A stretch of DNA of 64,000 bases. Source: Blautia hansenii (GTDB lineage: Bacteria > Bacillota > Clostridia > Lachnospirales > Lachnospiraceae). Location: positions 1-64,000 of the forward strand of contig NZ_JAAITA010000013.1 of the NCBI RefSeq assembly GCF_013304445.1. The letters are read 5' to 3'. Shown in pieces: positions 1 to 64,000 of the stretch. The notes under the pieces were generated by a model that saw only the letters and a program-made list of their open reading frames with translations, was not told the DNA's origin and searched no databases. Each line of letters begins with the position of its first letter. Position 1 is the stretch's first letter. A program made the translations under genes and the position numbers.

Positions 1-131
1 TTACCACACATCATCCATAAAATATATAGCAGTTATTTAATTTACTTTATACTAGTTTATAAAATTGATACTGCATCATCGGTGACAGAGATGATACATC
101 TACATCTTTTATCGAAATTCCCATTCTGTCT

Positions 132-1607
132 TTATCCTACTTTCGTACCCATGTAATAGAAGCCTCTGCATTCATCTAATCGTACCTGGCAAATGGTTCC
201 CACAAGGGAAGTATCCCCTTCAAAATGCACCAACAGATTGTTAGACATCCTTCCGGTCATCAGATGTGTGTCCTGGCTGTTCTGTTCTTCTACAAGAACT
301 TCCTGTACTGTTCCCGTATACCGGGCCGACATGGTTCTTCCAATCTCCTGAACCCGGGAAAGAAGACGGTCAAAACGGTCTTTTACCACATCTTCTGATA
401 TCTGATTTTCCATAGCTGCAGCCGGAGTACCGGTTCTCTTGGAATAAATAAAAGTAAAAGCACTGTCATAGCGCACTTTTTCCACCACGTCTACCGTTTC
501 CAGAAAATCTTCTTCTGTTTCCCCGGGGAATCCCACAATAATATCCGTAGTCAGAGAAATATCCGGCATGGCTTTGCGGATTTTTTCCACCAACTCCAAA
601 TACTGGTTTTTGGTATATTTCCGATTCATTTTCTTTAGAATCTCACTGCTGCCGGACTGAAGCGGCAGGTGCAGGTGGCGGCAGATTTTTTTACTGTTTT
701 TCATGACTTCAATTAATTCGTCGGATAAATCCTTGGGATGAGAGGTCATAAAGCGAATACGTTCCAATCCTTCGATTTTTTCAACCTCCTGTAAAAGCTG
801 CGCAAATGTCATAGGCTCTTCCAGAGTTTTGCCGTAGGAATTTACGTTCTGACCGAGAAGCATAACTTCTACCACGCCGTCGGCCACCAGATGTTCAATC
901 TCTCTTACAATATCCTTCGGATTCCGGCTGCGTTCCCGTCCGCGCACATAAGGAACAATGCAGTAGCTGCAGAAATTGTTACAGCCAAACATAATGTTCA
1001 CCCCTGATTTAAAGGGGTATTTCCGCTCGCTTGGCAGGTCTTCCACAATTTTATCCGTATCCTTCCAGATGTCAATGACCATGCGGTCATTTGTAAGGGC
1101 AGATACCACCAGTTCGGCGAATTTGTAGATGTTATGGGTACCGAAAATCAGATTTACAAAGGAATAGCTCTTTTTCAGCTTTTCCACTACCTGGGTTTCC
1201 TGCATCATACAGCCGCACAACCCTATCAGCATATGTGGATTTTTCTTTTTCAGACTGTGGAGATAACCAAGGCGTCCATAAACACGCAAATTGGCATTTT
1301 CCCGCACGGTACAGGTGTTGTAAATGACAAAGTCTGCATTTTCGTCCGGGGCTTCCACGTAGCCGATACGCTCCAGTACTCCTACCAGTTTTTCAGAATC
1401 TCTGGCGTTCATCTGGCAGCCGAACGTATTGACACAGAAAGTTAAATCCCGGTTCAGTTCTTTCGATTTTTCGTTTACAAGCTGTCTTGCTTTCTTCATA
1501 AACCAGTACTGGCGGTAAGGTTCTTCTGTGGGAGCCTCCTTTGTCAAATCTGCACTTTCAATTAATTTATCTATGTTACTGTCAAAAATCAGTTCTTTGT
1601 TTTCCAT
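132..1607 (-). CDS. miaB: tRNA-2-methylthio-N6-dimethylallyladenosine synthase MiaB
   Basis: A radical-SAM methylthiotransferase that adds the 2-methylthio group to i6A37 of tRNAs reading UNN codons. The 491-residue protein shows the N-terminal MTTase cysteines (TFGCQMNARDSE near residue 62, YNTCTVREN, GLCGCM), the radical-SAM CNNFCSYC motif near residue 210, and a C-terminal TRAM-like region. An N-terminal extension of about 50 residues is usual in Firmicutes. It is the last gene of its strand in the window; the 131 bases to the left edge hold no recognisable gene. The assignment is secure; MtaB-type paralogues are less likely because the N-terminal motif is MiaB-like. Confidence 0.96.
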   Translation of the reverse strand: MENKELIFDSNIDKLIESADLTKEAPTEEPYRQYWFMKKARQLVNEKSKELNRDLTFCVNTFGCQMNARDSEKLVGVLERIGYVEAPDENADFVIYNTCTVRENANLRVYGRLGYLHSLKKKNPHMLIGLCGCMMQETQVVEKLKKSYSFVNLIFGTHNIYKFAELVVSALTNDRMVIDIWKDTDKIVEDLPSERKYPFKSGVNIMFGCNNFCSYCIVPYVRGRERSRNPKDIVREIEHLVADGVVEVMLLGQNVNSYGKTLEEPMTFAQLLQEVEKIEGLERIRFMTSHPKDLSDELIEVMKNSKKICRHLHLPLQSGSSEILKKMNRKYTKNQYLELVEKIRKAMPDISLTTDIIVGFPGETEEDFLETVDVVEKVRYDSAFTFIYSKRTGTPAAAMENQISEDVVKDRFDRLLSRVQEIGRTMSARYTGTVQEVLVEEQNSQDTHLMTGRMSNNLLVHFEGDTSLVGTICQVRLDECRGFYYMGTKVG

Positions 1608-1684
1608 TTTCCTAAGTCCTTTCAGGGCATTATTTTATAAGTATATAGTATCGTTTTGAATTTTTCAACCGATTTTTCTGACGT

Positions 1685-2131
1685 TTATCGCTCTAACTGC
1701 ACCAGATATTCTATCGTTCCCTCTTCCAATTTTTTCTGCCCGTTCAAAAGAAATCCATGTCTTTGATAAAAAGAAACAGCCCGTTTATTTTTTTCCAAGG
1801 CCCATAGGGTGCGAACTCTGTGCTCTCGGATTGCATATTCTATCAGCGCACTGCCGATTCCTGCGCTTTGAAAAAAAGTATCTATATACAATTTACAGAT
1901 TTCTAATCCGCTGATTTGAATAAAGCCCTTTATCAGTCCGTCATCATAAACGTAAATTGTGTTTAGAATTTCTTCTTTTCCGAAATAATGGTCAACCAAG
2001 GGAACTACCTGCAGCTCTTTAAAAGAAAATTCAGGGTCCTTAAAAATCGGGAAAAAGTTTGTGCGGTTATTGAAAACAAAAATTTCAGCGATTCTTGATA
2101 AATCTTTTCTTTCAGCTTTTCTTATATGCAT
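1685..2131 (-). CDS. GNAT family N-acetyltransferase
   Basis: A 148-residue single-domain acetyltransferase of the GNAT fold, substrate unknown. It shows the acetyl-CoA binding region as IDTFFQSAGIGSALIEYAI (Q/R-x-x-G-x-G/A variant) near residue 85, followed by the typical ALEKNKRAVSFYQRHGF motif. The ATG at 2131 is preceded by AAGGAG at good spacing. It stands between miaB and the folate/proline genes next to a response-regulator scrap, which suggests an accessory insertion in this otherwise housekeeping run. Confidence 0.85.
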   Translation of the reverse strand: MHIRKAERKDLSRIAEIFVFNNRTNFFPIFKDPEFSFKELQVVPLVDHYFGKEEILNTIYVYDDGLIKGFIQISGLEICKLYIDTFFQSAGIGSALIEYAIREHRVRTLWALEKNKRAVSFYQRHGFLLNGQKKLEEGTIEYLVQLER

Positions 2132-2306
2132 ATAGTGTACTCCTTCTCTACATTTCGGATAATATCATCAATACGTTCTTTTTCAGCAAGTGTATCACAT
2201 TTTTTGCTGTTTTGATTTGCCCATTTATGCTATATAGTAAAATTAAGTTTTGAATTTCATACTCTTTTCATATGGAGGGTATAAACGGAAACCTGGAGGT
2301 GTGTAT

Positions 2307-2420
2307 ATGGCTAAAATATTGATTGTTGAAGACGATAAAAGAACGAATGAAGCTATTTGCGAGTATCTGAAACCAACGGGACATGAAATTGTTTCTGCTT
2401 ATGATGGAGACGAGGCAGTG
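2307..2420 (+). pseudogene. truncated response-regulator receiver domain (N-terminal remnant)
   Basis: The first ~38 codons read as a clean CheY-like receiver start: MAKILIVEDDKRTNEAICEY, then a second stretch ending in AYDGDEAV. The acidic pair ED-D and the helix-1 pattern are intact and GGAGGT sits at 2295-2300, so this was a real gene start. After about 2420 the homology stops abruptly. The reading frame runs on to 2558 only by overlapping the end of the opposite-strand 5-FCL gene. The phosphoacceptor Asp region, output domain and partner kinase are all absent. I read it as the 5' scar of a deleted two-component gene. The rest of the 2132-2476 gap holds no other gene that I can see. Confidence 0.8.
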
Positions 2421-2476
2421 ACAGGGAACCGGCAGCTTTGTCTATCCCATCTATTTACAACCGTTTTACTCTTCCG

Positions 2477-3028
2477 CTATTCTATCACTCGCTTTTCCGT
2501 CACAACTTTGTCCGGAAAGATATCTGTGGCTTCTGCCGGGATTTCCTCTACTATCTGAAATTCAAACGCAATGGCCGCTGTCTTATGCTTTGGATGCATA
2601 CTTAAATACCGGTCATAAAATCCCTGTCCATATCCGGCCCGGTGGCGGTTTTTGTCAAAAGCGACACCCGGGACAATGAGAAAAGCATTTTCTTCCTGAG
2701 CTTCCGCTCCTTCCTCCGGTTCCGGAATCTGGAAATATCCGGGAGATAACTGGTCAAAGGAGGTGATATAATAATATTTCATTTCGTGAGCGCCCGTCAC
2801 TTTCGGTACAGCCACTCTCTTTCCTGCTTTCCAAGCCTCTTCTATAATGCCTCTGGTGCTCACCTCTTTGTTATAATCCGCATAGGCATAGACACACTCT
2901 GCTGCCAGAAATTCCGGCAGAGAAGTCACGGTATCACAGATAAGCCGGCTGTTTTTTTCCACTTCTTCTATGGAAATTTCTTTCCTTTGAGCGAAAATGT
3001 ATTTTCTAATTTCCTTTTTTGAGACCAT
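2477..3028 (-). CDS. 5-formyltetrahydrofolate cyclo-ligase
   Basis: This enzyme converts 5-formyl-THF to 5,10-methenyl-THF with ATP. The protein has about 183 residues with the family pattern: N-terminal KKEIRKYIFAQRKEI, the substrate segment AVPKV, and the C-terminal PGVAFDKNRHRAGYGQGFYD signature with its Gly-rich ATP loop. I place the start at the ATG at 3028, preceded by AGGTG; the in-frame GTG at 3037 overlaps that ribosome binding site. It overlaps the end of the DUF896 gene by 23 bases, so the two are translationally coupled. Confidence 0.93.
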   Translation of the reverse strand: MVSKKEIRKYIFAQRKEISIEEVEKNSRLICDTVTSLPEFLAAECVYAYADYNKEVSTRGIIEEAWKAGKRVAVPKVTGAHEMKYYYITSFDQLSPGYFQIPEPEEGAEAQEENAFLIVPGVAFDKNRHRAGYGQGFYDRYLSMHPKHKTAAIAFEFQIVEEIPAEATDIFPDKVVTEKRVIE

Positions 3029-3227
3029 ATTTTTCACCTAAATTCGTAATGCTGCCGTCTTCTTCCTGTACGCTGATGTTGTCCAGCTGTGCTCTTAAGT
3101 TCATGCGGATGGTGGCAACATATTCGGTACGAAGTTTTTTCTGTTCTTCCTTCTCTGCCGGTGTCAGTCCTTGGCTTTTAGACTTTCTCGCCAGCTCATT
3201 GATTCTGTTGATTTTTTCCTGATTCAT
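3006..3227 (-). CDS. DUF896 domain-containing protein (YnzC/YneY-like)
   Basis: A 73-residue, highly charged helical protein of the DUF896 family. Its core is RINELARKSKSQGLTPAEKE followed by a helix with LRTEYV and the VTNLGEKYGLKKG-type tail. Function in the family is unresolved. It sits between proB (15 bases downstream of it) and 5-FCL (overlap) in one operon. Confidence 0.88.
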   Translation of the reverse strand: MNQEKINRINELARKSKSQGLTPAEKEEQKKLRTEYVATIRMNLRAQLDNISVQEEDGSITNLGEKYGLKKGN

Positions 3228-3242
3228 ATATGTAGTACTCCT

Positions 3243-4097
3243 TTATAAATTTTCAAACATTTCCTGCAGCCCTGTCTCATCCCGGTCACGGGAAAGGAAC
3301 AAGGTGCCGTGGTTTCGGCCCTGCATAATTTTGTGAATGACATGGAAATCACAGCCATTGGCAATCACCATATCCGTACCTGCTGCTGCCGCAATCTGTG
3401 CTGCCGCCAGCTTTGTTGCCATGCCTCCGGTTCCCACACTGCTGCCGGAAGAGCCTTTTCCCATTTCCAGAAAATGCTTATCCAGTTCTTCTACCACGTC
3501 AATAAAACGGGCATCTGGATTTACATTAGGGTCATCGGTAAACAGTCCGTCAATATCTGAGAGCAGAATCAGCATATCCGCTCCGGTAAGAGCTGCCACC
3601 AGAGCGGACAGGGTATCGTTGTCCCCAAAGGTATTGACATATTGGATTTCATCGGTGGAAACCGTATCGTTTTCGTTTACCACAGGAATGGCCCCCATTT
3701 CCAGCAGACTGTTGAACGTGTTTCTGGCATTTTCTCTTGTGGTATCATTAATCATGGTATATTTCGTCATCAGCACCTGTGCGGCGGTCTGGTTATATTC
3801 CGCAAACAGTTTCTGGTAAATCATCATCAGACGGGCCTGTCCAATAGAGGCGCATGCCTGCTTTTGTGCCAGCTTGGTGGGTTTTTCATGTAGGCCCATA
3901 ACAGCCCGCCCCACGGCAATGGCTCCGGAGGATACCACAATCACGTCTTTTCCCTGATTGTGCAGGTCGGCCAGTTCCCTTACCAGAATTTCCATTTTTA
4001 TCAAATCCAGTCTTCCGGTTTCCTGATGGGTCAGGGAGGAAGAACCGATTTTAATGACAATGCGCTTTTTGTCTTTTAGTTTTTCTCGAACATTCAT
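3243..4097 (-). CDS. proB: glutamate 5-kinase ProB (no PUA domain)
   Basis: Phosphorylates L-glutamate in the first step of proline synthesis. The 284-residue amino-acid-kinase fold shows KIGSSSLT at the N-terminus, VSSGAIAVG, the NENDTVS substrate motif and GTGGMATKLAAA. It ends after the kinase domain, so the C-terminal PUA domain found in many ProB proteins is absent; this short form is known. The gene after it is DUF896, not proA, so the second pathway enzyme must be encoded elsewhere. Confidence 0.95.
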   Translation of the reverse strand: MNVREKLKDKKRIVIKIGSSSLTHQETGRLDLIKMEILVRELADLHNQGKDVIVVSSGAIAVGRAVMGLHEKPTKLAQKQACASIGQARLMMIYQKLFAEYNQTAAQVLMTKYTMINDTTRENARNTFNSLLEMGAIPVVNENDTVSTDEIQYVNTFGDNDTLSALVAALTGADMLILLSDIDGLFTDDPNVNPDARFIDVVEELDKHFLEMGKGSSGSSVGTGGMATKLAAAQIAAAAGTDMVIANGCDFHVIHKIMQGRNHGTLFLSRDRDETGLQEMFENL

Positions 4098-4178
4098 CTT
4101 ATACGGTACCTCATTTGTTTCTTTTCGTATTGTTCTAATAGTACACTATTTTTACCCATTCGTCCAGACGGTGATTTT

Positions 4179-4667
4179 TCAGCTGGAATAGTTTTCCAGG
4201 AAGCTGTACAGTTCGTCCAGTGTCTTTAGGTCTTTTCCAAGAAGAACTTCTGCCTGCAAATCTTTTGGCAGAGCCTCCAGCGGAATATCCGTATATTCAA
4301 AAACCGTGTTGTCTGCTTTTTCATATACGACTACGCAGCCGTTTTCCAGCCGGAGCTGATACCCTTCTTTGGCATTTTCGGATACTGTTTCTGTATTTTC
4401 CCGGCGCAGAATCACCCGCTGTTCTCCATAAGCGGTGATGCGGTAGCACTCCTGCTTTAAGATTCCCTCCTCATAGCGCTGAAAAATAAAATCCTGTCCT
4501 TTAGGATTTGCTGAAACCGCGGACACCTGCTGCTGTACCTGGGCGCTGCTTTCCTCCAGGTCGTAAATCCGGTCTTTTAAATCCGCTACCTGATAACTGA
4601 GCATAAAACCAGTGCAGAGGAACAACACAATAAGAAAAAAGCCGACACTATAGATTATTCTTTTCAT
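4179..4667 (-). CDS. hypothetical single-pass membrane protein
   Basis: About 162 residues, not recognised. It starts MKRIIYSVGFFLIVLFLC, a single N-terminal transmembrane or signal-anchor segment. A short coiled-coil-like stretch (VADLKDRIYDLEESSAQVQQ) and a soluble acidic domain predicted outside the cell follow. The start at 4667 is chosen because AGGGAGG lies five bases upstream; a longer frame to 4700 has no such site. It follows ybeY on the same strand after about 80 bases and may belong to the same transcript. No lipobox is visible. Confidence 0.75.
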   Translation of the reverse strand: MKRIIYSVGFFLIVLFLCTGFMLSYQVADLKDRIYDLEESSAQVQQQVSAVSANPKGQDFIFQRYEEGILKQECYRITAYGEQRVILRRENTETVSENAKEGYQLRLENGCVVVYEKADNTVFEYTDIPLEALPKDLQAEVLLGKDLKTLDELYSFLENYSS

Positions 4668-4749
4668 AAGAACCTCCCTTATCTGAATCGTTGTTTCCAT
4701 ATCTTTTCAGAATATAGTATCGGCTGATTTTTTTTCTTTATTCACTTTC

Positions 4750-5250
4750 TTACCGGGTAATTCCCAGGTTTTCCAGTATTTCTGCCTGCTTCTTTTCCAT
4801 AACGGCCGCTTCTTCCGGCGTCATGTGGTCGTAGCCCATGAGATGTAGCATACTGTGGGCAATGAGAAAGGCAAATTCCCGAATCTGTCCGTGACCGTAG
4901 CTTTGGGCCTGCTCCTGCATTCTGGGAATACAAATCATAATGTCACCAAGCAGCAGTTCCCCGGTATCCGGGTGAAAACAGGAATCGTCTTCTTCTGCAT
5001 GGGAAAAATCCCCCGGTGCATCAAAGTCCAGCATGGGGAAAGACAGCACATCGGTAATGCGGTCTATGTCCCGAAATTCCCGGTTGGTACGCTGAATTTC
5101 TTCATTTCCGGTCAAAACCAGATTGATTTCTGTCTCATAAGGGCAGTGTTCATAGTCCAGGGCTGCCTCTGTAACTTTGCGGGCAATGTCTTCCCAGTCA
5201 AATTCCAGAGGGGTTTCGTATTCCATCTCAATATTTAAAGTCATACTCAT
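4750..5250 (-). CDS. ybeY: rRNA maturation RNase YbeY
   Basis: A metal-dependent endoribonuclease acting in 16S rRNA maturation and ribosome quality control. The 166-residue protein carries the zinc motif HSMLHLMGYDH (H-x3-H-x5-H) near residue 131 and the upstream FLIA helix. Its ATG overlaps the phoH stop by four bases (ATGA). Together with phoH and yqfCD this matches the conserved Firmicute order, but the 7TM-HD gene (yqfF) that often lies between phoH and ybeY is missing. Confidence 0.95.
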   Translation of the reverse strand: MSMTLNIEMEYETPLEFDWEDIARKVTEAALDYEHCPYETEINLVLTGNEEIQRTNREFRDIDRITDVLSFPMLDFDAPGDFSHAEEDDSCFHPDTGELLLGDIMICIPRMQEQAQSYGHGQIREFAFLIAHSMLHLMGYDHMTPEEAAVMEKKQAEILENLGITR

Positions 5251-6266
5251 CTTCTCCTGTCAGTTCTGCCGAATTTTTCTTTTCGTGTTTCTTTCTTTTC
5301 CGGCTTTTCTTTTTTCTCGTAATCGTCATAAGCCTGTACGATTTTCTGCACCAGCGGATGACGCACCACGTCTTTGTTGGTCAGTTCGCAGAAGGCAATA
5401 TCTTCTACTTTGCGAAGAACACGCAGGGCCACATCAAGACCGGAACGGGTACCGGAGGGCAAATCCTTCTGGGAAAGGTCTCCTGTGACAATGACCTTAG
5501 AGCCGAAGCCGATACGGGTCAGGAACATTTTCATCTGGGCCGGTGTGGTGTTCTGGGCTTCGTCCAGAATGATAAAGGCATTGTCCAGGGTACGTCCTCT
5601 CATATAAGCCAGAGGAGCGACTTCAATCAACCCCTTTTCCATGTTTTTGGCAAAGCTTTCGGCTCCCATGATTTCGTACAGGGCGTCATAGAGAGGACGC
5701 AGGTAAGGGTCAACCTTGCTCTGCAAATCCCCCGGCAGAAAGCCCAGCTTCTCCCCGGCTTCAATGGCGGGACGGGTGAGAATAATTCTGCCCACTTCGT
5801 CATTTTTAAAAGCGGTAATAGCCATAGCCATAGCCAGATACGTTTTTCCCGTTCCTGCAGGGCCCATGCCGAATACAATCATCTTTTTTCGTATCTCGTC
5901 TACATAGGCTTTCTGACCCAGGGTTTTGGGCTTAATAGGTCTTCCGTTTAAAGTATGGCAGATGCAGTCCCGGTCAATTTCCGTGATGGCAGAGGTTTTC
6001 TCTTCCATGGCTAATGACAGGGCGTAATTCACATTCTGCTGGGTAATGGTATTTCCTCTCTGGGACAATTCCAGAAATTCTTTCAGTATTTTAACGGCCT
6101 GGTCACAGGATGGCTTTGGACCCAGAATTTTAATCTGCCCGTCTCTGGAAATCACAGTGACGCCCAGGGTTCTCTCCAGTTTTTTTACATGCTCATCAAA
6201 CTGACCAAACACATTTCTCTCATGCTCTGCAGGCAATTCCATTTTTTCTTCACAAATATTACTCAT
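5247..6266 (-). CDS. phoH: PhoH family protein (ATPase)
   Basis: A cytoplasmic P-loop ATPase of the PhoH/YlaK class, related to helicase cores. The 339 residues contain GMGPAGTGKTYLA (Walker A) near residue 135, DEAQNTTPAQMK (Walker B-like) near 235 and the VTGDLSQ motif, with a KH-like N-terminal region. Charged Lys/Glu/Arg-rich residues end the protein. It is coupled to yqfD upstream (overlap of 8 bases) and ybeY downstream. A role in RNA processing with YbeY is inferred from context. Confidence 0.94.
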   Translation of the reverse strand: MSNICEEKMELPAEHERNVFGQFDEHVKKLERTLGVTVISRDGQIKILGPKPSCDQAVKILKEFLELSQRGNTITQQNVNYALSLAMEEKTSAITEIDRDCICHTLNGRPIKPKTLGQKAYVDEIRKKMIVFGMGPAGTGKTYLAMAMAITAFKNDEVGRIILTRPAIEAGEKLGFLPGDLQSKVDPYLRPLYDALYEIMGAESFAKNMEKGLIEVAPLAYMRGRTLDNAFIILDEAQNTTPAQMKMFLTRIGFGSKVIVTGDLSQKDLPSGTRSGLDVALRVLRKVEDIAFCELTNKDVVRHPLVQKIVQAYDDYEKKEKPEKKETRKEKFGRTDRRR

Positions 6267-7488
6267 TTAAGTCTGTATTCCTTTCTGTCGGCTGCTCTGG
6301 AATCTGTACAGGGATTTGCTGTCCTGCTTCTTCAATTACCGACACGGTCCCTTTGGCAGTGCAGATTCCATTCTGTATTCCTATTTTAACATGATTTGCA
6401 GATATTTGAACCCCCTTTTCCGTTAAACTTTGTAAAACCGTGTTTAAATGCAGGGTGGCCCGTTCTTTGGCTTCCTGTTCCGAATAAGTGAAAATACGGG
6501 TTTCATAGGCACAGTCTGTGCTGGTTCCATAGTAAATGGGAAGTCTGAAATTTTCGGTCAGGCGAACCTGCTTTAAATCCGTCACGGTGTCAAATTCCTG
6601 CCAGGAAACGTTTTTCTTTGTATTCAGACAGTAATTTCCCAGCTGCAGCAGATAGCCTTTATTTTCTTTGCCGGTATAGACCGGTTTTTCGTATTTCATG
6701 GAAAAGGCGTGATAATATTGCAGCGGATATTCCACCAGAACGTCAGCGTCTGCCAGGGTATATTCCTGGCGGATAATTTCTTTGCTGTCATTTTGAATAT
6801 CCAGAGTTCCCCGGACCAGAACTTCCCCTTTTACACAGGTCTCTCCTGTTTTTTTTACGGGTGTGCCGGTGCGGGTTATCATAGAAACAATCTGCCCCGT
6901 TTTGGTGGAAATCAGGTCGCATGCAGATGGTTTCTGCTGTTTTTTTTCATAGATGTTGTCATTTTCCTGAATTTCCAGAATCAGTCTGCTGCCGGAAATC
7001 CGGGCAGATACCCAGGTGATATCGGGAAATTCTGCCCGCAGCTTTTGGGCAATCCAGGCGCAGTCCAGGTCTTTTTTCAGAACGCCGTGTTCTATCTGAA
7101 GCTCTTCTAAATAACGCAGAATGGTCTGGGTGCTGTTATGTACATTTCCTTCCACATGAATGTTCCAGATATGGCGGGAAAGGGCAGCTACCAGGAAAAG
7201 ACTGAGACAAATGCCGATAAAAAACGCCTTTCTTTTTTTGCTGCGGTAAAAAAAGAAGGGCAGTCCGTATTTTCCTGTAATTTTCACCCGTGTATGGGTC
7301 TTCCTGCAAATATTTTTCAGTTTGTAAAAATCTTTTACCGTCAGATTCATTTCATAGCTGTTATGGTTCTGCAGCAGATTCCAGACACGGATTTTGTGAT
7401 AAGCGCACAAATTCAAAAACCGCTCCGGGCTGTCCGCCTGTACCTGAATGCGCACATACCCTTTGCGGTAGTATTTCCAGTCCTGCAA
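6259..7488 (-). CDS. yqfD: sporulation protein YqfD
   Basis: The 409-residue protein matches YqfD: an N-terminal cytosolic region (WKYYRKGYVRIQVQADSPER), one transmembrane segment around residues 88-106 (KAFFIGICLSLFLVAAL) and a long extracytoplasmic domain resembling stage IV sporulation/FtsQ-type folds (HIWNIHVEGN). It is made during sporulation in Bacillus and clostridia. It lies between yqfC and phoH as in B. subtilis, which supports both identity and a spore-forming host. Confidence 0.93.
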   Translation of the reverse strand: MQDWKYYRKGYVRIQVQADSPERFLNLCAYHKIRVWNLLQNHNSYEMNLTVKDFYKLKNICRKTHTRVKITGKYGLPFFFYRSKKRKAFFIGICLSLFLVAALSRHIWNIHVEGNVHNSTQTILRYLEELQIEHGVLKKDLDCAWIAQKLRAEFPDITWVSARISGSRLILEIQENDNIYEKKQQKPSACDLISTKTGQIVSMITRTGTPVKKTGETCVKGEVLVRGTLDIQNDSKEIIRQEYTLADADVLVEYPLQYYHAFSMKYEKPVYTGKENKGYLLQLGNYCLNTKKNVSWQEFDTVTDLKQVRLTENFRLPIYYGTSTDCAYETRIFTYSEQEAKERATLHLNTVLQSLTEKGVQISANHVKIGIQNGICTAKGTVSVIEEAGQQIPVQIPEQPTERNTDLNE

Positions 7489-7501
7489 GGTGCAACCTCC
7501 C

Positions 7502-7783
7502 TTATAAAAATAAAATTCTGCAGATATTGCCGGTTATCTTCATTTCTACATCTGTGTAGTAAGCAATCACCAGATGGCTGCCTTCTATCTGAATTTTATT
7601 TTGTCTGGACAGCAGGATAATACAGGTGTCCTGATACTGGCGGATACATTTATAATTTTCAATATACAGTTCCCGTGAACCGGTGAGAGTCAGTACAGAT
7701 TCTCTGTAGGAAAGGTCTTTGGGAATCTGCAGGGAGTCCCCTAACCGGCCTGTGAATTCGTTCAGTTTTCCTTTCACCTTCAT
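7502..7783 (-). CDS. yqfC: sporulation protein YqfC
   Basis: A 93-residue YabP/YqfC-family protein: LQIPKDLSYRESVLTLTGSR at the N-terminal third, then IENYKCIRQY and IQIEGSHLVIAYYTDVEMKI. It belongs to the small family required with YqfD for late spore development. It starts the yqfC-yqfD-phoH-ybeY run; only 13 bases separate it from yqfD. Confidence 0.93.
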   Translation of the reverse strand: MKVKGKLNEFTGRLGDSLQIPKDLSYRESVLTLTGSRELYIENYKCIRQYQDTCIILLSRQNKIQIEGSHLVIAYYTDVEMKITGNICRILFL

Positions 7784-7816
7784 GCCCCTGGAACGTCTTC
7801 TCCTTACAGCATATGT

Positions 7817-8356
7817 CTAGTTGATGAAAAGAATACCAAACCACAGAATCTGATTGGCGCTTAAGGTAAATTCCATATCATATTTTTCTGCCAGCTCAGA
7901 AACGATGATTCCGTGACTTTCCACACAGGGGTGCATTTTTTCCGGAAAACGGCAGGGAAGCCCCTGGGGAAAGGTGCAGGATTCGCAGATGTCGCAGGAT
8001 TCTGTGGAAAGGGCCATGCACGCACTGCCCTGCTGTCGTATAAAACTTTCAATGGCAGCGGTAATGGCTTCGTGCTCTTTCCGGGTAGCCAGCGTTTCCT
8101 CAAAATTAATGACATCAGAAACTTCTGCAATGGTGGAAAATAAGAAACATTCCCGATAGCCAAGACAGCGCTTCCGGCACTCTTCTACGCTTCCCACAGC
8201 AGGCGGACAGGCCCAGGTGGAATTGTACCGTTCACACTCTTTTTCACAAATCCAGCGTACCCGGAAGGAAAATTCAATTTCTTCTGGCGGGAAAAAGGCG
8301 TATTGATAGACCGGATACTGGCAGATAAATTCTTCGATTTCCTCATGTGTAATCAT
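7817..8356 (-). CDS. DUF2284 domain-containing metal-binding-type protein
   Basis: About 179 residues with two cysteine clusters: CEKECERYNSTWACPP near the N-terminus, then CRKRC, and a C-terminal CDICESCTFPQGLPC segment ending in PEKMHPCVESHG. This pattern is DUF2284, thought to bind a metal or Fe-S centre; the function is unknown. The start at 8356 has AGGAGA upstream, unlike the longer frame to 8419. It lies 33 bases before yqfC on the same strand and diverges from the DUF2726 gene. Confidence 0.85.
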   Translation of the reverse strand: MITHEEIEEFICQYPVYQYAFFPPEEIEFSFRVRWICEKECERYNSTWACPPAVGSVEECRKRCLGYRECFLFSTIAEVSDVINFEETLATRKEHEAITAAIESFIRQQGSACMALSTESCDICESCTFPQGLPCRFPEKMHPCVESHGIIVSELAEKYDMEFTLSANQILWFGILFIN

Positions 8357-8455
8357 TTTTGTTTTCTCCTTGCAATTTTGGTTGAAATGATTTAAAATGG
8401 AAGAAAGGCGAACATACATTCGCTTCGTATATTCATTTTACGGAGGTACAGACAG

Positions 8456-8908
8456 TTGAATCATATTTTGTATATACCATGCGTGGGTATTCTCCTGCTT
8501 TTGGTGCTGACCTTGGTGCTGTATCGCAAAAAGAATTATTATCCCTATGCAGCCAGACATCTGCTCACCAAAAGAGAATACCGCTTTTATCTTCTCTTAA
8601 AAGAAGTGGCTGATGAGTATCATTATATCATATGTCCCAAGGTTGGTGTAAAAGATTTGCTTTCTGTAACGGATAAAAAACAGTACATGAAATATTTTCA
8701 TAAAATTGCCCAGAAGCATGTGGATTTTGTTATTTGTGATAGGGATTTATATGTACTTTTTGTCATTGAATTAGATGACAGCACTCATGAAACCAGAGAT
8801 GCGAAAAAGCGGGACCGCTTAAAGAATAAGGCCTTTGCCGCCGCGGGGATTCCCTTAAAGAGAATCACGGATATTGATAAGCGGCAGATACGCAGGATCT
8901 TTCCATAA
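8456..8908 (+). CDS. DUF2726 domain-containing protein with membrane anchor
   Basis: A 150-residue protein beginning with one transmembrane helix (ILYIPCVGILLLLVLTLVLY) followed by the DUF2726 domain. The family pattern VDFVICD, VIELDDSTHE, RDRLKNKAFAAAGIPLKRI is clear and resembles a restriction-endonuclease-like fold. The start is TTG at 8456 with GGAGG nine bases upstream. It stands alone beside the decayed region to its right, so its original neighbours may be lost. Function unknown. Confidence 0.85.
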   Translation: MNHILYIPCVGILLLLVLTLVLYRKKNYYPYAARHLLTKREYRFYLLLKEVADEYHYIICPKVGVKDLLSVTDKKQYMKYFHKIAQKHVDFVICDRDLYVLFVIELDDSTHETRDAKKRDRLKNKAFAAAGIPLKRITDIDKRQIRRIFP

Positions 8909-8924
8909 GCGGCTGCGGTCCAAG

Positions 8925-9299
8925 TCATTCATCCGAAAGTGCGGAAAGCTGCTGGAGAAGGATTTCCCATTGCCTGAAAATACAGGCGGGTGCAAATTTA
9001 TCCTGGACTTTTCCTGTGTTTTTGGAAAAAGCTTCCCGCAAAGTCTTGCAGTATTCATGACGGCTTAAAACTTTGGGTGCAAGTTCTGCCAGCATATCGA
9101 TACCTTTTACATGCGTGAGACGGCCTACGGTAATCAGTATCTGCTCCCGGCGCATTCTGTAGTTTTTCGTATCCCGTTCCGTCAACGTCACAATATAGTC
9201 CGCATATCTGGAAGTAAAGCGGGAAATCCCTTTCCGGAACATGCGGTACAGGAGCGAGTGCCAGGCATAATCATAGTTGAAATGTTCCCATGCCGGAAC
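8925..9299 (-). pseudogene. glycosyltransferase family 4 remnant with internal deletions
   Basis: The frame is made of at least three separate pieces of one GT4 glycosyltransferase. WEHFNYDYAW and SRYADYIVTLTERDTKNY belong to the middle of the N-terminal domain. They jump straight to ILITVGRLTHVKGIDML, the start of the nucleotide-sugar domain. A short tail then resembles the last helix (FRQWEILLQQL). The donor-site Glu region and most of both domains are gone. The homology begins near 9299, exactly where an opposite-strand nucleotidyltransferase remnant begins. I read this as a deletion scar, not a working enzyme. Confidence 0.8.
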
Positions 9300-9301
9300 A
9301 G

Positions 9302-9480
9302 CGAAAGCTGGGAGATGTGGACCTTTACATCCCTGCACGGGAAGAACTGGCAAAAGCCCAAAAGATACTGGAACACCATGGTTATAAACAGGAGGAGGAA
9401 GTCAGCGGACATCACCTGACTTATCTGAAAGAAGGACATCTGCAAATGAAAGTACGGTTTCCCAAGCTGAGCAAATGTCC
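9302..9480 (+). pseudogene. nucleotidyltransferase (NTP_transf_5-like) fragment
   Basis: The translated stretch RKLGDVDLYIPAREELAKAQ, with KILEHHGYK and the HHLTYLKEGHLQMKV piece after it, is the core of the uncharacterised nucleotidyltransferase family (PF14907 type). The G-D-x-D metal motif is present. The upstream helical part is missing because the sequence switches at ~9300 into the opposite-strand GT4 remnant. The downstream part drifts out of family likeness after about 9480. Such genes usually sit in polysaccharide or peptide-modification loci, which fits the glycosyltransferase piece. From 9481 to 9633 I recognise nothing. Confidence 0.7.
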
Positions 9481-9633
9481 TCTTTTGTGTATTTTCTTCA
9501 CAATACCTATCGTCTGCGTAGAACTACTTTCCGGCAGACTCTGGGAGATTTCCGGAAACACAATCACTCTACCAGAATCGCCCCGATTTTTGAAAATAGT
9601 AAGGATGAGCGCTAGGCTGTCTTCTTTTGCAGC

Positions 9634-12600
9634 CTAAGCTTCTTCAATATGAACCCGGCTGCCCCCTTCGCCCATGCGGGCCGGTTCTACAAGCAGATGC
9701 ATGGGAATTCTCGCCTTAATGTCTTCCACATGGGTGATGATTCCCACGCTTCTCTGCCGGTTTCTGATTTTTTCCAGAGATTCCATAACCACATCCAGAC
9801 AAGTTTCATCCAGTGTGCCGAAGCCTTCGTCCAGGAAGAAAAATTCCAGAGGGGCGGCGCCTTTCATCTGAATCTGAGAAGATAAGGCAAGGGCCAGCGC
9901 CAAAGAAGCCATAAAAGTTTCTCCGCCAGAGAGCGTAGAGGCGGGTCTGGAAACCCCGCCGTTTTTATAATCCCGGATAATAAACATACCGCTGCCGTCG
10001 GTTTCCAGGCCGTAGCTGCTGCCAGTCATTTCTTTTAACTGGGCATCGGCTTCTCTGGAGACGTATTCCAGATAGTACCTGGAAACGTATTCTACAAACC
10101 GTTTGCCCCGGAACAGACCTTCCAGTTCAGAGAGAATATCCAGTGTGTGAGTAATCTCTTTTTTCTTTGCCTCCAGTTTTTCTTTTTCTTTTAGAGCCTG
10201 TTTTAGCTGCTGCAGCTGCTGTTTTAGACCGCCAAGTTCCCGGACGGTATCGGAACTTTCTTTTTCCAGAACAGAGACGGCTGTTTCCAGAACAGACAGG
10301 GGTTCTTTTGGCTGGGGAAGCGCTGATTTCTGCTGCTTCACTGTTTCCAGACACAGCTGTACCCGGAGACAGGATTCCCGATAATTTTCTGCTTTTTCCC
10401 GCATAGCAAGAAGTTCTGTCTCTGCCCGTTGATGAGTTTCTATCCAGTTCTCTTCTGCTATCTGATACTCCTCCATTTTTTCCAGCAAAAGGTTCTGCTT
10501 TTGGCGGCAGTCAGTCAGCAAAGCCTGGGTAAGCGCTTCGTTGGCCGCATATTCCCGACAGAGCTGTTCTTCTTCTTTTTGTGCTTTTTCCGCCTGTGCA
10601 GTTATCCTGGTACAGGACTGTTGGATTTCTTCCATGATGGTTTCCAGTTCGTGGCAGCGCTTTTGGGGATCTTTGCAGGAACCGGATTTTTCTGTAATCT
10701 GTTCGGTCAGTTCTTTCAGCTTCTGTTCATATTGACTCATCTGCATTTCCAGCCGTGCCTTGTCTTCTCTGGTTTTCTGAATCAGCAGATCACCTTTTTC
10801 TTTATTTTGTATACGGGCCTGGATGGCAGTTTCTAAAAGAAAAAGCTGTTTTTGTTTTTCTTCCCGGAGACGATTTTTATTTTGCAGTTCCTTGTAGGCC
10901 TGAAGAAAATCCTCTGTCTGATTTCGCTTTTTTAATTCCAAAATCCGCTTCTGCTGTTGCACTTCGCTTTGTGTAAGTGCCAGCAGTTCATTTTGCAATT
11001 CTTTTTGCCGGGTATTGTGGTGAATCTGTTCTGTTTCGGCTCTGGCCTTTTGTGTCTGAAGCGTCAGAATCTCTGTTTCCAGAAGAGAGCGCTGTTCCTG
11101 GGATTGGGCAAATGCCTGCTCAAGGGCCGTTCTTTTTGTTCTTTGAGTCTCCAGCTTTGTTTCCAGTTCCTGCAGATTTTCGTTCAGGAAAGCGGCATTT
11201 AAGTTCTGTAAATTTTCCCAAGCGCTCTGTCTCATGTTCCGGCTGTTTTCCAATTGCAGTTCCAAACGGGAAAGTTCTGCTGACAGCTTCTGAAAATGCT
11301 GTTCTGTCAGCTGTCTTTTTTCGGCAAACTGTGTCAGGCTGCCCTGTTCTGTCTGGGAAACTGTTTTTTCATGGTGAATACTGCCGCATACAGGGCAAGG
11401 CTGTCCTTCTCTCAGTTCTGAGGCCAGTATGGCTGACAGATTATCCAGGTACTGTTTTTCTAACATCGCTCTTTTTTCAAACGCTTTTTCTTTTTCAGCG
11501 GTTTTTTCAGCGATTTTCTGACGGAAATCTGTGCACAGTGTTTCCTGTTCTTTCATACTCTGCTGCAAAATGGCGGCTTTTTCCTGCTCAGTCTTTACCA
11601 GCAAGAGATGTTCTTTTTGGGCTTCTGCCTCGGGAAGTGCTTTCTGCCTTTCCAGGATGTACGTCGCTTTGTCTGTTTGTTTCTGTAAATCCGCTTCTTT
11701 CTTGTCCAACTGCTGAAGGGTCTGTATTTTTTCTGCTTTGGCCTTTTGCTCTTTTTCTGCTAGTTCTGCTTGTTGGGCAGTTATACCCTTTTTGCGTTCC
11801 AACAGAGCCTGTTGTTCCATGGTAAGGCGGTATCCTTCTTCCGTTTCCTGCTGCTGCTTTGCCGTCATGGTTACTGCTTCTATTTCCAGAGTCAAAGCTT
11901 CCTTCTGAGATTTCAGCTGTTCCATATCCCGTAGCAGCTTTTCCATCTTCTGACCGGAATCTTCTAAAATGCTATCTGTTTTTTGAGCCGCATTTTTTGC
12001 TTCTGTCCATTGTGCTTCTGTCTTTTGCCTGCGGTTTAAAAGCAATACGGCTTCCTGTAGTCTTGCCTGCTCCAGCCTGAAAAGCGGCAATTCTTCTTGC
12101 ACCTGAAGCTGGATCTTTTCTCTTGCGTTTCGGAGTTTCTCGCTTTCTGTCTGTTTTTCGGTCAAAGTGGATTTCAGCAATTCCTGTTTCGTCTGGGACG
12201 ATGTCCAGGCTGCTTTTGTATTGCGGGCTTCCTGCAGATATATCCAAAGCTGATTGGCCGTTTGTGCCTGTTTTTCTTCTTCCTGAAGAAAATCCATTTC
12301 TTCTTTTTGCGCTTTCAGCTTGGCTGCCTGAGACGCCAGTTCCAGCGATTCCTGTTCCAGGGCGGCAAATTTCTGCCCCTGTTCCAGCTGTACCCTGGCT
12401 ATTTTAAGCGCCGCGGCTTTTTCTTCTGACAGAATCCGGATTTGCTTTGTTTTTTCCTGTAAATCCTGTACATCCTCTGGCCGGATTTCTTTGTAACGGG
12501 AAAGTGCACCCTCATTTTCCTGCATCTTTCCATTCCATTGTAAAGCCCGGTCTTTTACCAGACCTGCCAGCTGTTCTCCGTATTTTTCCAGATGGAACAG

Positions 12601-13107
12601 CCGCTCCAGCATTTTATTGCGCTCCATACCTTCCAGCTTTAGAAATTCTGAAAACTTTCCCTGGGGAAGAACTACGGTGCGGAAAAAATCTTCTCTGGAC
12701 AGCCCCAGTACATCTCTGCACTTTTCATTTACAGTTCCTACGCGATCTGCCAGAATTTCGGCCTTTCCTTCTGTCAGTTCTGCAAAACGGGCGCTGTCAC
12801 TGCGGATAGTTCCCTCTTTGGAGCGTTTAAAGCTTCTGAACACCTGGTAAATCCGCTCCTTTTTCTCTTTTACAGAAAAAGTATATTCCACGAAAGCCTT
12901 ATCTGTACTCACATGGATAAAATTGGCGCTGTTTCTGGCTGTGGTTCCGTAAAGCGCCAGTGTCATACCGTCCAGAATACTGCTTTTTCCGCTTCCGGTA
13001 GGACCAAAGATACCGAAAAGCCCACGGCTGGTTAAAAGTTCAAAATCAATTTCCTGAGGTTCCAAAAAACTGTTAAGTCCTTTCAGCTTCATCCTGATTG
13101 GTCGCAT
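9634..13107 (-). CDS. sbcC: exonuclease SbcCD subunit C
   Basis: The SMC-like ATPase partner of SbcD, which opens hairpin and protein-blocked DNA ends. The 1157 residues show N-terminal GPTGSGKSSILDGMTLALYG (Walker A), long coiled coils rich in Gln/Glu/Lys, the central zinc-hook CPVCG, and C-terminal LSGGETFMASLALALALS with FLDEGFGTLD (signature and Walker B). The start at 13107 has AGGAGG nine bases upstream and overlaps sbcD by 35 bases, so translation is coupled. Confidence 0.97.
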   Translation of the reverse strand: MRPIRMKLKGLNSFLEPQEIDFELLTSRGLFGIFGPTGSGKSSILDGMTLALYGTTARNSANFIHVSTDKAFVEYTFSVKEKKERIYQVFRSFKRSKEGTIRSDSARFAELTEGKAEILADRVGTVNEKCRDVLGLSREDFFRTVVLPQGKFSEFLKLEGMERNKMLERLFHLEKYGEQLAGLVKDRALQWNGKMQENEGALSRYKEIRPEDVQDLQEKTKQIRILSEEKAAALKIARVQLEQGQKFAALEQESLELASQAAKLKAQKEEMDFLQEEEKQAQTANQLWIYLQEARNTKAAWTSSQTKQELLKSTLTEKQTESEKLRNAREKIQLQVQEELPLFRLEQARLQEAVLLLNRRQKTEAQWTEAKNAAQKTDSILEDSGQKMEKLLRDMEQLKSQKEALTLEIEAVTMTAKQQQETEEGYRLTMEQQALLERKKGITAQQAELAEKEQKAKAEKIQTLQQLDKKEADLQKQTDKATYILERQKALPEAEAQKEHLLLVKTEQEKAAILQQSMKEQETLCTDFRQKIAEKTAEKEKAFEKRAMLEKQYLDNLSAILASELREGQPCPVCGSIHHEKTVSQTEQGSLTQFAEKRQLTEQHFQKLSAELSRLELQLENSRNMRQSAWENLQNLNAAFLNENLQELETKLETQRTKRTALEQAFAQSQEQRSLLETEILTLQTQKARAETEQIHHNTRQKELQNELLALTQSEVQQQKRILELKKRNQTEDFLQAYKELQNKNRLREEKQKQLFLLETAIQARIQNKEKGDLLIQKTREDKARLEMQMSQYEQKLKELTEQITEKSGSCKDPQKRCHELETIMEEIQQSCTRITAQAEKAQKEEEQLCREYAANEALTQALLTDCRQKQNLLLEKMEEYQIAEENWIETHQRAETELLAMREKAENYRESCLRVQLCLETVKQQKSALPQPKEPLSVLETAVSVLEKESSDTVRELGGLKQQLQQLKQALKEKEKLEAKKKEITHTLDILSELEGLFRGKRFVEYVSRYYLEYVSREADAQLKEMTGSSYGLETDGSGMFIIRDYKNGGVSRPASTLSGGETFMASLALALALSSQIQMKGAAPLEFFFLDEGFGTLDETCLDVVMESLEKIRNRQRSVGIITHVEDIKARIPMHLLVEPARMGEGGSRVHIEEA

Positions 13108-14314
13108 ATGGCTGTACCTCCTTTTCCAGAATGTCCCGAAGCATATCCAGGACTTCCTGCTCCGGCTGTGTTCCTTTTTTCTCCAAATAGTATCCTAAAA
13201 ATAATTCTTCAAAGCTTTTTTCTGCAAACCGTTCCATGTTTTGTTCTGCCTGTTGCTCAGGAAATAGGGGAAGAACCTCTAAAATGTCATCTTTGTACTT
13301 TTTCAGTTCTTTTAGCTGTTCTTCCCGTATATAAGTTTCTGTATAAATCTGCAGATACACATAGCAGGGACGGTTCTGATTTTCCCTGCATTTTTCCAGT
13401 GCTTCTTCGTAGCTTTGGCACACCCATTTTTCGATGGGCTTCGGATTATCCAAATAAATTTCCCGTACCTGTACCGGCTGTCTGGGATGCAGCTCTGCCA
13501 GACAGCACTGTTTGGCTATAACAGTTTCCTGCAGGCGATAGGGAAGAATAGAGCCGCTGTAACGAATCCGTCCCTGACTTCCGACAGCTTTTTGTGGCCT
13601 GTGTATATGCCCCAGAGCCGCGTACTGGACAGCCGGTGGAAATACCTCAGGCGGCAGCAGATAACTATTTCCCAGCACCATCCCTTGCTCAGAACCGTCT
13701 TTAATGCTTCCCAGAGTAAATACATGGCTCATCAGCAGATTGATAGTATCCTCTTGATACCAGCGGGCTTTTTCTTTGAAAAAAGCACCTACTTTTCGGG
13801 CATAGTCCTGTGCCTTTTTTTCTTCCTCCTCCCCTGCCTGGTATAACACTTCATTTAAAGATTTTTCACTCAAATACGGGACGCAGACAAATACGGCCTT
13901 TTCTCCTTTATGAGAAAACGAAAAAGTACAGGCATCCAAAGATGTAATTTCAAAGTGGCCATAAAACCCGGAAGCAATACGGGTCTGCGGTGTTCCGTAA
14001 AGGATAATGCCATGCTCCCGAACCAGCGGCGCAATGGCTTCCAGACGAGAGGGCTGGTCATGATTGCCGGCAATCATGACTACCAGTCGCTCTCCCTGTG
14101 CAGTTAAATCTTTTAAAGTCCGGTATAGAAGGGCCTCTGCCCCGGCTGACGGATGACCGTTATCAAAAATGTCTCCGGCAATGCAGACTACGTCAGCCTG
14201 TGTTTCGTCGGCAATGCGGACAAACTGTTCCAGAACCATTTCCTGTTCCTGCAAACGGCTTTTGCCTTCTAAAAGTTTTCCGATGTGCCAGTCAGCAGTG
14301 TGTAATATTTTCAT
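13073..14314 (-). CDS. sbcD: exonuclease SbcCD subunit D
   Basis: A Mn-dependent calcineurin-like nuclease. The 413 residues show the five phosphoesterase motifs: ILHTADWHIGK, CIAGDIFDNGHPS, IAGNHDQPSRL, LLMSHVF and ALGHIHRPQ. It is the first gene of the sbcDC pair and diverges from the lgt-like gene; the 168-base gap between them holds both promoters. Confidence 0.97.
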   Translation of the reverse strand: MKILHTADWHIGKLLEGKSRLQEQEMVLEQFVRIADETQADVVCIAGDIFDNGHPSAGAEALLYRTLKDLTAQGERLVVMIAGNHDQPSRLEAIAPLVREHGIILYGTPQTRIASGFYGHFEITSLDACTFSFSHKGEKAVFVCVPYLSEKSLNEVLYQAGEEEEKKAQDYARKVGAFFKEKARWYQEDTINLLMSHVFTLGSIKDGSEQGMVLGNSYLLPPEVFPPAVQYAALGHIHRPQKAVGSQGRIRYSGSILPYRLQETVIAKQCCLAELHPRQPVQVREIYLDNPKPIEKWVCQSYEEALEKCRENQNRPCYVYLQIYTETYIREEQLKELKKYKDDILEVLPLFPEQQAEQNMERFAEKSFEELFLGYYLEKKGTQPEQEVLDMLRDILEKEVQPYATNQDEAERT

Positions 14315-14482
14315 AGGTATTCTCTTTCTGATAAGTTTAAATTAAATGAAAAATGACAGCAGTTTCTGTCTGTAAGTATAGCATTATCTTATAGAAAAAG
14401 ACAATGATGCTTTTTACAAAAAAAGATGTTATAATGAAACAGACACATAAAAAATTCAACATAGGAAAGTGAGCAGAAAAGT

Positions 14483-15232
14483 ATGAAAAATGAATTATTT
14501 TCCGTGGGACCGCTTACCATACATGGATATGGGCTGATGATTGCGCTGGGGATTCTGGTATGTATCTTCATGGGAACGTACCGTGCAAAAAAGCACCATT
14601 TGAAAGAGGATGCGGTTCTGGATATTGCTATTTTCAGTATTCTTGCAGGATTTATAGGTGCAAAGCTGTTATTTGTGCTGGTGGAATTTGACCGCTTTTT
14701 GGAAGACCCTATGCAGGTGCTGGGAACAGAAGGCTTTGTTGTGTACGGAGGAATCATTGCAGGTGTACTAGCCGCGATTTTGTATTGTCACAGAAAAAAA
14801 CTTTCTTTCTTGGAATATTTTGATTTGCTGGCCCCCTCCATTGCTGTGGCCCAGGGATTTGGAAGAATCGGCTGTTTCCTGGCAGGATGCTGCTATGGCA
14901 GAGAAACCGATGCTTTCTGGGGTGTGACCTTTCCTGAGGGCAGCTTTGCCCCGGCAGGTGTTCCTCTGATTCCCACACAGTTGTTGTCTTCTGCGGGAGA
15001 TTTTCTGATTATGGCGGTGCTTCTGATTTACAGTAGGCACAGCAAAAAGACCGGAAACACAGGAGCCTTGTACCTGTTGCTTTACGGAATAGGCCGTTTC
15101 CTCATAGAATTTCTCCGTTCTGATGACAGAGGAACCGTAGGAATGCTGTCTACCTCTCAGTTTATTTCTATTGGAATTGTACTGATTGCAGTGGGAATGT
15201 TCAATAAGAAGCAGCGGAAAAAGTACACTTAA
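14483..15232 (+). CDS. prolipoprotein diacylglyceryl transferase family protein (divergent)
   Basis: A 249-residue polytopic membrane protein of the Lgt family with about seven transmembrane segments. Lgt moves diacylglycerol from phosphatidylglycerol to the lipobox Cys. Two hallmark sites differ from canonical Lgt: the HGG motif reads VYGGIIAG (His to Tyr), and GRxGNFxNxExxG reads GRIGCFLAGCCYGRET. This Cys-rich variant recurs in clostridia as a second Lgt-like type. It may have another substrate, so I give no gene symbol. It diverges from sbcD and is followed by a tiny peptide gene. Confidence 0.8.
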   Translation: MKNELFSVGPLTIHGYGLMIALGILVCIFMGTYRAKKHHLKEDAVLDIAIFSILAGFIGAKLLFVLVEFDRFLEDPMQVLGTEGFVVYGGIIAGVLAAILYCHRKKLSFLEYFDLLAPSIAVAQGFGRIGCFLAGCCYGRETDAFWGVTFPEGSFAPAGVPLIPTQLLSSAGDFLIMAVLLIYSRHSKKTGNTGALYLLLYGIGRFLIEFLRSDDRGTVGMLSTSQFISIGIVLIAVGMFNKKQRKKYT

Positions 15233-15300
15233 CAAATTTTTGTATATAATCTAGCCGAAACAAAACACAGCACAGCTATGACTTTAGGAGGGCTACGATT

Positions 15301-15405
15301 ATGAATAAAGTTTATGAAAAACCTGCAGTTATTGTTGATGAAGTTGCAGCAGAGGGTTCTGGTGTACAGACTTCTGTAACAGGATATACCTATTCTGCAG
15401 AATAA
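15301..15405 (+). CDS. 34-residue peptide gene, precursor-like, unknown function
   Basis: An open frame too short for usual gene calling. ATG at 15301 is preceded by AGGAGGG (15286-15292, spacing 8), one of the best ribosome binding sites in the window. A bidirectional terminator begins 24 bases after the TAA. The product starts MNKVYEKPAVIVDE, continues with VAAEGSG and ends in a Thr/Ser/Tyr-rich tail (TGYTYSAE). The YEKPxVxVxE-then-AEG layout looks like a leader followed by a short core, as in small secreted or modified peptides of Lachnospiraceae. No modification enzyme is adjacent. A TATAAT at 15245-15250 could be its -10 box, but no good -35 is visible. Confidence 0.75.
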   Translation: MNKVYEKPAVIVDEVAAEGSGVQTSVTGYTYSAE

Positions 15406-15429
15406 GTAAGAATCCTAAAATAGATATTG

Positions 15430-15469
15430 AAAAAAGGAGTCTGTTACGCCATGTGACAACTTCTTTTTT
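15430..15469. terminator. bidirectional intrinsic terminator
   Basis: AAAAAAGGAGT pairs with ACTTCTTTTTT, enclosing a second stem GTTAC/GTGAC with loop GCCAT; one C is bulged. The A and T tracts make it work in both directions. It ends the 34-residue peptide transcript on the plus strand and the YkgJ-type gene on the minus strand. Confidence 0.85.
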
Positions 15470-15481
15470 CGTATTCTGATT

Positions 15482-16144
15482 TCAAAAAAAATATATTTCC
15501 GCCTTTTTCAGCCGTTCTTCAAACTGTTCATAAAAATCAGCTTCTGCTTTATACGGCGTCAGATAAAAAGTTTTCAAAATAAACATACAGACATTTTTCA
15601 CAGCACTTTCCTCCTGAAATTGTGCAGCGATTTTTTCTGCTTTTTTCAGAAAGGTGTGCCATTGAAGCACAAATCTTTCGTACTCCTGTATCCTTGATAT
15701 CCCCAGCCATTTGCTGATTTTCACCTTTGTTTTTGGGTTTTGTCTGCATTCATGTACCTGTAGGAAATAGTGAAAACAATCCTCCTCATAAATGCGTCCC
15801 AGAGGAAACATTCTGCAAAAACCAGGACGGAAAGCATGAATACTGCACCGTCCCTGGATATTTAAAAAGGGGCACTGTTCTTCTTTTTCTGCCATTTTCA
15901 GATTGGGCAGAATCAGTCCGTCTGCCATTCGAAGTTCTAAAGCATAAGACAAAAGTGTTTCAAAATTTTGTTCCAGATGACTGCAAAGCTGATAGACATC
16001 GAAAGGATCCAGAACAATAGAATCCCCCATGCCGCGGCAGCAGTCTGAGCAGCCTTTGCAGTCGTTGCAGCCCGCCTTTACCATGTCACTTTGACGGTAC
16101 AGTTTTCCGTCTGAGACGGCATTTAAATCCAGTTCTCTCCGCAT
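15482..16144 (-). CDS. YkgJ family cysteine-cluster protein
   Basis: About 220 residues. The N-terminal CNDCKGCSDCCRGMGDSIVL is the CxxCxxCC zinc/iron-chelating motif. A QCPFLNIQGRCSIHAFRPGFCRMFPLG-type middle follows, which is the family's second cysteine set. The C-terminal part is helical and unassigned. The start at 16144 has AAAGGAG upstream; the frame to 16171 lacks it. It follows the unknown gene at 16172 by 27 bases, so both are likely one operon. The precise function is unknown. Confidence 0.85.
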   Translation of the reverse strand: MRRELDLNAVSDGKLYRQSDMVKAGCNDCKGCSDCCRGMGDSIVLDPFDVYQLCSHLEQNFETLLSYALELRMADGLILPNLKMAEKEEQCPFLNIQGRCSIHAFRPGFCRMFPLGRIYEEDCFHYFLQVHECRQNPKTKVKISKWLGISRIQEYERFVLQWHTFLKKAEKIAAQFQEESAVKNVCMFILKTFYLTPYKAEADFYEQFEERLKKAEIYFF

Positions 16145-16171
16145 ATTTTTCTCCTTTGCTTTACGAACCAC

Positions 16172-16642
16172 TCAGACCCGGTATTTCCAGTAATAAAGGC
16201 CCTCTGTGGTTACGATTTTTTCCAGAAGTTCTCTCAGCGCTTCACTTTCGTGGTACACGGCAATGCTTAACACACCGCCGCTGATACTGATAATAGAATC
16301 TTCTCCTCCGAGCAGAATATCTATCTGTCCCCGTTTTTTCAAAATCACTTTTTTCAGCAGTTTTACTATCATTTCACACCGTTTGTCTTTCAGCCATCCT
16401 TCCCGCTTATTGACCAGGGGTTTGTACTCTTCCACATAAATTTCAAAAGGAAAATAGCAAAGTATTTTCAGTACAATGGCTATGGTTTTATCACAAAATT
16501 CCTGCAGGTGTCGATCCTGCAGAAAATACTGCTCCGCCTCTTCATAAAAGCTGTCTTCTCCTGTAGAAACAGCTCTTGGCAGAAAATCTATAATCCGGTA
16601 ATCTTCTGTAAACAAAAGGCTTAGTTGTTCACTTCTATTCAT
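16172..16642 (-). CDS. hypothetical protein
   Basis: About 156 residues, not recognised. Mixed alpha/beta composition with NRSEQLSLLFTEDYRIIDFL at the start, a predicted helix CDKTIAIVLKILCYFPFEIY, and a C-terminal beta-rich part (IISISGGVLSIAVYH) before an LRELLEKIV helix. No signal peptide or membrane segment. The ATG at 16642 has GGAG seven bases upstream, better than the ATG at 16648. It lies just before the YkgJ-type gene. Confidence 0.7.
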   Translation of the reverse strand: MNRSEQLSLLFTEDYRIIDFLPRAVSTGEDSFYEEAEQYFLQDRHLQEFCDKTIAIVLKILCYFPFEIYVEEYKPLVNKREGWLKDKRCEMIVKLLKKVILKKRGQIDILLGGEDSIISISGGVLSIAVYHESEALRELLEKIVTTEGLYYWKYRV

Positions 16643-16669
16643 GCGCATACTCCTCTTATCAGATATCTG

Positions 16670-18688
16670 TCAGCTTTCATACATATAAAGTTCATGCAGC
16701 GCCCTGGTAGCGCAGATGTATTCTGCCTGCAAAAGCAGTCCGTTTTTTTCTTTTCGTCCAAGGGCAAAGACCCGGTCAAACTCCAGCCCTTTTGCCAGAT
16801 AAAAGGTGGTTACGGTAATGCCTTTTTGAAAAGCGGAACTGTTGCGGTCAATATAAGAAATGTCCTGAAAATACTCTTTCAGATACTGATACGCCATGAG
16901 GGCTTCCTGTTCTGTCATGGTCAGAACAGCTGTTGTTTCATAAGGGCTCTCCTGCTGCAGATGGGAAAGCACCTTTTTAAGCGCCTCTTCCTGACAGGCA
17001 AACTTCTGCTCTTCAACTTCTTTTCCGTGTCGTTCCAAAAGTTCCATATCCGTAAGCCCTGCCAGCCTGTTGGCATACCGGGCAATCTCCACGGTATTTC
17101 GGTAACTTTTATTCATCACAATGGTTCTGGTATGGCGTCCTAAAATACCAGGAAGGAATTTTAAGACGTCCTGCTGCTGCTCCTCCATGGTCTGGGCACA
17201 ATCCCCCAGAATGGTCATTTTGCAGGGGAACAGTTCTGCCAGAATGGTATACTGCAGAAAAGAATAATCCTGCATTTCATCAATCACCAGATGCTTGATG
17301 TTTTTCTGTCCCTTTTTCTGATACAAGCGGTATTTCAGATACAGCATGGGATAAACGTCTTCATAGGCCAGCACTCTCTTTTCATAGGAGACATGGGGCA
17401 AAGGTGCAAATCCGGATTCCTCTAAAAGCTGGCTGTACAGCACATACAAGTCTCTGGTCGCATACATTCCCATAAATTCCTGGCTGAGTTTTTCCTCCTC
17501 TTCTTCGGAAAGGCGGCGGTTGTATAAGGTTTCATATTCGTCTGTAAAATGTTCCAAAATAGCCTCCATACGGGACAGCAGAGGAAGATCCTGAAATTTG
17601 AAATAAAAGAGATTTACCAGTTCTGCTTCTGTTTTCACAATCCCCTTAAAAGAAACTTCGTGGAAGTCCATGAGACTGTCTTCCAGATTTGCCAGAAAAA
17701 CTTCTGTAAGCCCCAGAAATTCCTCCGACTGTTTCCGGTGCAGACGGTCCTGTGCCTCTGCGTCCGGACATGAGAGTTCTCTTTCAATCTGGTCATAACG
17801 GTCCTCACAGTCTATGACTGTGTCCCGCAGTTCCCGGTAGGCAAATAAATCAAAACTCATTTCCTGAATATTCTCCTCTCCCAGTTCCGGCAAAATATGG
17901 GAAATATAGTCGGAAAATACACTGTTGGGAGACAGAATTAAAATGTTGGAGGATTTCATATGCTTCCGGTCATGGTAAAGCAGATAAGCAATCCGGTGAA
18001 GGGCAATGGAAGTTTTGCCGCTGCCAGCCGCCCCCTGAATCACCAGTATCTTATCCTTGGTGTTGCGGATAATGGCGTTTTGTTCTTTCTGAATGGTGCG
18101 CACAATGTTTTTTAACTGTACGTCTCCATTGCTTCCCAGTTCAGCCTTAAGAATGTCATCATCAATTTTGATGTCGCTTTCAAACGCATAAATCATCTTT
18201 CCGCAGCGGATTTTATACTGCCATTTGGAATGAATCTCTCCCTCCAGAACGCCGGCCGGAGCTTCATAGCTGGCAGGACCCTTGTCAAAATCGTAGAAAA
18301 GACTGCTGACAGGCGCCCGCCAGTCATAGATATAGGGAACCTGTCCCGTTTGTTCCGAAAAGTTCCCGATACCGATATAAAAGGACTCCGGAGTGTCTTC
18401 ATCTTCATAGCAGAAATCCACTCTGCCGAAAAAAGGTGCGTTCAACATTCTCTCCAGACGATGCTTTAAGGCAAGCTGTTCCTGATTGGCATTTACCTGT
18501 TGGAGAAGAGCCTGCTGATTGTCAAAATTTTCATAGCCGTACTGGTCCATTTCCGTATAGTTTTCCCAGTAGTATTCATGCATTCCCTCGATTTCCTTTT
18601 GTCCCTGGGAAATGGAGGAGTCTACCTCTTTTAGCCGCTGCTGCAGCTTTTCTATGATAAAGGTCAGATAGCTTTTTCCGTCACGCAT
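16670..18688 (-). CDS. helD: UvrD/HelD-family ATPase (RNA polymerase recycling factor HelD)
   Basis: About 672 residues of superfamily-1 helicase type. The N-terminal coiled coil (FIIEKLQQRLKEVDSSIS) is followed by DFCYEDED and YDWRAPVSSLFYD, both typical of HelD. Then come Walker A IQGAAGSGKTSIALHR, VIDEMQDYS (Walker B) and a C-terminal TTFYLAKGLEFDRV motif. HelD pulls stalled RNA polymerase off DNA. I start it at 18688, where AGGAGAAC lies upstream; the open frame continues to 19015 only as a shadow inside the MFS gene. Confidence 0.92.
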   Translation of the reverse strand: MRDGKSYLTFIIEKLQQRLKEVDSSISQGQKEIEGMHEYYWENYTEMDQYGYENFDNQQALLQQVNANQEQLALKHRLERMLNAPFFGRVDFCYEDEDTPESFYIGIGNFSEQTGQVPYIYDWRAPVSSLFYDFDKGPASYEAPAGVLEGEIHSKWQYKIRCGKMIYAFESDIKIDDDILKAELGSNGDVQLKNIVRTIQKEQNAIIRNTKDKILVIQGAAGSGKTSIALHRIAYLLYHDRKHMKSSNILILSPNSVFSDYISHILPELGEENIQEMSFDLFAYRELRDTVIDCEDRYDQIERELSCPDAEAQDRLHRKQSEEFLGLTEVFLANLEDSLMDFHEVSFKGIVKTEAELVNLFYFKFQDLPLLSRMEAILEHFTDEYETLYNRRLSEEEEEKLSQEFMGMYATRDLYVLYSQLLEESGFAPLPHVSYEKRVLAYEDVYPMLYLKYRLYQKKGQKNIKHLVIDEMQDYSFLQYTILAELFPCKMTILGDCAQTMEEQQQDVLKFLPGILGRHTRTIVMNKSYRNTVEIARYANRLAGLTDMELLERHGKEVEEQKFACQEEALKKVLSHLQQESPYETTAVLTMTEQEALMAYQYLKEYFQDISYIDRNSSAFQKGITVTTFYLAKGLEFDRVFALGRKEKNGLLLQAEYICATRALHELYMYES

Positions 18689-18702
18689 AATGTTCTCCTG
18701 TT

Positions 18703-19875
18703 TTAGATAGTATTCTTTTTCCGGCTTCCCCGGCAGTATAAAAAGAGCCCCAGAGTGCAGGCCAATGTCCCTAAAAGCATAGCCAAAGGCAAATGAAAAT
18801 CTGCTGCCTTCCCAAAGAGCAAATCCACTACGGCAGCTGTGCCATCCATAAAGACCGCATAGACGCTCAGCATGGCAGCCCGATGTCCCGGCACAACCAT
18901 ACGATTTTGCATTTCTGTCTGCAAAGGCTGCAAAAGAGAAAAGCTGACTTGAATCAGCATAACAGCAAAAGCAGAAATTGCCAGACTGTTTGTCCCTGCT
19001 AAAATAAGGCAGCAAATACCGGGAATCAGAAAAGCCCCAAGAAACATAGCCGTTTCACTGATTTTTTGGGTAATCCGGGCAGAAAGTCTGCCGGTCATCT
19101 CACAAATGGTCAGAAGCAGAAACAGCAGACCAATCTGCTTGTCTGTGGCTCCGCATTTTTGAAACTGCGGCTGATTTAAAACTACGGTTGTCATCTGGTA
19201 CACTTCTGAAACCAGAGCCATGCTGACAAGAAAGGCTGTCACGTTTCTCCTGCCAAACAGTTCCGGAAGGGTCTGACAAAAAATCTGCCAGCTGTTTTTT
19301 CGTTCCGTCTCTTTTGTTTCTTCCCGGACTTCTGTAAGCCATAGAGACAAAAAAGCGGCAATGCCATAGCTTACAGCTGTCAGAAGTCCTGCCATTCGAT
19401 AGTCTTTCCCAATAAAAAGGGAATACATACCCGAAGCCAGAAAAAGCCCGGCAACGGACATAGTATTAAAAAATCCAAAGATTCGCTGGGTATCTTTTCC
19501 CTTTGCAGAAAGGTATAAAATACTGGTGTCCACCCCGGACAAACCGGAAATCACTGCGGCCAGAAGAATTCTCTCTGTCAGGAAATCGGCGAAGCTGTCT
19601 GCTCTCCAGAAAACCAGCTTGGAGACAAAAAACAAAAAGGAACAGATCACAAAAGTCCGTTTATACCCAATTTTATCCGCCAGAATTCCCCAGGGGATTT
19701 CCAGTACAATGGTCAGTACCATGGAAAGACTCTCCATAAGAGTTATCTGAAAAAGCGTGACTCCCACGGCCTGACGGTACAAAGTGGAAACAGAACCGTA
19801 AAAAACCATGCCCTGCAGCAGGGAAATGGCATACATAAGCACAAGATTTTTGTTAAAATTTAGTTTAAAATACAT
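18703..19875 (-). CDS. MFS transporter
   Basis: A 390-residue major-facilitator permease with about 12 hydrophobic segments. The loop 2-3 signature appears as GILADKIGYKRTFV near residue 62. Basic residues cluster in the central loop (REETKETERKN). The substrate is unknown; its similarity to small drug or sugar exporters is only at fold level. It ends 14 bases before helD on the same strand. The gap 19876-20062 upstream contains no gene. Confidence 0.9.
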   Translation of the reverse strand: MYFKLNFNKNLVLMYAISLLQGMVFYGSVSTLYRQAVGVTLFQITLMESLSMVLTIVLEIPWGILADKIGYKRTFVICSFLFFVSKLVFWRADSFADFLTERILLAAVISGLSGVDTSILYLSAKGKDTQRIFGFFNTMSVAGLFLASGMYSLFIGKDYRMAGLLTAVSYGIAAFLSLWLTEVREETKETERKNSWQIFCQTLPELFGRRNVTAFLVSMALVSEVYQMTTVVLNQPQFQKCGATDKQIGLLFLLLTICEMTGRLSARITQKISETAMFLGAFLIPGICCLILAGTNSLAISAFAVMLIQVSFSLLQPLQTEMQNRMVVPGHRAAMLSVYAVFMDGTAAVVDLLFGKAADFHLPLAMLLGTLACTLGLFLYCRGSRKKNTI

Positions 19876-20062
19876 AAAAATCCTCCATAAAGGAACTGCC
19901 TCTGCATTTGCAGCGCAGCTCTCTTTTTCTGTATATTATAAAAAGACAACATAATAAAACCACACCCGAGTCTGGCTTACTGAATTGTATCCTCTTATAA
20001 TATTCAGATTGGAAGATTTTTTGTATCCATATAAATTTGCTCCTTGGTTATGCTTTTAAAAG

Positions 20063-21076
20063 TTATAAAAAGGTTTTGTAGTCCTCATAATTTTTGGCTA
20101 GAAGTTCCGGCGTATTCAATCCATATGGACATTTTTTCATACACTTATTGCAGTGCATACAGCCGTCAATTTTCTGCATTTTTGCCTGCCATTCCGAGGA
20201 CAGCCATGCCGTCTGAGGTGCTCTTCGGAGCATTAAACTCATACGGGCACAGTTATTGATTTCGATTCCGGCCGGACAGGGCATACAGTAACCACAGCCA
20301 CGGCAGAAATCTCCGGAAAGCTGTTCCCTGTCTTTGGCAATTTCCTCCTGCAGTTCTTTGGTCAGCTGCGGGGGACAGACCTCATATGAAAGAAATTCGT
20401 CCAGTTCGTTTTCCTTCTGGATACCCCAGATAGGCGCTACATTTGAAAACTGCGGCTGGGCCATAAAGGCATAAGCGGCAGCAGAGTTGTGAATCAGTCC
20501 GCCAGAAAGTCCTTTCATGGCAATAAAGCCCATATCTGCGTCCTTACACTGTTCTGCCAGCTTGATATCTGCCTCAGCGGCCAGATAGGAAAACGGAAAC
20601 TGCAGGGTTTCATATAGACCAGAGGCAATCGCCTCGTCTGCTACTGCCAAACGGTGATTGGTAATACCGATATGGCGGATTTTTCCTTGTTCCTTTGCCT
20701 TTAAAGCGGCCTCATAAAGTCCTGTGCCGTCTTCCGGTCTGGGGCAAAAAGCCGGATTGTGGAACTGGTAAATATCAATATAATCTGTCTGCAGCTTTAA
20801 AAGGCTCTCATCTAAATCTTTCCAGAAATCCTTTTCATTCTGAGCCGTTGTTTTGGTACTGATAACCAGCTTTTCCCGTGTATAGGAAAAAGCTGCTCCC
20901 AGTTTTTCTTCGCTGTCAGAATAAGCCCTTGCAGTATCAAAATAATTGATGCCGTGATAAAAGGCTTTCTGCAGCAGATATACGGCCTCAGCTTTTGTAA
21001 TTCTCTGAATGGGAAGCGCTCCGAATCCGTTTTTGCTCACTTCAAGTTCTGTTTTTCCAAGTCTTACTTTCTGCAT
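20063..21076 (-). CDS. aldo/keto reductase with C-terminal 4Fe-4S ferredoxin domain
   Basis: 337 residues. The N-terminal TIM-barrel AKR domain shows YFDTARAYSDSEEKLG (Asp-Tyr of the tetrad), STKT (Lys) and YQFHNP (His). A C-terminal part carries CRGCGYCMPCPAGIEI and CMHCNKCMKKCPYG, which would hold iron-sulfur clusters. The layout suggests an oxidoreductase passing electrons between ferredoxin and NAD(P)H chemistry; the substrate is not known. The Dabb-domain gene precedes it on the same strand. Confidence 0.92.
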   Translation of the reverse strand: MQKVRLGKTELEVSKNGFGALPIQRITKAEAVYLLQKAFYHGINYFDTARAYSDSEEKLGAAFSYTREKLVISTKTTAQNEKDFWKDLDESLLKLQTDYIDIYQFHNPAFCPRPEDGTGLYEAALKAKEQGKIRHIGITNHRLAVADEAIASGLYETLQFPFSYLAAEADIKLAEQCKDADMGFIAMKGLSGGLIHNSAAAYAFMAQPQFSNVAPIWGIQKENELDEFLSYEVCPPQLTKELQEEIAKDREQLSGDFCRGCGYCMPCPAGIEINNCARMSLMLRRAPQTAWLSSEWQAKMQKIDGCMHCNKCMKKCPYGLNTPELLAKNYEDYKTFL

Positions 21077-21109
21077 TTTGCTTCTCCTACTATGTAAATC
21101 AATGGGAAA

Positions 21110-21409
21110 TTATTCGTAATCCAGGCAAGCTCTCTCTGTAACATAAGGGCGGACATACGTATCTGCCACTTTTACATGCTCCGGGTGGGAACCGTAAACA
21201 GCTACATCCTCCGCTTTTTCCAGAGTAGTAACCAGCGCCATATCATGTGTGCTGGAAGGCAGCGGCTGTTCTACAAAGTCGACGGTTAAAAGCCCCGGAA
21301 CCTTTCCTACCAGTCCCTTTAAATGCTCTGCCATAGCCTGTTTCAGCTGTGGTTTTTGACTTTCTTCGATTTCCGGTTTGAATTTCCACATAACAATGTG
21401 ATGTACCAT
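21110..21409 (-). CDS. Dabb (stress-responsive A/B barrel) domain protein
   Basis: About 99 residues with the Dabb pattern: VHHIVMWKFKPE at the start, LKGLVGKVPGLLTVDF in the middle and VYGSHPEHVKVADTYVRPYV near the end. The family forms dimeric ferredoxin-like barrels of mostly unknown role. The start at 21409 has GGGAG nine bases upstream, whereas the ATG at 21418 abuts it. It is 33 bases before the AKR gene and probably co-transcribed. Confidence 0.88.
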   Translation of the reverse strand: MVHHIVMWKFKPEIEESQKPQLKQAMAEHLKGLVGKVPGLLTVDFVEQPLPSSTHDMALVTTLEKAEDVAVYGSHPEHVKVADTYVRPYVTERACLDYE

Positions 21410-21491
21410 AATTTCCATCTCCCTTTTTTGTTAAGATTTTTTCTGCGTCATTATTTTAATACATTAAAATCCCTGCTGTCAACTGCAATCC

Positions 21492-22553
21492 TCAGGAATC
21501 TGCCAGTGTGTTTTTCTGGCTCATCCGGTTTAAGGAACCGTGAAAAAGTTTATCAAAAACCAGCCCATACACAGAACCCAGAATATTGTTGAAAATACGG
21601 AAAAATACAGCACCGGGAACGCCCAGGAAGCTGACGGCAATGGCCATAGCACCCAGGGAATTAAATACAGCCTGCCAACCATAAGTTGCGGAAAGTCCTA
21701 CACCAACGCCGCCGATGACTCCAATATATGGACAAAGACTTTCTGGCAGAAGCGGATATACCAGAAGGAATACAATACCTCCGGCCAGATTTCCGGGAAT
21801 TCTTCCCTTCACACGCTCTTTCATGTCTCTTCTAAATGGCAGCAGCACGGACATGACTGCAATACCTACCCACATGCTTCTGGGAAGTCCAAGAAGTCCT
21901 GCCAGAAAAATGGCGGTGGATACGCCAAAAGTAATGGACAGCTGCCATCTGGTCCGTACAGAGGATAAATCAAATTCCAGAATTAAATGTTTGAACGCTC
22001 TTTTATAAGTCTGGTTTTTATGGTTGCGGTAGAACACAATACCGGTAAGCAGAGCGCCTGCACCAAGTCCTGCCAGACGCAGAGCATAATCCATTCCGGT
22101 TACATCATACCCGTACAAAAGCAGGTATCCCAGCACCAAAGTAGAATGGTTTGCCATAACCACATTATGACAACCTAACACCATAAGTATAAAAATACAT
22201 GCCAGATTCACCAGCAGTTCTGTAAAAAGATTTCCCATATTGGCCAGTCTGGGGCCAACCGCCAATATGGCAAACACAGCCATGAGGGAACTTAACGCAT
22301 GCGGTGTGTAAATTCCGAAATCCGCAAAACGAAACACCATGACGCACAGTAACACGACCACGCCGGTTACACTGTTTTCATCTCCGAAAATCGTGCTGTA
22401 GCCAATGACAAAAGCCATGCAGAACGCCATGGTAATAAAAATTTTCAACAGATATACTGCAATGTGACGAACCTTTTCTTTCCGGCTCTGGCTGCTTTTA
22501 ATAAGCGCCTTAGAGCCCGCTTGATTTAACTGTAATTCCTGATAAATGGTCAT
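21492..22553 (-). CDS. FUSC family membrane protein
   Basis: 353 residues with two blocks of transmembrane helices separated by a short basic linker, as in fusaric-acid-resistance/aromatic-acid exporter-like proteins. Visible features are IAVYLLKIFITMAFCMAF, the LPRSMWVGIAVMSVLLPFR segment and RVKGRIPGNLAGG, which is the family's R-x-x-G-T-x-x-G equivalent. The transported compound is unknown. A consensus promoter lies 50 bases upstream, so it starts its own transcript. Confidence 0.85.
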   Translation of the reverse strand: MTIYQELQLNQAGSKALIKSSQSRKEKVRHIAVYLLKIFITMAFCMAFVIGYSTIFGDENSVTGVVVLLCVMVFRFADFGIYTPHALSSLMAVFAILAVGPRLANMGNLFTELLVNLACIFILMVLGCHNVVMANHSTLVLGYLLLYGYDVTGMDYALRLAGLGAGALLTGIVFYRNHKNQTYKRAFKHLILEFDLSSVRTRWQLSITFGVSTAIFLAGLLGLPRSMWVGIAVMSVLLPFRRDMKERVKGRIPGNLAGGIVFLLVYPLLPESLCPYIGVIGGVGVGLSATYGWQAVFNSLGAMAIAVSFLGVPGAVFFRIFNNILGSVYGLVFDKLFHGSLNRMSQKNTLADS

Positions 22554-22602
22554 ACTTCATAACACCTAGCCCTTTCTTCTGTCTTCTTGTTATCGGGGAG
22601 GC

Positions 22603-22631
22603 ATTATACCATCTGGGCACAGACTTGTCAA
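22603..22631 (-). promoter_or_regulatory. promoter of FUSC gene
   Basis: On the minus strand TTGACA (22626-22631) is separated by 17 bases from TATAAT (22603-22608). Both boxes match the vegetative consensus exactly, and the start codon at 22553 follows at a normal distance. Confidence 0.85.
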
Positions 22632-22642
22632 TTCAGAAATTT

Positions 22643-23251
22643 CTATTTTACTACCTTGATACTTTCGATTACGGGCTGATTTTCTGGCAGAACGGTTCCG
22701 TTCTGGTCTTCCACAGACACATCTTCGCAAATTTTATCTACCACATCCATACCTTCTGTGACATACCCGAAAGCCGCATATTGTCCGTCCAGATAGGTGC
22801 TGTCTTCCTGCACAATAAAAAACTGGGAGCTGGCGCTGTCATAGTCCTGGGAGCGTGCCATGGAAATAGCACCTCTGGTATGTGAAAGAGGATTTTCCAC
22901 TCCATTTTCAGAAAATTCTCCCTTGATGGTTTCGTCAGAGCCGCCGGTTCCGTTTCCTTTTGGGTCGCCGCCTTGAATCATAAAGCCGTCTATAATACGG
23001 TGAAAGGTCAGTCCGTCATAAAAGCCTTCCTCTGTCAGTTTCAGAAAATTTTCCACAGTAAGAGGCGCTGCTTCCTCGTCCAGGGCTACCTCAATGGTTC
23101 CATATTCTTTTACTGTGATTTGTACCTTTGTATCATCACTGTTATCTGTCTGACTGCTGTTTTCCTTTTTGCTCTCTCCTTTTGTGCCGCAACCTGCCAA
23201 AAGTGCTGCGGTAAAAATTCCTGCAAGTAACAAAGCTGCTGTTTTCTTCAT
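22643..23251 (-). CDS. peptidylprolyl isomerase (cyclophilin), lipoprotein
   Basis: A 202-residue extracytoplasmic cyclophilin. The signal is [20 protein letters not shown] followed by the lipobox Cys (LAGC), then a Ser/Asn-rich linker. The catalytic core shows [24 protein letters not shown] and [14 protein letters not shown]. It assists protein folding outside the membrane. It lies 24 bases downstream of rsmH on the same strand. Confidence 0.94.
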
Positions 23252-23275
23252 TTTTCTGTCTCCTGTCTGTCACAT

Positions 23276-24325
23276 TTATGCTTTTATGGCCCAGCGCATT
23301 TTGGTAGAACGGGCCCGGCTGTTTTGATTGCACTCTTCTTTGGAAGGGCGGATAACCTCTTTGGCAATATCCCGGTAAACACCTTCCCGGTAAAAACTCT
23401 GGAAAGATTTTTTTACCATACGGTCTTCCCCGGAATGGAAGGTGAGAATCGCCACTCTTCCCTGTGGTTTTAAAATCCGGGGTAATTTTTCAAGAAAAGC
23501 TTCCAGTACTTCAAATTCACTGTTCACATCAATGCGCAGTGCCTGGAAGGTTCTGGCACAGGACTTTTTCACTGCTTCTTTTTGCTCTTCTTTTGGAAGA
23601 CGGACAAGGGCCTTTTCAATGACTTCTTTTAGCTTTGTAGTGGTGTCAATTACATGCCCTTTTCTCTGTTCTGAGAGAATAGCCATGGAGATTTCTCTGG
23701 CATAAGGTTCATCGGAATTTTCCATGAGCATACCTTCCAGTTCTGCCTGTGAAATGTCTTTTAATCGTTCTGCTGCGGAAATCCCTTTTTCAGGATTCAG
23801 GCGCAAATCCAAAGGTCCCTCCTGTTTATAAGTAAATCCCCGTTCCGGATTATCTATCTGCATGGAAGAAACGCCCAAATCTGCCAGTACGAAGTCAAAT
23901 TTCCCTGTCTCCTGTACCAGCAGGTCAATGTCTGCAAAATTCATCTGTTTGACAGTCAGAATGTCCGGACCATACCCCATGCCTTCCAGCCTGGCCTGTG
24001 TCTTTTTCATTTCAATGGGGTCTACATCCAGAGCGTAGAGATGTCCCTTCTGCTGCAGACATTCCAGCATTTTGGAACTGTGTCCGCCATATCCCAAGGT
24101 GGCATCCAGACCCTGCTGTCCCGGCTGTATCTGCAGAAAATCCAGAATTTCCTGTACACAGATAGAAATGTGCATACCTGCCGGAGTGCCACCCTTGCGA
24201 ATAACTTTTTCAATGGTATCCGCATATTTTTCCGGCTGCAGCTCCTTGTATTTTTCTTTATAAGTCCGCGGGTGTGTGCCTTTATAGCGTACCCGGCGCT
24301 GATGTTTTGGTTCCTGATTTTCCAT
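23276..24325 (-). CDS. rsmH: 16S rRNA (cytosine1402-N4)-methyltransferase RsmH, N-terminally extended
   Basis: About 349 residues. The SAM-binding motif is LDATLGYGGHSSKMLECL, followed by DFVLADLGVSSMQIDNPERG, FTYKQEGPLDLR and, near the end, RVAILTFHSGEDRMVKKSF, all diagnostic of RsmH. About 55 extra residues precede the domain (HPRTYKEKYKELQPEKY). The context is not the division cluster (no mraZ, ftsL or pbp), so this may be the second, long RsmH type seen in Lachnospiraceae. The start at 24325 has GGAG upstream; 24337 is a weaker alternative. Confidence 0.9.
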   Translation of the reverse strand: MENQEPKHQRRVRYKGTHPRTYKEKYKELQPEKYADTIEKVIRKGGTPAGMHISICVQEILDFLQIQPGQQGLDATLGYGGHSSKMLECLQQKGHLYALDVDPIEMKKTQARLEGMGYGPDILTVKQMNFADIDLLVQETGKFDFVLADLGVSSMQIDNPERGFTYKQEGPLDLRLNPEKGISAAERLKDISQAELEGMLMENSDEPYAREISMAILSEQRKGHVIDTTTKLKEVIEKALVRLPKEEQKEAVKKSCARTFQALRIDVNSEFEVLEAFLEKLPRILKPQGRVAILTFHSGEDRMVKKSFQSFYREGVYRDIAKEVIRPSKEECNQNSRARSTKMRWAIKA

Positions 24326-24351
24326 AATGCTCTCCATTTCCTTCTGTTTTC

Positions 24352-25371
24352 CTACCTTTGCAGATTTGTATTGGAAGATTTCATAATCCGCAGAATATCC
24401 TCTTCTGTGACAATATTAAAATCATACTGTATCATTAGCTTCATTACACTGGCGGTAATGGCAAAATCAATGGTTTTCTGCGGCTCAAAATTCCTGAGAA
24501 TACCATGCAGCAAGCCCCCTGCAAAAGCGTCTCCCGCCCCTACTGCTTCCAGACTGTGTACGGTGTGAATCGGGCTTTCGTAGAATTTTCCGTCTTTCAA
24601 ATAAATTCCCATCCAGTCCCCGTCTTCCACCGTATACATATTCCGCAGAACACTGGCCACGGACTTGCAGCCCGGATACTGCTTTAAAATTTCCTCCATT
24701 CCTTTTTTATAAGTATCCATCTGCTGAATTCCTGTACGCATATTTCCATCAAAGGCAGGGATGCCTAAAGTTGCTTCAAAATCTTCATCGTTGGCAATGC
24801 ACAAGTCCACATACTGCATACATTCTTTCATAACCGTCTGAGCTTGCCGGCTGCTCCACATTTTTGCCCGGTAGTTTAAATCACAGACAACAAACACTCC
24901 GTGGTTTCGGCTATATTGCAGGGCCTTAAGCACAGCGGTTTTCATATGCGCACTGATAGCCGGGGTGACACCGGAAAAATAGAAAATATCTCCCTCTTCC
25001 AAAATTTCTTCCCAGTGAAATTCAGAAGCCTCTGCAAGAGAAAGTGCGCTGTATTCCCGGTCATATACGACATTCGTAGGACGGATGTTGCTGCCTTTTT
25101 CAAAATAATAAATGCCCAGACGAGAACCTCCCTTTAAAATATAGGAAGTATCCACCCCGTAATGGCGTACTTCGTTTACCGCTGCCCGCCCTATTGGATT
25201 ATCCGGAACCTTCGTGACAAAAGATACCGGGTCTTCCAGCATGGCTAAAGACACAGCCACGTTGGCTTCTGCTCCTCCGTAGCTGGCTTCAAAATCTCTG
25301 GTCTGCAGAATCCGCAAATGTTCGGGCGTCTTCAGACGCAGCATAATTTCTCCAAAAGTGACTACTTTCAT
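24352..25371 (-). CDS. kdgK: PfkB-family sugar kinase, 2-dehydro-3-deoxygluconokinase-like
   Basis: About 339 residues of the ribokinase fold: VVTFGEIMLRLKTPEH at the start, YGGAEANVAVSLAML, and the C-terminal GAGDAFAGGLLHGIL motif with the catalytic Asp. The pattern GIYYFEKGSNIRPTNVVYDR is close to KDG kinase, which feeds uronate breakdown. Specificity is inferred, and no KDPG aldolase or uronate gene is adjacent. The start at 25371 has GGAGG upstream. Confidence 0.82.
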   Translation of the reverse strand: MKVVTFGEIMLRLKTPEHLRILQTRDFEASYGGAEANVAVSLAMLEDPVSFVTKVPDNPIGRAAVNEVRHYGVDTSYILKGGSRLGIYYFEKGSNIRPTNVVYDREYSALSLAEASEFHWEEILEEGDIFYFSGVTPAISAHMKTAVLKALQYSRNHGVFVVCDLNYRAKMWSSRQAQTVMKECMQYVDLCIANDEDFEATLGIPAFDGNMRTGIQQMDTYKKGMEEILKQYPGCKSVASVLRNMYTVEDGDWMGIYLKDGKFYESPIHTVHSLEAVGAGDAFAGGLLHGILRNFEPQKTIDFAITASVMKLMIQYDFNIVTEEDILRIMKSSNTNLQR

Positions 25372-25400
25372 GTCAATGCCTCCATTCAAAATATACTTTC

Positions 25401-25981
25401 TTATTCTTTTCCAATGAATATTTCTTTTCCACAAAATGCAAACCCATACTTTCGGATTTTTTCCTGTGGAATTCCCTTTGAAGCCAATATCGCTGCATAT
25501 TTTTTCTCGTCAATTTGTTTCAGCGCATTCTTCGCCGTATCTTCCAAACGCCTCTCACTGTCCGGGTCATGGGATACGGAAATTTTTCTTCCAGTGTCAA
25601 AAAAACGGAAGGTCGTCACGGCAACCCGGTTCATATATACATTCATTGCTTTGACATCGTCTGACAATAATGCCTTCACAAAATCATTATAGCCACTGTC
25701 ATAGTCAGCAAACCAACTCTGTATAATGGTTTCAAACATCATGCGGACTTCCCTATTTGTCAAAGAAAGAGAATAGAGAACTCGTCCCGTTTTCTGAAAT
25801 TCTACCTGCTCCACTTTTAAATAACCACTGGCCAGAAAAAGACTCCAAATGGCACTTTCTTTTTCCTGCAGTTGTTCATAAATTATCTGCCTTTGATAAA
25901 TTTCGTTTTATCAATATAAAAAGTATTCAAATCCTGTATTTTGCCAAAATCCTGAAGACCAATACTGACGGTCTTTGCCAT
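25401..25981 (-). pseudogene. AAA-ATPase / PD-(D/E)XK nuclease family gene, internally deleted
   Basis: Starting at 25981 with a fair ribosome binding site, the frame reads MAKTVSIGLQDFGKIQDLN and FYIDKTKFIKGR, the normal N-terminus of this clostridial family, then hits a stop. Walker A and the whole ATPase core are missing. Homology resumes near 25895 in another frame (SAIWSLFLASGYLKVE) and runs through the lid region to TTFRFFDTGRK. A second gap removes the nuclease active-site block before LEDTAKNALKQIDEKKYAAI and the GFAFCGKEIFIG end. At least two deletions and a frame change leave no functional domain. The rest of 25982-26043 is empty. Confidence 0.87.
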
Positions 25982-26043
25982 AGAAATCACCTTCTTCCTG
26001 TTTCCATTATTATACACACCCCGGCAGGAAAACACAACCGCCC

Positions 26044-26523
26044 CTATTTATGATATGGCGCTCCCTCTATAATCCGATATCCTCTGTATATCTGCTCCAG
26101 CAAGATTACCCGCATAAGCTGATGAGGAAACGTCATTTTAGAGAAACTCAGCGCATAGTCGGACCGTTTCAGTACTTCTTCACCTAAGCCGATAGAACCA
26201 CCGATAACGAAAGTCAGATGACTTTTCCCCTGTACACCCAGCGTTTCGATTTTCTTTGCAAATTCCACGGAATCCAGCATTTTGCCGCCAATTTCCAGAG
26301 TAAGCACATAGGCGTCATCCTTTATATACCGCAGAATCCGTTCCCCTTCTTTTTGCCGTATTTGCCGTTCTACGGTCTCACTGGCCATATCCGGTGTCTT
26401 TTCATCTGCCACTTCTAATATTTCCAGCTTACCGTATTTGCTCAGTCGTTTGCTGTATTCCGCAATGGCATCTTTTAAGTATTTCTCCTTCAGTTTTCCC
26501 ACTGTAATAACCGTAATTTTCAT
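26044..26523 (-). CDS. rlmH: 23S rRNA (pseudouridine1915-N3)-methyltransferase RlmH
   Basis: A SPOUT-class methyltransferase of 159 residues. It shows [20 protein letters not shown] at the start, [19 protein letters not shown] (the SAM-binding trefoil knot) and the C-terminal [20 protein letters not shown], ending in PYHK. The start at 26523 gives the normal family length; the longer frame to 26589 would add 22 unrelated residues. It is 13 bases downstream of the DsrE-like gene. Confidence 0.96.
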
Positions 26524-26536
26524 AATCGTTGTCCCT

Positions 26537-27082
26537 TTACGCTTTGATATAGGCAAATCCCTGGCTCTCTTTTTCCACCAGTTCTGCAATGCCGAGTTCT
26601 GCCAGTTTTACGCCGGATATCAATTCTGCTCCGGTAAGTGGTATCTGTTCCATGGCTTTTTGACACACTACAAATTTTATGCCTTCTGACTGCAGACTCC
26701 GGATTTTTTCATTTTCCTTAGAAGATGCGCGAAAAACAAAAATGCCCGTTCCTTCTGCCAGAATTTCCAGTTCCACACAGAGGCCCTTCCTTCTTCCGTA
26801 TTTCAGCAGATTTTCGGCATCATCAAGGGCTTTTTGGACGCCGGATTCACTGTCTGCATGAAAGATTGCCCTTTGCTTTTGTGTAAGCTTTGCGTCACTG
26901 TTTTCCTCCAAAACTTCATATTCCACCTCATCAAGGGACAGGGGAATACCTGCAGGGCTTTTGACATTTACACCGCCGTACCAGGTACTTTCCACAGTAA
27001 AGATATCTCCTTCTTTGTAATCCATGGACCAGTCATTCATTTTATTGATAATTCTGATTTTATCCTTTACTTTTGCCTTCAT
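26537..27082 (-). CDS. DsrE/F-like protein with N-terminal SH3-like domain
   Basis: 181 residues in two parts. Residues 1-60 form a compact beta-rich unit ([35 protein letters not shown]). Residues ~68-181 match the DsrE family: [43 protein letters not shown] and a GVAELV-type end ([18 protein letters not shown]). The family includes sulfur-relay and thiol proteins; here a single Cys (FVVCQ) sits at the usual active position. The fusion with the N-terminal unit is less common. It lies between alkD and rlmH in one operon. Confidence 0.8.
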
Positions 27083-27098
27083 GTCTTATCCTCATTTC

Positions 27099-27812
27099 TC
27101 ACTTTCGTTTTAAGGTGTTCAGCCGTTCTTTGTCTGCTTTTTCTACCCGGTAAGATTCCTGGATTTTCTGAATGGCTTTGTTGTGGGTAAAGTCATCCAG
27201 AAGATTCTCTGTAAAGAGTCTTTCTGTCTCCCTGGGAAATTTGATGTAGCAAATAGAAACAGCCCAGGCCACTGCCATTTTTACATAATAACCTTCCTGG
27301 CGAATCTGCGAAAGCAAATCCAGTACCCTCTCCAGAAAAGCTTCACAGATAAAGAAATCCAGCATACACACCACGGCAAAGCGCACCTGGTATTCGCTAT
27401 GGCTGTATACATATTCTTCCAGGAAAGAAAACCAGTCTTCCTGGTTCTTTTTCATAAATTTATAGGTGGCACAGCAGCAATCGCAAACAGCCCAGTTATT
27501 GATATGAGGAACAAATTTTCTCAGTTCTGTTTTCTGTTCTTCCATAGTCAGACAGGCATAGCCGATCATCATGCCTCTTATCATTAATTCCTCATACACG
27601 GATAAGTCTGCCTCTTTGGCATATGCGTAATAATCTATTTTTGCCGCCTTTTTCGCGATTTTCCGTATGTTGGGCACCCGGACCCCCAGCATGGATTCCA
27701 GACCTGGCACCAGGGATTTGTGAAATTCTCCATATGCTTCCTCTGCATGGCGAAGCAGTTCTTCCCGCACCCAGGCGGTGATATCTGTGTATTCTTCTGT
27801 TTTCTTTTCCAT
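27099..27812 (-). CDS. DNA alkylation repair protein (AlkD-like)
   Basis: About 237 residues of all-helical HEAT-like repeats. Diagnostic pieces are GVRVPNIRKIAKKAAK, YEELMIRGMMIGYA, HINNWAVCDCCCATYKFMKK and VKMAVAWAVSICYIKFP. AlkD-type enzymes remove alkylated bases. The start at 27812 has GGAGATGGTGAC upstream. It opens the alkD-dsrE-rlmH run. Confidence 0.93.
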   Translation of the reverse strand: MEKKTEEYTDITAWVREELLRHAEEAYGEFHKSLVPGLESMLGVRVPNIRKIAKKAAKIDYYAYAKEADLSVYEELMIRGMMIGYACLTMEEQKTELRKFVPHINNWAVCDCCCATYKFMKKNQEDWFSFLEEYVYSHSEYQVRFAVVCMLDFFICEAFLERVLDLLSQIRQEGYYVKMAVAWAVSICYIKFPRETERLFTENLLDDFTHNKAIQKIQESYRVEKADKERLNTLKRK

Positions 27813-27831
27813 GTCACCATCTCCATATAAC

Positions 27832-27880
27832 AAAAGGGACATCGCTTTAAGCCCCTTGTTATGTACTTAATGCGATGCCC
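27832..27880 (-). terminator. intrinsic terminator after nfnAB
   Basis: On the minus strand GGGCATCGC pairs with GCGATGTCCC (one U bulged), with a further TTAAG/CTTAA stem inside, followed by TTTTGTTAT. It lies 26 bases after the nfnB stop and before alkD. Confidence 0.8.
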
Positions 27881-27906
27881 TCTATGTATCTTATCTGTTT
27901 CTGCAA

Positions 27907-29301
27907 TTATTTTGCTTTGTTTTTGATAAACTCATCAATACCTTTTGCTGCCGCTTTTCCTGCCCCCATAGCCAGGATAACCGTTGCTGCGCCGGTTACG
28001 GCATCACCGCCTGCGTAAACACCTTCTTTTGATGTCTGTCCGCTTTCTTCGTCTGCAATGATACATTTTCTTCTGTTTACATCCAGACCAATGGTAGTGG
28101 AAGAAATCAGCGGGTTAGGTGAAGTTCCCAGAGACATGATAACAGTATCTACATCCATCTCGAATTCAGAACCTTCAACAACAACCGGACGTCTTCTGCC
28201 GGAAGCATCCGGTTCCCCTAATTCCATGCGTACGCATTTGATGCCTTTTACCCAACCGTTTTCGTCTGCCAGAATTTCTACCGGATTTGTGAGAAGGTCA
28301 AAGATAATGCCTTCTTCTTTTGCGTGATGAACCTCTTCCTTTCTTGCCGGAAGCTCTTCTTCACTTCTTCTGTATACAACATGTACTTCTGCGCCCAGAC
28401 GAAGAGCTGTTCTTGCAGCATCCATAGCTACGTTTCCGCCGCCTACAACAACGACTTTTTTACCTGTTACAATAGGGGTATCATAGTCTTCACGGAAAGC
28501 CTTCATCAGATTGCTTCTGGTCAGGTATTCGTTTGCAGAGAATACCCCGTTTGATACTTCTCCGGGAATACCCATGAACATTGGAAGGCCGGCACCGGAG
28601 CCGATAAATACAGCTTCAAAGCCTTCGTTTTCCATTAATTCATCTACTGTAGTGGATTTACCGATGATGACATTTGTTTCAATTTTAACGCCAAGAGATT
28701 TTACGTTTTCCACTTCTTCTTTTACTACTTTGTCTTTCGGAAGACGGAATTCCGGAATTCCGTATACCAGTACGCCGCCCGGCTGGTGCAGGGCTTCAAA
28801 GATAGTTACATCATAGCCCATTTTAGCCAAATCTCCGGCGCAGGTAAGTCCGGAAGGACCGGAACCGATAACGGCTACCTTATGACCGTTCTTTTCAGCA
28901 GGCGCTTCGGGTTTGATACCGTTTTCTTTTGCCCAGTCAGCTACGAAACGTTCCAGCTTACCGATGGAAACGGCTTCTCCTTTGATACCGCGGATACAAA
29001 CGCCTTCACACTGGGATTCCTGAGGACATACACGTCCGCAGACAGCCGGCAGTGCGCTGGACTGACCGATGATTTTGTATGCCTCTGCGAAGTTGCCCTC
29101 TTTTACTTCGTGAATAAATGCAGGAATGTTGATGGATACCGGACATCCTTTCACACATTTGGCATTCTTGCAGTTCAAGCAGCGGGCTGCTTCTTCCATT
29201 GCTTCTTCTTTGTTATATCCCAGACAAACTTCTTCAAAATTTGTTGCTCTTACCTTTGGGTCCTGTTCTCTTACAGGAACTTTTTCTAATACGCTGCCCA
29301 T
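27907..29301 (-). CDS. nfnB: NADPH-dependent ferredoxin:NADP+ oxidoreductase subunit beta (NfnB / GltA-like)
   Basis: 464 residues resembling the small subunit of glutamate synthase. It has an N-terminal 4Fe-4S part (CLNCKNAKCVKGCPVSI, CGRVCPQESQCEGVC), an FAD loop GSGPSGLTCAGDLAKMGYDV near residue 148, and an NADP loop VVGGGNVAMDAARTALRLG near residue 285. Its partner is the adjacent ferredoxin-NAD reductase-like gene, in the NfnAB arrangement. The pair bifurcates electrons between NADPH, ferredoxin and NAD. No large GltS subunit is present, which favours Nfn over glutamate synthase. Confidence 0.9.
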   Translation of the reverse strand: MGSVLEKVPVREQDPKVRATNFEEVCLGYNKEEAMEEAARCLNCKNAKCVKGCPVSINIPAFIHEVKEGNFAEAYKIIGQSSALPAVCGRVCPQESQCEGVCIRGIKGEAVSIGKLERFVADWAKENGIKPEAPAEKNGHKVAVIGSGPSGLTCAGDLAKMGYDVTIFEALHQPGGVLVYGIPEFRLPKDKVVKEEVENVKSLGVKIETNVIIGKSTTVDELMENEGFEAVFIGSGAGLPMFMGIPGEVSNGVFSANEYLTRSNLMKAFREDYDTPIVTGKKVVVVGGGNVAMDAARTALRLGAEVHVVYRRSEEELPARKEEVHHAKEEGIIFDLLTNPVEILADENGWVKGIKCVRMELGEPDASGRRRPVVVEGSEFEMDVDTVIMSLGTSPNPLISSTTIGLDVNRRKCIIADEESGQTSKEGVYAGGDAVTGAATVILAMGAGKAAAKGIDEFIKNKAK

Positions 29302-30188
29302 TATTCGTCACCTCCGCAGTTTCCGCATCCGCCGTGATGAGTCTCTCCTTCACGTTCTTTTAACAATGCTCTTCCTTCTTCTGTCTTGTACATCTGCTGT
29401 CTTTTCATAGCCAAATCCCAGTCAATTAAGTGACCGTCAAATTCCGGACCGTCTACGCAGGCAAATTTCACTTCTCCGCCTACGATGACACGACAGGCAC
29501 CGCACATACCAGTACCGTCTACCATAATCGGGTTCATGGATACGATAGTAGGAATTTCGTATTTCTTTGTGGTCAGGCAGCAAAATTTCATCATAATCAT
29601 AGGTCCGATGGCTACACAGCGAGTGTATTTCTTACCTTCCGCAACCAGGTCGTCAATCACCTTCGTAACCATACCGCTGCGTCCGTAGGAACCGTCATCT
29701 GTGGTGATATACAGGTTTCCTGCAACCGCTTCCATTTCTTTTTCCAGAATGATTAAGTCTTTTGTCTTGGCACCTACGATAACGTCTGCGTCAATGCCGT
29801 GTTCATGCAGCCATTTTACCTGCGGGTAAACAGGTGCAGTACCTACACCGCCTGCAACGAACAGAATTTTTTCTTTCTTTAACTCTTCTAAATCTTCATG
29901 TACAAATTCAGATGGACAGCCCAGGGGACCTACAAAGTCCTCAAATGCATCTTTTGCCTGTAATTTTGCAAATTTTTCTGTAGAGGCGCCAATCGGCTGA
30001 AATACAATGGTAACTGTGCCTGCCTCTCTGTCATAATCACAGATGGTCAGGGGAATTCTCTCTCCCGCATCATCTAATTTCACAATGATAAACTGACCCG
30101 GCTCGCAGTGTTTTGCGACCATTGGTGCTTCGACTTCCATGAGATATACAATCTCATTCAGCTTTTCTGCTTTTAGAATCTTATACAT
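29301..30188 (-). CDS. nfnA: NfnA subunit (sulfide/dihydroorotate dehydrogenase-like FAD/NAD-binding protein)
   Basis: About 295 residues. The FAD domain shows RIPLTICDYDREAGTV, the NAD domain VAGGVGTAPVYPQVKWLHEH, and the C-terminal 2Fe-2S site has GTGMCGACRV with FACVDGPEFDGHLIDWD. The start at 30188 has GAGGAGGAC upstream; the frame to 30317 is not supported. It shares one base with the nfnB start, so the two are coupled. Together they form the soluble bifurcating transhydrogenase common in clostridia. Confidence 0.9.
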   Translation of the reverse strand: MYKILKAEKLNEIVYLMEVEAPMVAKHCEPGQFIIVKLDDAGERIPLTICDYDREAGTVTIVFQPIGASTEKFAKLQAKDAFEDFVGPLGCPSEFVHEDLEELKKEKILFVAGGVGTAPVYPQVKWLHEHGIDADVIVGAKTKDLIILEKEMEAVAGNLYITTDDGSYGRSGMVTKVIDDLVAEGKKYTRCVAIGPMIMMKFCCLTTKKYEIPTIVSMNPIMVDGTGMCGACRVIVGGEVKFACVDGPEFDGHLIDWDLAMKRQQMYKTEEGRALLKEREGETHHGGCGNCGGDE

Positions 30189-30298
30189 AATGTCCTCCTC
30201 ATATTTCATCCAAAATACCGGCTTTCTGGCTTTGCATTTCCCAGTGGGTGCATCTTTTGTCGATATATTGTTATGATTACTATTCTCCAGTATAAGAC

Positions 30299-30324
30299 AA
30301 TCGGACTGAAAATTCAATCCGATT
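30299..30324 (-). terminator. near-perfect palindromic hairpin, possible terminator
   Basis: AATCGGA and TCCGATT flank TGAA/TTCA around a two-base loop with one mismatch. It lies 59 bases after the zinc-ribbon/TPR gene and before nfnA. The following T tract is weak (GTCTTAT), so it may act as an attenuator instead. Confidence 0.5.
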
Positions 30325-30382
30325 TCTTAGTACCGCACAGAATTTGTGCAGATTGCTGTATTATTTAATTATTTTTACGGAT

Positions 30383-31513
30383 TTATCCATAAAATACATA
30401 GATGGCGCTGCTGATCTGGCTGACCTTACCTCTGGAATCTACAGCAATCGCGGAAAAGGTGTGTTCTCCTTCGGGCATCGTAATGGGACCGGTGTACTTT
30501 TCGCTTTCTGTGGTGGGTTCTGCGTCGAAGGCATAATAAATATCACAGCCGTCAGGAGCTGTTACAATAATTTCTGCCGCATACTCATATTTGTCAGAAG
30601 GTGGCGAAATCTGAGGCTTTTCCGGTGCTTTAAAGGTCAGGTGGTAAGTCTCTTTTCCTACTTCGCTGGAAATACCCTTTTCGTTATAGGCAATGTATTT
30701 CAAAGTGAAGTCTCCTTCTTCGTCCAGAAGAATCGAACCGTTATATTCCTGGCTACTGCTGTCCGGGTCTGTGCCATCCAGGGTGTAATACACTTTTGTG
30801 CCCGAAGACAGAGTACCCATCTGTATTTTTACTTCTTCACTGTAACTGCCACCTGCGGGAGAAACGGAAGGAAGTTCACAGACATAGCTCTGATATTTTG
30901 ACTTCATGCTGTCTGTCGCCGTGCTCATCAAATCACGTATTTTATCATATTCCTTATTTTTTTCATACAGACGAAGCACTTCACCGTAGGCATTGGTGCT
31001 GTCCGGGTGGTTTTCCACAACGGATAAGAGAATGGAAAGAGCCGCTTCCTCGTTTCCCTCTTTCAGATAAATCTTCGCTTCCAGAATGTTGGCCTCTGCG
31101 CTGTCGGGATTTAAAGACAGCGCCCGCTCTACATATTTCAGTGCTTCGCTGTAAGCTTTATTGCTGAATTCTGTTTCCGCCTGGGCCATCTGGAAATCAA
31201 AGGAATTTATTTGGGTCTGATACACAAAAAACAGACCTGCACCTACGACTACTGCCACCGCTGCTGCAGTACCTGCCAGAATCATTCTCTTTTTCCTTTT
31301 TTTTCTCCGCTCCTGTTCGGCCTTTCGTTGAAGACGTTCTCTCTCTTTATGTGCTTCCAGTTCTTTCTTTCGCTGCTCCTGTTCCTGGAGTTCCTTCTGC
31401 CGTATCAGGGTTTCTAAGGTATTGTATTCCGGTATCCATTGAATCTCTTTGCCGCATTTTGGACAAAACAGAGTGCCTTCTTCATACTCTGCTCCACAGT
31501 TTCTACATTTCAT
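30383..31513 (-). CDS. zinc-ribbon, TPR and chitobiase-C-domain membrane protein
   Basis: 376 residues. A zinc ribbon at the start (MKCRNCGAEYEEG, FCPKCGKEI) precedes a charged helix rich in Gln/Glu/Arg. One transmembrane helix follows near residues 78-98 (MILAGTAAAVAVVVGAGLFF), then TPR-type repeats (EALKYVERALSLNPDSAEAN and the next unit). The end holds two beta units of the CHB_HEX_C type (VYYTLDGTDPDSSS and IYYAFDAEPTTES). The arrangement suggests a tail exposed outside the cell. Function unknown; it lies 19 bases after ftsK. Confidence 0.83.
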   Translation of the reverse strand: MKCRNCGAEYEEGTLFCPKCGKEIQWIPEYNTLETLIRQKELQEQEQRKKELEAHKERERLQRKAEQERRKKRKKRMILAGTAAAVAVVVGAGLFFVYQTQINSFDFQMAQAETEFSNKAYSEALKYVERALSLNPDSAEANILEAKIYLKEGNEEAALSILLSVVENHPDSTNAYGEVLRLYEKNKEYDKIRDLMSTATDSMKSKYQSYVCELPSVSPAGGSYSEEVKIQMGTLSSGTKVYYTLDGTDPDSSSQEYNGSILLDEEGDFTLKYIAYNEKGISSEVGKETYHLTFKAPEKPQISPPSDKYEYAAEIIVTAPDGCDIYYAFDAEPTTESEKYTGPITMPEGEHTFSAIAVDSRGKVSQISSAIYVFYG

Positions 31514-31532
31514 GTATTTTCATCCTCATTTT

Positions 31533-34094
31533 CTATAAATACTCATCAATAAACTGCTCGAATTCTTCCATAGACATCAGGACTTTTCTAGGCTTTGTCC
31601 CTTCTTCTTCGCCTACAACTCCGGCTTCGCACAGTTGGTCCATGATTCTGGCCGCCCGGTTAAAACCGATTTTAAACATTCTCTGCAGCATGCCGATAGA
31701 AGCTTTGTCTTTCTCAATAATAAATTTTCCCGCATCTTTAAAGTAAGCGTCTCGCTCGTTGGCAGTATCTGTCGCTGATGAAGAAGCTTCTTTTACTGCC
31801 TCGATTTTCTCCTGGATTTCCTGACTGTAAGCAGCCGAAGGATTCTGGCTTGCAAGAAATTCTACTACTGCGCTGACCTCCTGATCGCTGACGAAAGCGC
31901 CCTGTACCCTGGCCGGTTTCTGATAGCCTTGGGGATAAAAGAGCATATCGCCCTTTCCAAGCAGTTTCTCTGCACCGTTCATGTCCAGAATGGTTCTGGA
32001 ATCCACACCAGAGGATACAGAAAAAGCAATTCTGGAAGGCATATTTGCTTTAATCAGACCTGTAATAACATTTACGGAAGGACGCTGAGTAGCAATAATC
32101 AGGTGAATTCCAGCCGCTCTTGCAAGCTGGGCCAGGCGGCAAATGGAATCTTCCACCTCTCCCGGCGCCACCATCATAAGGTCTGCAAGCTCGTCCACAA
32201 TAATGACAATCTGCGGCAGCCTTGGCGGTTTTTTGTCTGCTTCGATATCCGTCAGGGCATCCACTTTTGCGTTGTATCCTTTGATATCCCGCACATTGTA
32301 CTGGGCAAATTTGTTATATCGCTCGGTCATTTCCGCTACAGCCCAGTTTAAGGCTCCAGCCGCTTTTTTCGGGTCTGTCACCACCGGAATAAACAGGTGC
32401 GGAATGCCATTGTAAACGCTCAGTTCCACCACCTTGGGGTCAATCATAATCAATTTCACTTCTTCCGGTGAGGATTTATATAGAATACTCATAATCAGTG
32501 TGTTGATACATACTGATTTACCGGAACCAGTGGCACCTGCGATGAGTAAATGGGGCATTTTCGCAATGTCGGCAATAACCGGTTTTCCGGCAATATCTTT
32601 TCCTGCTGCAAAAGCCAGTCTGGATTCGCTTTTCTGAAATGCGTCAGACTGAATCAGTTCCCGAAGCATAACCGTACTGTTGTTGGCATTTGGAACCTCA
32701 ATTCCCACAGCCGCTTTACCGGGAATCGGTGCTTCAATACGAATGTCTGTCGCCGCCAGATTCAGCTTGATATCATCGGTAAGACTGACAATTTTGCTGA
32801 CCTTTACTCCTTGTTCCGGCTGCAGTTCATATCTGGTAACTGTAGGGCCGCAGCTGACATTCGTAATCGTAACGTTTACACCGAAGTTATGTAGGGTTTC
32901 CTGGAGCTTTCCTGCTGTTTCCCGCAGGTGTGCATTGGAATCCCCATTGCTTTTTGTGCCTTTTTTCAAAAGGGAAACCGGAGGGAAGGTATATTCCTTT
33001 TTCTCTTGTACTTCCTTTGCGGCAATTTCGTTTTTGACATCATCCACACCTTTTTGAATCTCTTCCTTAGAAGAGCGAGGATTTTTCCCGTGGCTGCCCT
33101 CCGTTTTTTCTGATTTTTGTTCTTTTGCCGGTATTTCTTCAGCTGTATCTTCGACTCCGTCCTCTAAGACTGCAATTTCCTCAATATCCTGCACCAGATG
33201 GTCTGCCCTCTGAATAGGGAAAGCTTTTTCCGGTACAAAAGGCTCGTCTACAGGATTTTCTTTTGCAGGTTCCTCTTTGGGCGGTTCTGCAGTGAAGAAA
33301 GTAGGAATTTCCCTGCCCTGTTTTTGATGATGCGGCTGTTGCTGTTTTTCCTCCCGGCGCTCTTTTCGGCGGGAAGAGTGTTCTTCTTCGGCCTCCGCCT
33401 GCAAAGCTTCTGCCTGTTCCTGACGGATTCTGGCTGCTTCGATTCTCCGGGCACGGCTTTGCGCTGCGTGACGGTAAGCCCATCGGCTGCATTTGCGAAT
33501 CATGTCAAACATGGATTTTTGGGTAATCAGTACCAAGGAAATCATAATAGCAGCAACGGTAATGGCATAGGTACCTACTGTTCCAAAGGCCTGTACACAG
33601 AGCCTGCACAAAAGACCGCCCAGAATCCCTCCTCCGGTCTTATATTCTGCTGAAACCTGATAATAAGTCAGTATGGAATCTTCATATACTGCCCCTTCTG
33701 TCAGAAGCTGCATAAACATACACATGGCAATGAATAAAAGTAAAAATCCCACCATTTTTCGGTAAGCTCTGGGATTTCGGCTATTAGATATGACAAAGGC
33801 CACTCCCAGGAACAGAAAGATGGGCAGAGGATAGCAAATCAGACCTACCAGTCCAAAAAAGAAACTGCTGATGGCATTTCCTACAGCCCCGCCTACACCA
33901 AAGTTGCTGACTAGAAGGACAATGGAGATTGTCAGTACAATCCACAGAGTAATTTCAGACTCTACAGAACTGGATGTATGCTCAGTTGCCCCCCTCTTTG
34001 CCTGTGTTTTCGTATTCTTTTTTCTGCTGCTGGAAGTCTTTGCGGAAGTATTTCTGCTTCCGGTGCTTCTTTTTCTCGCTGCCGCCATAATCAT
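31533..34094 (-). CDS. DNA translocase FtsK/SpoIIIE
   Basis: 853 residues: four N-terminal transmembrane segments (residues ~50-190), a long charged linker and a RecA-like motor. Motor motifs are [38 protein letters not shown] (Walker A, about residue 520) and [14 protein letters not shown] (Walker B). The C-terminal gamma winged helix ([20 protein letters not shown]) reads chromosome polarity sequences. Adjacent tepA, as in B. subtilis, favours SpoIIIE, but the sequence alone does not separate it from FtsK. ATGs at 34094 and 34088 are both possible. Confidence 0.94.
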
Positions 34095-34107
34095 GTTCTC
34101 CCCTTAC

Positions 34108-34980
34108 TTATAATACAAAATTGCAGACTGCCGCTGCTGTACCCAGCAGAAAACAGTATCCTGCAAAAAAAGAAAATTTCTTTTTCCGAATAAGCCGCAG
34201 CATAAGCCGGATACAGAAATAGCCTGTGATTCCCGCAACAACAGCTGCCGCCAGATAGATACCAAAGGTTCCCGCTGAAATTCCGGAACCGGGAACCTGT
34301 ATCAGTTCCCAGAATGCTGCACCCAGCACAGCCGGTATTGCGGTCAGAAAAGCGTATTTTATTGCAAATTTCCGGTTAAAGCCGCACATCAGACAGACGG
34401 CCAAAGTAATACCAAGCCTGGAAATTCCTGGAAATACGGCAATTCCCTGAAAAATACCAATGAAAAATGCCGTACCATAACCTACATCTTTTGGAATTTT
34501 TTTTCCTGCCGGAAAGAAATCAATCACCAGCAGAAAAATACCTGTGATAAACAGTCCTATTGCCGGTGCCAGCAGATTACTCTCTGCCTGCAGTACCAAG
34601 TCTTCAAGAAGTATCCCTTCCACAGCCGTGGGAAGTGTGGAAACCAGCAAGAGTAAAAACAGTTTTCGGTAATTATTTGAAATCAGTTTTTTATAGCGGA
34701 TAGCTTCCTGTTCGTGTCGGTTTTTAAAATAAATTTTAAAATTCCCCGCAAAATCGTAGATGGTCTTGCAACCCTCCAACAATAGTTTTTTCACGTCCTG
34801 GCGAAAAGCCGCAAGAAGTACCGCAAGGGTGCCTGTATGCAAAAGTACGGAAAAGATAATTCCTGTTTCTTTTATCTGCAGCAGATTTTTTAAAATGGCC
34901 AGATGACCAGAACTGCTTACAGGCAAAAATTCAGTAAGTCCCTGTACCAGTCCGAGTAACAGTGCCTCTATCAATGACAT
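34108..34980 (-). CDS. uppP: undecaprenyl-diphosphatase
   Basis: 290 residues, about eight membrane helices. The BacA/UppP signature appears as ALLLGLVQGLTEFLPVSSSGH at the start and FPGISRLGITLAV for the second catalytic block (PGxSRSG with Ser to Leu). The enzyme recycles the lipid carrier for wall synthesis and can give bacitracin tolerance. It lies just upstream of ftsK on the same strand. Confidence 0.93.
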   Translation of the reverse strand: MSLIEALLLGLVQGLTEFLPVSSSGHLAILKNLLQIKETGIIFSVLLHTGTLAVLLAAFRQDVKKLLLEGCKTIYDFAGNFKIYFKNRHEQEAIRYKKLISNNYRKLFLLLLVSTLPTAVEGILLEDLVLQAESNLLAPAIGLFITGIFLLVIDFFPAGKKIPKDVGYGTAFFIGIFQGIAVFPGISRLGITLAVCLMCGFNRKFAIKYAFLTAIPAVLGAAFWELIQVPGSGISAGTFGIYLAAAVVAGITGYFCIRLMLRLIRKKKFSFFAGYCFLLGTAAAVCNFVL

Positions 34981-35086
34981 GTCTTCAACCTCTTCCTTTG
35001 TCTTTCGTAATTTATCATATTATCAAATGTTTATTTTACCATAAATCCGGATATCATACAACTTTAAAATCTTCGGAGTTTTCTGA

Positions 35087-35788
35087 TTAAGAAATTTGTC
35101 TTTTACGTTCAATCATTTCATACAGCTTTTTCAAGGCCTCCCGAATCCCTCCGGTCTCATCAATCAATCCTTCTTTCACTGCATCTTCTCCCTCCAGCAT
35201 GGTTCCCACATCTTTCACAAGCTGGGACGTATTCAGCATTAGTTCTTCTATACGCTCCTGCTTCATTTTTGAGTGGGCCGCAATAAATCCTGTGATACGG
35301 TCCTGTATCTTTTCCATGTTCCGGTAAGTCTGCATTACACCGATAAACATACCGCTGCTGCGCACCGGATGAATCACCATGGTGGCGCTTGGCACAATAA
35401 AGGAATAGTCCGCAGAAACAGCCATGGGAACCCCGATGGAATGGCCGCCTCCCAGAACCAGGGAAACCGTAGGTTTGCTTAAGGAAGCAATCATCTCCGC
35501 AATGGCAAGTCCTGCTTCCACATCTCCGCCTACCGTGTTCAAAAGGATTAAGAGGCCGTCTGTTTCCTGACTGTCCTCTATCATGGCCAGTTTTGGCAAA
35601 ACGTGCTCATACTTTGTGGTTTTGCTGTTATTAGGGAGACATTCATGCCCTTCCACCTCTCCGATAATGGACAAAAGCTGAATATGATACTGCTTCTGAT
35701 TCTCATCCAGAAGGACTTCTCCCAGGTTTTCTATCTGCTCATTTTGCTTTTCTGCGGTTTCCAGCTTTTCTTTTTTCTCCTCAGACAT
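35087..35788 (-). CDS. tepA: ClpP-family serine protease, TepA-like
   Basis: 233 residues with a Clp-protease fold and no signal peptide. The catalytic Ser is in VLGGGHSIGVPMAVS, the His in MVIHPVRSSGMFIG, and LILLNTVGGDVEAGLAIAEM is the substrate loop. In B. subtilis TepA (YmfB) lies next to spoIIIE, and here only uppP separates them. The natural substrate is unknown. Confidence 0.9.
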   Translation of the reverse strand: MSEEKKEKLETAEKQNEQIENLGEVLLDENQKQYHIQLLSIIGEVEGHECLPNNSKTTKYEHVLPKLAMIEDSQETDGLLILLNTVGGDVEAGLAIAEMIASLSKPTVSLVLGGGHSIGVPMAVSADYSFIVPSATMVIHPVRSSGMFIGVMQTYRNMEKIQDRITGFIAAHSKMKQERIEELMLNTSQLVKDVGTMLEGEDAVKEGLIDETGGIREALKKLYEMIERKRQIS

Positions 35789-35842
35789 TAAGAATACCTC
35801 CAGTTTTCTTTTCTGGAGGTATTATGTGTATCTTGTTAAATT

Positions 35843-36571
35843 TTATTCTTCCCAGTTGTGCCACACGTCGGTCACATCGTCATCGTCATCAAGCAAATCC
35901 AGGGTTTTCTGCAGATTCTTTACATCCTGTTCGTCAGACAGTGTGACATAATTCTGAGGAATCATGGCAACCTGTGCTTCCAGCATAGGAATTCCTTCTT
36001 TTTCCAGGGCTTCTCTTACTGTGCTGAATTCATCCGGGTCTGTCAGCACTTCAAAGCTGTCTTCCTCTTCTGCAAAATCTTCCGCACCGGCGTCCAGAGC
36101 AATCATCATCAGGTCGTCTGCGTCCATTTCGCATTCTTCTTTATCAATGATAATCTGACCTTTTTTGTCAAACATAAAAGATACAGAGCCGGGGGTTCCG
36201 ATATTTCCGCTGCCCTTTGTGAAAGCGCTTCTTACATTTCCGGCTGTACGGTTTTTATTGTCAGTCAGTGTCTGTACAATAATAGCCACACCGCTTGGGC
36301 CGTAACCTTCGTATGTAAGCACTTCAAAGTTATCCGCATTAGCGTCTCCGGCTGCCTTTTTAATTCCTCGTTCAATGGTATCGTTTGGCATATTGTTGGC
36401 TTTTGCCTTTGCGATAACATCACGCAGCTTGCTGTTGTTGGCCGGGTCCGGGCCGCCCTCTTTTACGGCAACCACGATTTCTCTTCCGATAACAGTAAAG
36501 ATTTTACCCTTTTTGGCATCATTTTTTTCTTTCTTATGCTTTATGTTTGCAAATTTTGAATGTCCTGACAT
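35843..36571 (-). CDS. YebC/PmpR family protein
   Basis: 242 residues with the complete family pattern: [48 protein letters not shown] and the acidic C-terminus. YebC proteins have been described as DNA-binding regulators and as translation factors for proline-rich stretches. It overlaps the upstream CNNM/CorC gene by 31 bases, so the two are coupled. Confidence 0.96.
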
Positions 36572-37932
36572 TTCTTTTCTCCTTTTTCTTCTTCGGGCAG
36601 CTTTTCCACCCGAACTTTTTGTATTGTATTATTTTCTACCCCAAGGATAGTAAATAAATATCCGTTTGTTCTGATTTCCTTGTCCTCGGCCATATTGGGT
36701 ACGTGTCCCAGCACAGAGGTCAGAAAGCCGTTTAAGGTATCAAACTCTTCCTCATCAAAATCGGAATCCAGCACCTCATCTACCTGTTCCAAGGGTGTGC
36801 GTCCCTCCATAACGAGAGAATCATCGGTCTGCACCTGGATAAAATGTTCTTCTTCATCATATTCATCCAGAATGTTTCCCACGATTTCCTCCAGAATGTC
36901 TTCCATGGTAACAATACCGGAGGTTTGTCCATATTCATCCACAACTATCACCATGTGCATTTTTTTTGCCTGCATACGCTGGAATAAATCACTGATATTT
37001 CTGGTTTCCGGAATATACGCAGCCTCCCGAATGAGATTGGGGATGGTACAGATTGGCATAGACTCACAATGCCCCAGAGTCACCTGCTTCATAGCGTCCT
37101 TTAAATGCAGGATTCCCACAATATCGTCAATGTCCTCCCGGTATACGGGATACCGGGAATTGCTGTTTTCCAGCATATAAAGCAGAGCGTCTTTTAACAG
37201 AACATTCTCCTCTATGGCATGGATATTCTTTCGATGGGTCATAATATCCTGAGCCTCCGTTTCAGAAAACTCCATGATATTCTGAATCATTTCCGCTTCG
37301 CTCTCTTCGATGATGCCCTGTTCGTGGGCGTCATCTACCATGGAAATAATCTCTTCCTCGGTCACATCATCCTCCTGCTTATGCGGGTCCACACCGAAAA
37401 GGCGCACAATCACGTTGGACAATTTCATAATCAGAAAAGTCACAGGTTTAAAAAGCGTCACCAGAAATTTTACAATTCCGGCTGTTCGGTATACCCAGGC
37501 GTCGGGATTGCTGTTAAATACTTTCTTGGCAGAAATCACACCAAAAGACAACAGCACAATCAGAGAAAAAATCACAACCAGAATCAGCGCCGTATCTTTC
37601 AAAATCCAGTTCGGCACACCCGCTCCCCAAAAAGCCTCCAGTTCCGTAAGCCATCGAAACACATAAGGGGTAATAGAATGGATAGCTGTATATCCCGTCA
37701 TAATACTGAGCAGCGTTGCAATGGTGAGTATGGTATGGATAATCGGGCTGGGATTTTCCATAATTTTTAAAATCCACTGTGCTTTTTTGTCTCCCTCTTC
37801 TTTGGTCCGCTTTTCCAATTCATTTTCACTGATTTTCTGTACTGCCGCACCAAAGCCGTACAGGATTCCGTTTATCATAATAAATAAAATAAAAACTGTA
37901 AGAGCCCATATAGGGCTGCCCCCATCGTCCAT
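36541..37932 (-). CDS. hemolysin-family protein (CNNM, CBS pair, CorC)
   Basis: 463 residues. An N-terminal CNNM domain with four membrane helices includes [19 protein letters not shown]. Two CBS domains follow ([20 protein letters not shown]-type [20 protein letters not shown], then [20 protein letters not shown]). A CorC_HlyC domain at the end contains [14 protein letters not shown]. Proteins of this kind handle Mg or Co export, or membrane stress; they are not proven toxins. Confidence 0.93.
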
Positions 37933-38055
37933 AAATCTCTTTCATTCCTTCTTTCTTCTTCCGTTTTCTCACGGATGTTTTAACCGTGCCATGAATAAAA
38001 TACCATTTTCCCTTTCGTTAGTCAAGATTTCCGCACATAAAAACCAGGGGTCCGG

Positions 38056-38403
38056 CTATGTAGGAAGCTCCAGGCTGATACAGAGAGCATGATTTACTTT
38101 CTGCAAAATCTCCGCATCCAGGTGGCATACCTTATCTTTTAACCGCCTTTTGTCAATGGTTCTAAGCTGCTCCAGCAGGATAACGGAATCTTTGACAATG
38201 GCATAGGAAGCTGCGTCAATTTCAATATGCGTAGGCAGCTTGGCCTTGTTCATTCTGGAAGTAATCGCCGCACATATAACCGTGGGGCTGTGTTTATTTC
38301 CGATATCATTCTGTATAATCAGAACCGGTCTGATTCCGCCCTGTTCGCTGCCTACTACAGGCCGCAGGTCGGCATAATAAATATCTCCGCGTTTGATAAC
38401 CAC
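38056..38403 (-). CDS. mazF: type II toxin endoribonuclease MazF/EndoA
   Basis: An mRNA interferase of about 115 residues. It shows [32 protein letters not shown] and [10 protein letters not shown], very close to B. subtilis EndoA (NdoA). I place the start at GTG 38403, with GGAG upstream, because the EndoA family begins at this exact position (xIxKRGD). The longer frame to 38445 has poor spacing. In Bacillus the order is alr, antitoxin ndoAI, ndoA; here only 83 bases lie between alr and mazF, too few for an antitoxin. Confidence 0.92.
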
Positions 38404-38486
38404 ACATTTCACACTCCGATTTGTTTTCTCATATCTGCTTATCATTCTTCCCAGTTTCTTTGTGTGTATTCATGTATTATCTAAAC

Positions 38487-39635
38487 TTATTCCTGTACCT
38501 GTCCGTTTTTATAATAAACTCTCGGAACACGTTTGCTGATACAGCAGGCAAATTCATAGTTGAATCTGCCGGAAAGGTTCCCCAGTTCTTCCATGGTAAT
38601 ACAATCCTCTCCGTCTTTTCCCAGAAGGGTTACCTCATCCAGTTCTTCTGCCTCCGGAATATGGGTTACATCCACCATAAACTGGTCCATACAGACTCTG
38701 CCCAAAATAGGCGCCCGTCTGCCCCGGATAAGGACACTGCCTTTGTTTGACAGGCCTCTGGAATATCCGTCTGCATATCCTACGGGAATGGTTGCCACTT
38801 TTGTGGGCTCTGTTGTGGTAAAAGTACCGCCATAACTGATTTCTACTCCCGGTTCTACGGTTTTTATGTATGCAATATGGCTTTTTAACTCCATGACCGC
38901 TTTTAAAGGCACCGGCTCTTTCTCTACTTCCTCAGAAGGATACAGGCCATAGAGGATGACTCCGGCCCGGACCGCGTCCAGATTTGCGTCCGGCATCCGG
39001 ATAATGCCTGCACTGTTGGAACAGTGGCGCAGAGGAAACGTGACTCCGGCCTTTTCAAGTCCTGTCAGAAATGCCAGAAACTTTTCCAACTGGCGGGCTG
39101 CCGGAGAAACGTCGTTTTCATCTGCCCTGGCAAAATGAGTAAAAATTCCCTCTGCTTCAAGTCCGGGAAGTTTGGAAATCTTTACAATCTCCGGAATGTC
39201 CTCCTGCGGACTGCGATACCCGATACGAGTCATGCCGGTATCAATTTTAATATGTATTTTCAAAGTTTTTCCGGCTTTTTTTGCAGCCTGTGACAGTTTT
39301 TCGGCCATAGACAGCTTAAATACTGTGGGACGGAAGTCCTCCTGTACAATCCGGTCGTAATCTTCTTCGTAAGTATAGCCTAAAATAAGAATGGGCTTTT
39401 GAATCCCTGCCCGGCGCAGCTCCATACCCTCGTCCACAGTCGCAACCGCAATTCCCCAGATATAGGGATAAGATTCGATTTCTTTTGCCAGGGGTATGGC
39501 ACCGTGCCCATAGCCATCCGCTTTCAGCACAGCTATAATCTGTGTGTCTTTTTGCAGGTTTTTCTTTATGTTTTCCAGATTATATGCAATGGCGTCCAGG
39601 TTGATGTTTGCCTGGATTCTTTTCTGTATCTTCAT
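38487..39635 (-). CDS. alr: alanine racemase
   Basis: A PLP enzyme making D-alanine for the cell wall. The 382 residues carry AVLKADGYGHG (PLP Lys near residue 39), HIKIDTGMTRIGY, and the C-terminal GRVCMDQFMVDVT with its catalytic Tyr region. It lies 18 bases downstream of the nnr gene and upstream of mazF on the same strand, a classical Firmicute arrangement. Confidence 0.96.
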   Translation of the reverse strand: MKIQKRIQANINLDAIAYNLENIKKNLQKDTQIIAVLKADGYGHGAIPLAKEIESYPYIWGIAVATVDEGMELRRAGIQKPILILGYTYEEDYDRIVQEDFRPTVFKLSMAEKLSQAAKKAGKTLKIHIKIDTGMTRIGYRSPQEDIPEIVKISKLPGLEAEGIFTHFARADENDVSPAARQLEKFLAFLTGLEKAGVTFPLRHCSNSAGIIRMPDANLDAVRAGVILYGLYPSEEVEKEPVPLKAVMELKSHIAYIKTVEPGVEISYGGTFTTTEPTKVATIPVGYADGYSRGLSNKGSVLIRGRRAPILGRVCMDQFMVDVTHIPEAEELDEVTLLGKDGEDCITMEELGNLSGRFNYEFACCISKRVPRVYYKNGQVQE

Positions 39636-39653
39636 AATTGTCCTTCTTTCCTG

Positions 39654-41132
39654 TTAAAGTTCCTTCAGAATCTCTCCTGCAGCTTCTAAAATATCACCCG
39701 CCAGCATAGCGGCTCTGCCCTTTTTCTCTGCTGCCAAATCTCCTGCCTTTCCATGGAGATAAACACCTGTGCAGGCTGCCTCCCATGGAGAAAGTCCCTG
39801 AGCCAGAAGCCCCAGAATCAGTCCGGTGAGCACATCTCCGCTTCCGGCTGTCGCCATACCGTCATTGCCGCACAGATTGATACAGGTTTCCTCTGTTCCC
39901 CGGCTGATAATCGTTCTGGCATCTTTGCACACCAGCAGGACACCCAGTTTCTTTGCCGTTTCTTTGGTAATCGTCAGAGGATTTTTCTTCCATTCTTTTA
40001 CAGAGATTCCCGTCATGCGGGCAAATTCTCCCAGATGAGGGGTCAGTATCACCGGAGCTTTACAGCTTTTTAAAAGCTTTTCCTTACCCTTTAGCAGATT
40101 CAGGCCATCTGCGTCAATAACCAGCGGTTTGTCTGCGTATTTCAAAAGAGTCTCTAAAAGTCTTTCCGCCTGAGGAGAAGTACCAAGACCGGGACCAATG
40201 CCGGCCACATCAGCCCAGCATAGGTTTTCTCTCACCAGGTTTTCCATATCCGCAGCGTCCTCATAAAGTGCCAGCATGGCTTCAGGGAAGCAAGTAAACA
40301 ACCCCCTGTTTTCTTTTGGCGTACAGAGTTTCAGCATACCTGCGCCGCTTCGCAGAGCAGCCTGTCCGCTAAGATACGCTGCGCCGAAAATTTCCCGGCT
40401 GCCTGCGGCCAGAAAGACCTTGCCGAAGCTGCCCTTATTGCCGTCCGGTTTTCTGGTGAGTTTTTTAAGTTCCCTGTCCGTACAGGCAAAAAGCTCTGGA
40501 GACCTTTTGTCTTTGTGGTAAATGCCCACATCTGCCGTAAGCAGTTTTCCGGCATAGGCTGCACCGGGATACAGGCAGAGCCCTGCTTTCTTATAGGCAA
40601 AGGTAACGGTAAGGTCTGCCCTGACGGCACAGCCCCATACCGCTCCTGTATCTGCGTCAATACCGGAAGGGATGTCCACGGCTGCGATTTTCCCTGAAAA
40701 ATCCTGTAGTTTTTCTATGGTTTCCCGGTAAAGACCCGAAACTTCCCTGGAAAGCCCTACACCCAAAAGAGCATCCACGATAGTAGTATATTCATGTACA
40801 CAGAAAGTCTTGACAAAGGAAATTCCATAATTTCTGCCAATTTCTATCTGCGTTTTCATTTCTTTTGTAAAATGTTCCGGATTTCCCAAAATACAGACAT
40901 GTACCTGATATCCTGCCAGAAACAAAAGCCGGGCAATGACCACACCGTCCGCCCCGTTATTTCCGGAACCGCACAGCACCAGCACTTTTGAAAGGGGAAG
41001 CCCCTCTTTTTTCATACTCTCAAAGACCTGCAGTCCCGCCCGCTCCATAAGTACCAGAGAAGGTACTCCCATGGTTTCTATGGTGTAGGCATCCAGTTCC
41101 TTCATCTGCTTTCCGGTTACAATCTCCTCCAT
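39654..41132 (-). CDS. nnr: bifunctional NAD(P)H-hydrate epimerase and dehydratase
   Basis: 492 residues in two domains. The N-terminal epimerase shows VLCGSGNNGADGVVIARLL and AAVDIPSGIDADTG. The C-terminal ADP-dependent dehydratase (ribokinase-like) has GSFGKVFLAAGS, GPGLGT and NDGMATAGSGDVLTGLI with its catalytic Asp. The protein repairs hydrated NAD(P)H. The terminator 41161-41204 separates it from rex. Confidence 0.95.
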   Translation of the reverse strand: MEEIVTGKQMKELDAYTIETMGVPSLVLMERAGLQVFESMKKEGLPLSKVLVLCGSGNNGADGVVIARLLFLAGYQVHVCILGNPEHFTKEMKTQIEIGRNYGISFVKTFCVHEYTTIVDALLGVGLSREVSGLYRETIEKLQDFSGKIAAVDIPSGIDADTGAVWGCAVRADLTVTFAYKKAGLCLYPGAAYAGKLLTADVGIYHKDKRSPELFACTDRELKKLTRKPDGNKGSFGKVFLAAGSREIFGAAYLSGQAALRSGAGMLKLCTPKENRGLFTCFPEAMLALYEDAADMENLVRENLCWADVAGIGPGLGTSPQAERLLETLLKYADKPLVIDADGLNLLKGKEKLLKSCKAPVILTPHLGEFARMTGISVKEWKKNPLTITKETAKKLGVLLVCKDARTIISRGTEETCINLCGNDGMATAGSGDVLTGLILGLLAQGLSPWEAACTGVYLHGKAGDLAAEKKGRAAMLAGDILEAAGEILKEL

Positions 41133-41160
41133 GTTTCACCCGTCCTTTTTCCTTGCGTAA

Positions 41161-41204
41161 AGCGAAAAGGCTGCCGCAAAATCTCTTTTACATTTTACAG
41201 CAGC
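41161..41204 (-). terminator. intrinsic terminator after rex
   Basis: A 13-base stem on the minus strand, GCTGCTGTAAAAT with ATTTTGCGGCAGC (two G-U pairs), loop GTAAAAGAG, followed by CTTTTCGCTTT. It lies 12 bases after the rex stop codon. Confidence 0.9.
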
Positions 41205-41215
41205 TTTTTACGTTG

Positions 41216-41863
41216 TTATTTTTTTGGATGTTCGTTTTCATAACAATTCAGATTATAAGACAGACGCATTAAACTTTCGGAAAGATGTACATTTTCTACG
41301 ATAACATCCTCTGGTACATCCAAATCCAGATGTGCAAAATTCCAGATAGCCCGAATTCCGTTTTTTACCAGTAAATCAGCTGTCTCTGCCGCGTTGTTTT
41401 TCGGCAGGGTCAGCGTGGCTATATCCACATTCTGCTCTTTTAAAAACTCTGGAAGCTCGTCCATCATACGGATTTCATTTCCTCTGATGGAAATTCCTTT
41501 CAGTACCGGATTCACATCAAAGATACCTACAATTTTAAAGCCTCTTTTTTCAAATTTTACATAGTTGGCAAGTGCCTGTCCAAGATTACCGGCACCAATG
41601 ATAATCATGTGGTACGTCTTGTCCAGTCCCAAAATTTTTCCGATTTCATCATATAAATAGGGAACATTATATCCATAGCCCTGTTGCCCGAAGCCGCCGA
41701 AATTATTCAAATCCTGACGAATCTGAGACGCGGTTACCCGCATCTTTTCGCTTAACTCATTGGAGGATATTCGTTCTACGCCTTCTTCTATAAGCTCACC
41801 TAAGTATCTGTAATATCGGGGTAGTCTTTTAATTACTGCCTTTGAAATGGATTTTCCCTCCAT
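41216..41863 (-). CDS. rex: redox-sensing transcriptional repressor Rex
   Basis: A 215-residue NADH/NAD sensor. The N-terminal winged helix has SKAVIKRLPRYYRYLGELI and TASQIRQDLNNFGGFGQQGY. The Rossmann part has IIIGAGNLGQALANY near residue 88. It represses fermentation and NADH-use genes when NAD is high. The start at 41863 has GGAGGG upstream. Its promoter overlaps a possible Rex site. Confidence 0.96.
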   Translation of the reverse strand: MEGKSISKAVIKRLPRYYRYLGELIEEGVERISSNELSEKMRVTASQIRQDLNNFGGFGQQGYGYNVPYLYDEIGKILGLDKTYHMIIIGAGNLGQALANYVKFEKRGFKIVGIFDVNPVLKGISIRGNEIRMMDELPEFLKEQNVDIATLTLPKNNAAETADLLVKNGIRAIWNFAHLDLDVPEDVIVENVHLSESLMRLSYNLNCYENEHPKK

Positions 41864-41903
41864 AACAACCCTCCTGTATTCAAAATACACATTTCTACGC
41901 TCC

Positions 41904-41932
41904 ATTATAGTGTATTGTTAAATTAAAGTCAA
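41904..41932 (-). promoter_or_regulatory. rex promoter with possible Rex operator
   Basis: On the minus strand TTGACT (41927-41932) and TATAAT (41904-41909) are 17 bases apart. The stretch starting at the -35, TTGACTTTAATTTAACAA, matches the Rex pattern TTGTTAA-N4-TTAACAA perfectly in its right half but only TTG in its left half. Autoregulation is therefore plausible, not proven; the promoter itself is strong. Confidence 0.7.
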
Positions 41933-42027
41933 TTAATTTTCGTTTCTCTGTTGTCAAACCTGTATTTTTCGATATAATAAATAGGACAGCTTTCGTAGCT
42001 GTACGGAGTTTAAAGGAGATAATTATC

Positions 42028-43938
42028 ATGATACTTGCATGTCAGAATATAGAAAAATCTTTTGATGGCGTTACCCTGCTGGCAGACGCCAGCTTCCATA
42101 TTGAAGAGCGGGAAAAAGCCGCTTTGGTGGGCATTAACGGGGCAGGAAAATCCACGCTTTTTAAAATCATTGTGGGGGAACTTCCCCCGGACAGCGGGCA
42201 GGTTATTTTAGCCAAAGGGAAAACCATGGGCTATCTGGCTCAGCACCAGGAGCTGACCAGCGACTTGTCTATTTATGACGCTCTTTTGCAGGTAAAGCAG
42301 CACATTCTGGATATGGAGGTGCGTATGCGTCAGCTGGAGAAAGAGATGAAATACACCCAGGGAGAAGAATTGAACAAGATTATGGAGGCCTATTCCCGTC
42401 TGACCCATGAGTTTGAACTGGAAAACGGGTATGCCTACAAAAGTGAACTGACCGGAGTCTTAAAGGGACTTGGCTTTGCAGAGGAAGATTTCGGCAAAAT
42501 GATTTCCACACTTTCCGGGGGACAGAAAACCCGTGTGGCCCTTGGCCGTCTTCTTTTATCCAAGCCGGATATCATCCTTCTGGACGAGCCTACCAACCAT
42601 TTGGACATGGATTCCATTGCGTGGCTGGAAACCTATCTTTTGAACTATCCGGGGGCTGTCTTTATTGTATCCCATGACCGCTATTTCCTGGATAAGGTCG
42701 CCACGAAAATTGTGGAAATTGACAATACAAAAGTTACGTCTTTTACAGGAAACTACAGCGCCTACAGTGAAAAAAAGGCTATGCTTCGAAGAGCCGCGTA
42801 TCAGGCTTACTTAAACCAGCAGCAGGAAATCAAACACCAGGAAGCCGTCATTGCCAAATTAAAGTCTTTTAACCGGGAAAAATCCATACGGCGGGCAGAA
42901 AGCCGGGAAAAAATGCTGGATAAAATAGAAGTATTGGAAAAGCCTGTGGAAGTGGACGATTCCATGCGGATTACTTTAAAGCCTCGGGTGATAAGCGGCA
43001 ACGATGTGCTGACTGTAGAACACCTTACCAAGTCCTTTCCCTCTCTCCCGCTTTTTGAGGATTTAAACTTTCAGATTAAGCGGGGTGAGCGGGTGGCTAT
43101 TATCGGAAGCAACGGGACGGGAAAAACCACGATTTTAAAAATTTTAAATCAGGTGATTCCTGCGGACAACGGCAGCTTCCGCCTGGGCAGCAAAGTACAT
43201 ATCGGATACTACGACCAGGAACACCATGTACTCCACATGGAGAAAACCATTTTTGAGGAAATTTCCGATGATTATCCAAAGCTGACGAATACGGAAATCC
43301 GCAACCTGCTGGCCGCCTTTCTCTTTACCGGAGATGATGTGTTTAAGCCGATTTCTGCTTTAAGCGGCGGGGAACGGGGGCGTGTGTCTTTAGCCAAACT
43401 TATGCTTTCCCAGGCCAACTTCCTGATTCTGGATGAGCCTACCAACCATCTGGATATTACTTCCAAAGAAATCCTGGAGGAAGCCTTAAATAACTATGAA
43501 GGTACCGTGCTCTATGTGTCCCATGACCGTTATTTTATCAATAAAACAGCCACCAGGATTCTGGACTTGACCAATCACAAACTGGTAAACTATATCGGCA
43601 ATTACGATTATTATCTGGAAAAAAAGGAAGAACTGACTGACATCTATGCCCCCGAAGTCCGGGAAGAAGTTTACACAGAAACCGTATCTGCCACGAAAAT
43701 GGATTGGAAGCAGCAAAAAGAGGAGCAGGCCCGTCTTCGGAAACGGGAAAATGATTTAAAGAAAACGGAAAAGGCCATTGAAGAACTGGAGCAAAGAGAC
43801 AGTGAAATTGATGAGGAAATGGCAAATCCGGAGGTGGCCACTAATGTGGCAGAATGTGTCCGCCTTTCCAAAGAAAAGGCAGAAATTGCCGAAAAACTGG
43901 AAAAGCTGTATGAAAAATGGGAAGAGCTGGCTGAATAA
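42028..43938 (+). CDS. ABC-F family ATPase
   Basis: A cytosolic ribosome-associated type ABC protein with no membrane part, 636 residues. Two ABC cassettes are seen: GINGAGKSTLFKII, LSGGQKTRVALGRLL and LLDEPTNHLD, then GSNGTGKTTILKIL, LSGGERGRVSLAKL and ILDEPTNHLD. The linker between them (~80 residues) is helical and basic, and a C-terminal coiled coil is present. Such proteins resolve stalled ribosomes, and some give antibiotic resistance; subfamily YdiF-like is my best guess. It is alone on the plus strand and ends in a terminator hairpin. Confidence 0.93.
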   Translation: MILACQNIEKSFDGVTLLADASFHIEEREKAALVGINGAGKSTLFKIIVGELPPDSGQVILAKGKTMGYLAQHQELTSDLSIYDALLQVKQHILDMEVRMRQLEKEMKYTQGEELNKIMEAYSRLTHEFELENGYAYKSELTGVLKGLGFAEEDFGKMISTLSGGQKTRVALGRLLLSKPDIILLDEPTNHLDMDSIAWLETYLLNYPGAVFIVSHDRYFLDKVATKIVEIDNTKVTSFTGNYSAYSEKKAMLRRAAYQAYLNQQQEIKHQEAVIAKLKSFNREKSIRRAESREKMLDKIEVLEKPVEVDDSMRITLKPRVISGNDVLTVEHLTKSFPSLPLFEDLNFQIKRGERVAIIGSNGTGKTTILKILNQVIPADNGSFRLGSKVHIGYYDQEHHVLHMEKTIFEEISDDYPKLTNTEIRNLLAAFLFTGDDVFKPISALSGGERGRVSLAKLMLSQANFLILDEPTNHLDITSKEILEEALNNYEGTVLYVSHDRYFINKTATRILDLTNHKLVNYIGNYDYYLEKKEELTDIYAPEVREEVYTETVSATKMDWKQQKEEQARLRKRENDLKKTEKAIEELEQRDSEIDEEMANPEVATNVAECVRLSKEKAEIAEKLEKLYEKWEELAE

Positions 43939-43956
43939 GCGGCTCTTCCCATTTTT
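43916..43956. terminator. bidirectional terminator overlapping the ABC-F stop
   Basis: AATGGGAAGAGC within the last codons pairs with GCTCTTCCCATT after the stop, followed by TTT; on the minus strand a T run follows too. It closes both the ABC-F gene and the convergent isocitrate dehydrogenase operon. Part of the hairpin encodes the protein C-terminus (KWEELAE). Confidence 0.9.
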
Positions 43957-43981
43957 CAAAATTTTTCGTAAAGAGGCAGAT

Positions 43982-45190
43982 TTAAAGTGCAGCTTCCAGC
44001 TCTTTTCGGATTTCACAGATAAAGTCCCGGCTGTTCAAAACCGTAGGGGCAGGAATACTGGTAATCAGCGCCAAATCTTTGGTCATTCTTCCGCTTTCAA
44101 TGACGTTTACTGTAGCTGCTTCCAGTTTGTCTGCAAAATGCTGCAGTTTCGTGTTGTCATCCAGTTCTCCTCTTTTTCTAAGAGCTCCGCTCCAGGCAAA
44201 AATCGTTGCCACCGAGTTGGTAGAGGTTTCTTCCCCTTTTAAGTGTCTGTAATAATGGCGCTGTACTGTGCCGTGCGCTGCCTCATATTCAAAATATCCC
44301 TTGGGCGATACCAGCACAGAAGTCATCATAGCCAGAGAACCAAAGGCAGAGGAAACCATGTCACTCATAACATCTCCGTCATAATTTTTGCAGGCCCAGA
44401 TAAAACCGCCTTCTGCTTTCATCACTCTGGCTACTGCGTCGTCTATGAGGGTATAGAAATAAGTCAGTCCTGTTTTTTCAAAGGCTTCTTTATATTCAGT
44501 ATCATAGATTTCCTGGAAAATATCTTTAAAGGTGTGGTCATACTGTTTGGAAATGGTATCCTTAGTGGCAAACCACAAATCCTGCTGAGTATCCAGGGCA
44601 TAAGAGAAACAACTTCTGGCAAAACTTTCGATAGACTCGTCCAGATTGTGCATACCCTGCAGCACACCTGCGCCCTTAAATTCGTGAATCATCTGCCGGG
44701 TTTCGGTGCCGTCCTGAGCAGTAAAGACCAGTTCTGCCTTGCCGGGGCCCGGTATCCGCATTTCTGTATTCTTGTACACATCCCCATAGGCATGTCTGGC
44801 CAGGGTAATAGGCTTCTTCCAGTTTTTCACACAGGGTTCAATGCCTTTTACAACGATGGGCGCGCGGAACACAGTGCCGTCCAGCATAGAACGAATGGTT
44901 CCGTTGGGACTTTTGTACATTTCTTTTAAGTGATATTCTTCCATACGGGCTGCATTAGGGGTAATCGTCGCGCATTTTACCCCAACCTTGTATTTTTTCA
45001 CTGCGTTTGCTGCGTCTACTGTTACCGCGTCATTGGTTTCATTGCGGTATGTAAGGCCCAAGTCATAATACTCGGTTTTCAAATCCACAAAAGGCTCCAG
45101 TAATTCCTCTTTGATGATTTTCCAGAGGATTCGGGTCATTTCATCTCCATCCATTTCTACCAAAGGTGTGGTCATTGCTATTTTTCCCAT
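43982..45190 (-). CDS. icd: NADP-dependent isocitrate dehydrogenase
   Basis: 402 residues, a dimeric eukaryote-like (type II) IDH. It shows [36 protein letters not shown] (substrate loop), [22 protein letters not shown] and [14 protein letters not shown]. It converts isocitrate to 2-oxoglutarate, giving NADPH. It is the last gene of the citrate synthase-GntR-icd operon (spacing 21 bases). Confidence 0.96.
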
Positions 45191-45211
45191 AGTGGTTACG
45201 CTCCTTTTCTC

Positions 45212-45877
45212 TTATTTGATTTCTTCCCTTAAAACTTTTTCCATATCAAAATTCTTCAGGTTTTCCATGGTGTTGCGGATATGCAGATAAGCAGCCTCCT
45301 CGGCCCTTTTTGTATCTTTTGTCCGAATGGCTTCTAAAATGGTTTTGTGTTCGCTGTTTGAAGGGCGGGCGCGCATACGGAACTTCACAGAAGCCATTCG
45401 GACTCTCTGCAGATATTCGTGAAAATCGGAAAGGGTATGCGCCAGAATCCGGCTTCCTGATGCCTGATATAAAAGCTGATGAAACCTGCCGTCCTGCTGG
45501 CAGACCTGTTCGTAATTGCCCTTGTCTGCGTGGAAATCTGATAGATATACCGCCTCTTCCATTTCTTCCAACTGTTCTTTGGTAATGTTCTCTGCCGCCA
45601 TGGCTGCACACAGTCCTTCCAGCTTTGCCCGGATTTGATACATATCCATAACGTCTTTTGAGGAAATTCCGGTGACAAAGGCTCCTTTATTTGGTATCAG
45701 CTGTACCAGTCCTTCCAGTTCCAGCTGGCGGATAGCCTCCCGGACAGGCGTACGGCTGACCCCCAGTTCCTTTCCAATGGTACATTCCACCAGCTCGTCG
45801 CCCTTTTTATACCTGCCTTTTAAAATATCCTCCCGGATTTTGTCAAATACTTTTCCTCTTAAAGATATTGCTGCCAT
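45212..45877 (-). CDS. GntR family (FCD) transcriptional regulator
   Basis: 221 residues: an N-terminal winged helix (GRYKKGDELVECTIGKELGV, SRTPVREAIRQLELEGLV) and a helical FCD ligand domain with metal-type His/Asp residues (DGRFHQLLY, HKTILEAI). It lies between citrate synthase and icd, so it probably senses a di- or tricarboxylate and controls this operon. A palindrome overlaps the operon promoter. Confidence 0.93.
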   Translation of the reverse strand: MAAISLRGKVFDKIREDILKGRYKKGDELVECTIGKELGVSRTPVREAIRQLELEGLVQLIPNKGAFVTGISSKDVMDMYQIRAKLEGLCAAMAAENITKEQLEEMEEAVYLSDFHADKGNYEQVCQQDGRFHQLLYQASGSRILAHTLSDFHEYLQRVRMASVKFRMRARPSNSEHKTILEAIRTKDTKRAEEAAYLHIRNTMENLKNFDMEKVLREEIK

Positions 45878-45896
45878 ATTGCTTTACACCTTCTTA

Positions 45897-47285
45897 TCAC
45901 AGTTCCATCTGCAGACGGTTGCAGCTTTCGGCGATCACTGCCAGAAGTTCTTCGTCTGTAAGAACTGTGACTCTTCCTTCTTCATATTGTTTATCCACCC
46001 AGGCCTTTACCATCACAGCCAGTTCACTGTTTTTGTCAATCTGCTTTTCTCCGGTCAGGTGGAAATGGTTGTTTATCCAGTGGGCAATGCCAGCCAGGCC
46101 GGAAGTATTGGAAACAGCTACCTGAGGTGCTTTCTTTAAAAATTTCTCTGTATCAAAGATATTATAAATCTCTTCATTTTTCAAGAGGCCATCTGCATGA
46201 ATTCCGGCTCTCGTCACATTAAAGGAAGAACCTACAAAAGGTGTCTGAGGCGGAATGTGGTATCCCAATTCCTTTTCGTAATATTCAGCCAGTTCGGTAA
46301 TGACGGTGGTGTCCATGCCGTCTAAAGTACCTTTTAACTGGGCATACTCAAAAACCATGGCCTCAAGCGGCGTATTTCCTGTCCGCTCCCCGATGCCAAA
46401 AAGAGAACAGTTTACTCCGCTGGCGCCGTACAGCCAGGCTGTAGTGGAATTGCTCACGGCTTTGTAAAAGTCATTGTGCCCATGAAACTCAATGAGTTCC
46501 GAAGGAAAACCGGCATGCGTCATAATTCCGTAAATGATACCGGGAATAGAACGCGGTATCACAGCGCCGGGATAATTGACCCCGTAGCCCATGGTATCAC
46601 AGCAGCGAACCTTAATGGGAATGGAATATTCTTCCATAAGTCTCGTCAGCTCCATGCAGAAAGGAATTACATAGCCGTAGATATCAGCCCTCGTAATATC
46701 TTCCAGGTGGCATCTGGGGCTGATACCGATTTCCAGACAGTCCCGGATAACACTGAGGTAATGTTCCATGGCCTCTCGCCGTGTCATTTTCATTTTGTAA
46801 AAAATATGGTAGTCTGAACAGCTCACCAGAATTCCACATTCCTTTAATCCCAGTTCTTTTACCAGTTCAAAATCCTTTTTACTGGCCCGAATCCAGCCGG
46901 TAATTTCCGGGAATGAATACCCTTTTTCCATACATTTATCTACCGCGTCCCGGTCTTTTTTACTGTAAAGAAAAAATTCACTCTGGCGGATTTTTCCGTT
47001 CGGACCGCCCAGACGATGAAGATACTCGTAAATGCGCACAATCTGCTCTGCGGTATAGGGAGCTCTGGACTGCTGACCGTCCCGGAAGGTCGTATCTGTA
47101 ATCCAGATATCATCCGGCATATGATGGGGAACAATACGGTCATTGAACGCAATTTTGGGAACTTCAGAATAGGGAAACAGGTTATGGAACACATTGGGAG
47201 TTTCTACATCCACCAGGGGATACATGTGTTCTTCCAGTTCCAGTAAATTTGTGTGATAATTCATTCTGACAGCTCTGTTTATCAT
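45897..47285 (-). CDS. probable Re-type citrate synthase (homocitrate/isopropylmalate synthase family)
   Basis: About 462 residues of the DRE-TIM metallolyase family. It shows WITDTTFRDGQQSRAPYTAE, RCHLEDITRADIYGY, FHGHNDFYKAVSN (metal His-x-His) and GERTGNTPLEAM. The length, the extended N-terminus and the pairing with icd fit the clostridial Re-citrate synthase rather than leucine or homocitrate enzymes. The leucine regulatory domain is absent. It condenses acetyl-CoA with oxaloacetate. The start at 47285 has AAGGAG upstream at spacing 8. Specificity is inferred. Confidence 0.8.
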   Translation of the reverse strand: MINRAVRMNYHTNLLELEEHMYPLVDVETPNVFHNLFPYSEVPKIAFNDRIVPHHMPDDIWITDTTFRDGQQSRAPYTAEQIVRIYEYLHRLGGPNGKIRQSEFFLYSKKDRDAVDKCMEKGYSFPEITGWIRASKKDFELVKELGLKECGILVSCSDYHIFYKMKMTRREAMEHYLSVIRDCLEIGISPRCHLEDITRADIYGYVIPFCMELTRLMEEYSIPIKVRCCDTMGYGVNYPGAVIPRSIPGIIYGIMTHAGFPSELIEFHGHNDFYKAVSNSTTAWLYGASGVNCSLFGIGERTGNTPLEAMVFEYAQLKGTLDGMDTTVITELAEYYEKELGYHIPPQTPFVGSSFNVTRAGIHADGLLKNEEIYNIFDTEKFLKKAPQVAVSNTSGLAGIAHWINNHFHLTGEKQIDKNSELAVMVKAWVDKQYEEGRVTVLTDEELLAVIAESCNRLQMEL

Positions 47286-47341
47286 GGTACTCACTCCTTG
47301 TTTATCGACTTAATACTATGCATTAATAAAGCATTTGTATC

Positions 47342-47370
47342 ATTGTATACAATCACAATCGGAATGTCAA
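47342..47370 (-). promoter_or_regulatory. operon promoter with GntR-type palindrome
   Basis: On the minus strand TTGACA (47365-47370) and TACAAT (47342-47347) are 17 bases apart. The perfect 12-base palindrome ATTGTATACAAT (47342-47353) covers the -10 box. Its TGTATACA core resembles FCD-GntR operators, and the only GntR regulator nearby is encoded in the operon. Binding is inferred. Confidence 0.8.
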
Positions 47371-47379
47371 GTCTGTTTT

Positions 47380-48216
47380 TCATTTTCCCTCCAGAAAATT
47401 TTTCAGTCGGAAAAGTCCCCATCCCTGCAGGTTGTGAGGGTAGCCCAAATCTATGGCAGTGCTTCTGAGCCGTTTTTTGATGTCCAGATTGGTAGATTCC
47501 GGGTGCAGTTCCAAAAAGAGGGCAATCCCGCCGGAAACCAGAGGCGTGGACATGGAGGTGCCGCTTTTTACTGTATAGGGAAAGGCTGCAGGGAAATTAG
47601 CACAAGAGGTTACTGCATTGCCTGGCGCTACAATATCCGGTTTGCTTACACAGTCTTTGGTAGGTCCCCGTCCGGAAAGTCCCAGATTATGGACTATCAT
47701 ATCCGAGGAGCCTACCGTAATAATCTTCCGGCTGCAGCCGGGGGCGGTGACACTGCCCTGCCCCGGTCCCTGATTTCCTGCTGCTGCCACCACAATCAAT
47801 CCCGCGTCCCAAGCCTCCTCCACAGCCTCAATCAGTTGTTCATGCCCCTCCCTGCTGGTAGTTCCCACAGAAATATTTACAATGCGGATATGATATTTTT
47901 CACGGTATTTTAAAATCCACTGCATGGCTTCGATAACGGTTTCCTGACTTCCGTTTCCATTTTTATCCAGTACCTTTAGAGGAATCAGACCGCAGCCGGG
48001 GGCTGCGCCGCGGAATTTTCCGTTGGACGCTCTCCCGCTGCCGCCCAGAATCCCCAGTACATGTGTGCCGTGTCCATTATCATCATAGGGAAGAGAACGG
48101 CCATGGACGAAATCCTCAAAAGCCAGAATCCGGCTGTCAAAATCCCTGTGAGGGCAGGCGCCGGTATCCAGCACTGCTGCCGTTACACCCCTTCCGGTAG
48201 GAAGCACATATGCCAT
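47380..48216 (-). CDS. S8 family serine peptidase, compact
   Basis: A 278-residue subtilase with the full triad: Asp17 in AAVLDTGACPHRDF, His49 in GHGTHVLGI and Ser221 in SGTSMSTP, with oxyanion Asn148 in AAAGNQG. There is no signal peptide and almost no propeptide, since the Asp motif begins near residue 11. It is thus probably an intracellular or forespore/mother-cell protease. It diverges from a second subtilase 133 bases away. Confidence 0.92.
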   Translation of the reverse strand: MAYVLPTGRGVTAAVLDTGACPHRDFDSRILAFEDFVHGRSLPYDDNGHGTHVLGILGGSGRASNGKFRGAAPGCGLIPLKVLDKNGNGSQETVIEAMQWILKYREKYHIRIVNISVGTTSREGHEQLIEAVEEAWDAGLIVVAAAGNQGPGQGSVTAPGCSRKIITVGSSDMIVHNLGLSGRGPTKDCVSKPDIVAPGNAVTSCANFPAAFPYTVKSGTSMSTPLVSGGIALFLELHPESTNLDIKKRLRSTAIDLGYPHNLQGWGLFRLKNFLEGK

Positions 48217-48349
48217 TTTCTTTCACCTGCCTTTTTCCTTTTTATTATCTTATTCTATGTCGGTAAACCAGTGATACTGTGCACAGATTCCAGTCAAGTT
48301 TTTCTTTTCTTTTTCATAGATTTAAGAAAAACGAATTTCAGGAGTTTTT

Positions 48350-50044
48350 ATGCCTTCTGTAAAAGAGATGATTCTGTCAGAGGAATATGTAGACCTGATT
48401 TTGCCGGTGTATACGGGGTTTCTGGAAGACTATAAGGAATATGGGGCAAGAATCTTCAACGAATATTACGGCATCATCCACTACCCTCTGGCTGAAGAAT
48501 TTTTTCAGAATTATTATGATTACGGCTTCTTTTATAATACGGTTCCCAAATTGTTTACACTTCTAAACAGCGTGTCTCTGGATGCTTCCGGTATTACTGC
48601 AGTACAAAATCAGCCGGTACTGAATCTGAAAGGCCGGGATGTGCTGCTGGGTTTTATTGACACCGGGATATCCTACACGCATAAGGCCTTTCGCCAAAAA
48701 GACGGCTCCAGCCGGATTTACGGTATCTGGGATCAGACCATCCAAAGCGGTACGCCGCCTTATGATTTGCAGTACGGAAGCGGTTACACCAGAGAAGATA
48801 TTGAACAGGCCCTGAAAGCTCAGAACCCTTTCCAGATTGTACCAAGCCAGGATGAAAACGGACATGGAACCCAACTGGCAGGTATTGCAGCCGGCAGTGA
48901 ACTGGCAGAAGACGATTTTATCGGCGCGGCTCCGGAAGCCATGATTGCCATGGTGAAGTTAAAAGAAGCGAAGAATTATTTAAAAGAACTGTTCTATGTT
49001 ACAGGAGAGGCACCGGCCTACCAGTCCTCGGATATTATGATGGGTATCCGCTATCTGGTGCGGCTGGCAGACGAACTGAAAAAACCGGTGGTTATCTGCA
49101 TTGGAGTGGGGTCCAATCAAGGTTCCCATTCCGGCACCTCTCCGCTGGATTTCATGCTGTCCATTACAGACAATTACCGTGGACTTCATGCAGTAGTAGC
49201 AGCAGGAAACGAGGCTGGGAAGGGCCATCATTACTACGGTACTGCCGTAAGCTCTGACCAATTCGACGCTGTTGAGATTCTGGTGGAACCGGATACCCAG
49301 GGATTCTGTGTAGAATTGTGGGGACAGCCGCCGGAAGTATATGCAGTTGGCTTTGAATCACCCCTTGGCGAAGTCATACCCAAAATCCCTCCCCGTATCA
49401 GCTACAGTGAAAAGATTTCTTTTATTCTGGAAGAAACCAGGATTTTTGTCACCTCTGAGATTGTACAGACGCTTTCCGGACAGCAGCTGATTTTTATTCG
49501 GTTTTCCAATCCTACCCCCGGCTCCTGGAAAATCCGTGTCTACACCAGCAGTTTCAACAGCGGAGATTACCATATGTGGCTGCCCATTACCGGCTTTTCC
49601 AATCCCGATGTGAAATTTCTGCGTCCCAATCCGGATACCACTCTTACTGTCCCTGCTGCAGCCTCTTCCGTGACTACCACAGCGGCTTACAACGCCTACA
49701 ACAACAGCCTGCTTTTAAATTCCAGCAGAGGCTTTACCCGTACCGGACAGATTAAACCGGATATCACAGCCCCCGGCGTAAATATTCTGGCTCCTGCTCC
49801 GAAAGACCGCTACTCCACCATCACCGGAACCTCTGCTGCTGCTGCCATCACAGCCGGAGGCTGTGCCCTGCTTATCGAATGGGGCATGGGACGGACGCCG
49901 CCCAGAATTTTCAACAACTCAGAACTAAAGGCCCTGCTCATACGAGGCGCCGGACGAACCGGCGACAAACTCTACCCCAACCGGGAATGGGGATATGGAA
50001 CTTTAAATATCTATCAGGTGTTCTCCTCCTTTATTCTTTCCTGA
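48350..50044 (+). CDS. S8 family serine peptidase, large (Csp-like type)
   Basis: 564 residues. The triad appears intact: Asp104 (LGFIDTGISYTHKAF), His172 (ENGHGTQLAGIAAG), Asn287 (AVVAAGNEAG) and Ser495 (ITGTSAAAAITAGG). A long insert separates Asn and Ser. The N-terminal ~90 residues (MILSEEYVDLILPVY) recall prodomains of clostridial Csp germination proteases, but there is no secretion signal. Whether it acts in spores or elsewhere is open. AGGAG lies upstream of the ATG. Confidence 0.9.
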   Translation: MPSVKEMILSEEYVDLILPVYTGFLEDYKEYGARIFNEYYGIIHYPLAEEFFQNYYDYGFFYNTVPKLFTLLNSVSLDASGITAVQNQPVLNLKGRDVLLGFIDTGISYTHKAFRQKDGSSRIYGIWDQTIQSGTPPYDLQYGSGYTREDIEQALKAQNPFQIVPSQDENGHGTQLAGIAAGSELAEDDFIGAAPEAMIAMVKLKEAKNYLKELFYVTGEAPAYQSSDIMMGIRYLVRLADELKKPVVICIGVGSNQGSHSGTSPLDFMLSITDNYRGLHAVVAAGNEAGKGHHYYGTAVSSDQFDAVEILVEPDTQGFCVELWGQPPEVYAVGFESPLGEVIPKIPPRISYSEKISFILEETRIFVTSEIVQTLSGQQLIFIRFSNPTPGSWKIRVYTSSFNSGDYHMWLPITGFSNPDVKFLRPNPDTTLTVPAAASSVTTTAAYNAYNNSLLLNSSRGFTRTGQIKPDITAPGVNILAPAPKDRYSTITGTSAAAAITAGGCALLIEWGMGRTPPRIFNNSELKALLIRGAGRTGDKLYPNREWGYGTLNIYQVFSSFILS

Positions 50045-50061
50045 AAATAAAATTTTTCAGC

Positions 50062-50087
50062 ACCATTTTTTATTCCCGGCATAGTAT
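50062..50087 (+). promoter_or_regulatory. possible sigma-K-like promoter of Cys-rich peptide gene
   Basis: AC at 50062-50063 is followed after 16 bases by CATAGTAT (50080-50087), similar to the AC-N16/17-CATAnnnTA pattern of late mother-cell genes. The last position differs. It would place the transcript start shortly before GGAGG at 50109-50113. This is a weak match kept because of the product's coat-like composition. Confidence 0.3.
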
Positions 50088-50120
50088 GAAATTGTAAACA
50101 AAATATTTGGAGGAACAAAC

Positions 50121-50354
50121 ATGAGTGATTTGGCTGCTACAAACTGTGGCTGCGGATGTGATGACAACTGCGGAGGTAATATGACAGGAAGAGGTTTCGG
50201 AGACTGTAACTGTATCGTTTGGATTCTGATTCTGCTGGCTTTCTGCGGCAACGGTTTCAACAATGACGGATGTGGCTGCGGCAATGGCGACAACAGCTGT
50301 CTGCTTCTGCTTATCCTGCTTCTGTGCTGCGGCAACGGACACGGATTCTGCTAA
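50121..50354 (+). CDS. Cys/Gly-rich two-repeat peptide (high-cysteine HCB-like)
   Basis: 77 residues, 13 of them Cys, with abundant Gly and Asn. Two units repeat the plan Cys/Gly cluster, hydrophobic segment, CGNG: NCGCGCDDNC then CIVWILILLAFCGNG, and DGCGCGNG then CLLLLILLLCCGNG. GGAGG (50109-50113) is seven bases before the ATG. It resembles small proteins labelled chorion-class high-cysteine HCB protein in clostridia; the role is unknown. Spore surface or membrane location is a guess. Confidence 0.75.
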   Translation: MSDLAATNCGCGCDDNCGGNMTGRGFGDCNCIVWILILLAFCGNGFNNDGCGCGNGDNSCLLLLILLLCCGNGHGFC

Positions 50355-50384
50355 AAGCCCGGCAGTATTTGTCCGAACCTGACA

Positions 50385-50609
50385 AAACAGAAAACGGGGA
50401 TGCCTTTTGGCATCCCCGTAAGAGAGTATGTAATGCGTAACATACAAGACACATCTGCCGCTGCAGAGGAGAAGAATGGAACCGTCTTTTGTACATTCCG
50501 GCTTTTCTTTCTTCCTTCAGCGAATGTGAAATCTTGAAGTTACAGCTTAATGCTGATAACGAAATTGAGAAAAGTCGACATGATTTAGAAGGCTGTAAGG
50601 CCTTTCGAC
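50385..50609 (-). ncRNA. putative stand-alone structured RNA, family not identified
   Basis: A consensus promoter (50616-50644) and a strong terminator (50391-50419) define a ~225-base minus-strand transcript with no gene inside or downstream. Predicted stems: GTCGA with TCGAC (50605-50609/50574-50578) enclosing AAGGC/GCCTT; a bulged stem at 50539-50560; TCTGC/GCAGA around loop AGCG (50454-50467); GTATGT/ACATAC (50426-50445); then the terminator. I see none of the motifs of SRP RNA, RNase P RNA or tmRNA. Length and layout would allow 6S or another Firmicute RNA, but I cannot assign it. The ORFs crossing this region on the plus strand are rejected. Confidence 0.7.
50391..50419 (-). terminator. 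intrinsic terminator of the ncRNA
   Basis: A perfect 11-base stem ACGGGGATGCC/GGCATCCCCGT with a four-base loop. On the minus strand it is followed by TTTTCTGTTTT; on the plus strand there is no T tract, so it belongs to the minus-strand RNA and not to the Cys-rich gene. Confidence 0.92.
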
Positions 50610-50615
50610 ACTTCT

Positions 50616-50644
50616 ATTATGACAATATTTGTGCTCTGTGTCAA
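50616..50644 (-). promoter_or_regulatory. promoter of the ncRNA
   Basis: On the minus strand TTGACA (50639-50644) and CATAAT (50616-50621) are 17 bases apart. The expected start, about 50609, coincides with the first base of the predicted GTCGA stem. It lies 38 bases after the MutS-like gene and points away from it. Confidence 0.85.
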
Positions 50645-50681
50645 GAAAAATTGTCAGAATTCGTGCTTTATTTTCTTTTAT

Positions 50682-52394
50682 TTATCGACATTTATCAACC
50701 GAATCTTCCATGTTCTCCCATACTCCTTCCTGCTCAAAATGTTCCACCGCACGGCGGGCCCTTTGGGTCAGTTTCCGGTCATATTTCATCATATCCAGAA
50801 GGCGAATGGCATTTCGGGTGGTCACGCGCCCTTCTTTCAGAAGATAGTTAAAGACCACGTCATCTTCTCCCACTTCTTCCTCAAAATGATAGTTTTTATA
50901 GCGGTTTTGCAGTATGTAAGACAATTCAATATCATGGGTAGCTGCAAAAGACAGCACATGGCTTCTGCAAATACTCCACAGAATTTCAGAGGAGGCGGCA
51001 ATGCGCTCTATGGTATTGGTTCCCCGCAGCACCTCGTCAATGATACAGAGCAGATTTCCGTCCCGGTCCGCCTCATCCAGAATCCGCTTCAAAGAACGGA
51101 TTTCCACGATGAAATAGCTCTCTCCGCTTTCCAAATCGTCCCGCAGCGCCATAGAAGTCATCACCTTAAAATATGGGGCACGGTAAGAAGAAGCTGTGCA
51201 GGTGTAAACCGTCTGAGCCAGAATGGCATTAATGGCAACATTTTTCAAAAACGTAGACTTTCCGGAAGCGTTGGAGCCTGTGACTAAAATTCCGCCCTGG
51301 GCAGAAATACTGTTGGATACCGGATGGGAAATCAAAGGATGATACAAATCTTCTGTTTCCATTCGGGCCCTGTCCTCGGAAAGAAACTGGGGCAGGCTGT
51401 AATAAGGCAGAATTTCCCGGAAAGACGCAATGGAAATCATACTTTCTAGATATCCGAACAGAGAAATCAGTCCTTCGATTTCTGTCATATGCTCCTGCAT
51501 GCTGTGCATCATATCGTGAAATTTAATCAAGTCGATATGGGTCATCATGCGGATATAGTCCATAAAAAGTCCTCCTAATCCGCCTCCTGCCGTACTGCTG
51601 CGCTCCGTTACCCAAAATGCTCCCTTTCGAAAGCCGGAAAGCTGCTTTTTATACTGTTTTCCCTGCTCCTCATACTCTTTTAGCTGGTGAATCCCTGCTT
51701 TTTCCAGCTTCTTCTGGGCCTCAAGAAGCTGAAGTACACAGCCGAAACTGGTGAGATAAGCGTCAATTTCTCCCTTTTTGCCCCAATAAGTTCCGATATT
51801 TACAAGGCAGACAAGCAGAAAAACCAGCACCCCCGGATTCGGCTTTAAGACAAAAAACAGCAGCGACAGCAAAAATGCCCCCAAGCAGAGCACCTGTCCC
51901 GTTTTTCCCTGAACCGTAACTTCTCTTGTCACATGAACAGCTTCAAAAATCCCCACATTTCCCGGTCTTCGGATACTGGCCAAAAGCATTTGCAGCTTCT
52001 GCCGTTCTTCCTGATGACTGCGGAAAAACTCTATGAGCCGCTGCCTTTCCTTCAACTCTTTTTCCTCAAAAACCGGTTTCCGCAAAAGATTATAGAGACA
52101 TTCCGCCCCTACAGGGGAACAGCTCTGATTGATGAGTATAAAGATACGGTCCATATCCAGGTCATTCCAGGTAATGTCATCAATGTAAAAGCCGTTTTTT
52201 TCACGCTGTCGGAAGAACTGGGCAATATGCTCCAGTTCCTCGTAGGTGTATTCCTTTTGAGGAATTTGTCCCCAGGAATTTTTTATCCGCGCTAAAAACC
52301 TCTTTTGGTTGGAACGATTCTGCACGAGAATCAATATCGATGCAGCCAGAAAAAACAGCAGCAGAAAAACAAGGTTTGAAAGATTGCTATCCAT
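50682..52394 (-). CDS. membrane-associated MutS-like ATPase
   Basis: 570 residues. An N-terminal hydrophobic helix (LVFLLLFFLAASILILVQN) and a second hydrophobic pair near residues 175-210 (FLLSLLFFVLKP and VLVFLLVCLVNIGTYWG) suggest membrane anchoring. The C-terminal MutS ATPase domain has TGSNASGKSTFLKNVAINA, ESYFIVEIRSLKRIL, CIIDEVLRGTN and FAATHDIEL. Mismatch-recognition and clamp domains of true MutS are missing, so mismatch repair is unlikely; the role is unknown. It follows hemL by 18 bases. Confidence 0.87.
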   Translation of the reverse strand: MDSNLSNLVFLLLFFLAASILILVQNRSNQKRFLARIKNSWGQIPQKEYTYEELEHIAQFFRQREKNGFYIDDITWNDLDMDRIFILINQSCSPVGAECLYNLLRKPVFEEKELKERQRLIEFFRSHQEERQKLQMLLASIRRPGNVGIFEAVHVTREVTVQGKTGQVLCLGAFLLSLLFFVLKPNPGVLVFLLVCLVNIGTYWGKKGEIDAYLTSFGCVLQLLEAQKKLEKAGIHQLKEYEEQGKQYKKQLSGFRKGAFWVTERSSTAGGGLGGLFMDYIRMMTHIDLIKFHDMMHSMQEHMTEIEGLISLFGYLESMISIASFREILPYYSLPQFLSEDRARMETEDLYHPLISHPVSNSISAQGGILVTGSNASGKSTFLKNVAINAILAQTVYTCTASSYRAPYFKVMTSMALRDDLESGESYFIVEIRSLKRILDEADRDGNLLCIIDEVLRGTNTIERIAASSEILWSICRSHVLSFAATHDIELSYILQNRYKNYHFEEEVGEDDVVFNYLLKEGRVTTRNAIRLLDMMKYDRKLTQRARRAVEHFEQEGVWENMEDSVDKCR

Positions 52395-52412
52395 AGGGCT
52401 TTGCCTGCCTCC

Positions 52413-53687
52413 TTATGCGAAATACTGCTGCAAAAGCTGCAGGGTTTCCTGAATGTCTGTCTCCGTATGGGCATCTGAAAGGAACATGGCTTCAAACTGA
52501 GATGGCGCCATATGTACCCCGTGGTTTAACATATACTGGAAATAATCGGAAAAGGCTTTGGTATCTGAGGCTTTTGCAGAAGCATAATCCGTTACCGGCT
52601 CTTTGGCAAAGAAGATACAGCCCAGGGAGGACACGGAATTCACCTGGTATGGCACATTCTTTTCACGGAAAATGTTTCGGATACCGTCAAAAAGCAGTTC
52701 TCCTTTCTGATGCAGGCGTTTATAAATATCCTGGTCGTCCCAAAGGATTTTTAACTGGACAAGTCCCGCTGCCATAGCAATGGGGTTTCCGCTTAAAGTC
52801 CCTGCCTGATATACCGGGCCTGCCGGCGCCACCATTTCCATAATCTCTTTTCTTCCGCCGTAAGCCCCTACAGGCATACCTGCACCGATAATCTTACCGT
52901 AAGTCACCAGGTCCGGGGTAATTCCGAAATATCCGGCTGCTCCGGCAAAGCTGAGACGGAATCCCGTAATAACCTCATCGAAAATCAGCAGTGCCCCGTG
53001 CTTGTCGCACAAATCCCGCAGACCCTGCAAAAAGCCTTCCTTTGGAGGAACTACACCCATGTTGGCCCCTACCGGCTCTACAATCACAGCCGCTACCTGA
53101 TCCTTACTTTCCACCAAAAGCTGCTCTACACTGTTTAAATCATTGTAAACCGCAATCATGGTGTCCTGGGTGCAGCCCTTTGGCACACCGGCGCTGTCCG
53201 GTACTCCACTGGTCATCACACCGCTTCCGGCACTTACCAGCATAGCGTCTGTATGCCCATGATAACAGCCGGCAAATTTAATGATTTTGGATTTTCCCGT
53301 ATAGCCTCTTGCCACGCGCAGAGCGCTCATGACTGCCTCAGTGCCGGAGTTTACCATGCGAATCATCTCTACATGAGGAATTCTCTCACAGATAAATTCC
53401 GCCATTTCCACTTCTTTTTCCGTAGCACAGCCAAAACTCAGACCGTTTTCACTGGCGCGGATAACCGCTTCCTTAATCTGCTCATTGTTGTGTCCTAAAA
53501 TCATAGGTCCCCAGGAATCAATGTAGTCAATGTATTCGTTTCCGTCCACATCAAAAATTTTACAGCCCACTGCTCCCTGAATAAAGCGTGGTGCTTCCGT
53601 TACAGAGCCATAGGCCCGTACCGGGCTGTTGACGCCTCCCGGAATTCTCTTTACTGCTCTTTGAAATAATTCTTCTGATTTTGTCAT
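52413..53687 (-). CDS. hemL: glutamate-1-semialdehyde 2,1-aminomutase
   Basis: A PLP enzyme making 5-aminolevulinate. The 424 residues show RIPGGVNSPVRAYGSV, FAGCYHGHTDAMLV, LIFDEVITGFR and TYGKIIGAGMPVGAYGG with the PLP Lys. It ends the hemA-to-hemL run and shares one base with hemB (stop/start overlap). Confidence 0.97.
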   Translation of the reverse strand: MTKSEELFQRAVKRIPGGVNSPVRAYGSVTEAPRFIQGAVGCKIFDVDGNEYIDYIDSWGPMILGHNNEQIKEAVIRASENGLSFGCATEKEVEMAEFICERIPHVEMIRMVNSGTEAVMSALRVARGYTGKSKIIKFAGCYHGHTDAMLVSAGSGVMTSGVPDSAGVPKGCTQDTMIAVYNDLNSVEQLLVESKDQVAAVIVEPVGANMGVVPPKEGFLQGLRDLCDKHGALLIFDEVITGFRLSFAGAAGYFGITPDLVTYGKIIGAGMPVGAYGGRKEIMEMVAPAGPVYQAGTLSGNPIAMAAGLVQLKILWDDQDIYKRLHQKGELLFDGIRNIFREKNVPYQVNSVSSLGCIFFAKEPVTDYASAKASDTKAFSDYFQYMLNHGVHMAPSQFEAMFLSDAHTETDIQETLQLLQQYFA

Positions 53688-54673
53688 TATCCGATTCTTC
53701 CTTCCTCTATAAATCTGGCAATTTCTTTTGCAAAATAAGTGAGATAAATGTCTGTGCCTGCCCGGTATGCACTGGCTGCCATCTCACAGATAATCCGGTC
53801 TTCCTCAATGTAGCCAAGTTTTGCCCCGGCTTTTACCATGGCATATTCTCCGCTGACTGAGTAAGCAGCCACCGGAATCTGAGTCCGGTCCTTTACCTCC
53901 CGTACCATATCCAGATAAGACATGGCAGGCTTCACCATAAGAATATCCGCGCCCTCTTCCACATCCAGAAGGGCCTCTTTCAGCCCCTCTCTGCGGTTAT
54001 GAAAATCCATCTGGTAGCTTTTCCTGTCTCCAAAAGACGGCGCAGAACCTGCCGCGTCACGGAAAGGACCGTAAAAAGCAGAGGCGTATTTCACCGCATA
54101 AGACATAATGGGAATTTCCTTGTGTCCATTCCTGTCCAAAAGACTGCGGATAGCCCGTACTCTTCCATCCATCATATCAGAGGGCGCCACCATATCCGCG
54201 CCTGCCTGTACATGGGAAAGGGCTGTTTTTGCCAGAAGTTCCAGAGTTTTATCATTTTCCACTTCATGTCCGCAGAGGACGCCGCAGTGTCCGTGAGAAG
54301 TGTATTCGCACATGCACACATCGGTAATCAGGTACATATCGCCCTGAAATTCCGCTTTTGCCTTCTCTAAAGCCTTCTGCACAATACCATCGCTGGCATA
54401 TGCCTGGCTTCCCACCTCATCCTTCACATCAGGAATACCAAAAAACATTACCTTATTGACTCCTGCGTCCAAAAGCTCCTCCAAAGCCTTTGGAAGCCGG
54501 TCAACGCTGTAACGGTACTGACCCGGCATAGTAGCAATTTCTTCCTTGATTCCCGTACCTTCTTTTACAAAAATCGGATAAATCAGAGAACTTTTGTCTA
54601 TTCGTGTCTCTCTGACCATTTTCCGCATAATTTCGCTGCCTCTTAATCTTCTTGGCCTGATGTTCATATCCAT
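53687..54673 (-). CDS. hemB: porphobilinogen synthase
   Basis: About 328 residues condensing two aminolevulinates. It has a zinc-type cysteine site (DVCMCEYTSHGHCGVLC), active lysines in YAVKYASAFYGPFRDA and ILMVKPAMSYLD, and SYQMDFHN. I start it at ATG 54673 because AGGAG lies nine bases upstream; TTG at 54682 abuts that site. Confidence 0.97.
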   Translation of the reverse strand: MDMNIRPRRLRGSEIMRKMVRETRIDKSSLIYPIFVKEGTGIKEEIATMPGQYRYSVDRLPKALEELLDAGVNKVMFFGIPDVKDEVGSQAYASDGIVQKALEKAKAEFQGDMYLITDVCMCEYTSHGHCGVLCGHEVENDKTLELLAKTALSHVQAGADMVAPSDMMDGRVRAIRSLLDRNGHKEIPIMSYAVKYASAFYGPFRDAAGSAPSFGDRKSYQMDFHNRREGLKEALLDVEEGADILMVKPAMSYLDMVREVKDRTQIPVAAYSVSGEYAMVKAGAKLGYIEEDRIICEMAASAYRAGTDIYLTYFAKEIARFIEEGRIG

Positions 54674-54693
54674 AATTTCCAACTCCTTCTGCC

Positions 54694-56211
54694 TTACTTG
54701 CAGGCTGTTTTTCCTTTTAATTCTATTACCAGAGTAAGAAGGCTGTCAATAGACGCTTCCCGGGCCATATACGTTTCCATGCCAAGAGCCGCCGCCTCAG
54801 CCTGGGTCTGTCTGCCAATGCAGGCTGCCCTCACTTTGGTATAATCCAGTCCCGGTGTGGCTTCTTTAAAGCCCCGCACCGTAGACGCGCTGGTAAAGAC
54901 CGCACAGTCAATGCTTCCTGTTTCAAATTCTTTTTTGCGGTCAAGCAAATCCCTGGTCTCATAGAACGTATCGTAAATGGAAATGTCATCTACCAGAATC
55001 CCCGGCTTTTTGGCAAGCTCTGCAAGGATTTCCTGATTGCACATTTTTGCACGGGGAAGCAGAATTTTCTCCGTTCCCTCACAAAGCTCACAGAGCCCTC
55101 TTCCAAGAGCCTCTCCGTCGAAAACCTCCGGCATATAATCAGCAAAAAAGCCCTTTTCTTCTAAAGCTTTTTTCGTCCCTTTTCCAATGGCGGCAACTTT
55201 CAAGTGCGCCAGTTTCCGAATGTCAGTGGCGGATTTTAACAATTCCTCAAAGAAAATCCGCACTCCGGTAGGGCTGGTAAATACAACCCACTGGTAAGTA
55301 TCCACTGCTTTTAGGGCTTTATAAAGCAGCGTCTGGTCTTTTAAGGGTTCTGTGCGGATAGCCGGAAGTTCCAGAACTTCCGCCCCCAAAAGCCGCAGCC
55401 TGGAAGCCATAGAGGAAATCAAATCTCTTGGCCTTGTAACCATAACCTTATACCCGGAAAGAGGCAGCTTTTCATGCCAGGCAAACTCTTTGGCCAGAGC
55501 ACAGACCTTTCCCACTACAATAATAGCAGGGGTCTCAATGCCCTGTTTCTTAACTTCTTCCTCCAATGTAGAAACCGTTGCCACAATTCTTTTCTGACCT
55601 GCTGTAGTTCCTTTCTGCAAAATCGCCGCAGGCATATCCTGATCCATACCTGCCTGCAAAAGGGACTGGCAGATATCAGAAAGCGCGCTGACTCCCATTA
55701 AAAAGACCAGAGTTCCCTTTGTATGTACCAGTGCGTTAAAATCAATATCATAAGCCGCTCCCTGCTTCTTATGCCCCGTAATAATGTGCACCGAAGAGGT
55801 AAAGTCCCGGTGTGTCACAGGAATTCCATTGTAAGCCGGCACGGCAATGGGAGAAGTCACACCCGGAACTACTTCGTAGGGAATCCCCTCTTTCACCAGC
55901 AGTTCCAGTTCTTCCCCGCCCCGTCCGAAAAGGAAGGGATCCCCGCCTTTTAAGCGCACCACACGGTGTCCTTTCTTTGCTTCTTCTACCAATACCTGAT
56001 TAATCTGTTCCTGGGGCATAGTGTGATGAGAAGCCCGTTTTCCCACATTGATACAGCGGGCGCTCTCCGGTATCCGGGAGAGAATTTCCTGTCCCACCAG
56101 ACTGTCGTAAACCACCACCTCTGCCTGCTGCAGTGTTTCCATTCCTTTTATGGTAAAGAGCCCCGCATCTCCCGGTCCCGCTCCTACCAGCCAGACTTTT
56201 CCTGTACTCAT
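54694..56211 (-). CDS. cobA/hemD: uroporphyrinogen-III C-methyltransferase / uroporphyrinogen-III synthase fusion (CobA-HemD)
   Basis: About 505 residues. The N-terminal SUMT domain shows VWLVGAGPGDAGLFTIKG, RLKGGDPFLFGRGGEE, VVPGVTSPIAVPAYNGIPVTHR-type and TLVFLMGV. The C-terminal half (from about residue 255, KVMVTRPRDLISSMASRLR) is HemD, with FTSPTGVRIFF. The fusion closes the ring and methylates it to precorrin-2, a known clostridial form. The start at 56211 has AAGGAG upstream. Confidence 0.96.
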   Translation of the reverse strand: MSTGKVWLVGAGPGDAGLFTIKGMETLQQAEVVVYDSLVGQEILSRIPESARCINVGKRASHHTMPQEQINQVLVEEAKKGHRVVRLKGGDPFLFGRGGEELELLVKEGIPYEVVPGVTSPIAVPAYNGIPVTHRDFTSSVHIITGHKKQGAAYDIDFNALVHTKGTLVFLMGVSALSDICQSLLQAGMDQDMPAAILQKGTTAGQKRIVATVSTLEEEVKKQGIETPAIIVVGKVCALAKEFAWHEKLPLSGYKVMVTRPRDLISSMASRLRLLGAEVLELPAIRTEPLKDQTLLYKALKAVDTYQWVVFTSPTGVRIFFEELLKSATDIRKLAHLKVAAIGKGTKKALEEKGFFADYMPEVFDGEALGRGLCELCEGTEKILLPRAKMCNQEILAELAKKPGILVDDISIYDTFYETRDLLDRKKEFETGSIDCAVFTSASTVRGFKEATPGLDYTKVRAACIGRQTQAEAAALGMETYMAREASIDSLLTLVIELKGKTACK

Positions 56212-56224
56212 GTTATCTGCTCCT

Positions 56225-57115
56225 TTATTCTTGATTTTTGCATGTATCACGCAGTTTTTGTGCAAGAGAAATACCCAGCGTTTCCCCTTCTTCTGCCGGA
56301 CCGGTTATCATGCCTTTTTCATATTTTCCGGTTTCTTCATCATAATACAAGCCCCGAAGGACGATTTCCTTCTCACGGACTACGGCATGGGCTGCTACAG
56401 GAGAGGAACAGCCGCCGTCTAAATGCCGGACAAAGGCCCGTTCTGCCACTGCCGCATAGAATCCCTCCAAGTCGGAAAATTCCTTCAGATAATCCCCAGG
56501 CTCTCCGGCCCGTCCCTGCACTGCCAGAATTCCCTGTCCTGCAGCGGGAATCATCTCTTCCGGCTGAAAATACCGGGAAATCCGTGCTTCAAGCCCAAGC
56601 CGTTTCAGTCCTGCCGCAGCCAGTATGAGAGCGCTGTATTCCCCGCTGTCCAGTTTTTTCAAACGGGTCTGGACATTGCCTCTTACGCTTTTGCACTCCA
56701 TATCCGGATACAGTTCTTTTAACTGCAAAATTCTCCGGAGACTGGAACAGCCAATGGGTTTCGTCTTATCCAGCGTATGTACCCCTTGGGGAAGTACCAG
56801 CACATCCCTTGGGTCTTCTCTTTTGGAAAAAGCCAGAAGCGGCAGTTCTTTTGGTACTTCCATGGGCATATCTTTTAAGCTATGCACGGAAATGTCCGTT
56901 TTTCTGTCTAAAAGAGCTTTGTCCAATTCTTTTACAAAGAGTCCTTTCCCGCCGATTTTATCCAGGGTTCTGTCCAGAATCTTATCCCCCGTGGTTTTCA
57001 TGGTGTAAATCTCCACCTCTATGTCTTCGTGGCTGTCCTCAATGGCCTTTTTCACCATTTCGCTCTGCACCACTGCCAGTTTGCTCTCCCGGCTTCCAAT
57101 GATTATTTTTCGCAT
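56225..57115 (-). CDS. hemC: hydroxymethylbilane synthase
   Basis: 296 residues. It shows IIIGSRESKLAVVQSEMVKK, VHSLKDMPMEVP, SSLRRILQLKELYP and the cofactor-bearing Cys in LDGGCSSPVAAHAVV. It polymerises porphobilinogen. It overlaps the Met8-like gene by 13 bases. Confidence 0.97.
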   Translation of the reverse strand: MRKIIIGSRESKLAVVQSEMVKKAIEDSHEDIEVEIYTMKTTGDKILDRTLDKIGGKGLFVKELDKALLDRKTDISVHSLKDMPMEVPKELPLLAFSKREDPRDVLVLPQGVHTLDKTKPIGCSSLRRILQLKELYPDMECKSVRGNVQTRLKKLDSGEYSALILAAAGLKRLGLEARISRYFQPEEMIPAAGQGILAVQGRAGEPGDYLKEFSDLEGFYAAVAERAFVRHLDGGCSSPVAAHAVVREKEIVLRGLYYDEETGKYEKGMITGPAEEGETLGISLAQKLRDTCKNQE

Positions 57116-57603
57116 TTTTCTTCTTCCTTTCGGATTTGTTCCAGGGCTTTCCGGGTTTTTTCGCGGACCTCTTTTACCTTTTTGTGGTCTTTTCCGCTGC
57201 CGTTAAAGCCCAGCACCACGCCTTCATATTCCAGAATACCCGGAAAATGAAAATCACATTTTTGCTGATTGCTGGCCGTATTCACCGGAATCCCCAGACA
57301 TTTGCAGGCGCTGTAAATGTCCTCATTGACTTTTGTATCATCTGTGGTAGCCAGCACCACATCTGCTGCATACAAATCTTCCCGGTCATAAGGTTTTTCT
57401 TTATATACCAGCTTTCCTTCCTCAAAAAGCTGTGCAATCCTCTCTGTACAGGCCGGAGCAATGACGATAAGCTCCCCTGCAAAAGACAGCAGCGTCTCTG
57501 CTCTCCTTGTGGCAATCTTCCCCGCGCCAAACACTACGACTCTCTTTGTGCTCAGGTCTATAAACACAGGAAAAAATTTTTTATTTTCCTTTTCAGTTTT
57601 CAT
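57103..57603 (-). CDS. precorrin-2 dehydrogenase / sirohydrochlorin ferrochelatase-like (Met8, CysG-N)
   Basis: 166 residues, shorter than the ~200 typical for Met8/SirC. The Rossmann start is FPVFIDLSTKRVVVFGAGKIATRRAETLL, followed by ADVVLATTDDTKVNEDIYSAC, GIPVNTASNQQKCDFHFPGI and a lysine-rich end. It oxidises precorrin-2 to sirohydrochlorin; metal insertion may be left to CbiK. It overlaps hemA by 11 bases and hemC by 13. Confidence 0.92.
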   Translation of the reverse strand: MKTEKENKKFFPVFIDLSTKRVVVFGAGKIATRRAETLLSFAGELIVIAPACTERIAQLFEEGKLVYKEKPYDREDLYAADVVLATTDDTKVNEDIYSACKCLGIPVNTASNQQKCDFHFPGILEYEGVVLGFNGSGKDHKKVKEVREKTRKALEQIRKEEEKCEK

Positions 57604-58822
57604 ACAGTTTTTCCAGTCCTTCCACGCAGTTTAAAAATTCCTTTTCTTCCAGAGAATCCTTCAGCCCGAACATCATTTTGTTAACCACCTTTGCCGCAGC
57701 TGTATCAATGGCCTGCAACAGATTTTCCCGGTCTTTTTCTTCCATGGGAGTTTTCCGCAGAATTTTCAGTATCCGGAGATTTAAATCCTGCACCGCCTCT
57801 GCCTTAATGTCCTGGATTCTGGGAATTAAGTCTCTGCCGCCATACCAGTTGTAAAAATCCTCCATCTGTTCCTGCAAAATTTCCCCGGCTTTTTCCAGAC
57901 TCTGCTGCAGCTTCGGAGAAACCGCATCAATCTTAAAGCTGTCTATGTCGTACAGGGTAATACCGGAAAGTTCTCCGGCAGAGGGTTCAATATCCCTTGG
58001 TACGGCCAAATCAATCAATACCAGATGTTCCACGGGCGGGACGGTTTCCAGAAGCTCCCTGGTCAGTGTATAGTTAGGACTGGCCGTAGCGCTGACAACC
58101 AAATCGCACTGAGGCAGAAATTCTCCCCGGTCACCGTAATTAATCCGCTCACAGCCCTTGGGGATATTGACAATGCCGCTTCGATACTGGCGCACCGTAA
58201 CCGTCACCTCTGCACCTGCTTCTCTAAGAGCCAGCGCCGCCACCTTGCCCATTTCTCCGTTTCCGATAACCATGCAGGTTTTGCCAAACAAGGAAAAGCC
58301 CTTTTCCTCCAGGCAGTGAATGGCTTGATGAATCACGGAACTGTTGCCCCTGGAAAAGATGACTTTTGTCTTTACCTTCTTGGCTGCCGTCACCGCCATG
58401 CGAAACAGTACCTCCAGCACATTGTCCGTGCAGTAGGCTTCCCTGGACAAACTCAGGGCATCCTTTACCTGGGTAATGATCTGGTCTTCTGCCAGAATCT
58501 GGGATTTCAGACCGCTGGTAAGATAAAAAAGATGTTCTACTGCTTCCTCTTCTGTCCTTTCCGCAAAATACTGTGCATATTCTGCCGGTTCTTTCCCTTT
58601 TTCCCGGCACAAAAATTCATAGAGAGAACCCTGCCAGTCTTCCGTGGTGCTTGCCCAAATTTCCATTCGGTTGCAGGTAGACAAAATAATACAGCCTGCA
58701 ATGCCCGGTTCTTCCTTTAAATGTTCCATTGCAGCTACAGCGTTTTTCTTGGTAAAAGAAAACTGTGCGCGGATGTCCACGGCTGCTCTGCTGTAGTCAA
58801 TGCCAATCATGGAAATACTCAT
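57593..58822 (-). CDS. hemA: glutamyl-tRNA reductase
   Basis: 409 residues: ILSTCNRMEIWA (nucleophile Cys near residue 50), LKSQILAEDQIITQVKDAL, VIGNGEMGKVAALALREAGA (NADPH) and a C-terminal dimer helix. It makes glutamate-1-semialdehyde, first in the C5 route. It opens the minus-strand operon and diverges from the cobalamin riboswitch. Confidence 0.97.
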   Translation of the reverse strand: MSISMIGIDYSRAAVDIRAQFSFTKKNAVAAMEHLKEEPGIAGCIILSTCNRMEIWASTTEDWQGSLYEFLCREKGKEPAEYAQYFAERTEEEAVEHLFYLTSGLKSQILAEDQIITQVKDALSLSREAYCTDNVLEVLFRMAVTAAKKVKTKVIFSRGNSSVIHQAIHCLEEKGFSLFGKTCMVIGNGEMGKVAALALREAGAEVTVTVRQYRSGIVNIPKGCERINYGDRGEFLPQCDLVVSATASPNYTLTRELLETVPPVEHLVLIDLAVPRDIEPSAGELSGITLYDIDSFKIDAVSPKLQQSLEKAGEILQEQMEDFYNWYGGRDLIPRIQDIKAEAVQDLNLRILKILRKTPMEEKDRENLLQAIDTAAAKVVNKMMFGLKDSLEEKEFLNCVEGLEKLYEN

Positions 58823-58873
58823 TGTTTTTTAATCTCCCATATCTTTTGTTGCTTTTCTTAAAAATCTTTTTTC

Positions 58874-58902
58874 ATCTTAGCATAGAATTCTTTTGGGTGC
58901 AA
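58874..58902 (-). promoter_or_regulatory. hemA operon promoter
   Basis: On the minus strand TTGCAC (58897-58902) and TAAGAT (58874-58879) are 17 bases apart; GGGAG precedes the hemA start. No riboswitch is visible on this side. Confidence 0.65.
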
Positions 58903-58946
58903 CTTAAGTATTTTGTGATTTTTGTACAATTTCATTTGACAAAACA

Positions 58947-58974
58947 TTGACAAAATTTCCCTATATGCTACAAT
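58947..58974 (+). promoter_or_regulatory. promoter of the cobalamin riboswitch / cbi operon
   Basis: TTGACA (58947-58952) and TACAAT (58969-58974), spacer 16. Transcription would start near 58981, just before the riboswitch P1 stem. Confidence 0.85.
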
Positions 58975-58985
58975 GGAACAAGAAT

Positions 58986-59153
58986 CGAATGTATAACGGT
59001 GCCTGCTATGCAGGAGAATAGGAAAGTTAAGTGAAAATCTTACACGGTCACGCCGCTGTAATGGAGGAGCTGTATTTTAATATGCCACTGTTGTAATGGG
59101 AAGGCAAAATGCAGCAAAGATACCTGAGTCAGAAGACCTGCCTTATACATGCG
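58986..59153 (+). promoter_or_regulatory. cobalamin riboswitch aptamer
   Basis: The conserved blocks follow in order: GGTGCC, GGAAAGTTAAGTGAAAATC, ACGCCGCTGTAATGG, GCCACTG, GGGAAGGC and GAAGACCTGCC. The closing P1 stem ATGTATAA (58989-58996) with TTATACAT (59143-59150) is perfect. After it come two stem-loops (TTACACAGG/CCTTGTGTAA and AAGAACA/TGTTCTT) and the terminator, so control is by premature termination. When B12 is ample, cobalt uptake genes should be off. Confidence 0.96.
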
Positions 59154-59246
59154 ATTTACACAGGTTACGAACGATGGCCTTGTGTAAGAACAGGTTGGCT
59201 CATAGCATATCAATTCACCTTGCTATAACCTCTTGTTCTTCTGATG

Positions 59247-59280
59247 CCTGTCGGTCCCTGCCGTACAGGTTTTTTATTTT
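59247..59280 (+). terminator. riboswitch-controlled terminator
   Basis: CCTGTCGG pairs with CCG-T-ACAGG (one bulged T), followed by TTTTTTATTTT. It lies 30 bases before cbiM and forms the expression platform of the cobalamin riboswitch. Confidence 0.85.
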
Positions 59281-59309
59281 ATTCATGCAAATCAGAAGGG
59301 AGAAGAAAA

Positions 59310-60056
59310 ATGAGTAAAAATCAAAAACGTATTCTGGTACTGGCAAGCGCCTTTGCGCTTACCTTCGGCATTGTCCCAACCGTCAGTGCCATGCACATTA
59401 TGGAAGGTTACCTTCCGGGAGGATTCTGCATCGCATGGGGTGTCCTGTGCGTACCGTTTCTCATTGCAGGATTCATGTCTATCAAAAAAACTTTAAACGA
59501 ACACCGAAATCTGGTCACCCTGCTGGCTATGTCCGGCGCCTTTGTCTTTGTAATTTCTTCCTTGAAGATTCCTTCCGTAACCGGAAGCTGTTCTCACATG
59601 ACAGGCACCGGGCTTGGAGCAATTCTGTTTGGCCCGTCTGCCGTTTCCATTCTGGGGCTGATTGTTCTCCTGTTCCAGGCTATTTTACTGGCACACGGCG
59701 GACTGACTACGATTGGAGCAAACACATTCTCCATGGCAATCGCAGGACCTTTTGTATCTTATGGTCTTTATGTTGTGCTGAAAAAGGCCAATGTGGATAA
59801 AAAAGTCTGTGTATTTTTGGCCGCATTTTTAGGTGACTTATTTACATACTGCGTGACTGCGGTACAGATGGCTCTTGCCCATCATGCGGATACCACCTTT
59901 GGCGCTGCAGTAGGCAAATTCCTGCTGGTATTTGCACCTACACAGGTTCCTCTGGCTCTTATTGAAGGCGTCATCACGGTATTGATTATCATGGGTCTGG
60001 AAACCTATGCTAAACCGGAACTTCGTGCGATTGGTTATTTAAAGGAGGGAAAATAA
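59310..60056 (+). CDS. cbiM: cobalt ECF transporter substrate-binding subunit CbiM
   Basis: About 248 residues. A signal-like start and the sequence SAMHIMEGYLPGGFCIAWG follow; the His after cleavage (M-H-I-M-E-G) ligates cobalt. Seven membrane segments and PSVTGSCSHMTGTGLGAILFG are typical. The start at 59310 has AGGGAGAAG upstream; the frame to 59244 overlaps the terminator. It leads the cbiMNQO operon. Confidence 0.95.
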   Translation: MSKNQKRILVLASAFALTFGIVPTVSAMHIMEGYLPGGFCIAWGVLCVPFLIAGFMSIKKTLNEHRNLVTLLAMSGAFVFVISSLKIPSVTGSCSHMTGTGLGAILFGPSAVSILGLIVLLFQAILLAHGGLTTIGANTFSMAIAGPFVSYGLYVVLKKANVDKKVCVFLAAFLGDLFTYCVTAVQMALAHHADTTFGAAVGKFLLVFAPTQVPLALIEGVITVLIIMGLETYAKPELRAIGYLKEGK

Positions 60057-60057
60057 G

Positions 60058-60360
60058 ATGAAGAAAAAAGTCATTCTGGCCATTCTGGTTATTTTCTTAA
60101 TTGCATTTGTTCCGCTGTTTGTCTTAAAAGACGCGGAATTCGGCGGTTCCGACGATGCCGGAAGCACCGTGGTAGAGGAAGTGGATTCCTCCTATGAACC
60201 CTGGGCAACCCCCATTTTTGAAAAGCTCATTGGCGGAGAACTTCCCGGCGAAGTGGAAAGCCTGCTCTTCTGTCTCCAGACCGGTATTGGCGTAGGCGTC
60301 ATTGCCTTTTTTATGGGACGTTTTGTAGAGCGTAAAAAATGGATGAAAGATGAAAACTAA
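60058..60360 (+). CDS. cbiN: cobalt transport protein CbiN
   Basis: 100 residues, two membrane helices (VILAILVIFLIAFVPLFVL and GIGVGVIAFFMGRFV) around an outer loop with EFGGSDDAG and YEPWATPIFE, as in CbiN. It couples to CbiM to load cobalt. It starts one base after the cbiM stop. Confidence 0.94.
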   Translation: MKKKVILAILVIFLIAFVPLFVLKDAEFGGSDDAGSTVVEEVDSSYEPWATPIFEKLIGGELPGEVESLLFCLQTGIGVGVIAFFMGRFVERKKWMKDEN

Positions 60361-60384
60361 AGTTCTCTGGCGAAAGGAGTTTCT

Positions 60385-61161
60385 ATGATAGTCATTGATA
60401 AGCTGTGTTACAATTCCCGGCTTAGATATGAAAATGCCAGTGAGAAATTTGCCTTTGCAGTGATTACACTGTGTATCTGTGTAATGAGTCGTTCGACTGC
60501 GGTGGCAGGTATCGTATTAGCTGTGACAGGGATTCTTACCGTTTGGAAAGGGGGAGTCCCTGTTTTGCGTTATCTTAAGTTTCTCACCGTACCTCTGGCA
60601 TTTTTGTTTTTAAGTACCATAGCCATTATGTTCAATTTAAAACAGGTTCCCATGGATTTCTTTGCCATTCCCCTTGGAAACTGGTATCTGACGGCAAGCT
60701 ACCATTCCTTTTTTTATGCGGTACAGCTGATTCTCACCGCTCTTTCCGCGGTTTCCTGCCTGTACTTTTTGTCCTTTACCACCCCAATGCCCGATATTCT
60801 GGAGGTTTTGCGGAAACTGCACTGTCCCCGTCTGCTGATTGAACTGATGCTGCTGATTTATCGGTTTATCTTCGTACTGCTGGATGTGGCTTCTGCCATT
60901 TCCACTTCCCAAAACTGCAGACTGGGAAATAAGGATTACCGGACGTCTCTGAAATCCTTCGGTATGCTGGGATCTGTGCTGATGATACGGGCTGTACAAC
61001 GTTCCAACCGGCTCTACGACGCTATGGAAGCCCGCTGCTATGACGGCACCATACGGGTTCTGTCGGAAAACCGGCCTCCCAGGAAACGAATCATTGCTGC
61101 CATTGTGGCATTCGATACCGCCTTATTTATTTTTGCTGTATGGAGGAGATTTTTTTCATGA
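60385..61161 (+). CDS. cbiQ: cobalt ECF transporter transmembrane subunit CbiQ
   Basis: 258 residues with about five membrane helices. The two coupling motifs are ARCYDG-type (EARCYDGTIRVL) near the end and LLIYRFIFVLLDVA with SQNCRLGNKDYRTS. It links CbiM to the ATPase. The stop overlaps the next ATG by four bases. Confidence 0.92.
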   Translation: MIVIDKLCYNSRLRYENASEKFAFAVITLCICVMSRSTAVAGIVLAVTGILTVWKGGVPVLRYLKFLTVPLAFLFLSTIAIMFNLKQVPMDFFAIPLGNWYLTASYHSFFYAVQLILTALSAVSCLYFLSFTTPMPDILEVLRKLHCPRLLIELMLLIYRFIFVLLDVASAISTSQNCRLGNKDYRTSLKSFGMLGSVLMIRAVQRSNRLYDAMEARCYDGTIRVLSENRPPRKRIIAAIVAFDTALFIFAVWRRFFS

Positions 61162-62819
61162 ATTCAGATATGATATTAAAAGCCGATAATCTGCATTTTT
61201 CCTATGATGATGACAACTCCCACTCTTTAAACGGACTTTCCCTGGAAATCCGAAGGGGACAGAAAGTGGCCTTTATGGGAGCCAATGGCAGCGGAAAGTC
61301 TACGTTTTTCCTCTGCTGCACGGGAATCCATAAACCCCAGTCGGGAAAACTGTATTTTAACGGAGAAGAAGTGAACTATAACAAAAAGGGACTATTACAT
61401 CTGCGCAGCAAAGTGGGCATTGTGTTTCAGGACCCGGACAACCAGCTTTTCTCTGCCAGCGTGTACCAGGAAATTTCTTTTGGAATTTTAAACCTGGGGA
61501 TTTCCGAAGACCAGGCAAAAAAAGAAGTGGAGGAAGTCATTGATTATCTGGAAATCACTCCTTTTCGCCACAAACCCACCCATGCTTTAAGCGGAGGACA
61601 GAAAAAGCAGGTTTCCATTGCCGACATTCTGGTTATGCACCCGGACATTATTATTTTAGACGAACCTGCGGCAGCTTTAGACCCCAAACACACCACTATG
61701 GTCAACCACATTGTAGACCGCATGACAGAAAACGGCATTACGGTACTCATGGCCACTCATGACGTCAATTATGCCTATGAATGGGCGGACGAAGTCATGC
61801 TCTTTCACGAAGGCAGGGTGCTGATGCACGGCAGCCCCGCCGAAGTTTTCGGAAACCGGGCAGCTTTAAGGCAGACCAATCTGGAGCCCCCGGCGGTTCT
61901 GGAGCTTTTCGAAAGCCTGTGCAAAAAAGGGATTTTGAAATCCTCTCTTCCGCTGCCGAAAAATCTGAAGGCACTGGAACAATATATTGCAGAAGTAAAT
62001 TTGAATCCACACTACGGAGGTAAGAAAATCATGTCAAACGAAACCAGAAAGGCCATTCTGGCAGTAAGCTTCGGCACCAGCCATAACGATACCAGGGAAG
62101 TCACCATCGACGCTATTGAACGGGATATGCAGCAGGCCTTCCCCCATTACCCTCTGTATCGGGCCTGGACCAGCAAGATGATTATCAAAAAAGTAAACAA
62201 GCGCGATAATATTCATATCAACACGGTAAAAGAAGCCATGGAACAAATGCGGGCAGACGGTATCACCGACGTGCTGGTGCAGCCCACCCATGTTATCAAT
62301 GGAATTGAAAATGATTTGATGAAAGAAGACGCTTTGTCTTATCAGGAATATTTTCATTCTATTTCCTTCGGGGATCCCCTTCTTACCAGCGAGCAGGACA
62401 AGCTGAGCGTCATCCAGGCTGTGGCTGAAGAATTTTCCCACCTGAAGAAAGAAGAAGTTCTGGTGCTTATGGGACACGGCACAACCCATTATGCCAACTC
62501 CATCTATGCGGCTTTGGACTATACCTTTAAAGATAAGGGATATGAAAACATCTTCCTGGGAACAGTGGAGGCCTATCCTACCATGGAAAGTCTTCTGCGT
62601 ATGGTAAAGGCATATGAACCTTCTAAAGTGGTTCTGGCTCCCTTTATGATTGTGGCAGGCGACCATGCGAAAAACGATATGGCAGGGGATGACCCGGAAT
62701 CCTGGTACAGTCAGTTTAAAGCTGCCGGATACGAAGTAGAGCCGGTAGTCAAAGGACTGGGGGAATATCCGGGAATCCGGAAACTTCTGGTAGAACACTT
62801 ACAGGTCTTAGAAGCCTAA
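61158..62819 (+). CDS. cbiO/cbiK: CbiO-CbiK fusion: cobalt ABC ATPase joined to sirohydrochlorin cobaltochelatase
   Basis: About 553 residues. Residues 1-285 are CbiO: GANGSGKSTFFLCC, FQDPDNQLFSASVYQEI, ALSGGQKKQVSIA and IIILDEPAAALD. After NPHYGGKKIMSNETRK, with no stop codon, residues ~292-553 are CbiK: ILAVSFGTSHNDTRE, VLVQPTHVINGIEND (metal His), LMGHGTTHYANSIY and APFMIVAGDHAKNDM. An internal GGAGG plus ATG at 62031 is retained, so a separate ~262-residue CbiK may also be made. Start at 61158 (ATGA overlap with cbiQ). The joining would couple Co2+ import to chelation. Confidence 0.9.
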   Translation: MNSDMILKADNLHFSYDDDNSHSLNGLSLEIRRGQKVAFMGANGSGKSTFFLCCTGIHKPQSGKLYFNGEEVNYNKKGLLHLRSKVGIVFQDPDNQLFSASVYQEISFGILNLGISEDQAKKEVEEVIDYLEITPFRHKPTHALSGGQKKQVSIADILVMHPDIIILDEPAAALDPKHTTMVNHIVDRMTENGITVLMATHDVNYAYEWADEVMLFHEGRVLMHGSPAEVFGNRAALRQTNLEPPAVLELFESLCKKGILKSSLPLPKNLKALEQYIAEVNLNPHYGGKKIMSNETRKAILAVSFGTSHNDTREVTIDAIERDMQQAFPHYPLYRAWTSKMIIKKVNKRDNIHINTVKEAMEQMRADGITDVLVQPTHVINGIENDLMKEDALSYQEYFHSISFGDPLLTSEQDKLSVIQAVAEEFSHLKKEEVLVLMGHGTTHYANSIYAALDYTFKDKGYENIFLGTVEAYPTMESLLRMVKAYEPSKVVLAPFMIVAGDHAKNDMAGDDPESWYSQFKAAGYEVEPVVKGLGEYPGIRKLLVEHLQVLEA

Positions 62820-63673
62820 CAGTCAAAAAAGCTTGTGTATTCTTTGTGGCAGACGGATGCACAGGCTTTTTTCTTCCTAACCGCAAGATAAAAAGTGACA
62901 TTTACCTCAGAATCGGTCATAGGAATCGCAACTCTCTTCTCTGTATCTATAGCCCCTTGTGACATCACTGCGTCCGTTACAAAACATGGCAGCGATGATG
63001 ATTTTATCAGTTCGTTCATTGTAAATTCATCCGTCTGTACCAAAAATCTAGAGGCAGGCATTTTTTTCCGGCAGATAGTATCCCAAAAGCCCAGCTCTGA
63101 GCGCAAAAGAAAGTTGAATCCATTGATAATCTGAAATGACAGCTCTTTATATCTGGCAAGTTCATGATTTTTTGGTACGCAGAAAAAGAGTTTTTCTTTC
63201 ATATATTCTTTTATGACAAAATGCTCATCCTGAATCATAAAAGGCAAGATTGCAAAATCACATTCCTGGCGCTTTAAGGCTTCTAAAACTTCTTCATTCT
63301 GTCCTATCCCAGAAGAAATCGTCATTTCCGGATACCGGCCATTTAACTGCATGAGCAGTTTCCATAATGGCGCCGGGGCACAGGATTTTACAGTAATGGT
63401 CTTTCTTCTGGCGTTATACTCTCTCACTCTCCGAACTGCATGTTCCGCTTCATCCAAAACCTTTCTGGCATATTCCACAGCCATACTTCCTGTCTCATTT
63501 AGTTCAATTCGATTCTTTGTCCGGTGAAACAGTGGAACACCAAAGGCCTCTTCCACATTCTTCATAGAACGGGTAACGGACGGCGTAGAAATATGGAAAT
63601 CCTCTGCTACCTTTGACAAAGTGCCTGTATCTGCAAAAGCAATCAGTTGTTCCAGTTCATTCAAATCCAACAT
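62816..63673 (-). CDS. LysR family transcriptional regulator
   Basis: 285 residues. N-terminal helix-turn-helix (ELEQLIAFADTGTLSKVAED, STPSVTRSMKNVEEAFGV, PLFHRTKNRIELNETG) and a periplasmic-binding-like effector domain. It overlaps the convergent CbiO-CbiK gene by four bases and diverges from an aldo/keto reductase, its likely target. Confidence 0.92.
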   Translation of the reverse strand: MLDLNELEQLIAFADTGTLSKVAEDFHISTPSVTRSMKNVEEAFGVPLFHRTKNRIELNETGSMAVEYARKVLDEAEHAVRRVREYNARRKTITVKSCAPAPLWKLLMQLNGRYPEMTISSGIGQNEEVLEALKRQECDFAILPFMIQDEHFVIKEYMKEKLFFCVPKNHELARYKELSFQIINGFNFLLRSELGFWDTICRKKMPASRFLVQTDEFTMNELIKSSSLPCFVTDAVMSQGAIDTEKRVAIPMTDSEVNVTFYLAVRKKKACASVCHKEYTSFFDC

Positions 63674-63764
63674 CCTGTTTCCTTCCTTTCTTCCTTCTCT
63701 CTATTTACTTTTCATTTTCTGCAAAGCAGTTTTCCATATAAATATTGTACATTTTCTGTATTAT

Positions 63765-63782
63765 CAAGTAAAGTATAACTTG
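63765..63782. promoter_or_regulatory. inverted repeat, possible LysR operator
   Basis: CAAGT (63765-63769) and ACTTG (63778-63782) are separated by eight bases in the gap between the LysR and AKR genes. It lies upstream of AAAGGAGG (63805-63812). Size and place fit a LysR-type site; this is an inference. Confidence 0.4.
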
Positions 63783-63820
63783 TAAATAAAAATTACTTTT
63801 CATAAAAGGAGGTACTATCT

Positions 63821-64000
63821 ATGGAATATGTTACTTTAAATAATGGAATTAAAATGCCGAAATTAGGATATGGAGTCTATCAGACACCTCCTGATGATAC
63901 AAAAAAATGTGTCCTGGACGCAATTGCAGTGGGATACAGAAGTATTGACACAGCCCAGGCCTATGGGAATGAAGAGGGGGTTGGGGACGCTTTGGCCGAA
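63821..64000 (+). CDS. aldo/keto reductase, N-terminal part (cut by window edge)
   Basis: The first 60 codons: [20 protein letters not shown], then [22 protein letters not shown], the AKR N-terminus with the catalytic Asp and Tyr. AAAGGAGG sits eight bases upstream. The rest lies beyond the window. It is probably controlled by the divergent LysR regulator. Confidence 0.9.

Follow-up and report, generated by a model that had tools for sequence, protein, structure and literature searches.

Genomic context of the small ORF

The window, i.e. the whole 64,000-nucleotide stretch of Blautia hansenii DNA analysed here, carries a short ORF in the spacer between lgt and a convergently transcribed gene. 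The features of the locus are as follows.

14483–15232, + strand: lgt, prolipoprotein diacylglyceryl transferase, directly upstream of the spacer (listed frame, NCBIfam/Pfam scan)
15245–15250, + strand: TATAAT, a hexamer resembling a −10 element but lacking a good −35; it lies outside the putative insert (found by eye, absent from the promoter scan)
15259–15408, no strand: stretch of about 150 bp absent from the sister species (alignment; ends good to a few bases)
15286–15292, + strand: Shine–Dalgarno sequence AGGAGGG, eight bases 5′ of the ATG
15301–15405, + strand: ORF of 34 residues, MNKVYEKPAVIVDEVAAEGSGVQTSVTGYTYSAE (listed frame and translation)
15301–15357, + strand: leader-like N-terminus, MNKVYEKPAVIVDEVAAEG (leader HMM and DNA match; a whole-genome E value of 0.27 speaks against it)
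15391–15404, no strand: 14-bp perfect palindrome TATTCTGCAGAATA, overlapping the last codons of the frame
~15429–15470, + strand: hairpin between the convergent genes, common to the sister species (folding, alignment)
15482–16171, − strand: convergent gene with a CxxCxxCC putative zinc/iron-chelating domain (PF03692; Pfam)

Six adjacent frames were scanned. Besides the peptide, which returned nothing from Pfam or NCBIfam at E ≤ 1, they comprise lgt, the PF03692 gene, a UvrD-like helicase, an MFS protein and one frame without a match. The original prediction that no modifying enzyme lies beside the peptide is borne out, as none was recognised in the adjoining frames. It had also called the Lgt-like gene divergent; lgt lies on the same strand directly upstream, and if sequence divergence was meant, this does not hold either, since the full-length Lgt exceeds the NCBIfam cut-off (PRK00052.3-4, 353.7 bits, cut-off 334).

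A strong bidirectional hairpin serving as the peptide's own terminator had been proposed 24 bases past the stop codon. The hairpin exists, at a distance of 23 bases, and is stable as + strand RNA (−22.3 kcal/mol, z −5.3); as − strand RNA, it is weak (−11.8 kcal/mol, z −0.9), and a simple terminator scan listed it on neither strand. Nor is it the peptide's own, as it sits between convergent genes and is also present in the sister species, which lacks the peptide stretch. The promoter scan returned no + strand site from the last 120 bases of lgt to the ORF. Ten bases of the coding region (15366–15375) are 90 % complementary to 15435–15444, in the region of the 5′ arm of the hairpin. We rejected an attenuator leader peptide, because the + strand has no further gene between the peptide and the hairpin and this pairing has nothing evident to regulate. 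The Rfam scan of the window detected only a cobalamin riboswitch (RF00174, 58979–59159, 104.5 bits), far from the peptide.

The reading frame and its ribosome binding site

The frame begins with ATG at 15301, runs for 34 codons and ends with TAA at 15403–15405; both the frame and the AGGAGGG eight bases before its ATG are as originally described. Only two ATG frames of 20–60 codons with AGGAGG 4–12 nt upstream occur in the window, and the other (at 51001, 38 codons) lies opposite a 293-codon frame. When the 249-nt spacer was shuffled with dinucleotides preserved, an ATG frame of at least 34 codons arose in 4,867 of 20,000 shuffles, whereas such a frame together with AGGAGG 4–12 nt upstream arose in 6 of a separate set of 20,000. 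The frame alone is thus common and the combination rare, so the evidence is carried by the ribosome site. The small ORF is real and probably translated.

Codon usage is indecisive, with scores that hardly differ between the frame and the next one (11.0 versus 8.4 bits). Third codon positions are 88 % A/T (30/34 codons) versus 54 % in four nearby genes, which may reflect either a foreign origin of the insert or high expression of the gene. The open frame around the peptide comprises 51 residues. The palindrome at its 3′ end has five sites within two mismatches in the window (itself included) versus 0.29 expected.

A putative insertion between lgt and the convergent gene

Both the ribosome site and the peptide frame fall within the stretch of about 150 bp that is absent from the sister species (G314; Lgt 94 % identical). 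There, lgt runs to a contig edge and the PF03692 side of the spacer lies on another contig (C55), the sequence of which, aligned to the window, passes through the same hairpin to about 15408. This contig stops 25 bases past the match, and the evidence for an empty site consists of these final 25 bases, which match 15233–15257 at 19/25 positions. Insertion in this genome, rather than loss in the sister species, is the simpler reading, in which case the hairpin would predate the peptide. We rejected a mobile element with terminal repeats, as no repeat pair was found at the two ends of the insert.

Across 12 other genomes of the genus, the lgt/PF03692 spacer (15233–15481 here) ranges from about 0.09 to 1.8 kb, with lengths reckoned by hand and the first 420 bases inspected. 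It measures about 0.09–0.15 kb and lacks the peptide in five of them (G302, G303, G309, G310 and G311), and it measures about 0.9–1.8 kb and holds other sequence in seven (G028, G299, G300, G304, G313, G315 and G316). The two genes are on separate contigs in G307, and five genomes returned no lgt at E 1e-40. The spacer behaves as though it often accepts insertions.

No second copy of the peptide was found in 20 genus genomes or in samples of 299 and 395 relatives, which overlap. The genus search (E ≤ 10) gave matches in four genomes, comprising the peptide's own and three in frames of 521–614 residues; the search of 299 family genomes (E ≤ 1) gave 34, comprising its own and 33 at E 0.05–1, mostly in long frames; and the search of 395 relatives gave eight genomes at E ≤ 0.3, its own included. 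Phages and plasmids yielded no match to the peptide at E ≤ 10 and only short matches to the spacer DNA (E 0.2–0.8). A pattern search of the 20 genus genomes returned only the peptide's own site; the combination of a ribosome site with YEKP occurred in neither genome nor viral contigs, and viral contigs held neither the YEKP...AEG pattern nor an exact 24-mer. Conservation of the frame in related genomes, which had been set as a test of the gene, therefore fails so far.

Resemblance to a family of Lachnospiraceae leaders

The N-terminus of the peptide, YEKPxVxVDExxAEG, resembles the leader MKxYEKPVVxxNxELAEGVYAASG of a set of Lachnospiraceae precursors. The route to this family was a match at locus L004 (E 0.08 in the search of 299 family genomes), chosen by eye among many chance matches, in which the peptide aligns, with the two starts nearly coinciding, to a protein of 125 residues, MKKYEKPVVVVDEGLSEGVYASSG... 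This protein has matches in 15 of the 299 family genomes (those in G128 and G236 lie outside the leader) and on nine named contigs, from seven Lachnospiraceae MAGs (including the L004 contig), one Lachnoclostridium and one 'Bacterium D16-36'.

At E ≤ 0.05, leader profile A4 gave 43 matches, spread over 27 of 397 family genomes. Thirty-seven of these are strong (E ≤ 3e-5, 22 genomes, open frames of 83–186 residues) and six are weak; none of the strong matches lies in a frame as short as the peptide's (51 residues), and the peptide itself is not among the matches at this threshold. Loci L069–L077 and L133–L161 encode the YEKP...AEGVYAASG leader, sometimes on tandem precursors. Some members have a cargo domain in common (52–58 % identity) and others are dissimilar past the leader. 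When three precursors were searched against Pfam and NCBIfam, only one reached a cut-off, that at L077:6001–6411, through a match of its cargo to a cellulose-binding domain (CBM_2, E 5e-7). Three contigs from the viral collection (L162, L163 and L164) also encode an AEGVYAASG-type leader.

We built a leader HMM from 23 leaders, excluding the peptide. The peptide scored 15.3 bits versus at most 8.4 for 4,002 control ATG N-termini and at most 14.4 among 20,000 shuffles of its own sequence; with the L004 leader left out, it scored 14.8 bits versus at most 8.2 and 14.2, respectively. At the DNA level, it matched the start of the L075 leader in the same register at 39.2 bits, a score that none of 1,147 control starts from the window took beyond 28.3, and it was in register with 10 of the 31 distinct precursor sequences compared at ≥22 bits, as against at most four for controls. 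The peptide was the bait that uncovered the family, so the HMM and DNA tests are not fully independent.

The proposal that YEKPxVxVxE...AEG forms a leader is supported, with reservations, by the start-to-start alignment with these precursors; in whole genomes, the peptide's E value in the leader-profile search was 0.27, a background level also reached by seven other genus genomes. Elsewhere in the window, a 146-codon frame at 6699 (− strand) starts with MKYEKPVYTG and scores 8.3 bits with the leader profile, a resemblance that is probably due to chance.

The peptide shares with the Lachnospiraceae precursors the spacing of Y, P and E-G (Y to E, 13 residues) and many intervening residues, and its start codon and ribosome site are similar to theirs. 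Unlike them, it lacks VYAA before the invariant SG, which aligns only via a four-residue gap; it comprises 34 residues, against 77–162 among the precursors inspected; and no exporter, peptidase or NTP transferase was recognised adjoining it. Its high third-position A/T is not a family trait, since the 31 precursors have a median of 62 % (range 41–82 %) versus 88 % for the peptide.

The Lachnospiraceae clusters and known systems

At L071, the gene order is a Stealth protein, a polysaccharide-synthesis protein, NTP_transf_5, two precursors, an ABC exporter, a protein with PqqD and P-loop parts and an S26-like frame. Exporter-like frames lie 3′ of the precursors in seven of nine loci, and PqqD and S26-like frames occur in five of nine, with genes assigned by likeness of frames (the PqqD and S26 sets were aligned) and Pfam/NCBIfam searches run on the L071 and L072 frames. 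The kinase label is based on an invariant P-loop and on HprK-related matches far under cut-off. The S26 matches are likewise under curated cut-offs, and Ser, His and Asp are invariant across the S26 set, as expected from the LppS catalytic triad in a report on linear polyphosphorylated peptide (LPP) systems (PMC13381572).

As described there, the LPP set comprises an SpI peptidase, a discrete RRE, an HprK-like kinase, an NTP transferase and an MsbA-like transporter. Precursors of 35–200 residues have a conserved N-terminus with YxxPxV, within the leader consensus YxxPxVLxHQxIxFETxxS, and highly variable C-termini; in Paenibacillus, the RRE binds YxxP, a Ser in the core is the target of the HprK-like kinase, and the leader is removed by a signal-peptidase-like enzyme (PMC13381572). 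We infer that the Lachnospiraceae clusters are LPP-like; unlike the published systems with their discrete RRE, the PqqD domain is fused to the P-loop part in L071–L073 and L076. In the main text of PMC13381572, no word begins with Lachnospira, Blautia or Clostridia, and no paper in the literature searched contains the strings EGVYAASG, AEGVYA, YEKPVV or LAEGVY.

Two features link the peptide to LPP precursors, for example LppA of Paenibacillus alginolyticus: it is short, and it carries the RRE-binding motif YxxPxV near its N-terminus (YEKPAV, residues 5–10). It may function as RRE-bound leaders do. It differs in departing from the published consensus after YxxPxV, with no FET junction, in falling just under the stated length range with its 34 residues (PMC13381572), and in the lack of a recognised RRE (PqqD), kinase or peptidase in the adjoining frames and of a PqqD/P-loop match in the genome. 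On these grounds, it cannot be counted among the LPP family.

We also rejected a lasso precursor. Such precursors have a fitting Thr before the core, an acid at ring position 7–9 and a tail, and are accompanied by cyclase, B1 and B2 genes. None of these genes was recognised nearby and inspection by eye revealed no convincing core with Thr, acid and tail, although the peptide does possess the YxxP motif found in lasso leaders (PMC13381572).

Partner proteins in the host genome

A profile of the PqqD/P-loop protein had no match at E ≤ 0.001 in the host genome (G000; 100 % complete, nine candidates scored), while it matches 9 of 20 genus genomes at this threshold. The profile includes the P-loop half and picks up free-standing kinase-like frames elsewhere in the genus, but none in the host at E ≤ 0.001; by this profile, an HprK-like kinase was not found there. 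The only PqqD-family match in the host barely reaches the cut-off (23.5 bits, cut-off 23.4). It falls within a radical-SAM-like protein of 454 residues, whose cysteines are of the radical-SAM and SPASM-like kind and which we tentatively take to be the SCIFF maturase. The suggestion that the peptide is modified in trans is accordingly left without support. Comparison of proteins from four of the Lachnospiraceae loci with the window (tblastn) gave weak, partial matches only (peptidase, exporter and NTP transferase). Elsewhere in the genus, loci L078, L079, L083, L087 and L096 encode proteins of 54–136 residues with a YExP-like leader (e.g. YEEPKITLNEF) near PqqD/P-loop profile matches.

Possible origin and role of the peptide

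We tentatively favour, at somewhat less than even confidence, a small lineage-specific orphan gene, recently inserted, for a leader peptide of LPP type or a relic of one, rather than a working RiPP in this strain. That it is an orphan or leftover is made probable by the failure to find tag-reading partner proteins in the genome. A piece of about 150 bp with the ribosome site and the 34-codon frame would have been inserted between lgt and the convergent gene, before the shared hairpin, and would probably be transcribed by read-through from lgt and then translated. The first 19 residues would derive from, or mimic, the YxxP leader of the Lachnospiraceae LPP-like precursors, a step resting on sequence statistics that carry the selection caveat given above. 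Given the absence of VYAA and of a detectable PqqD/P-loop partner, the product would be an unprocessed orphan or a relic of an acquired precursor.

A species-specific small protein that acts free and is unrelated to RiPP leaders, with YEKP...AEG arising by chance or convergence, is a somewhat unlikely alternative. The absence of VYAA, of a PqqD/P-loop partner and of any Pfam or NCBIfam match at E ≤ 1 is consistent with it, as is the background-level E value of 0.27 in the genus search, but it accounts poorly for a leader score of 15.3 bits where none of 4,002 control N-termini exceeds 8.4 and for DNA matches in register with 10 of 31 leader starts.

We consider it unlikely that the frame is an untranslated product of chance within a small insertion, with an accidental AGGAGGG. 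A ribosome site plus frame in 6 of 20,000 shuffles argues against this, and the leader resemblance lines up with the start codon; in its favour are the ease with which a 34-codon frame alone arises (4,867 of 20,000), the lack of a second copy in the genus, family and relatives samples and a codon-usage score close to that of the next frame (11.0 versus 8.4 bits).

Also unlikely is a functional precursor that an RRE binds and that is modified in trans, whether by missed enzymes of this genome or by those of other strains. In its favour, 9 of 20 genus genomes match the PqqD/P-loop profile, and in G315 an S26-like frame, recognised by eye, comes after kinase-like and PqqD-like matches (L166). Against it stand a complete host genome with no such match at E ≤ 0.001, a lone PqqD-family match in a radical-SAM-like protein and an invariant Ser-Gly reached only via a four-residue gap.

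We regard as very unlikely a leader-only LPP-type peptide that spreads without a cluster and acts as a stand-alone signal or as an RRE decoy for LPP-like clusters (those of other genus members, or acquired later), a role it could fill because the RRE-binding half is kept and the cleavage junction is absent.

The peptide may well turn out to be a relic. If its relation to the leaders is true, it would connect an orphan with a RiPP family that was described in 2026, and would suggest that fragments of about 150 bp can carry such a leader in the absence of the associated machinery. Its relatives suggest that Lachnospiraceae harbour LPP-like clusters with large and varied cargo.
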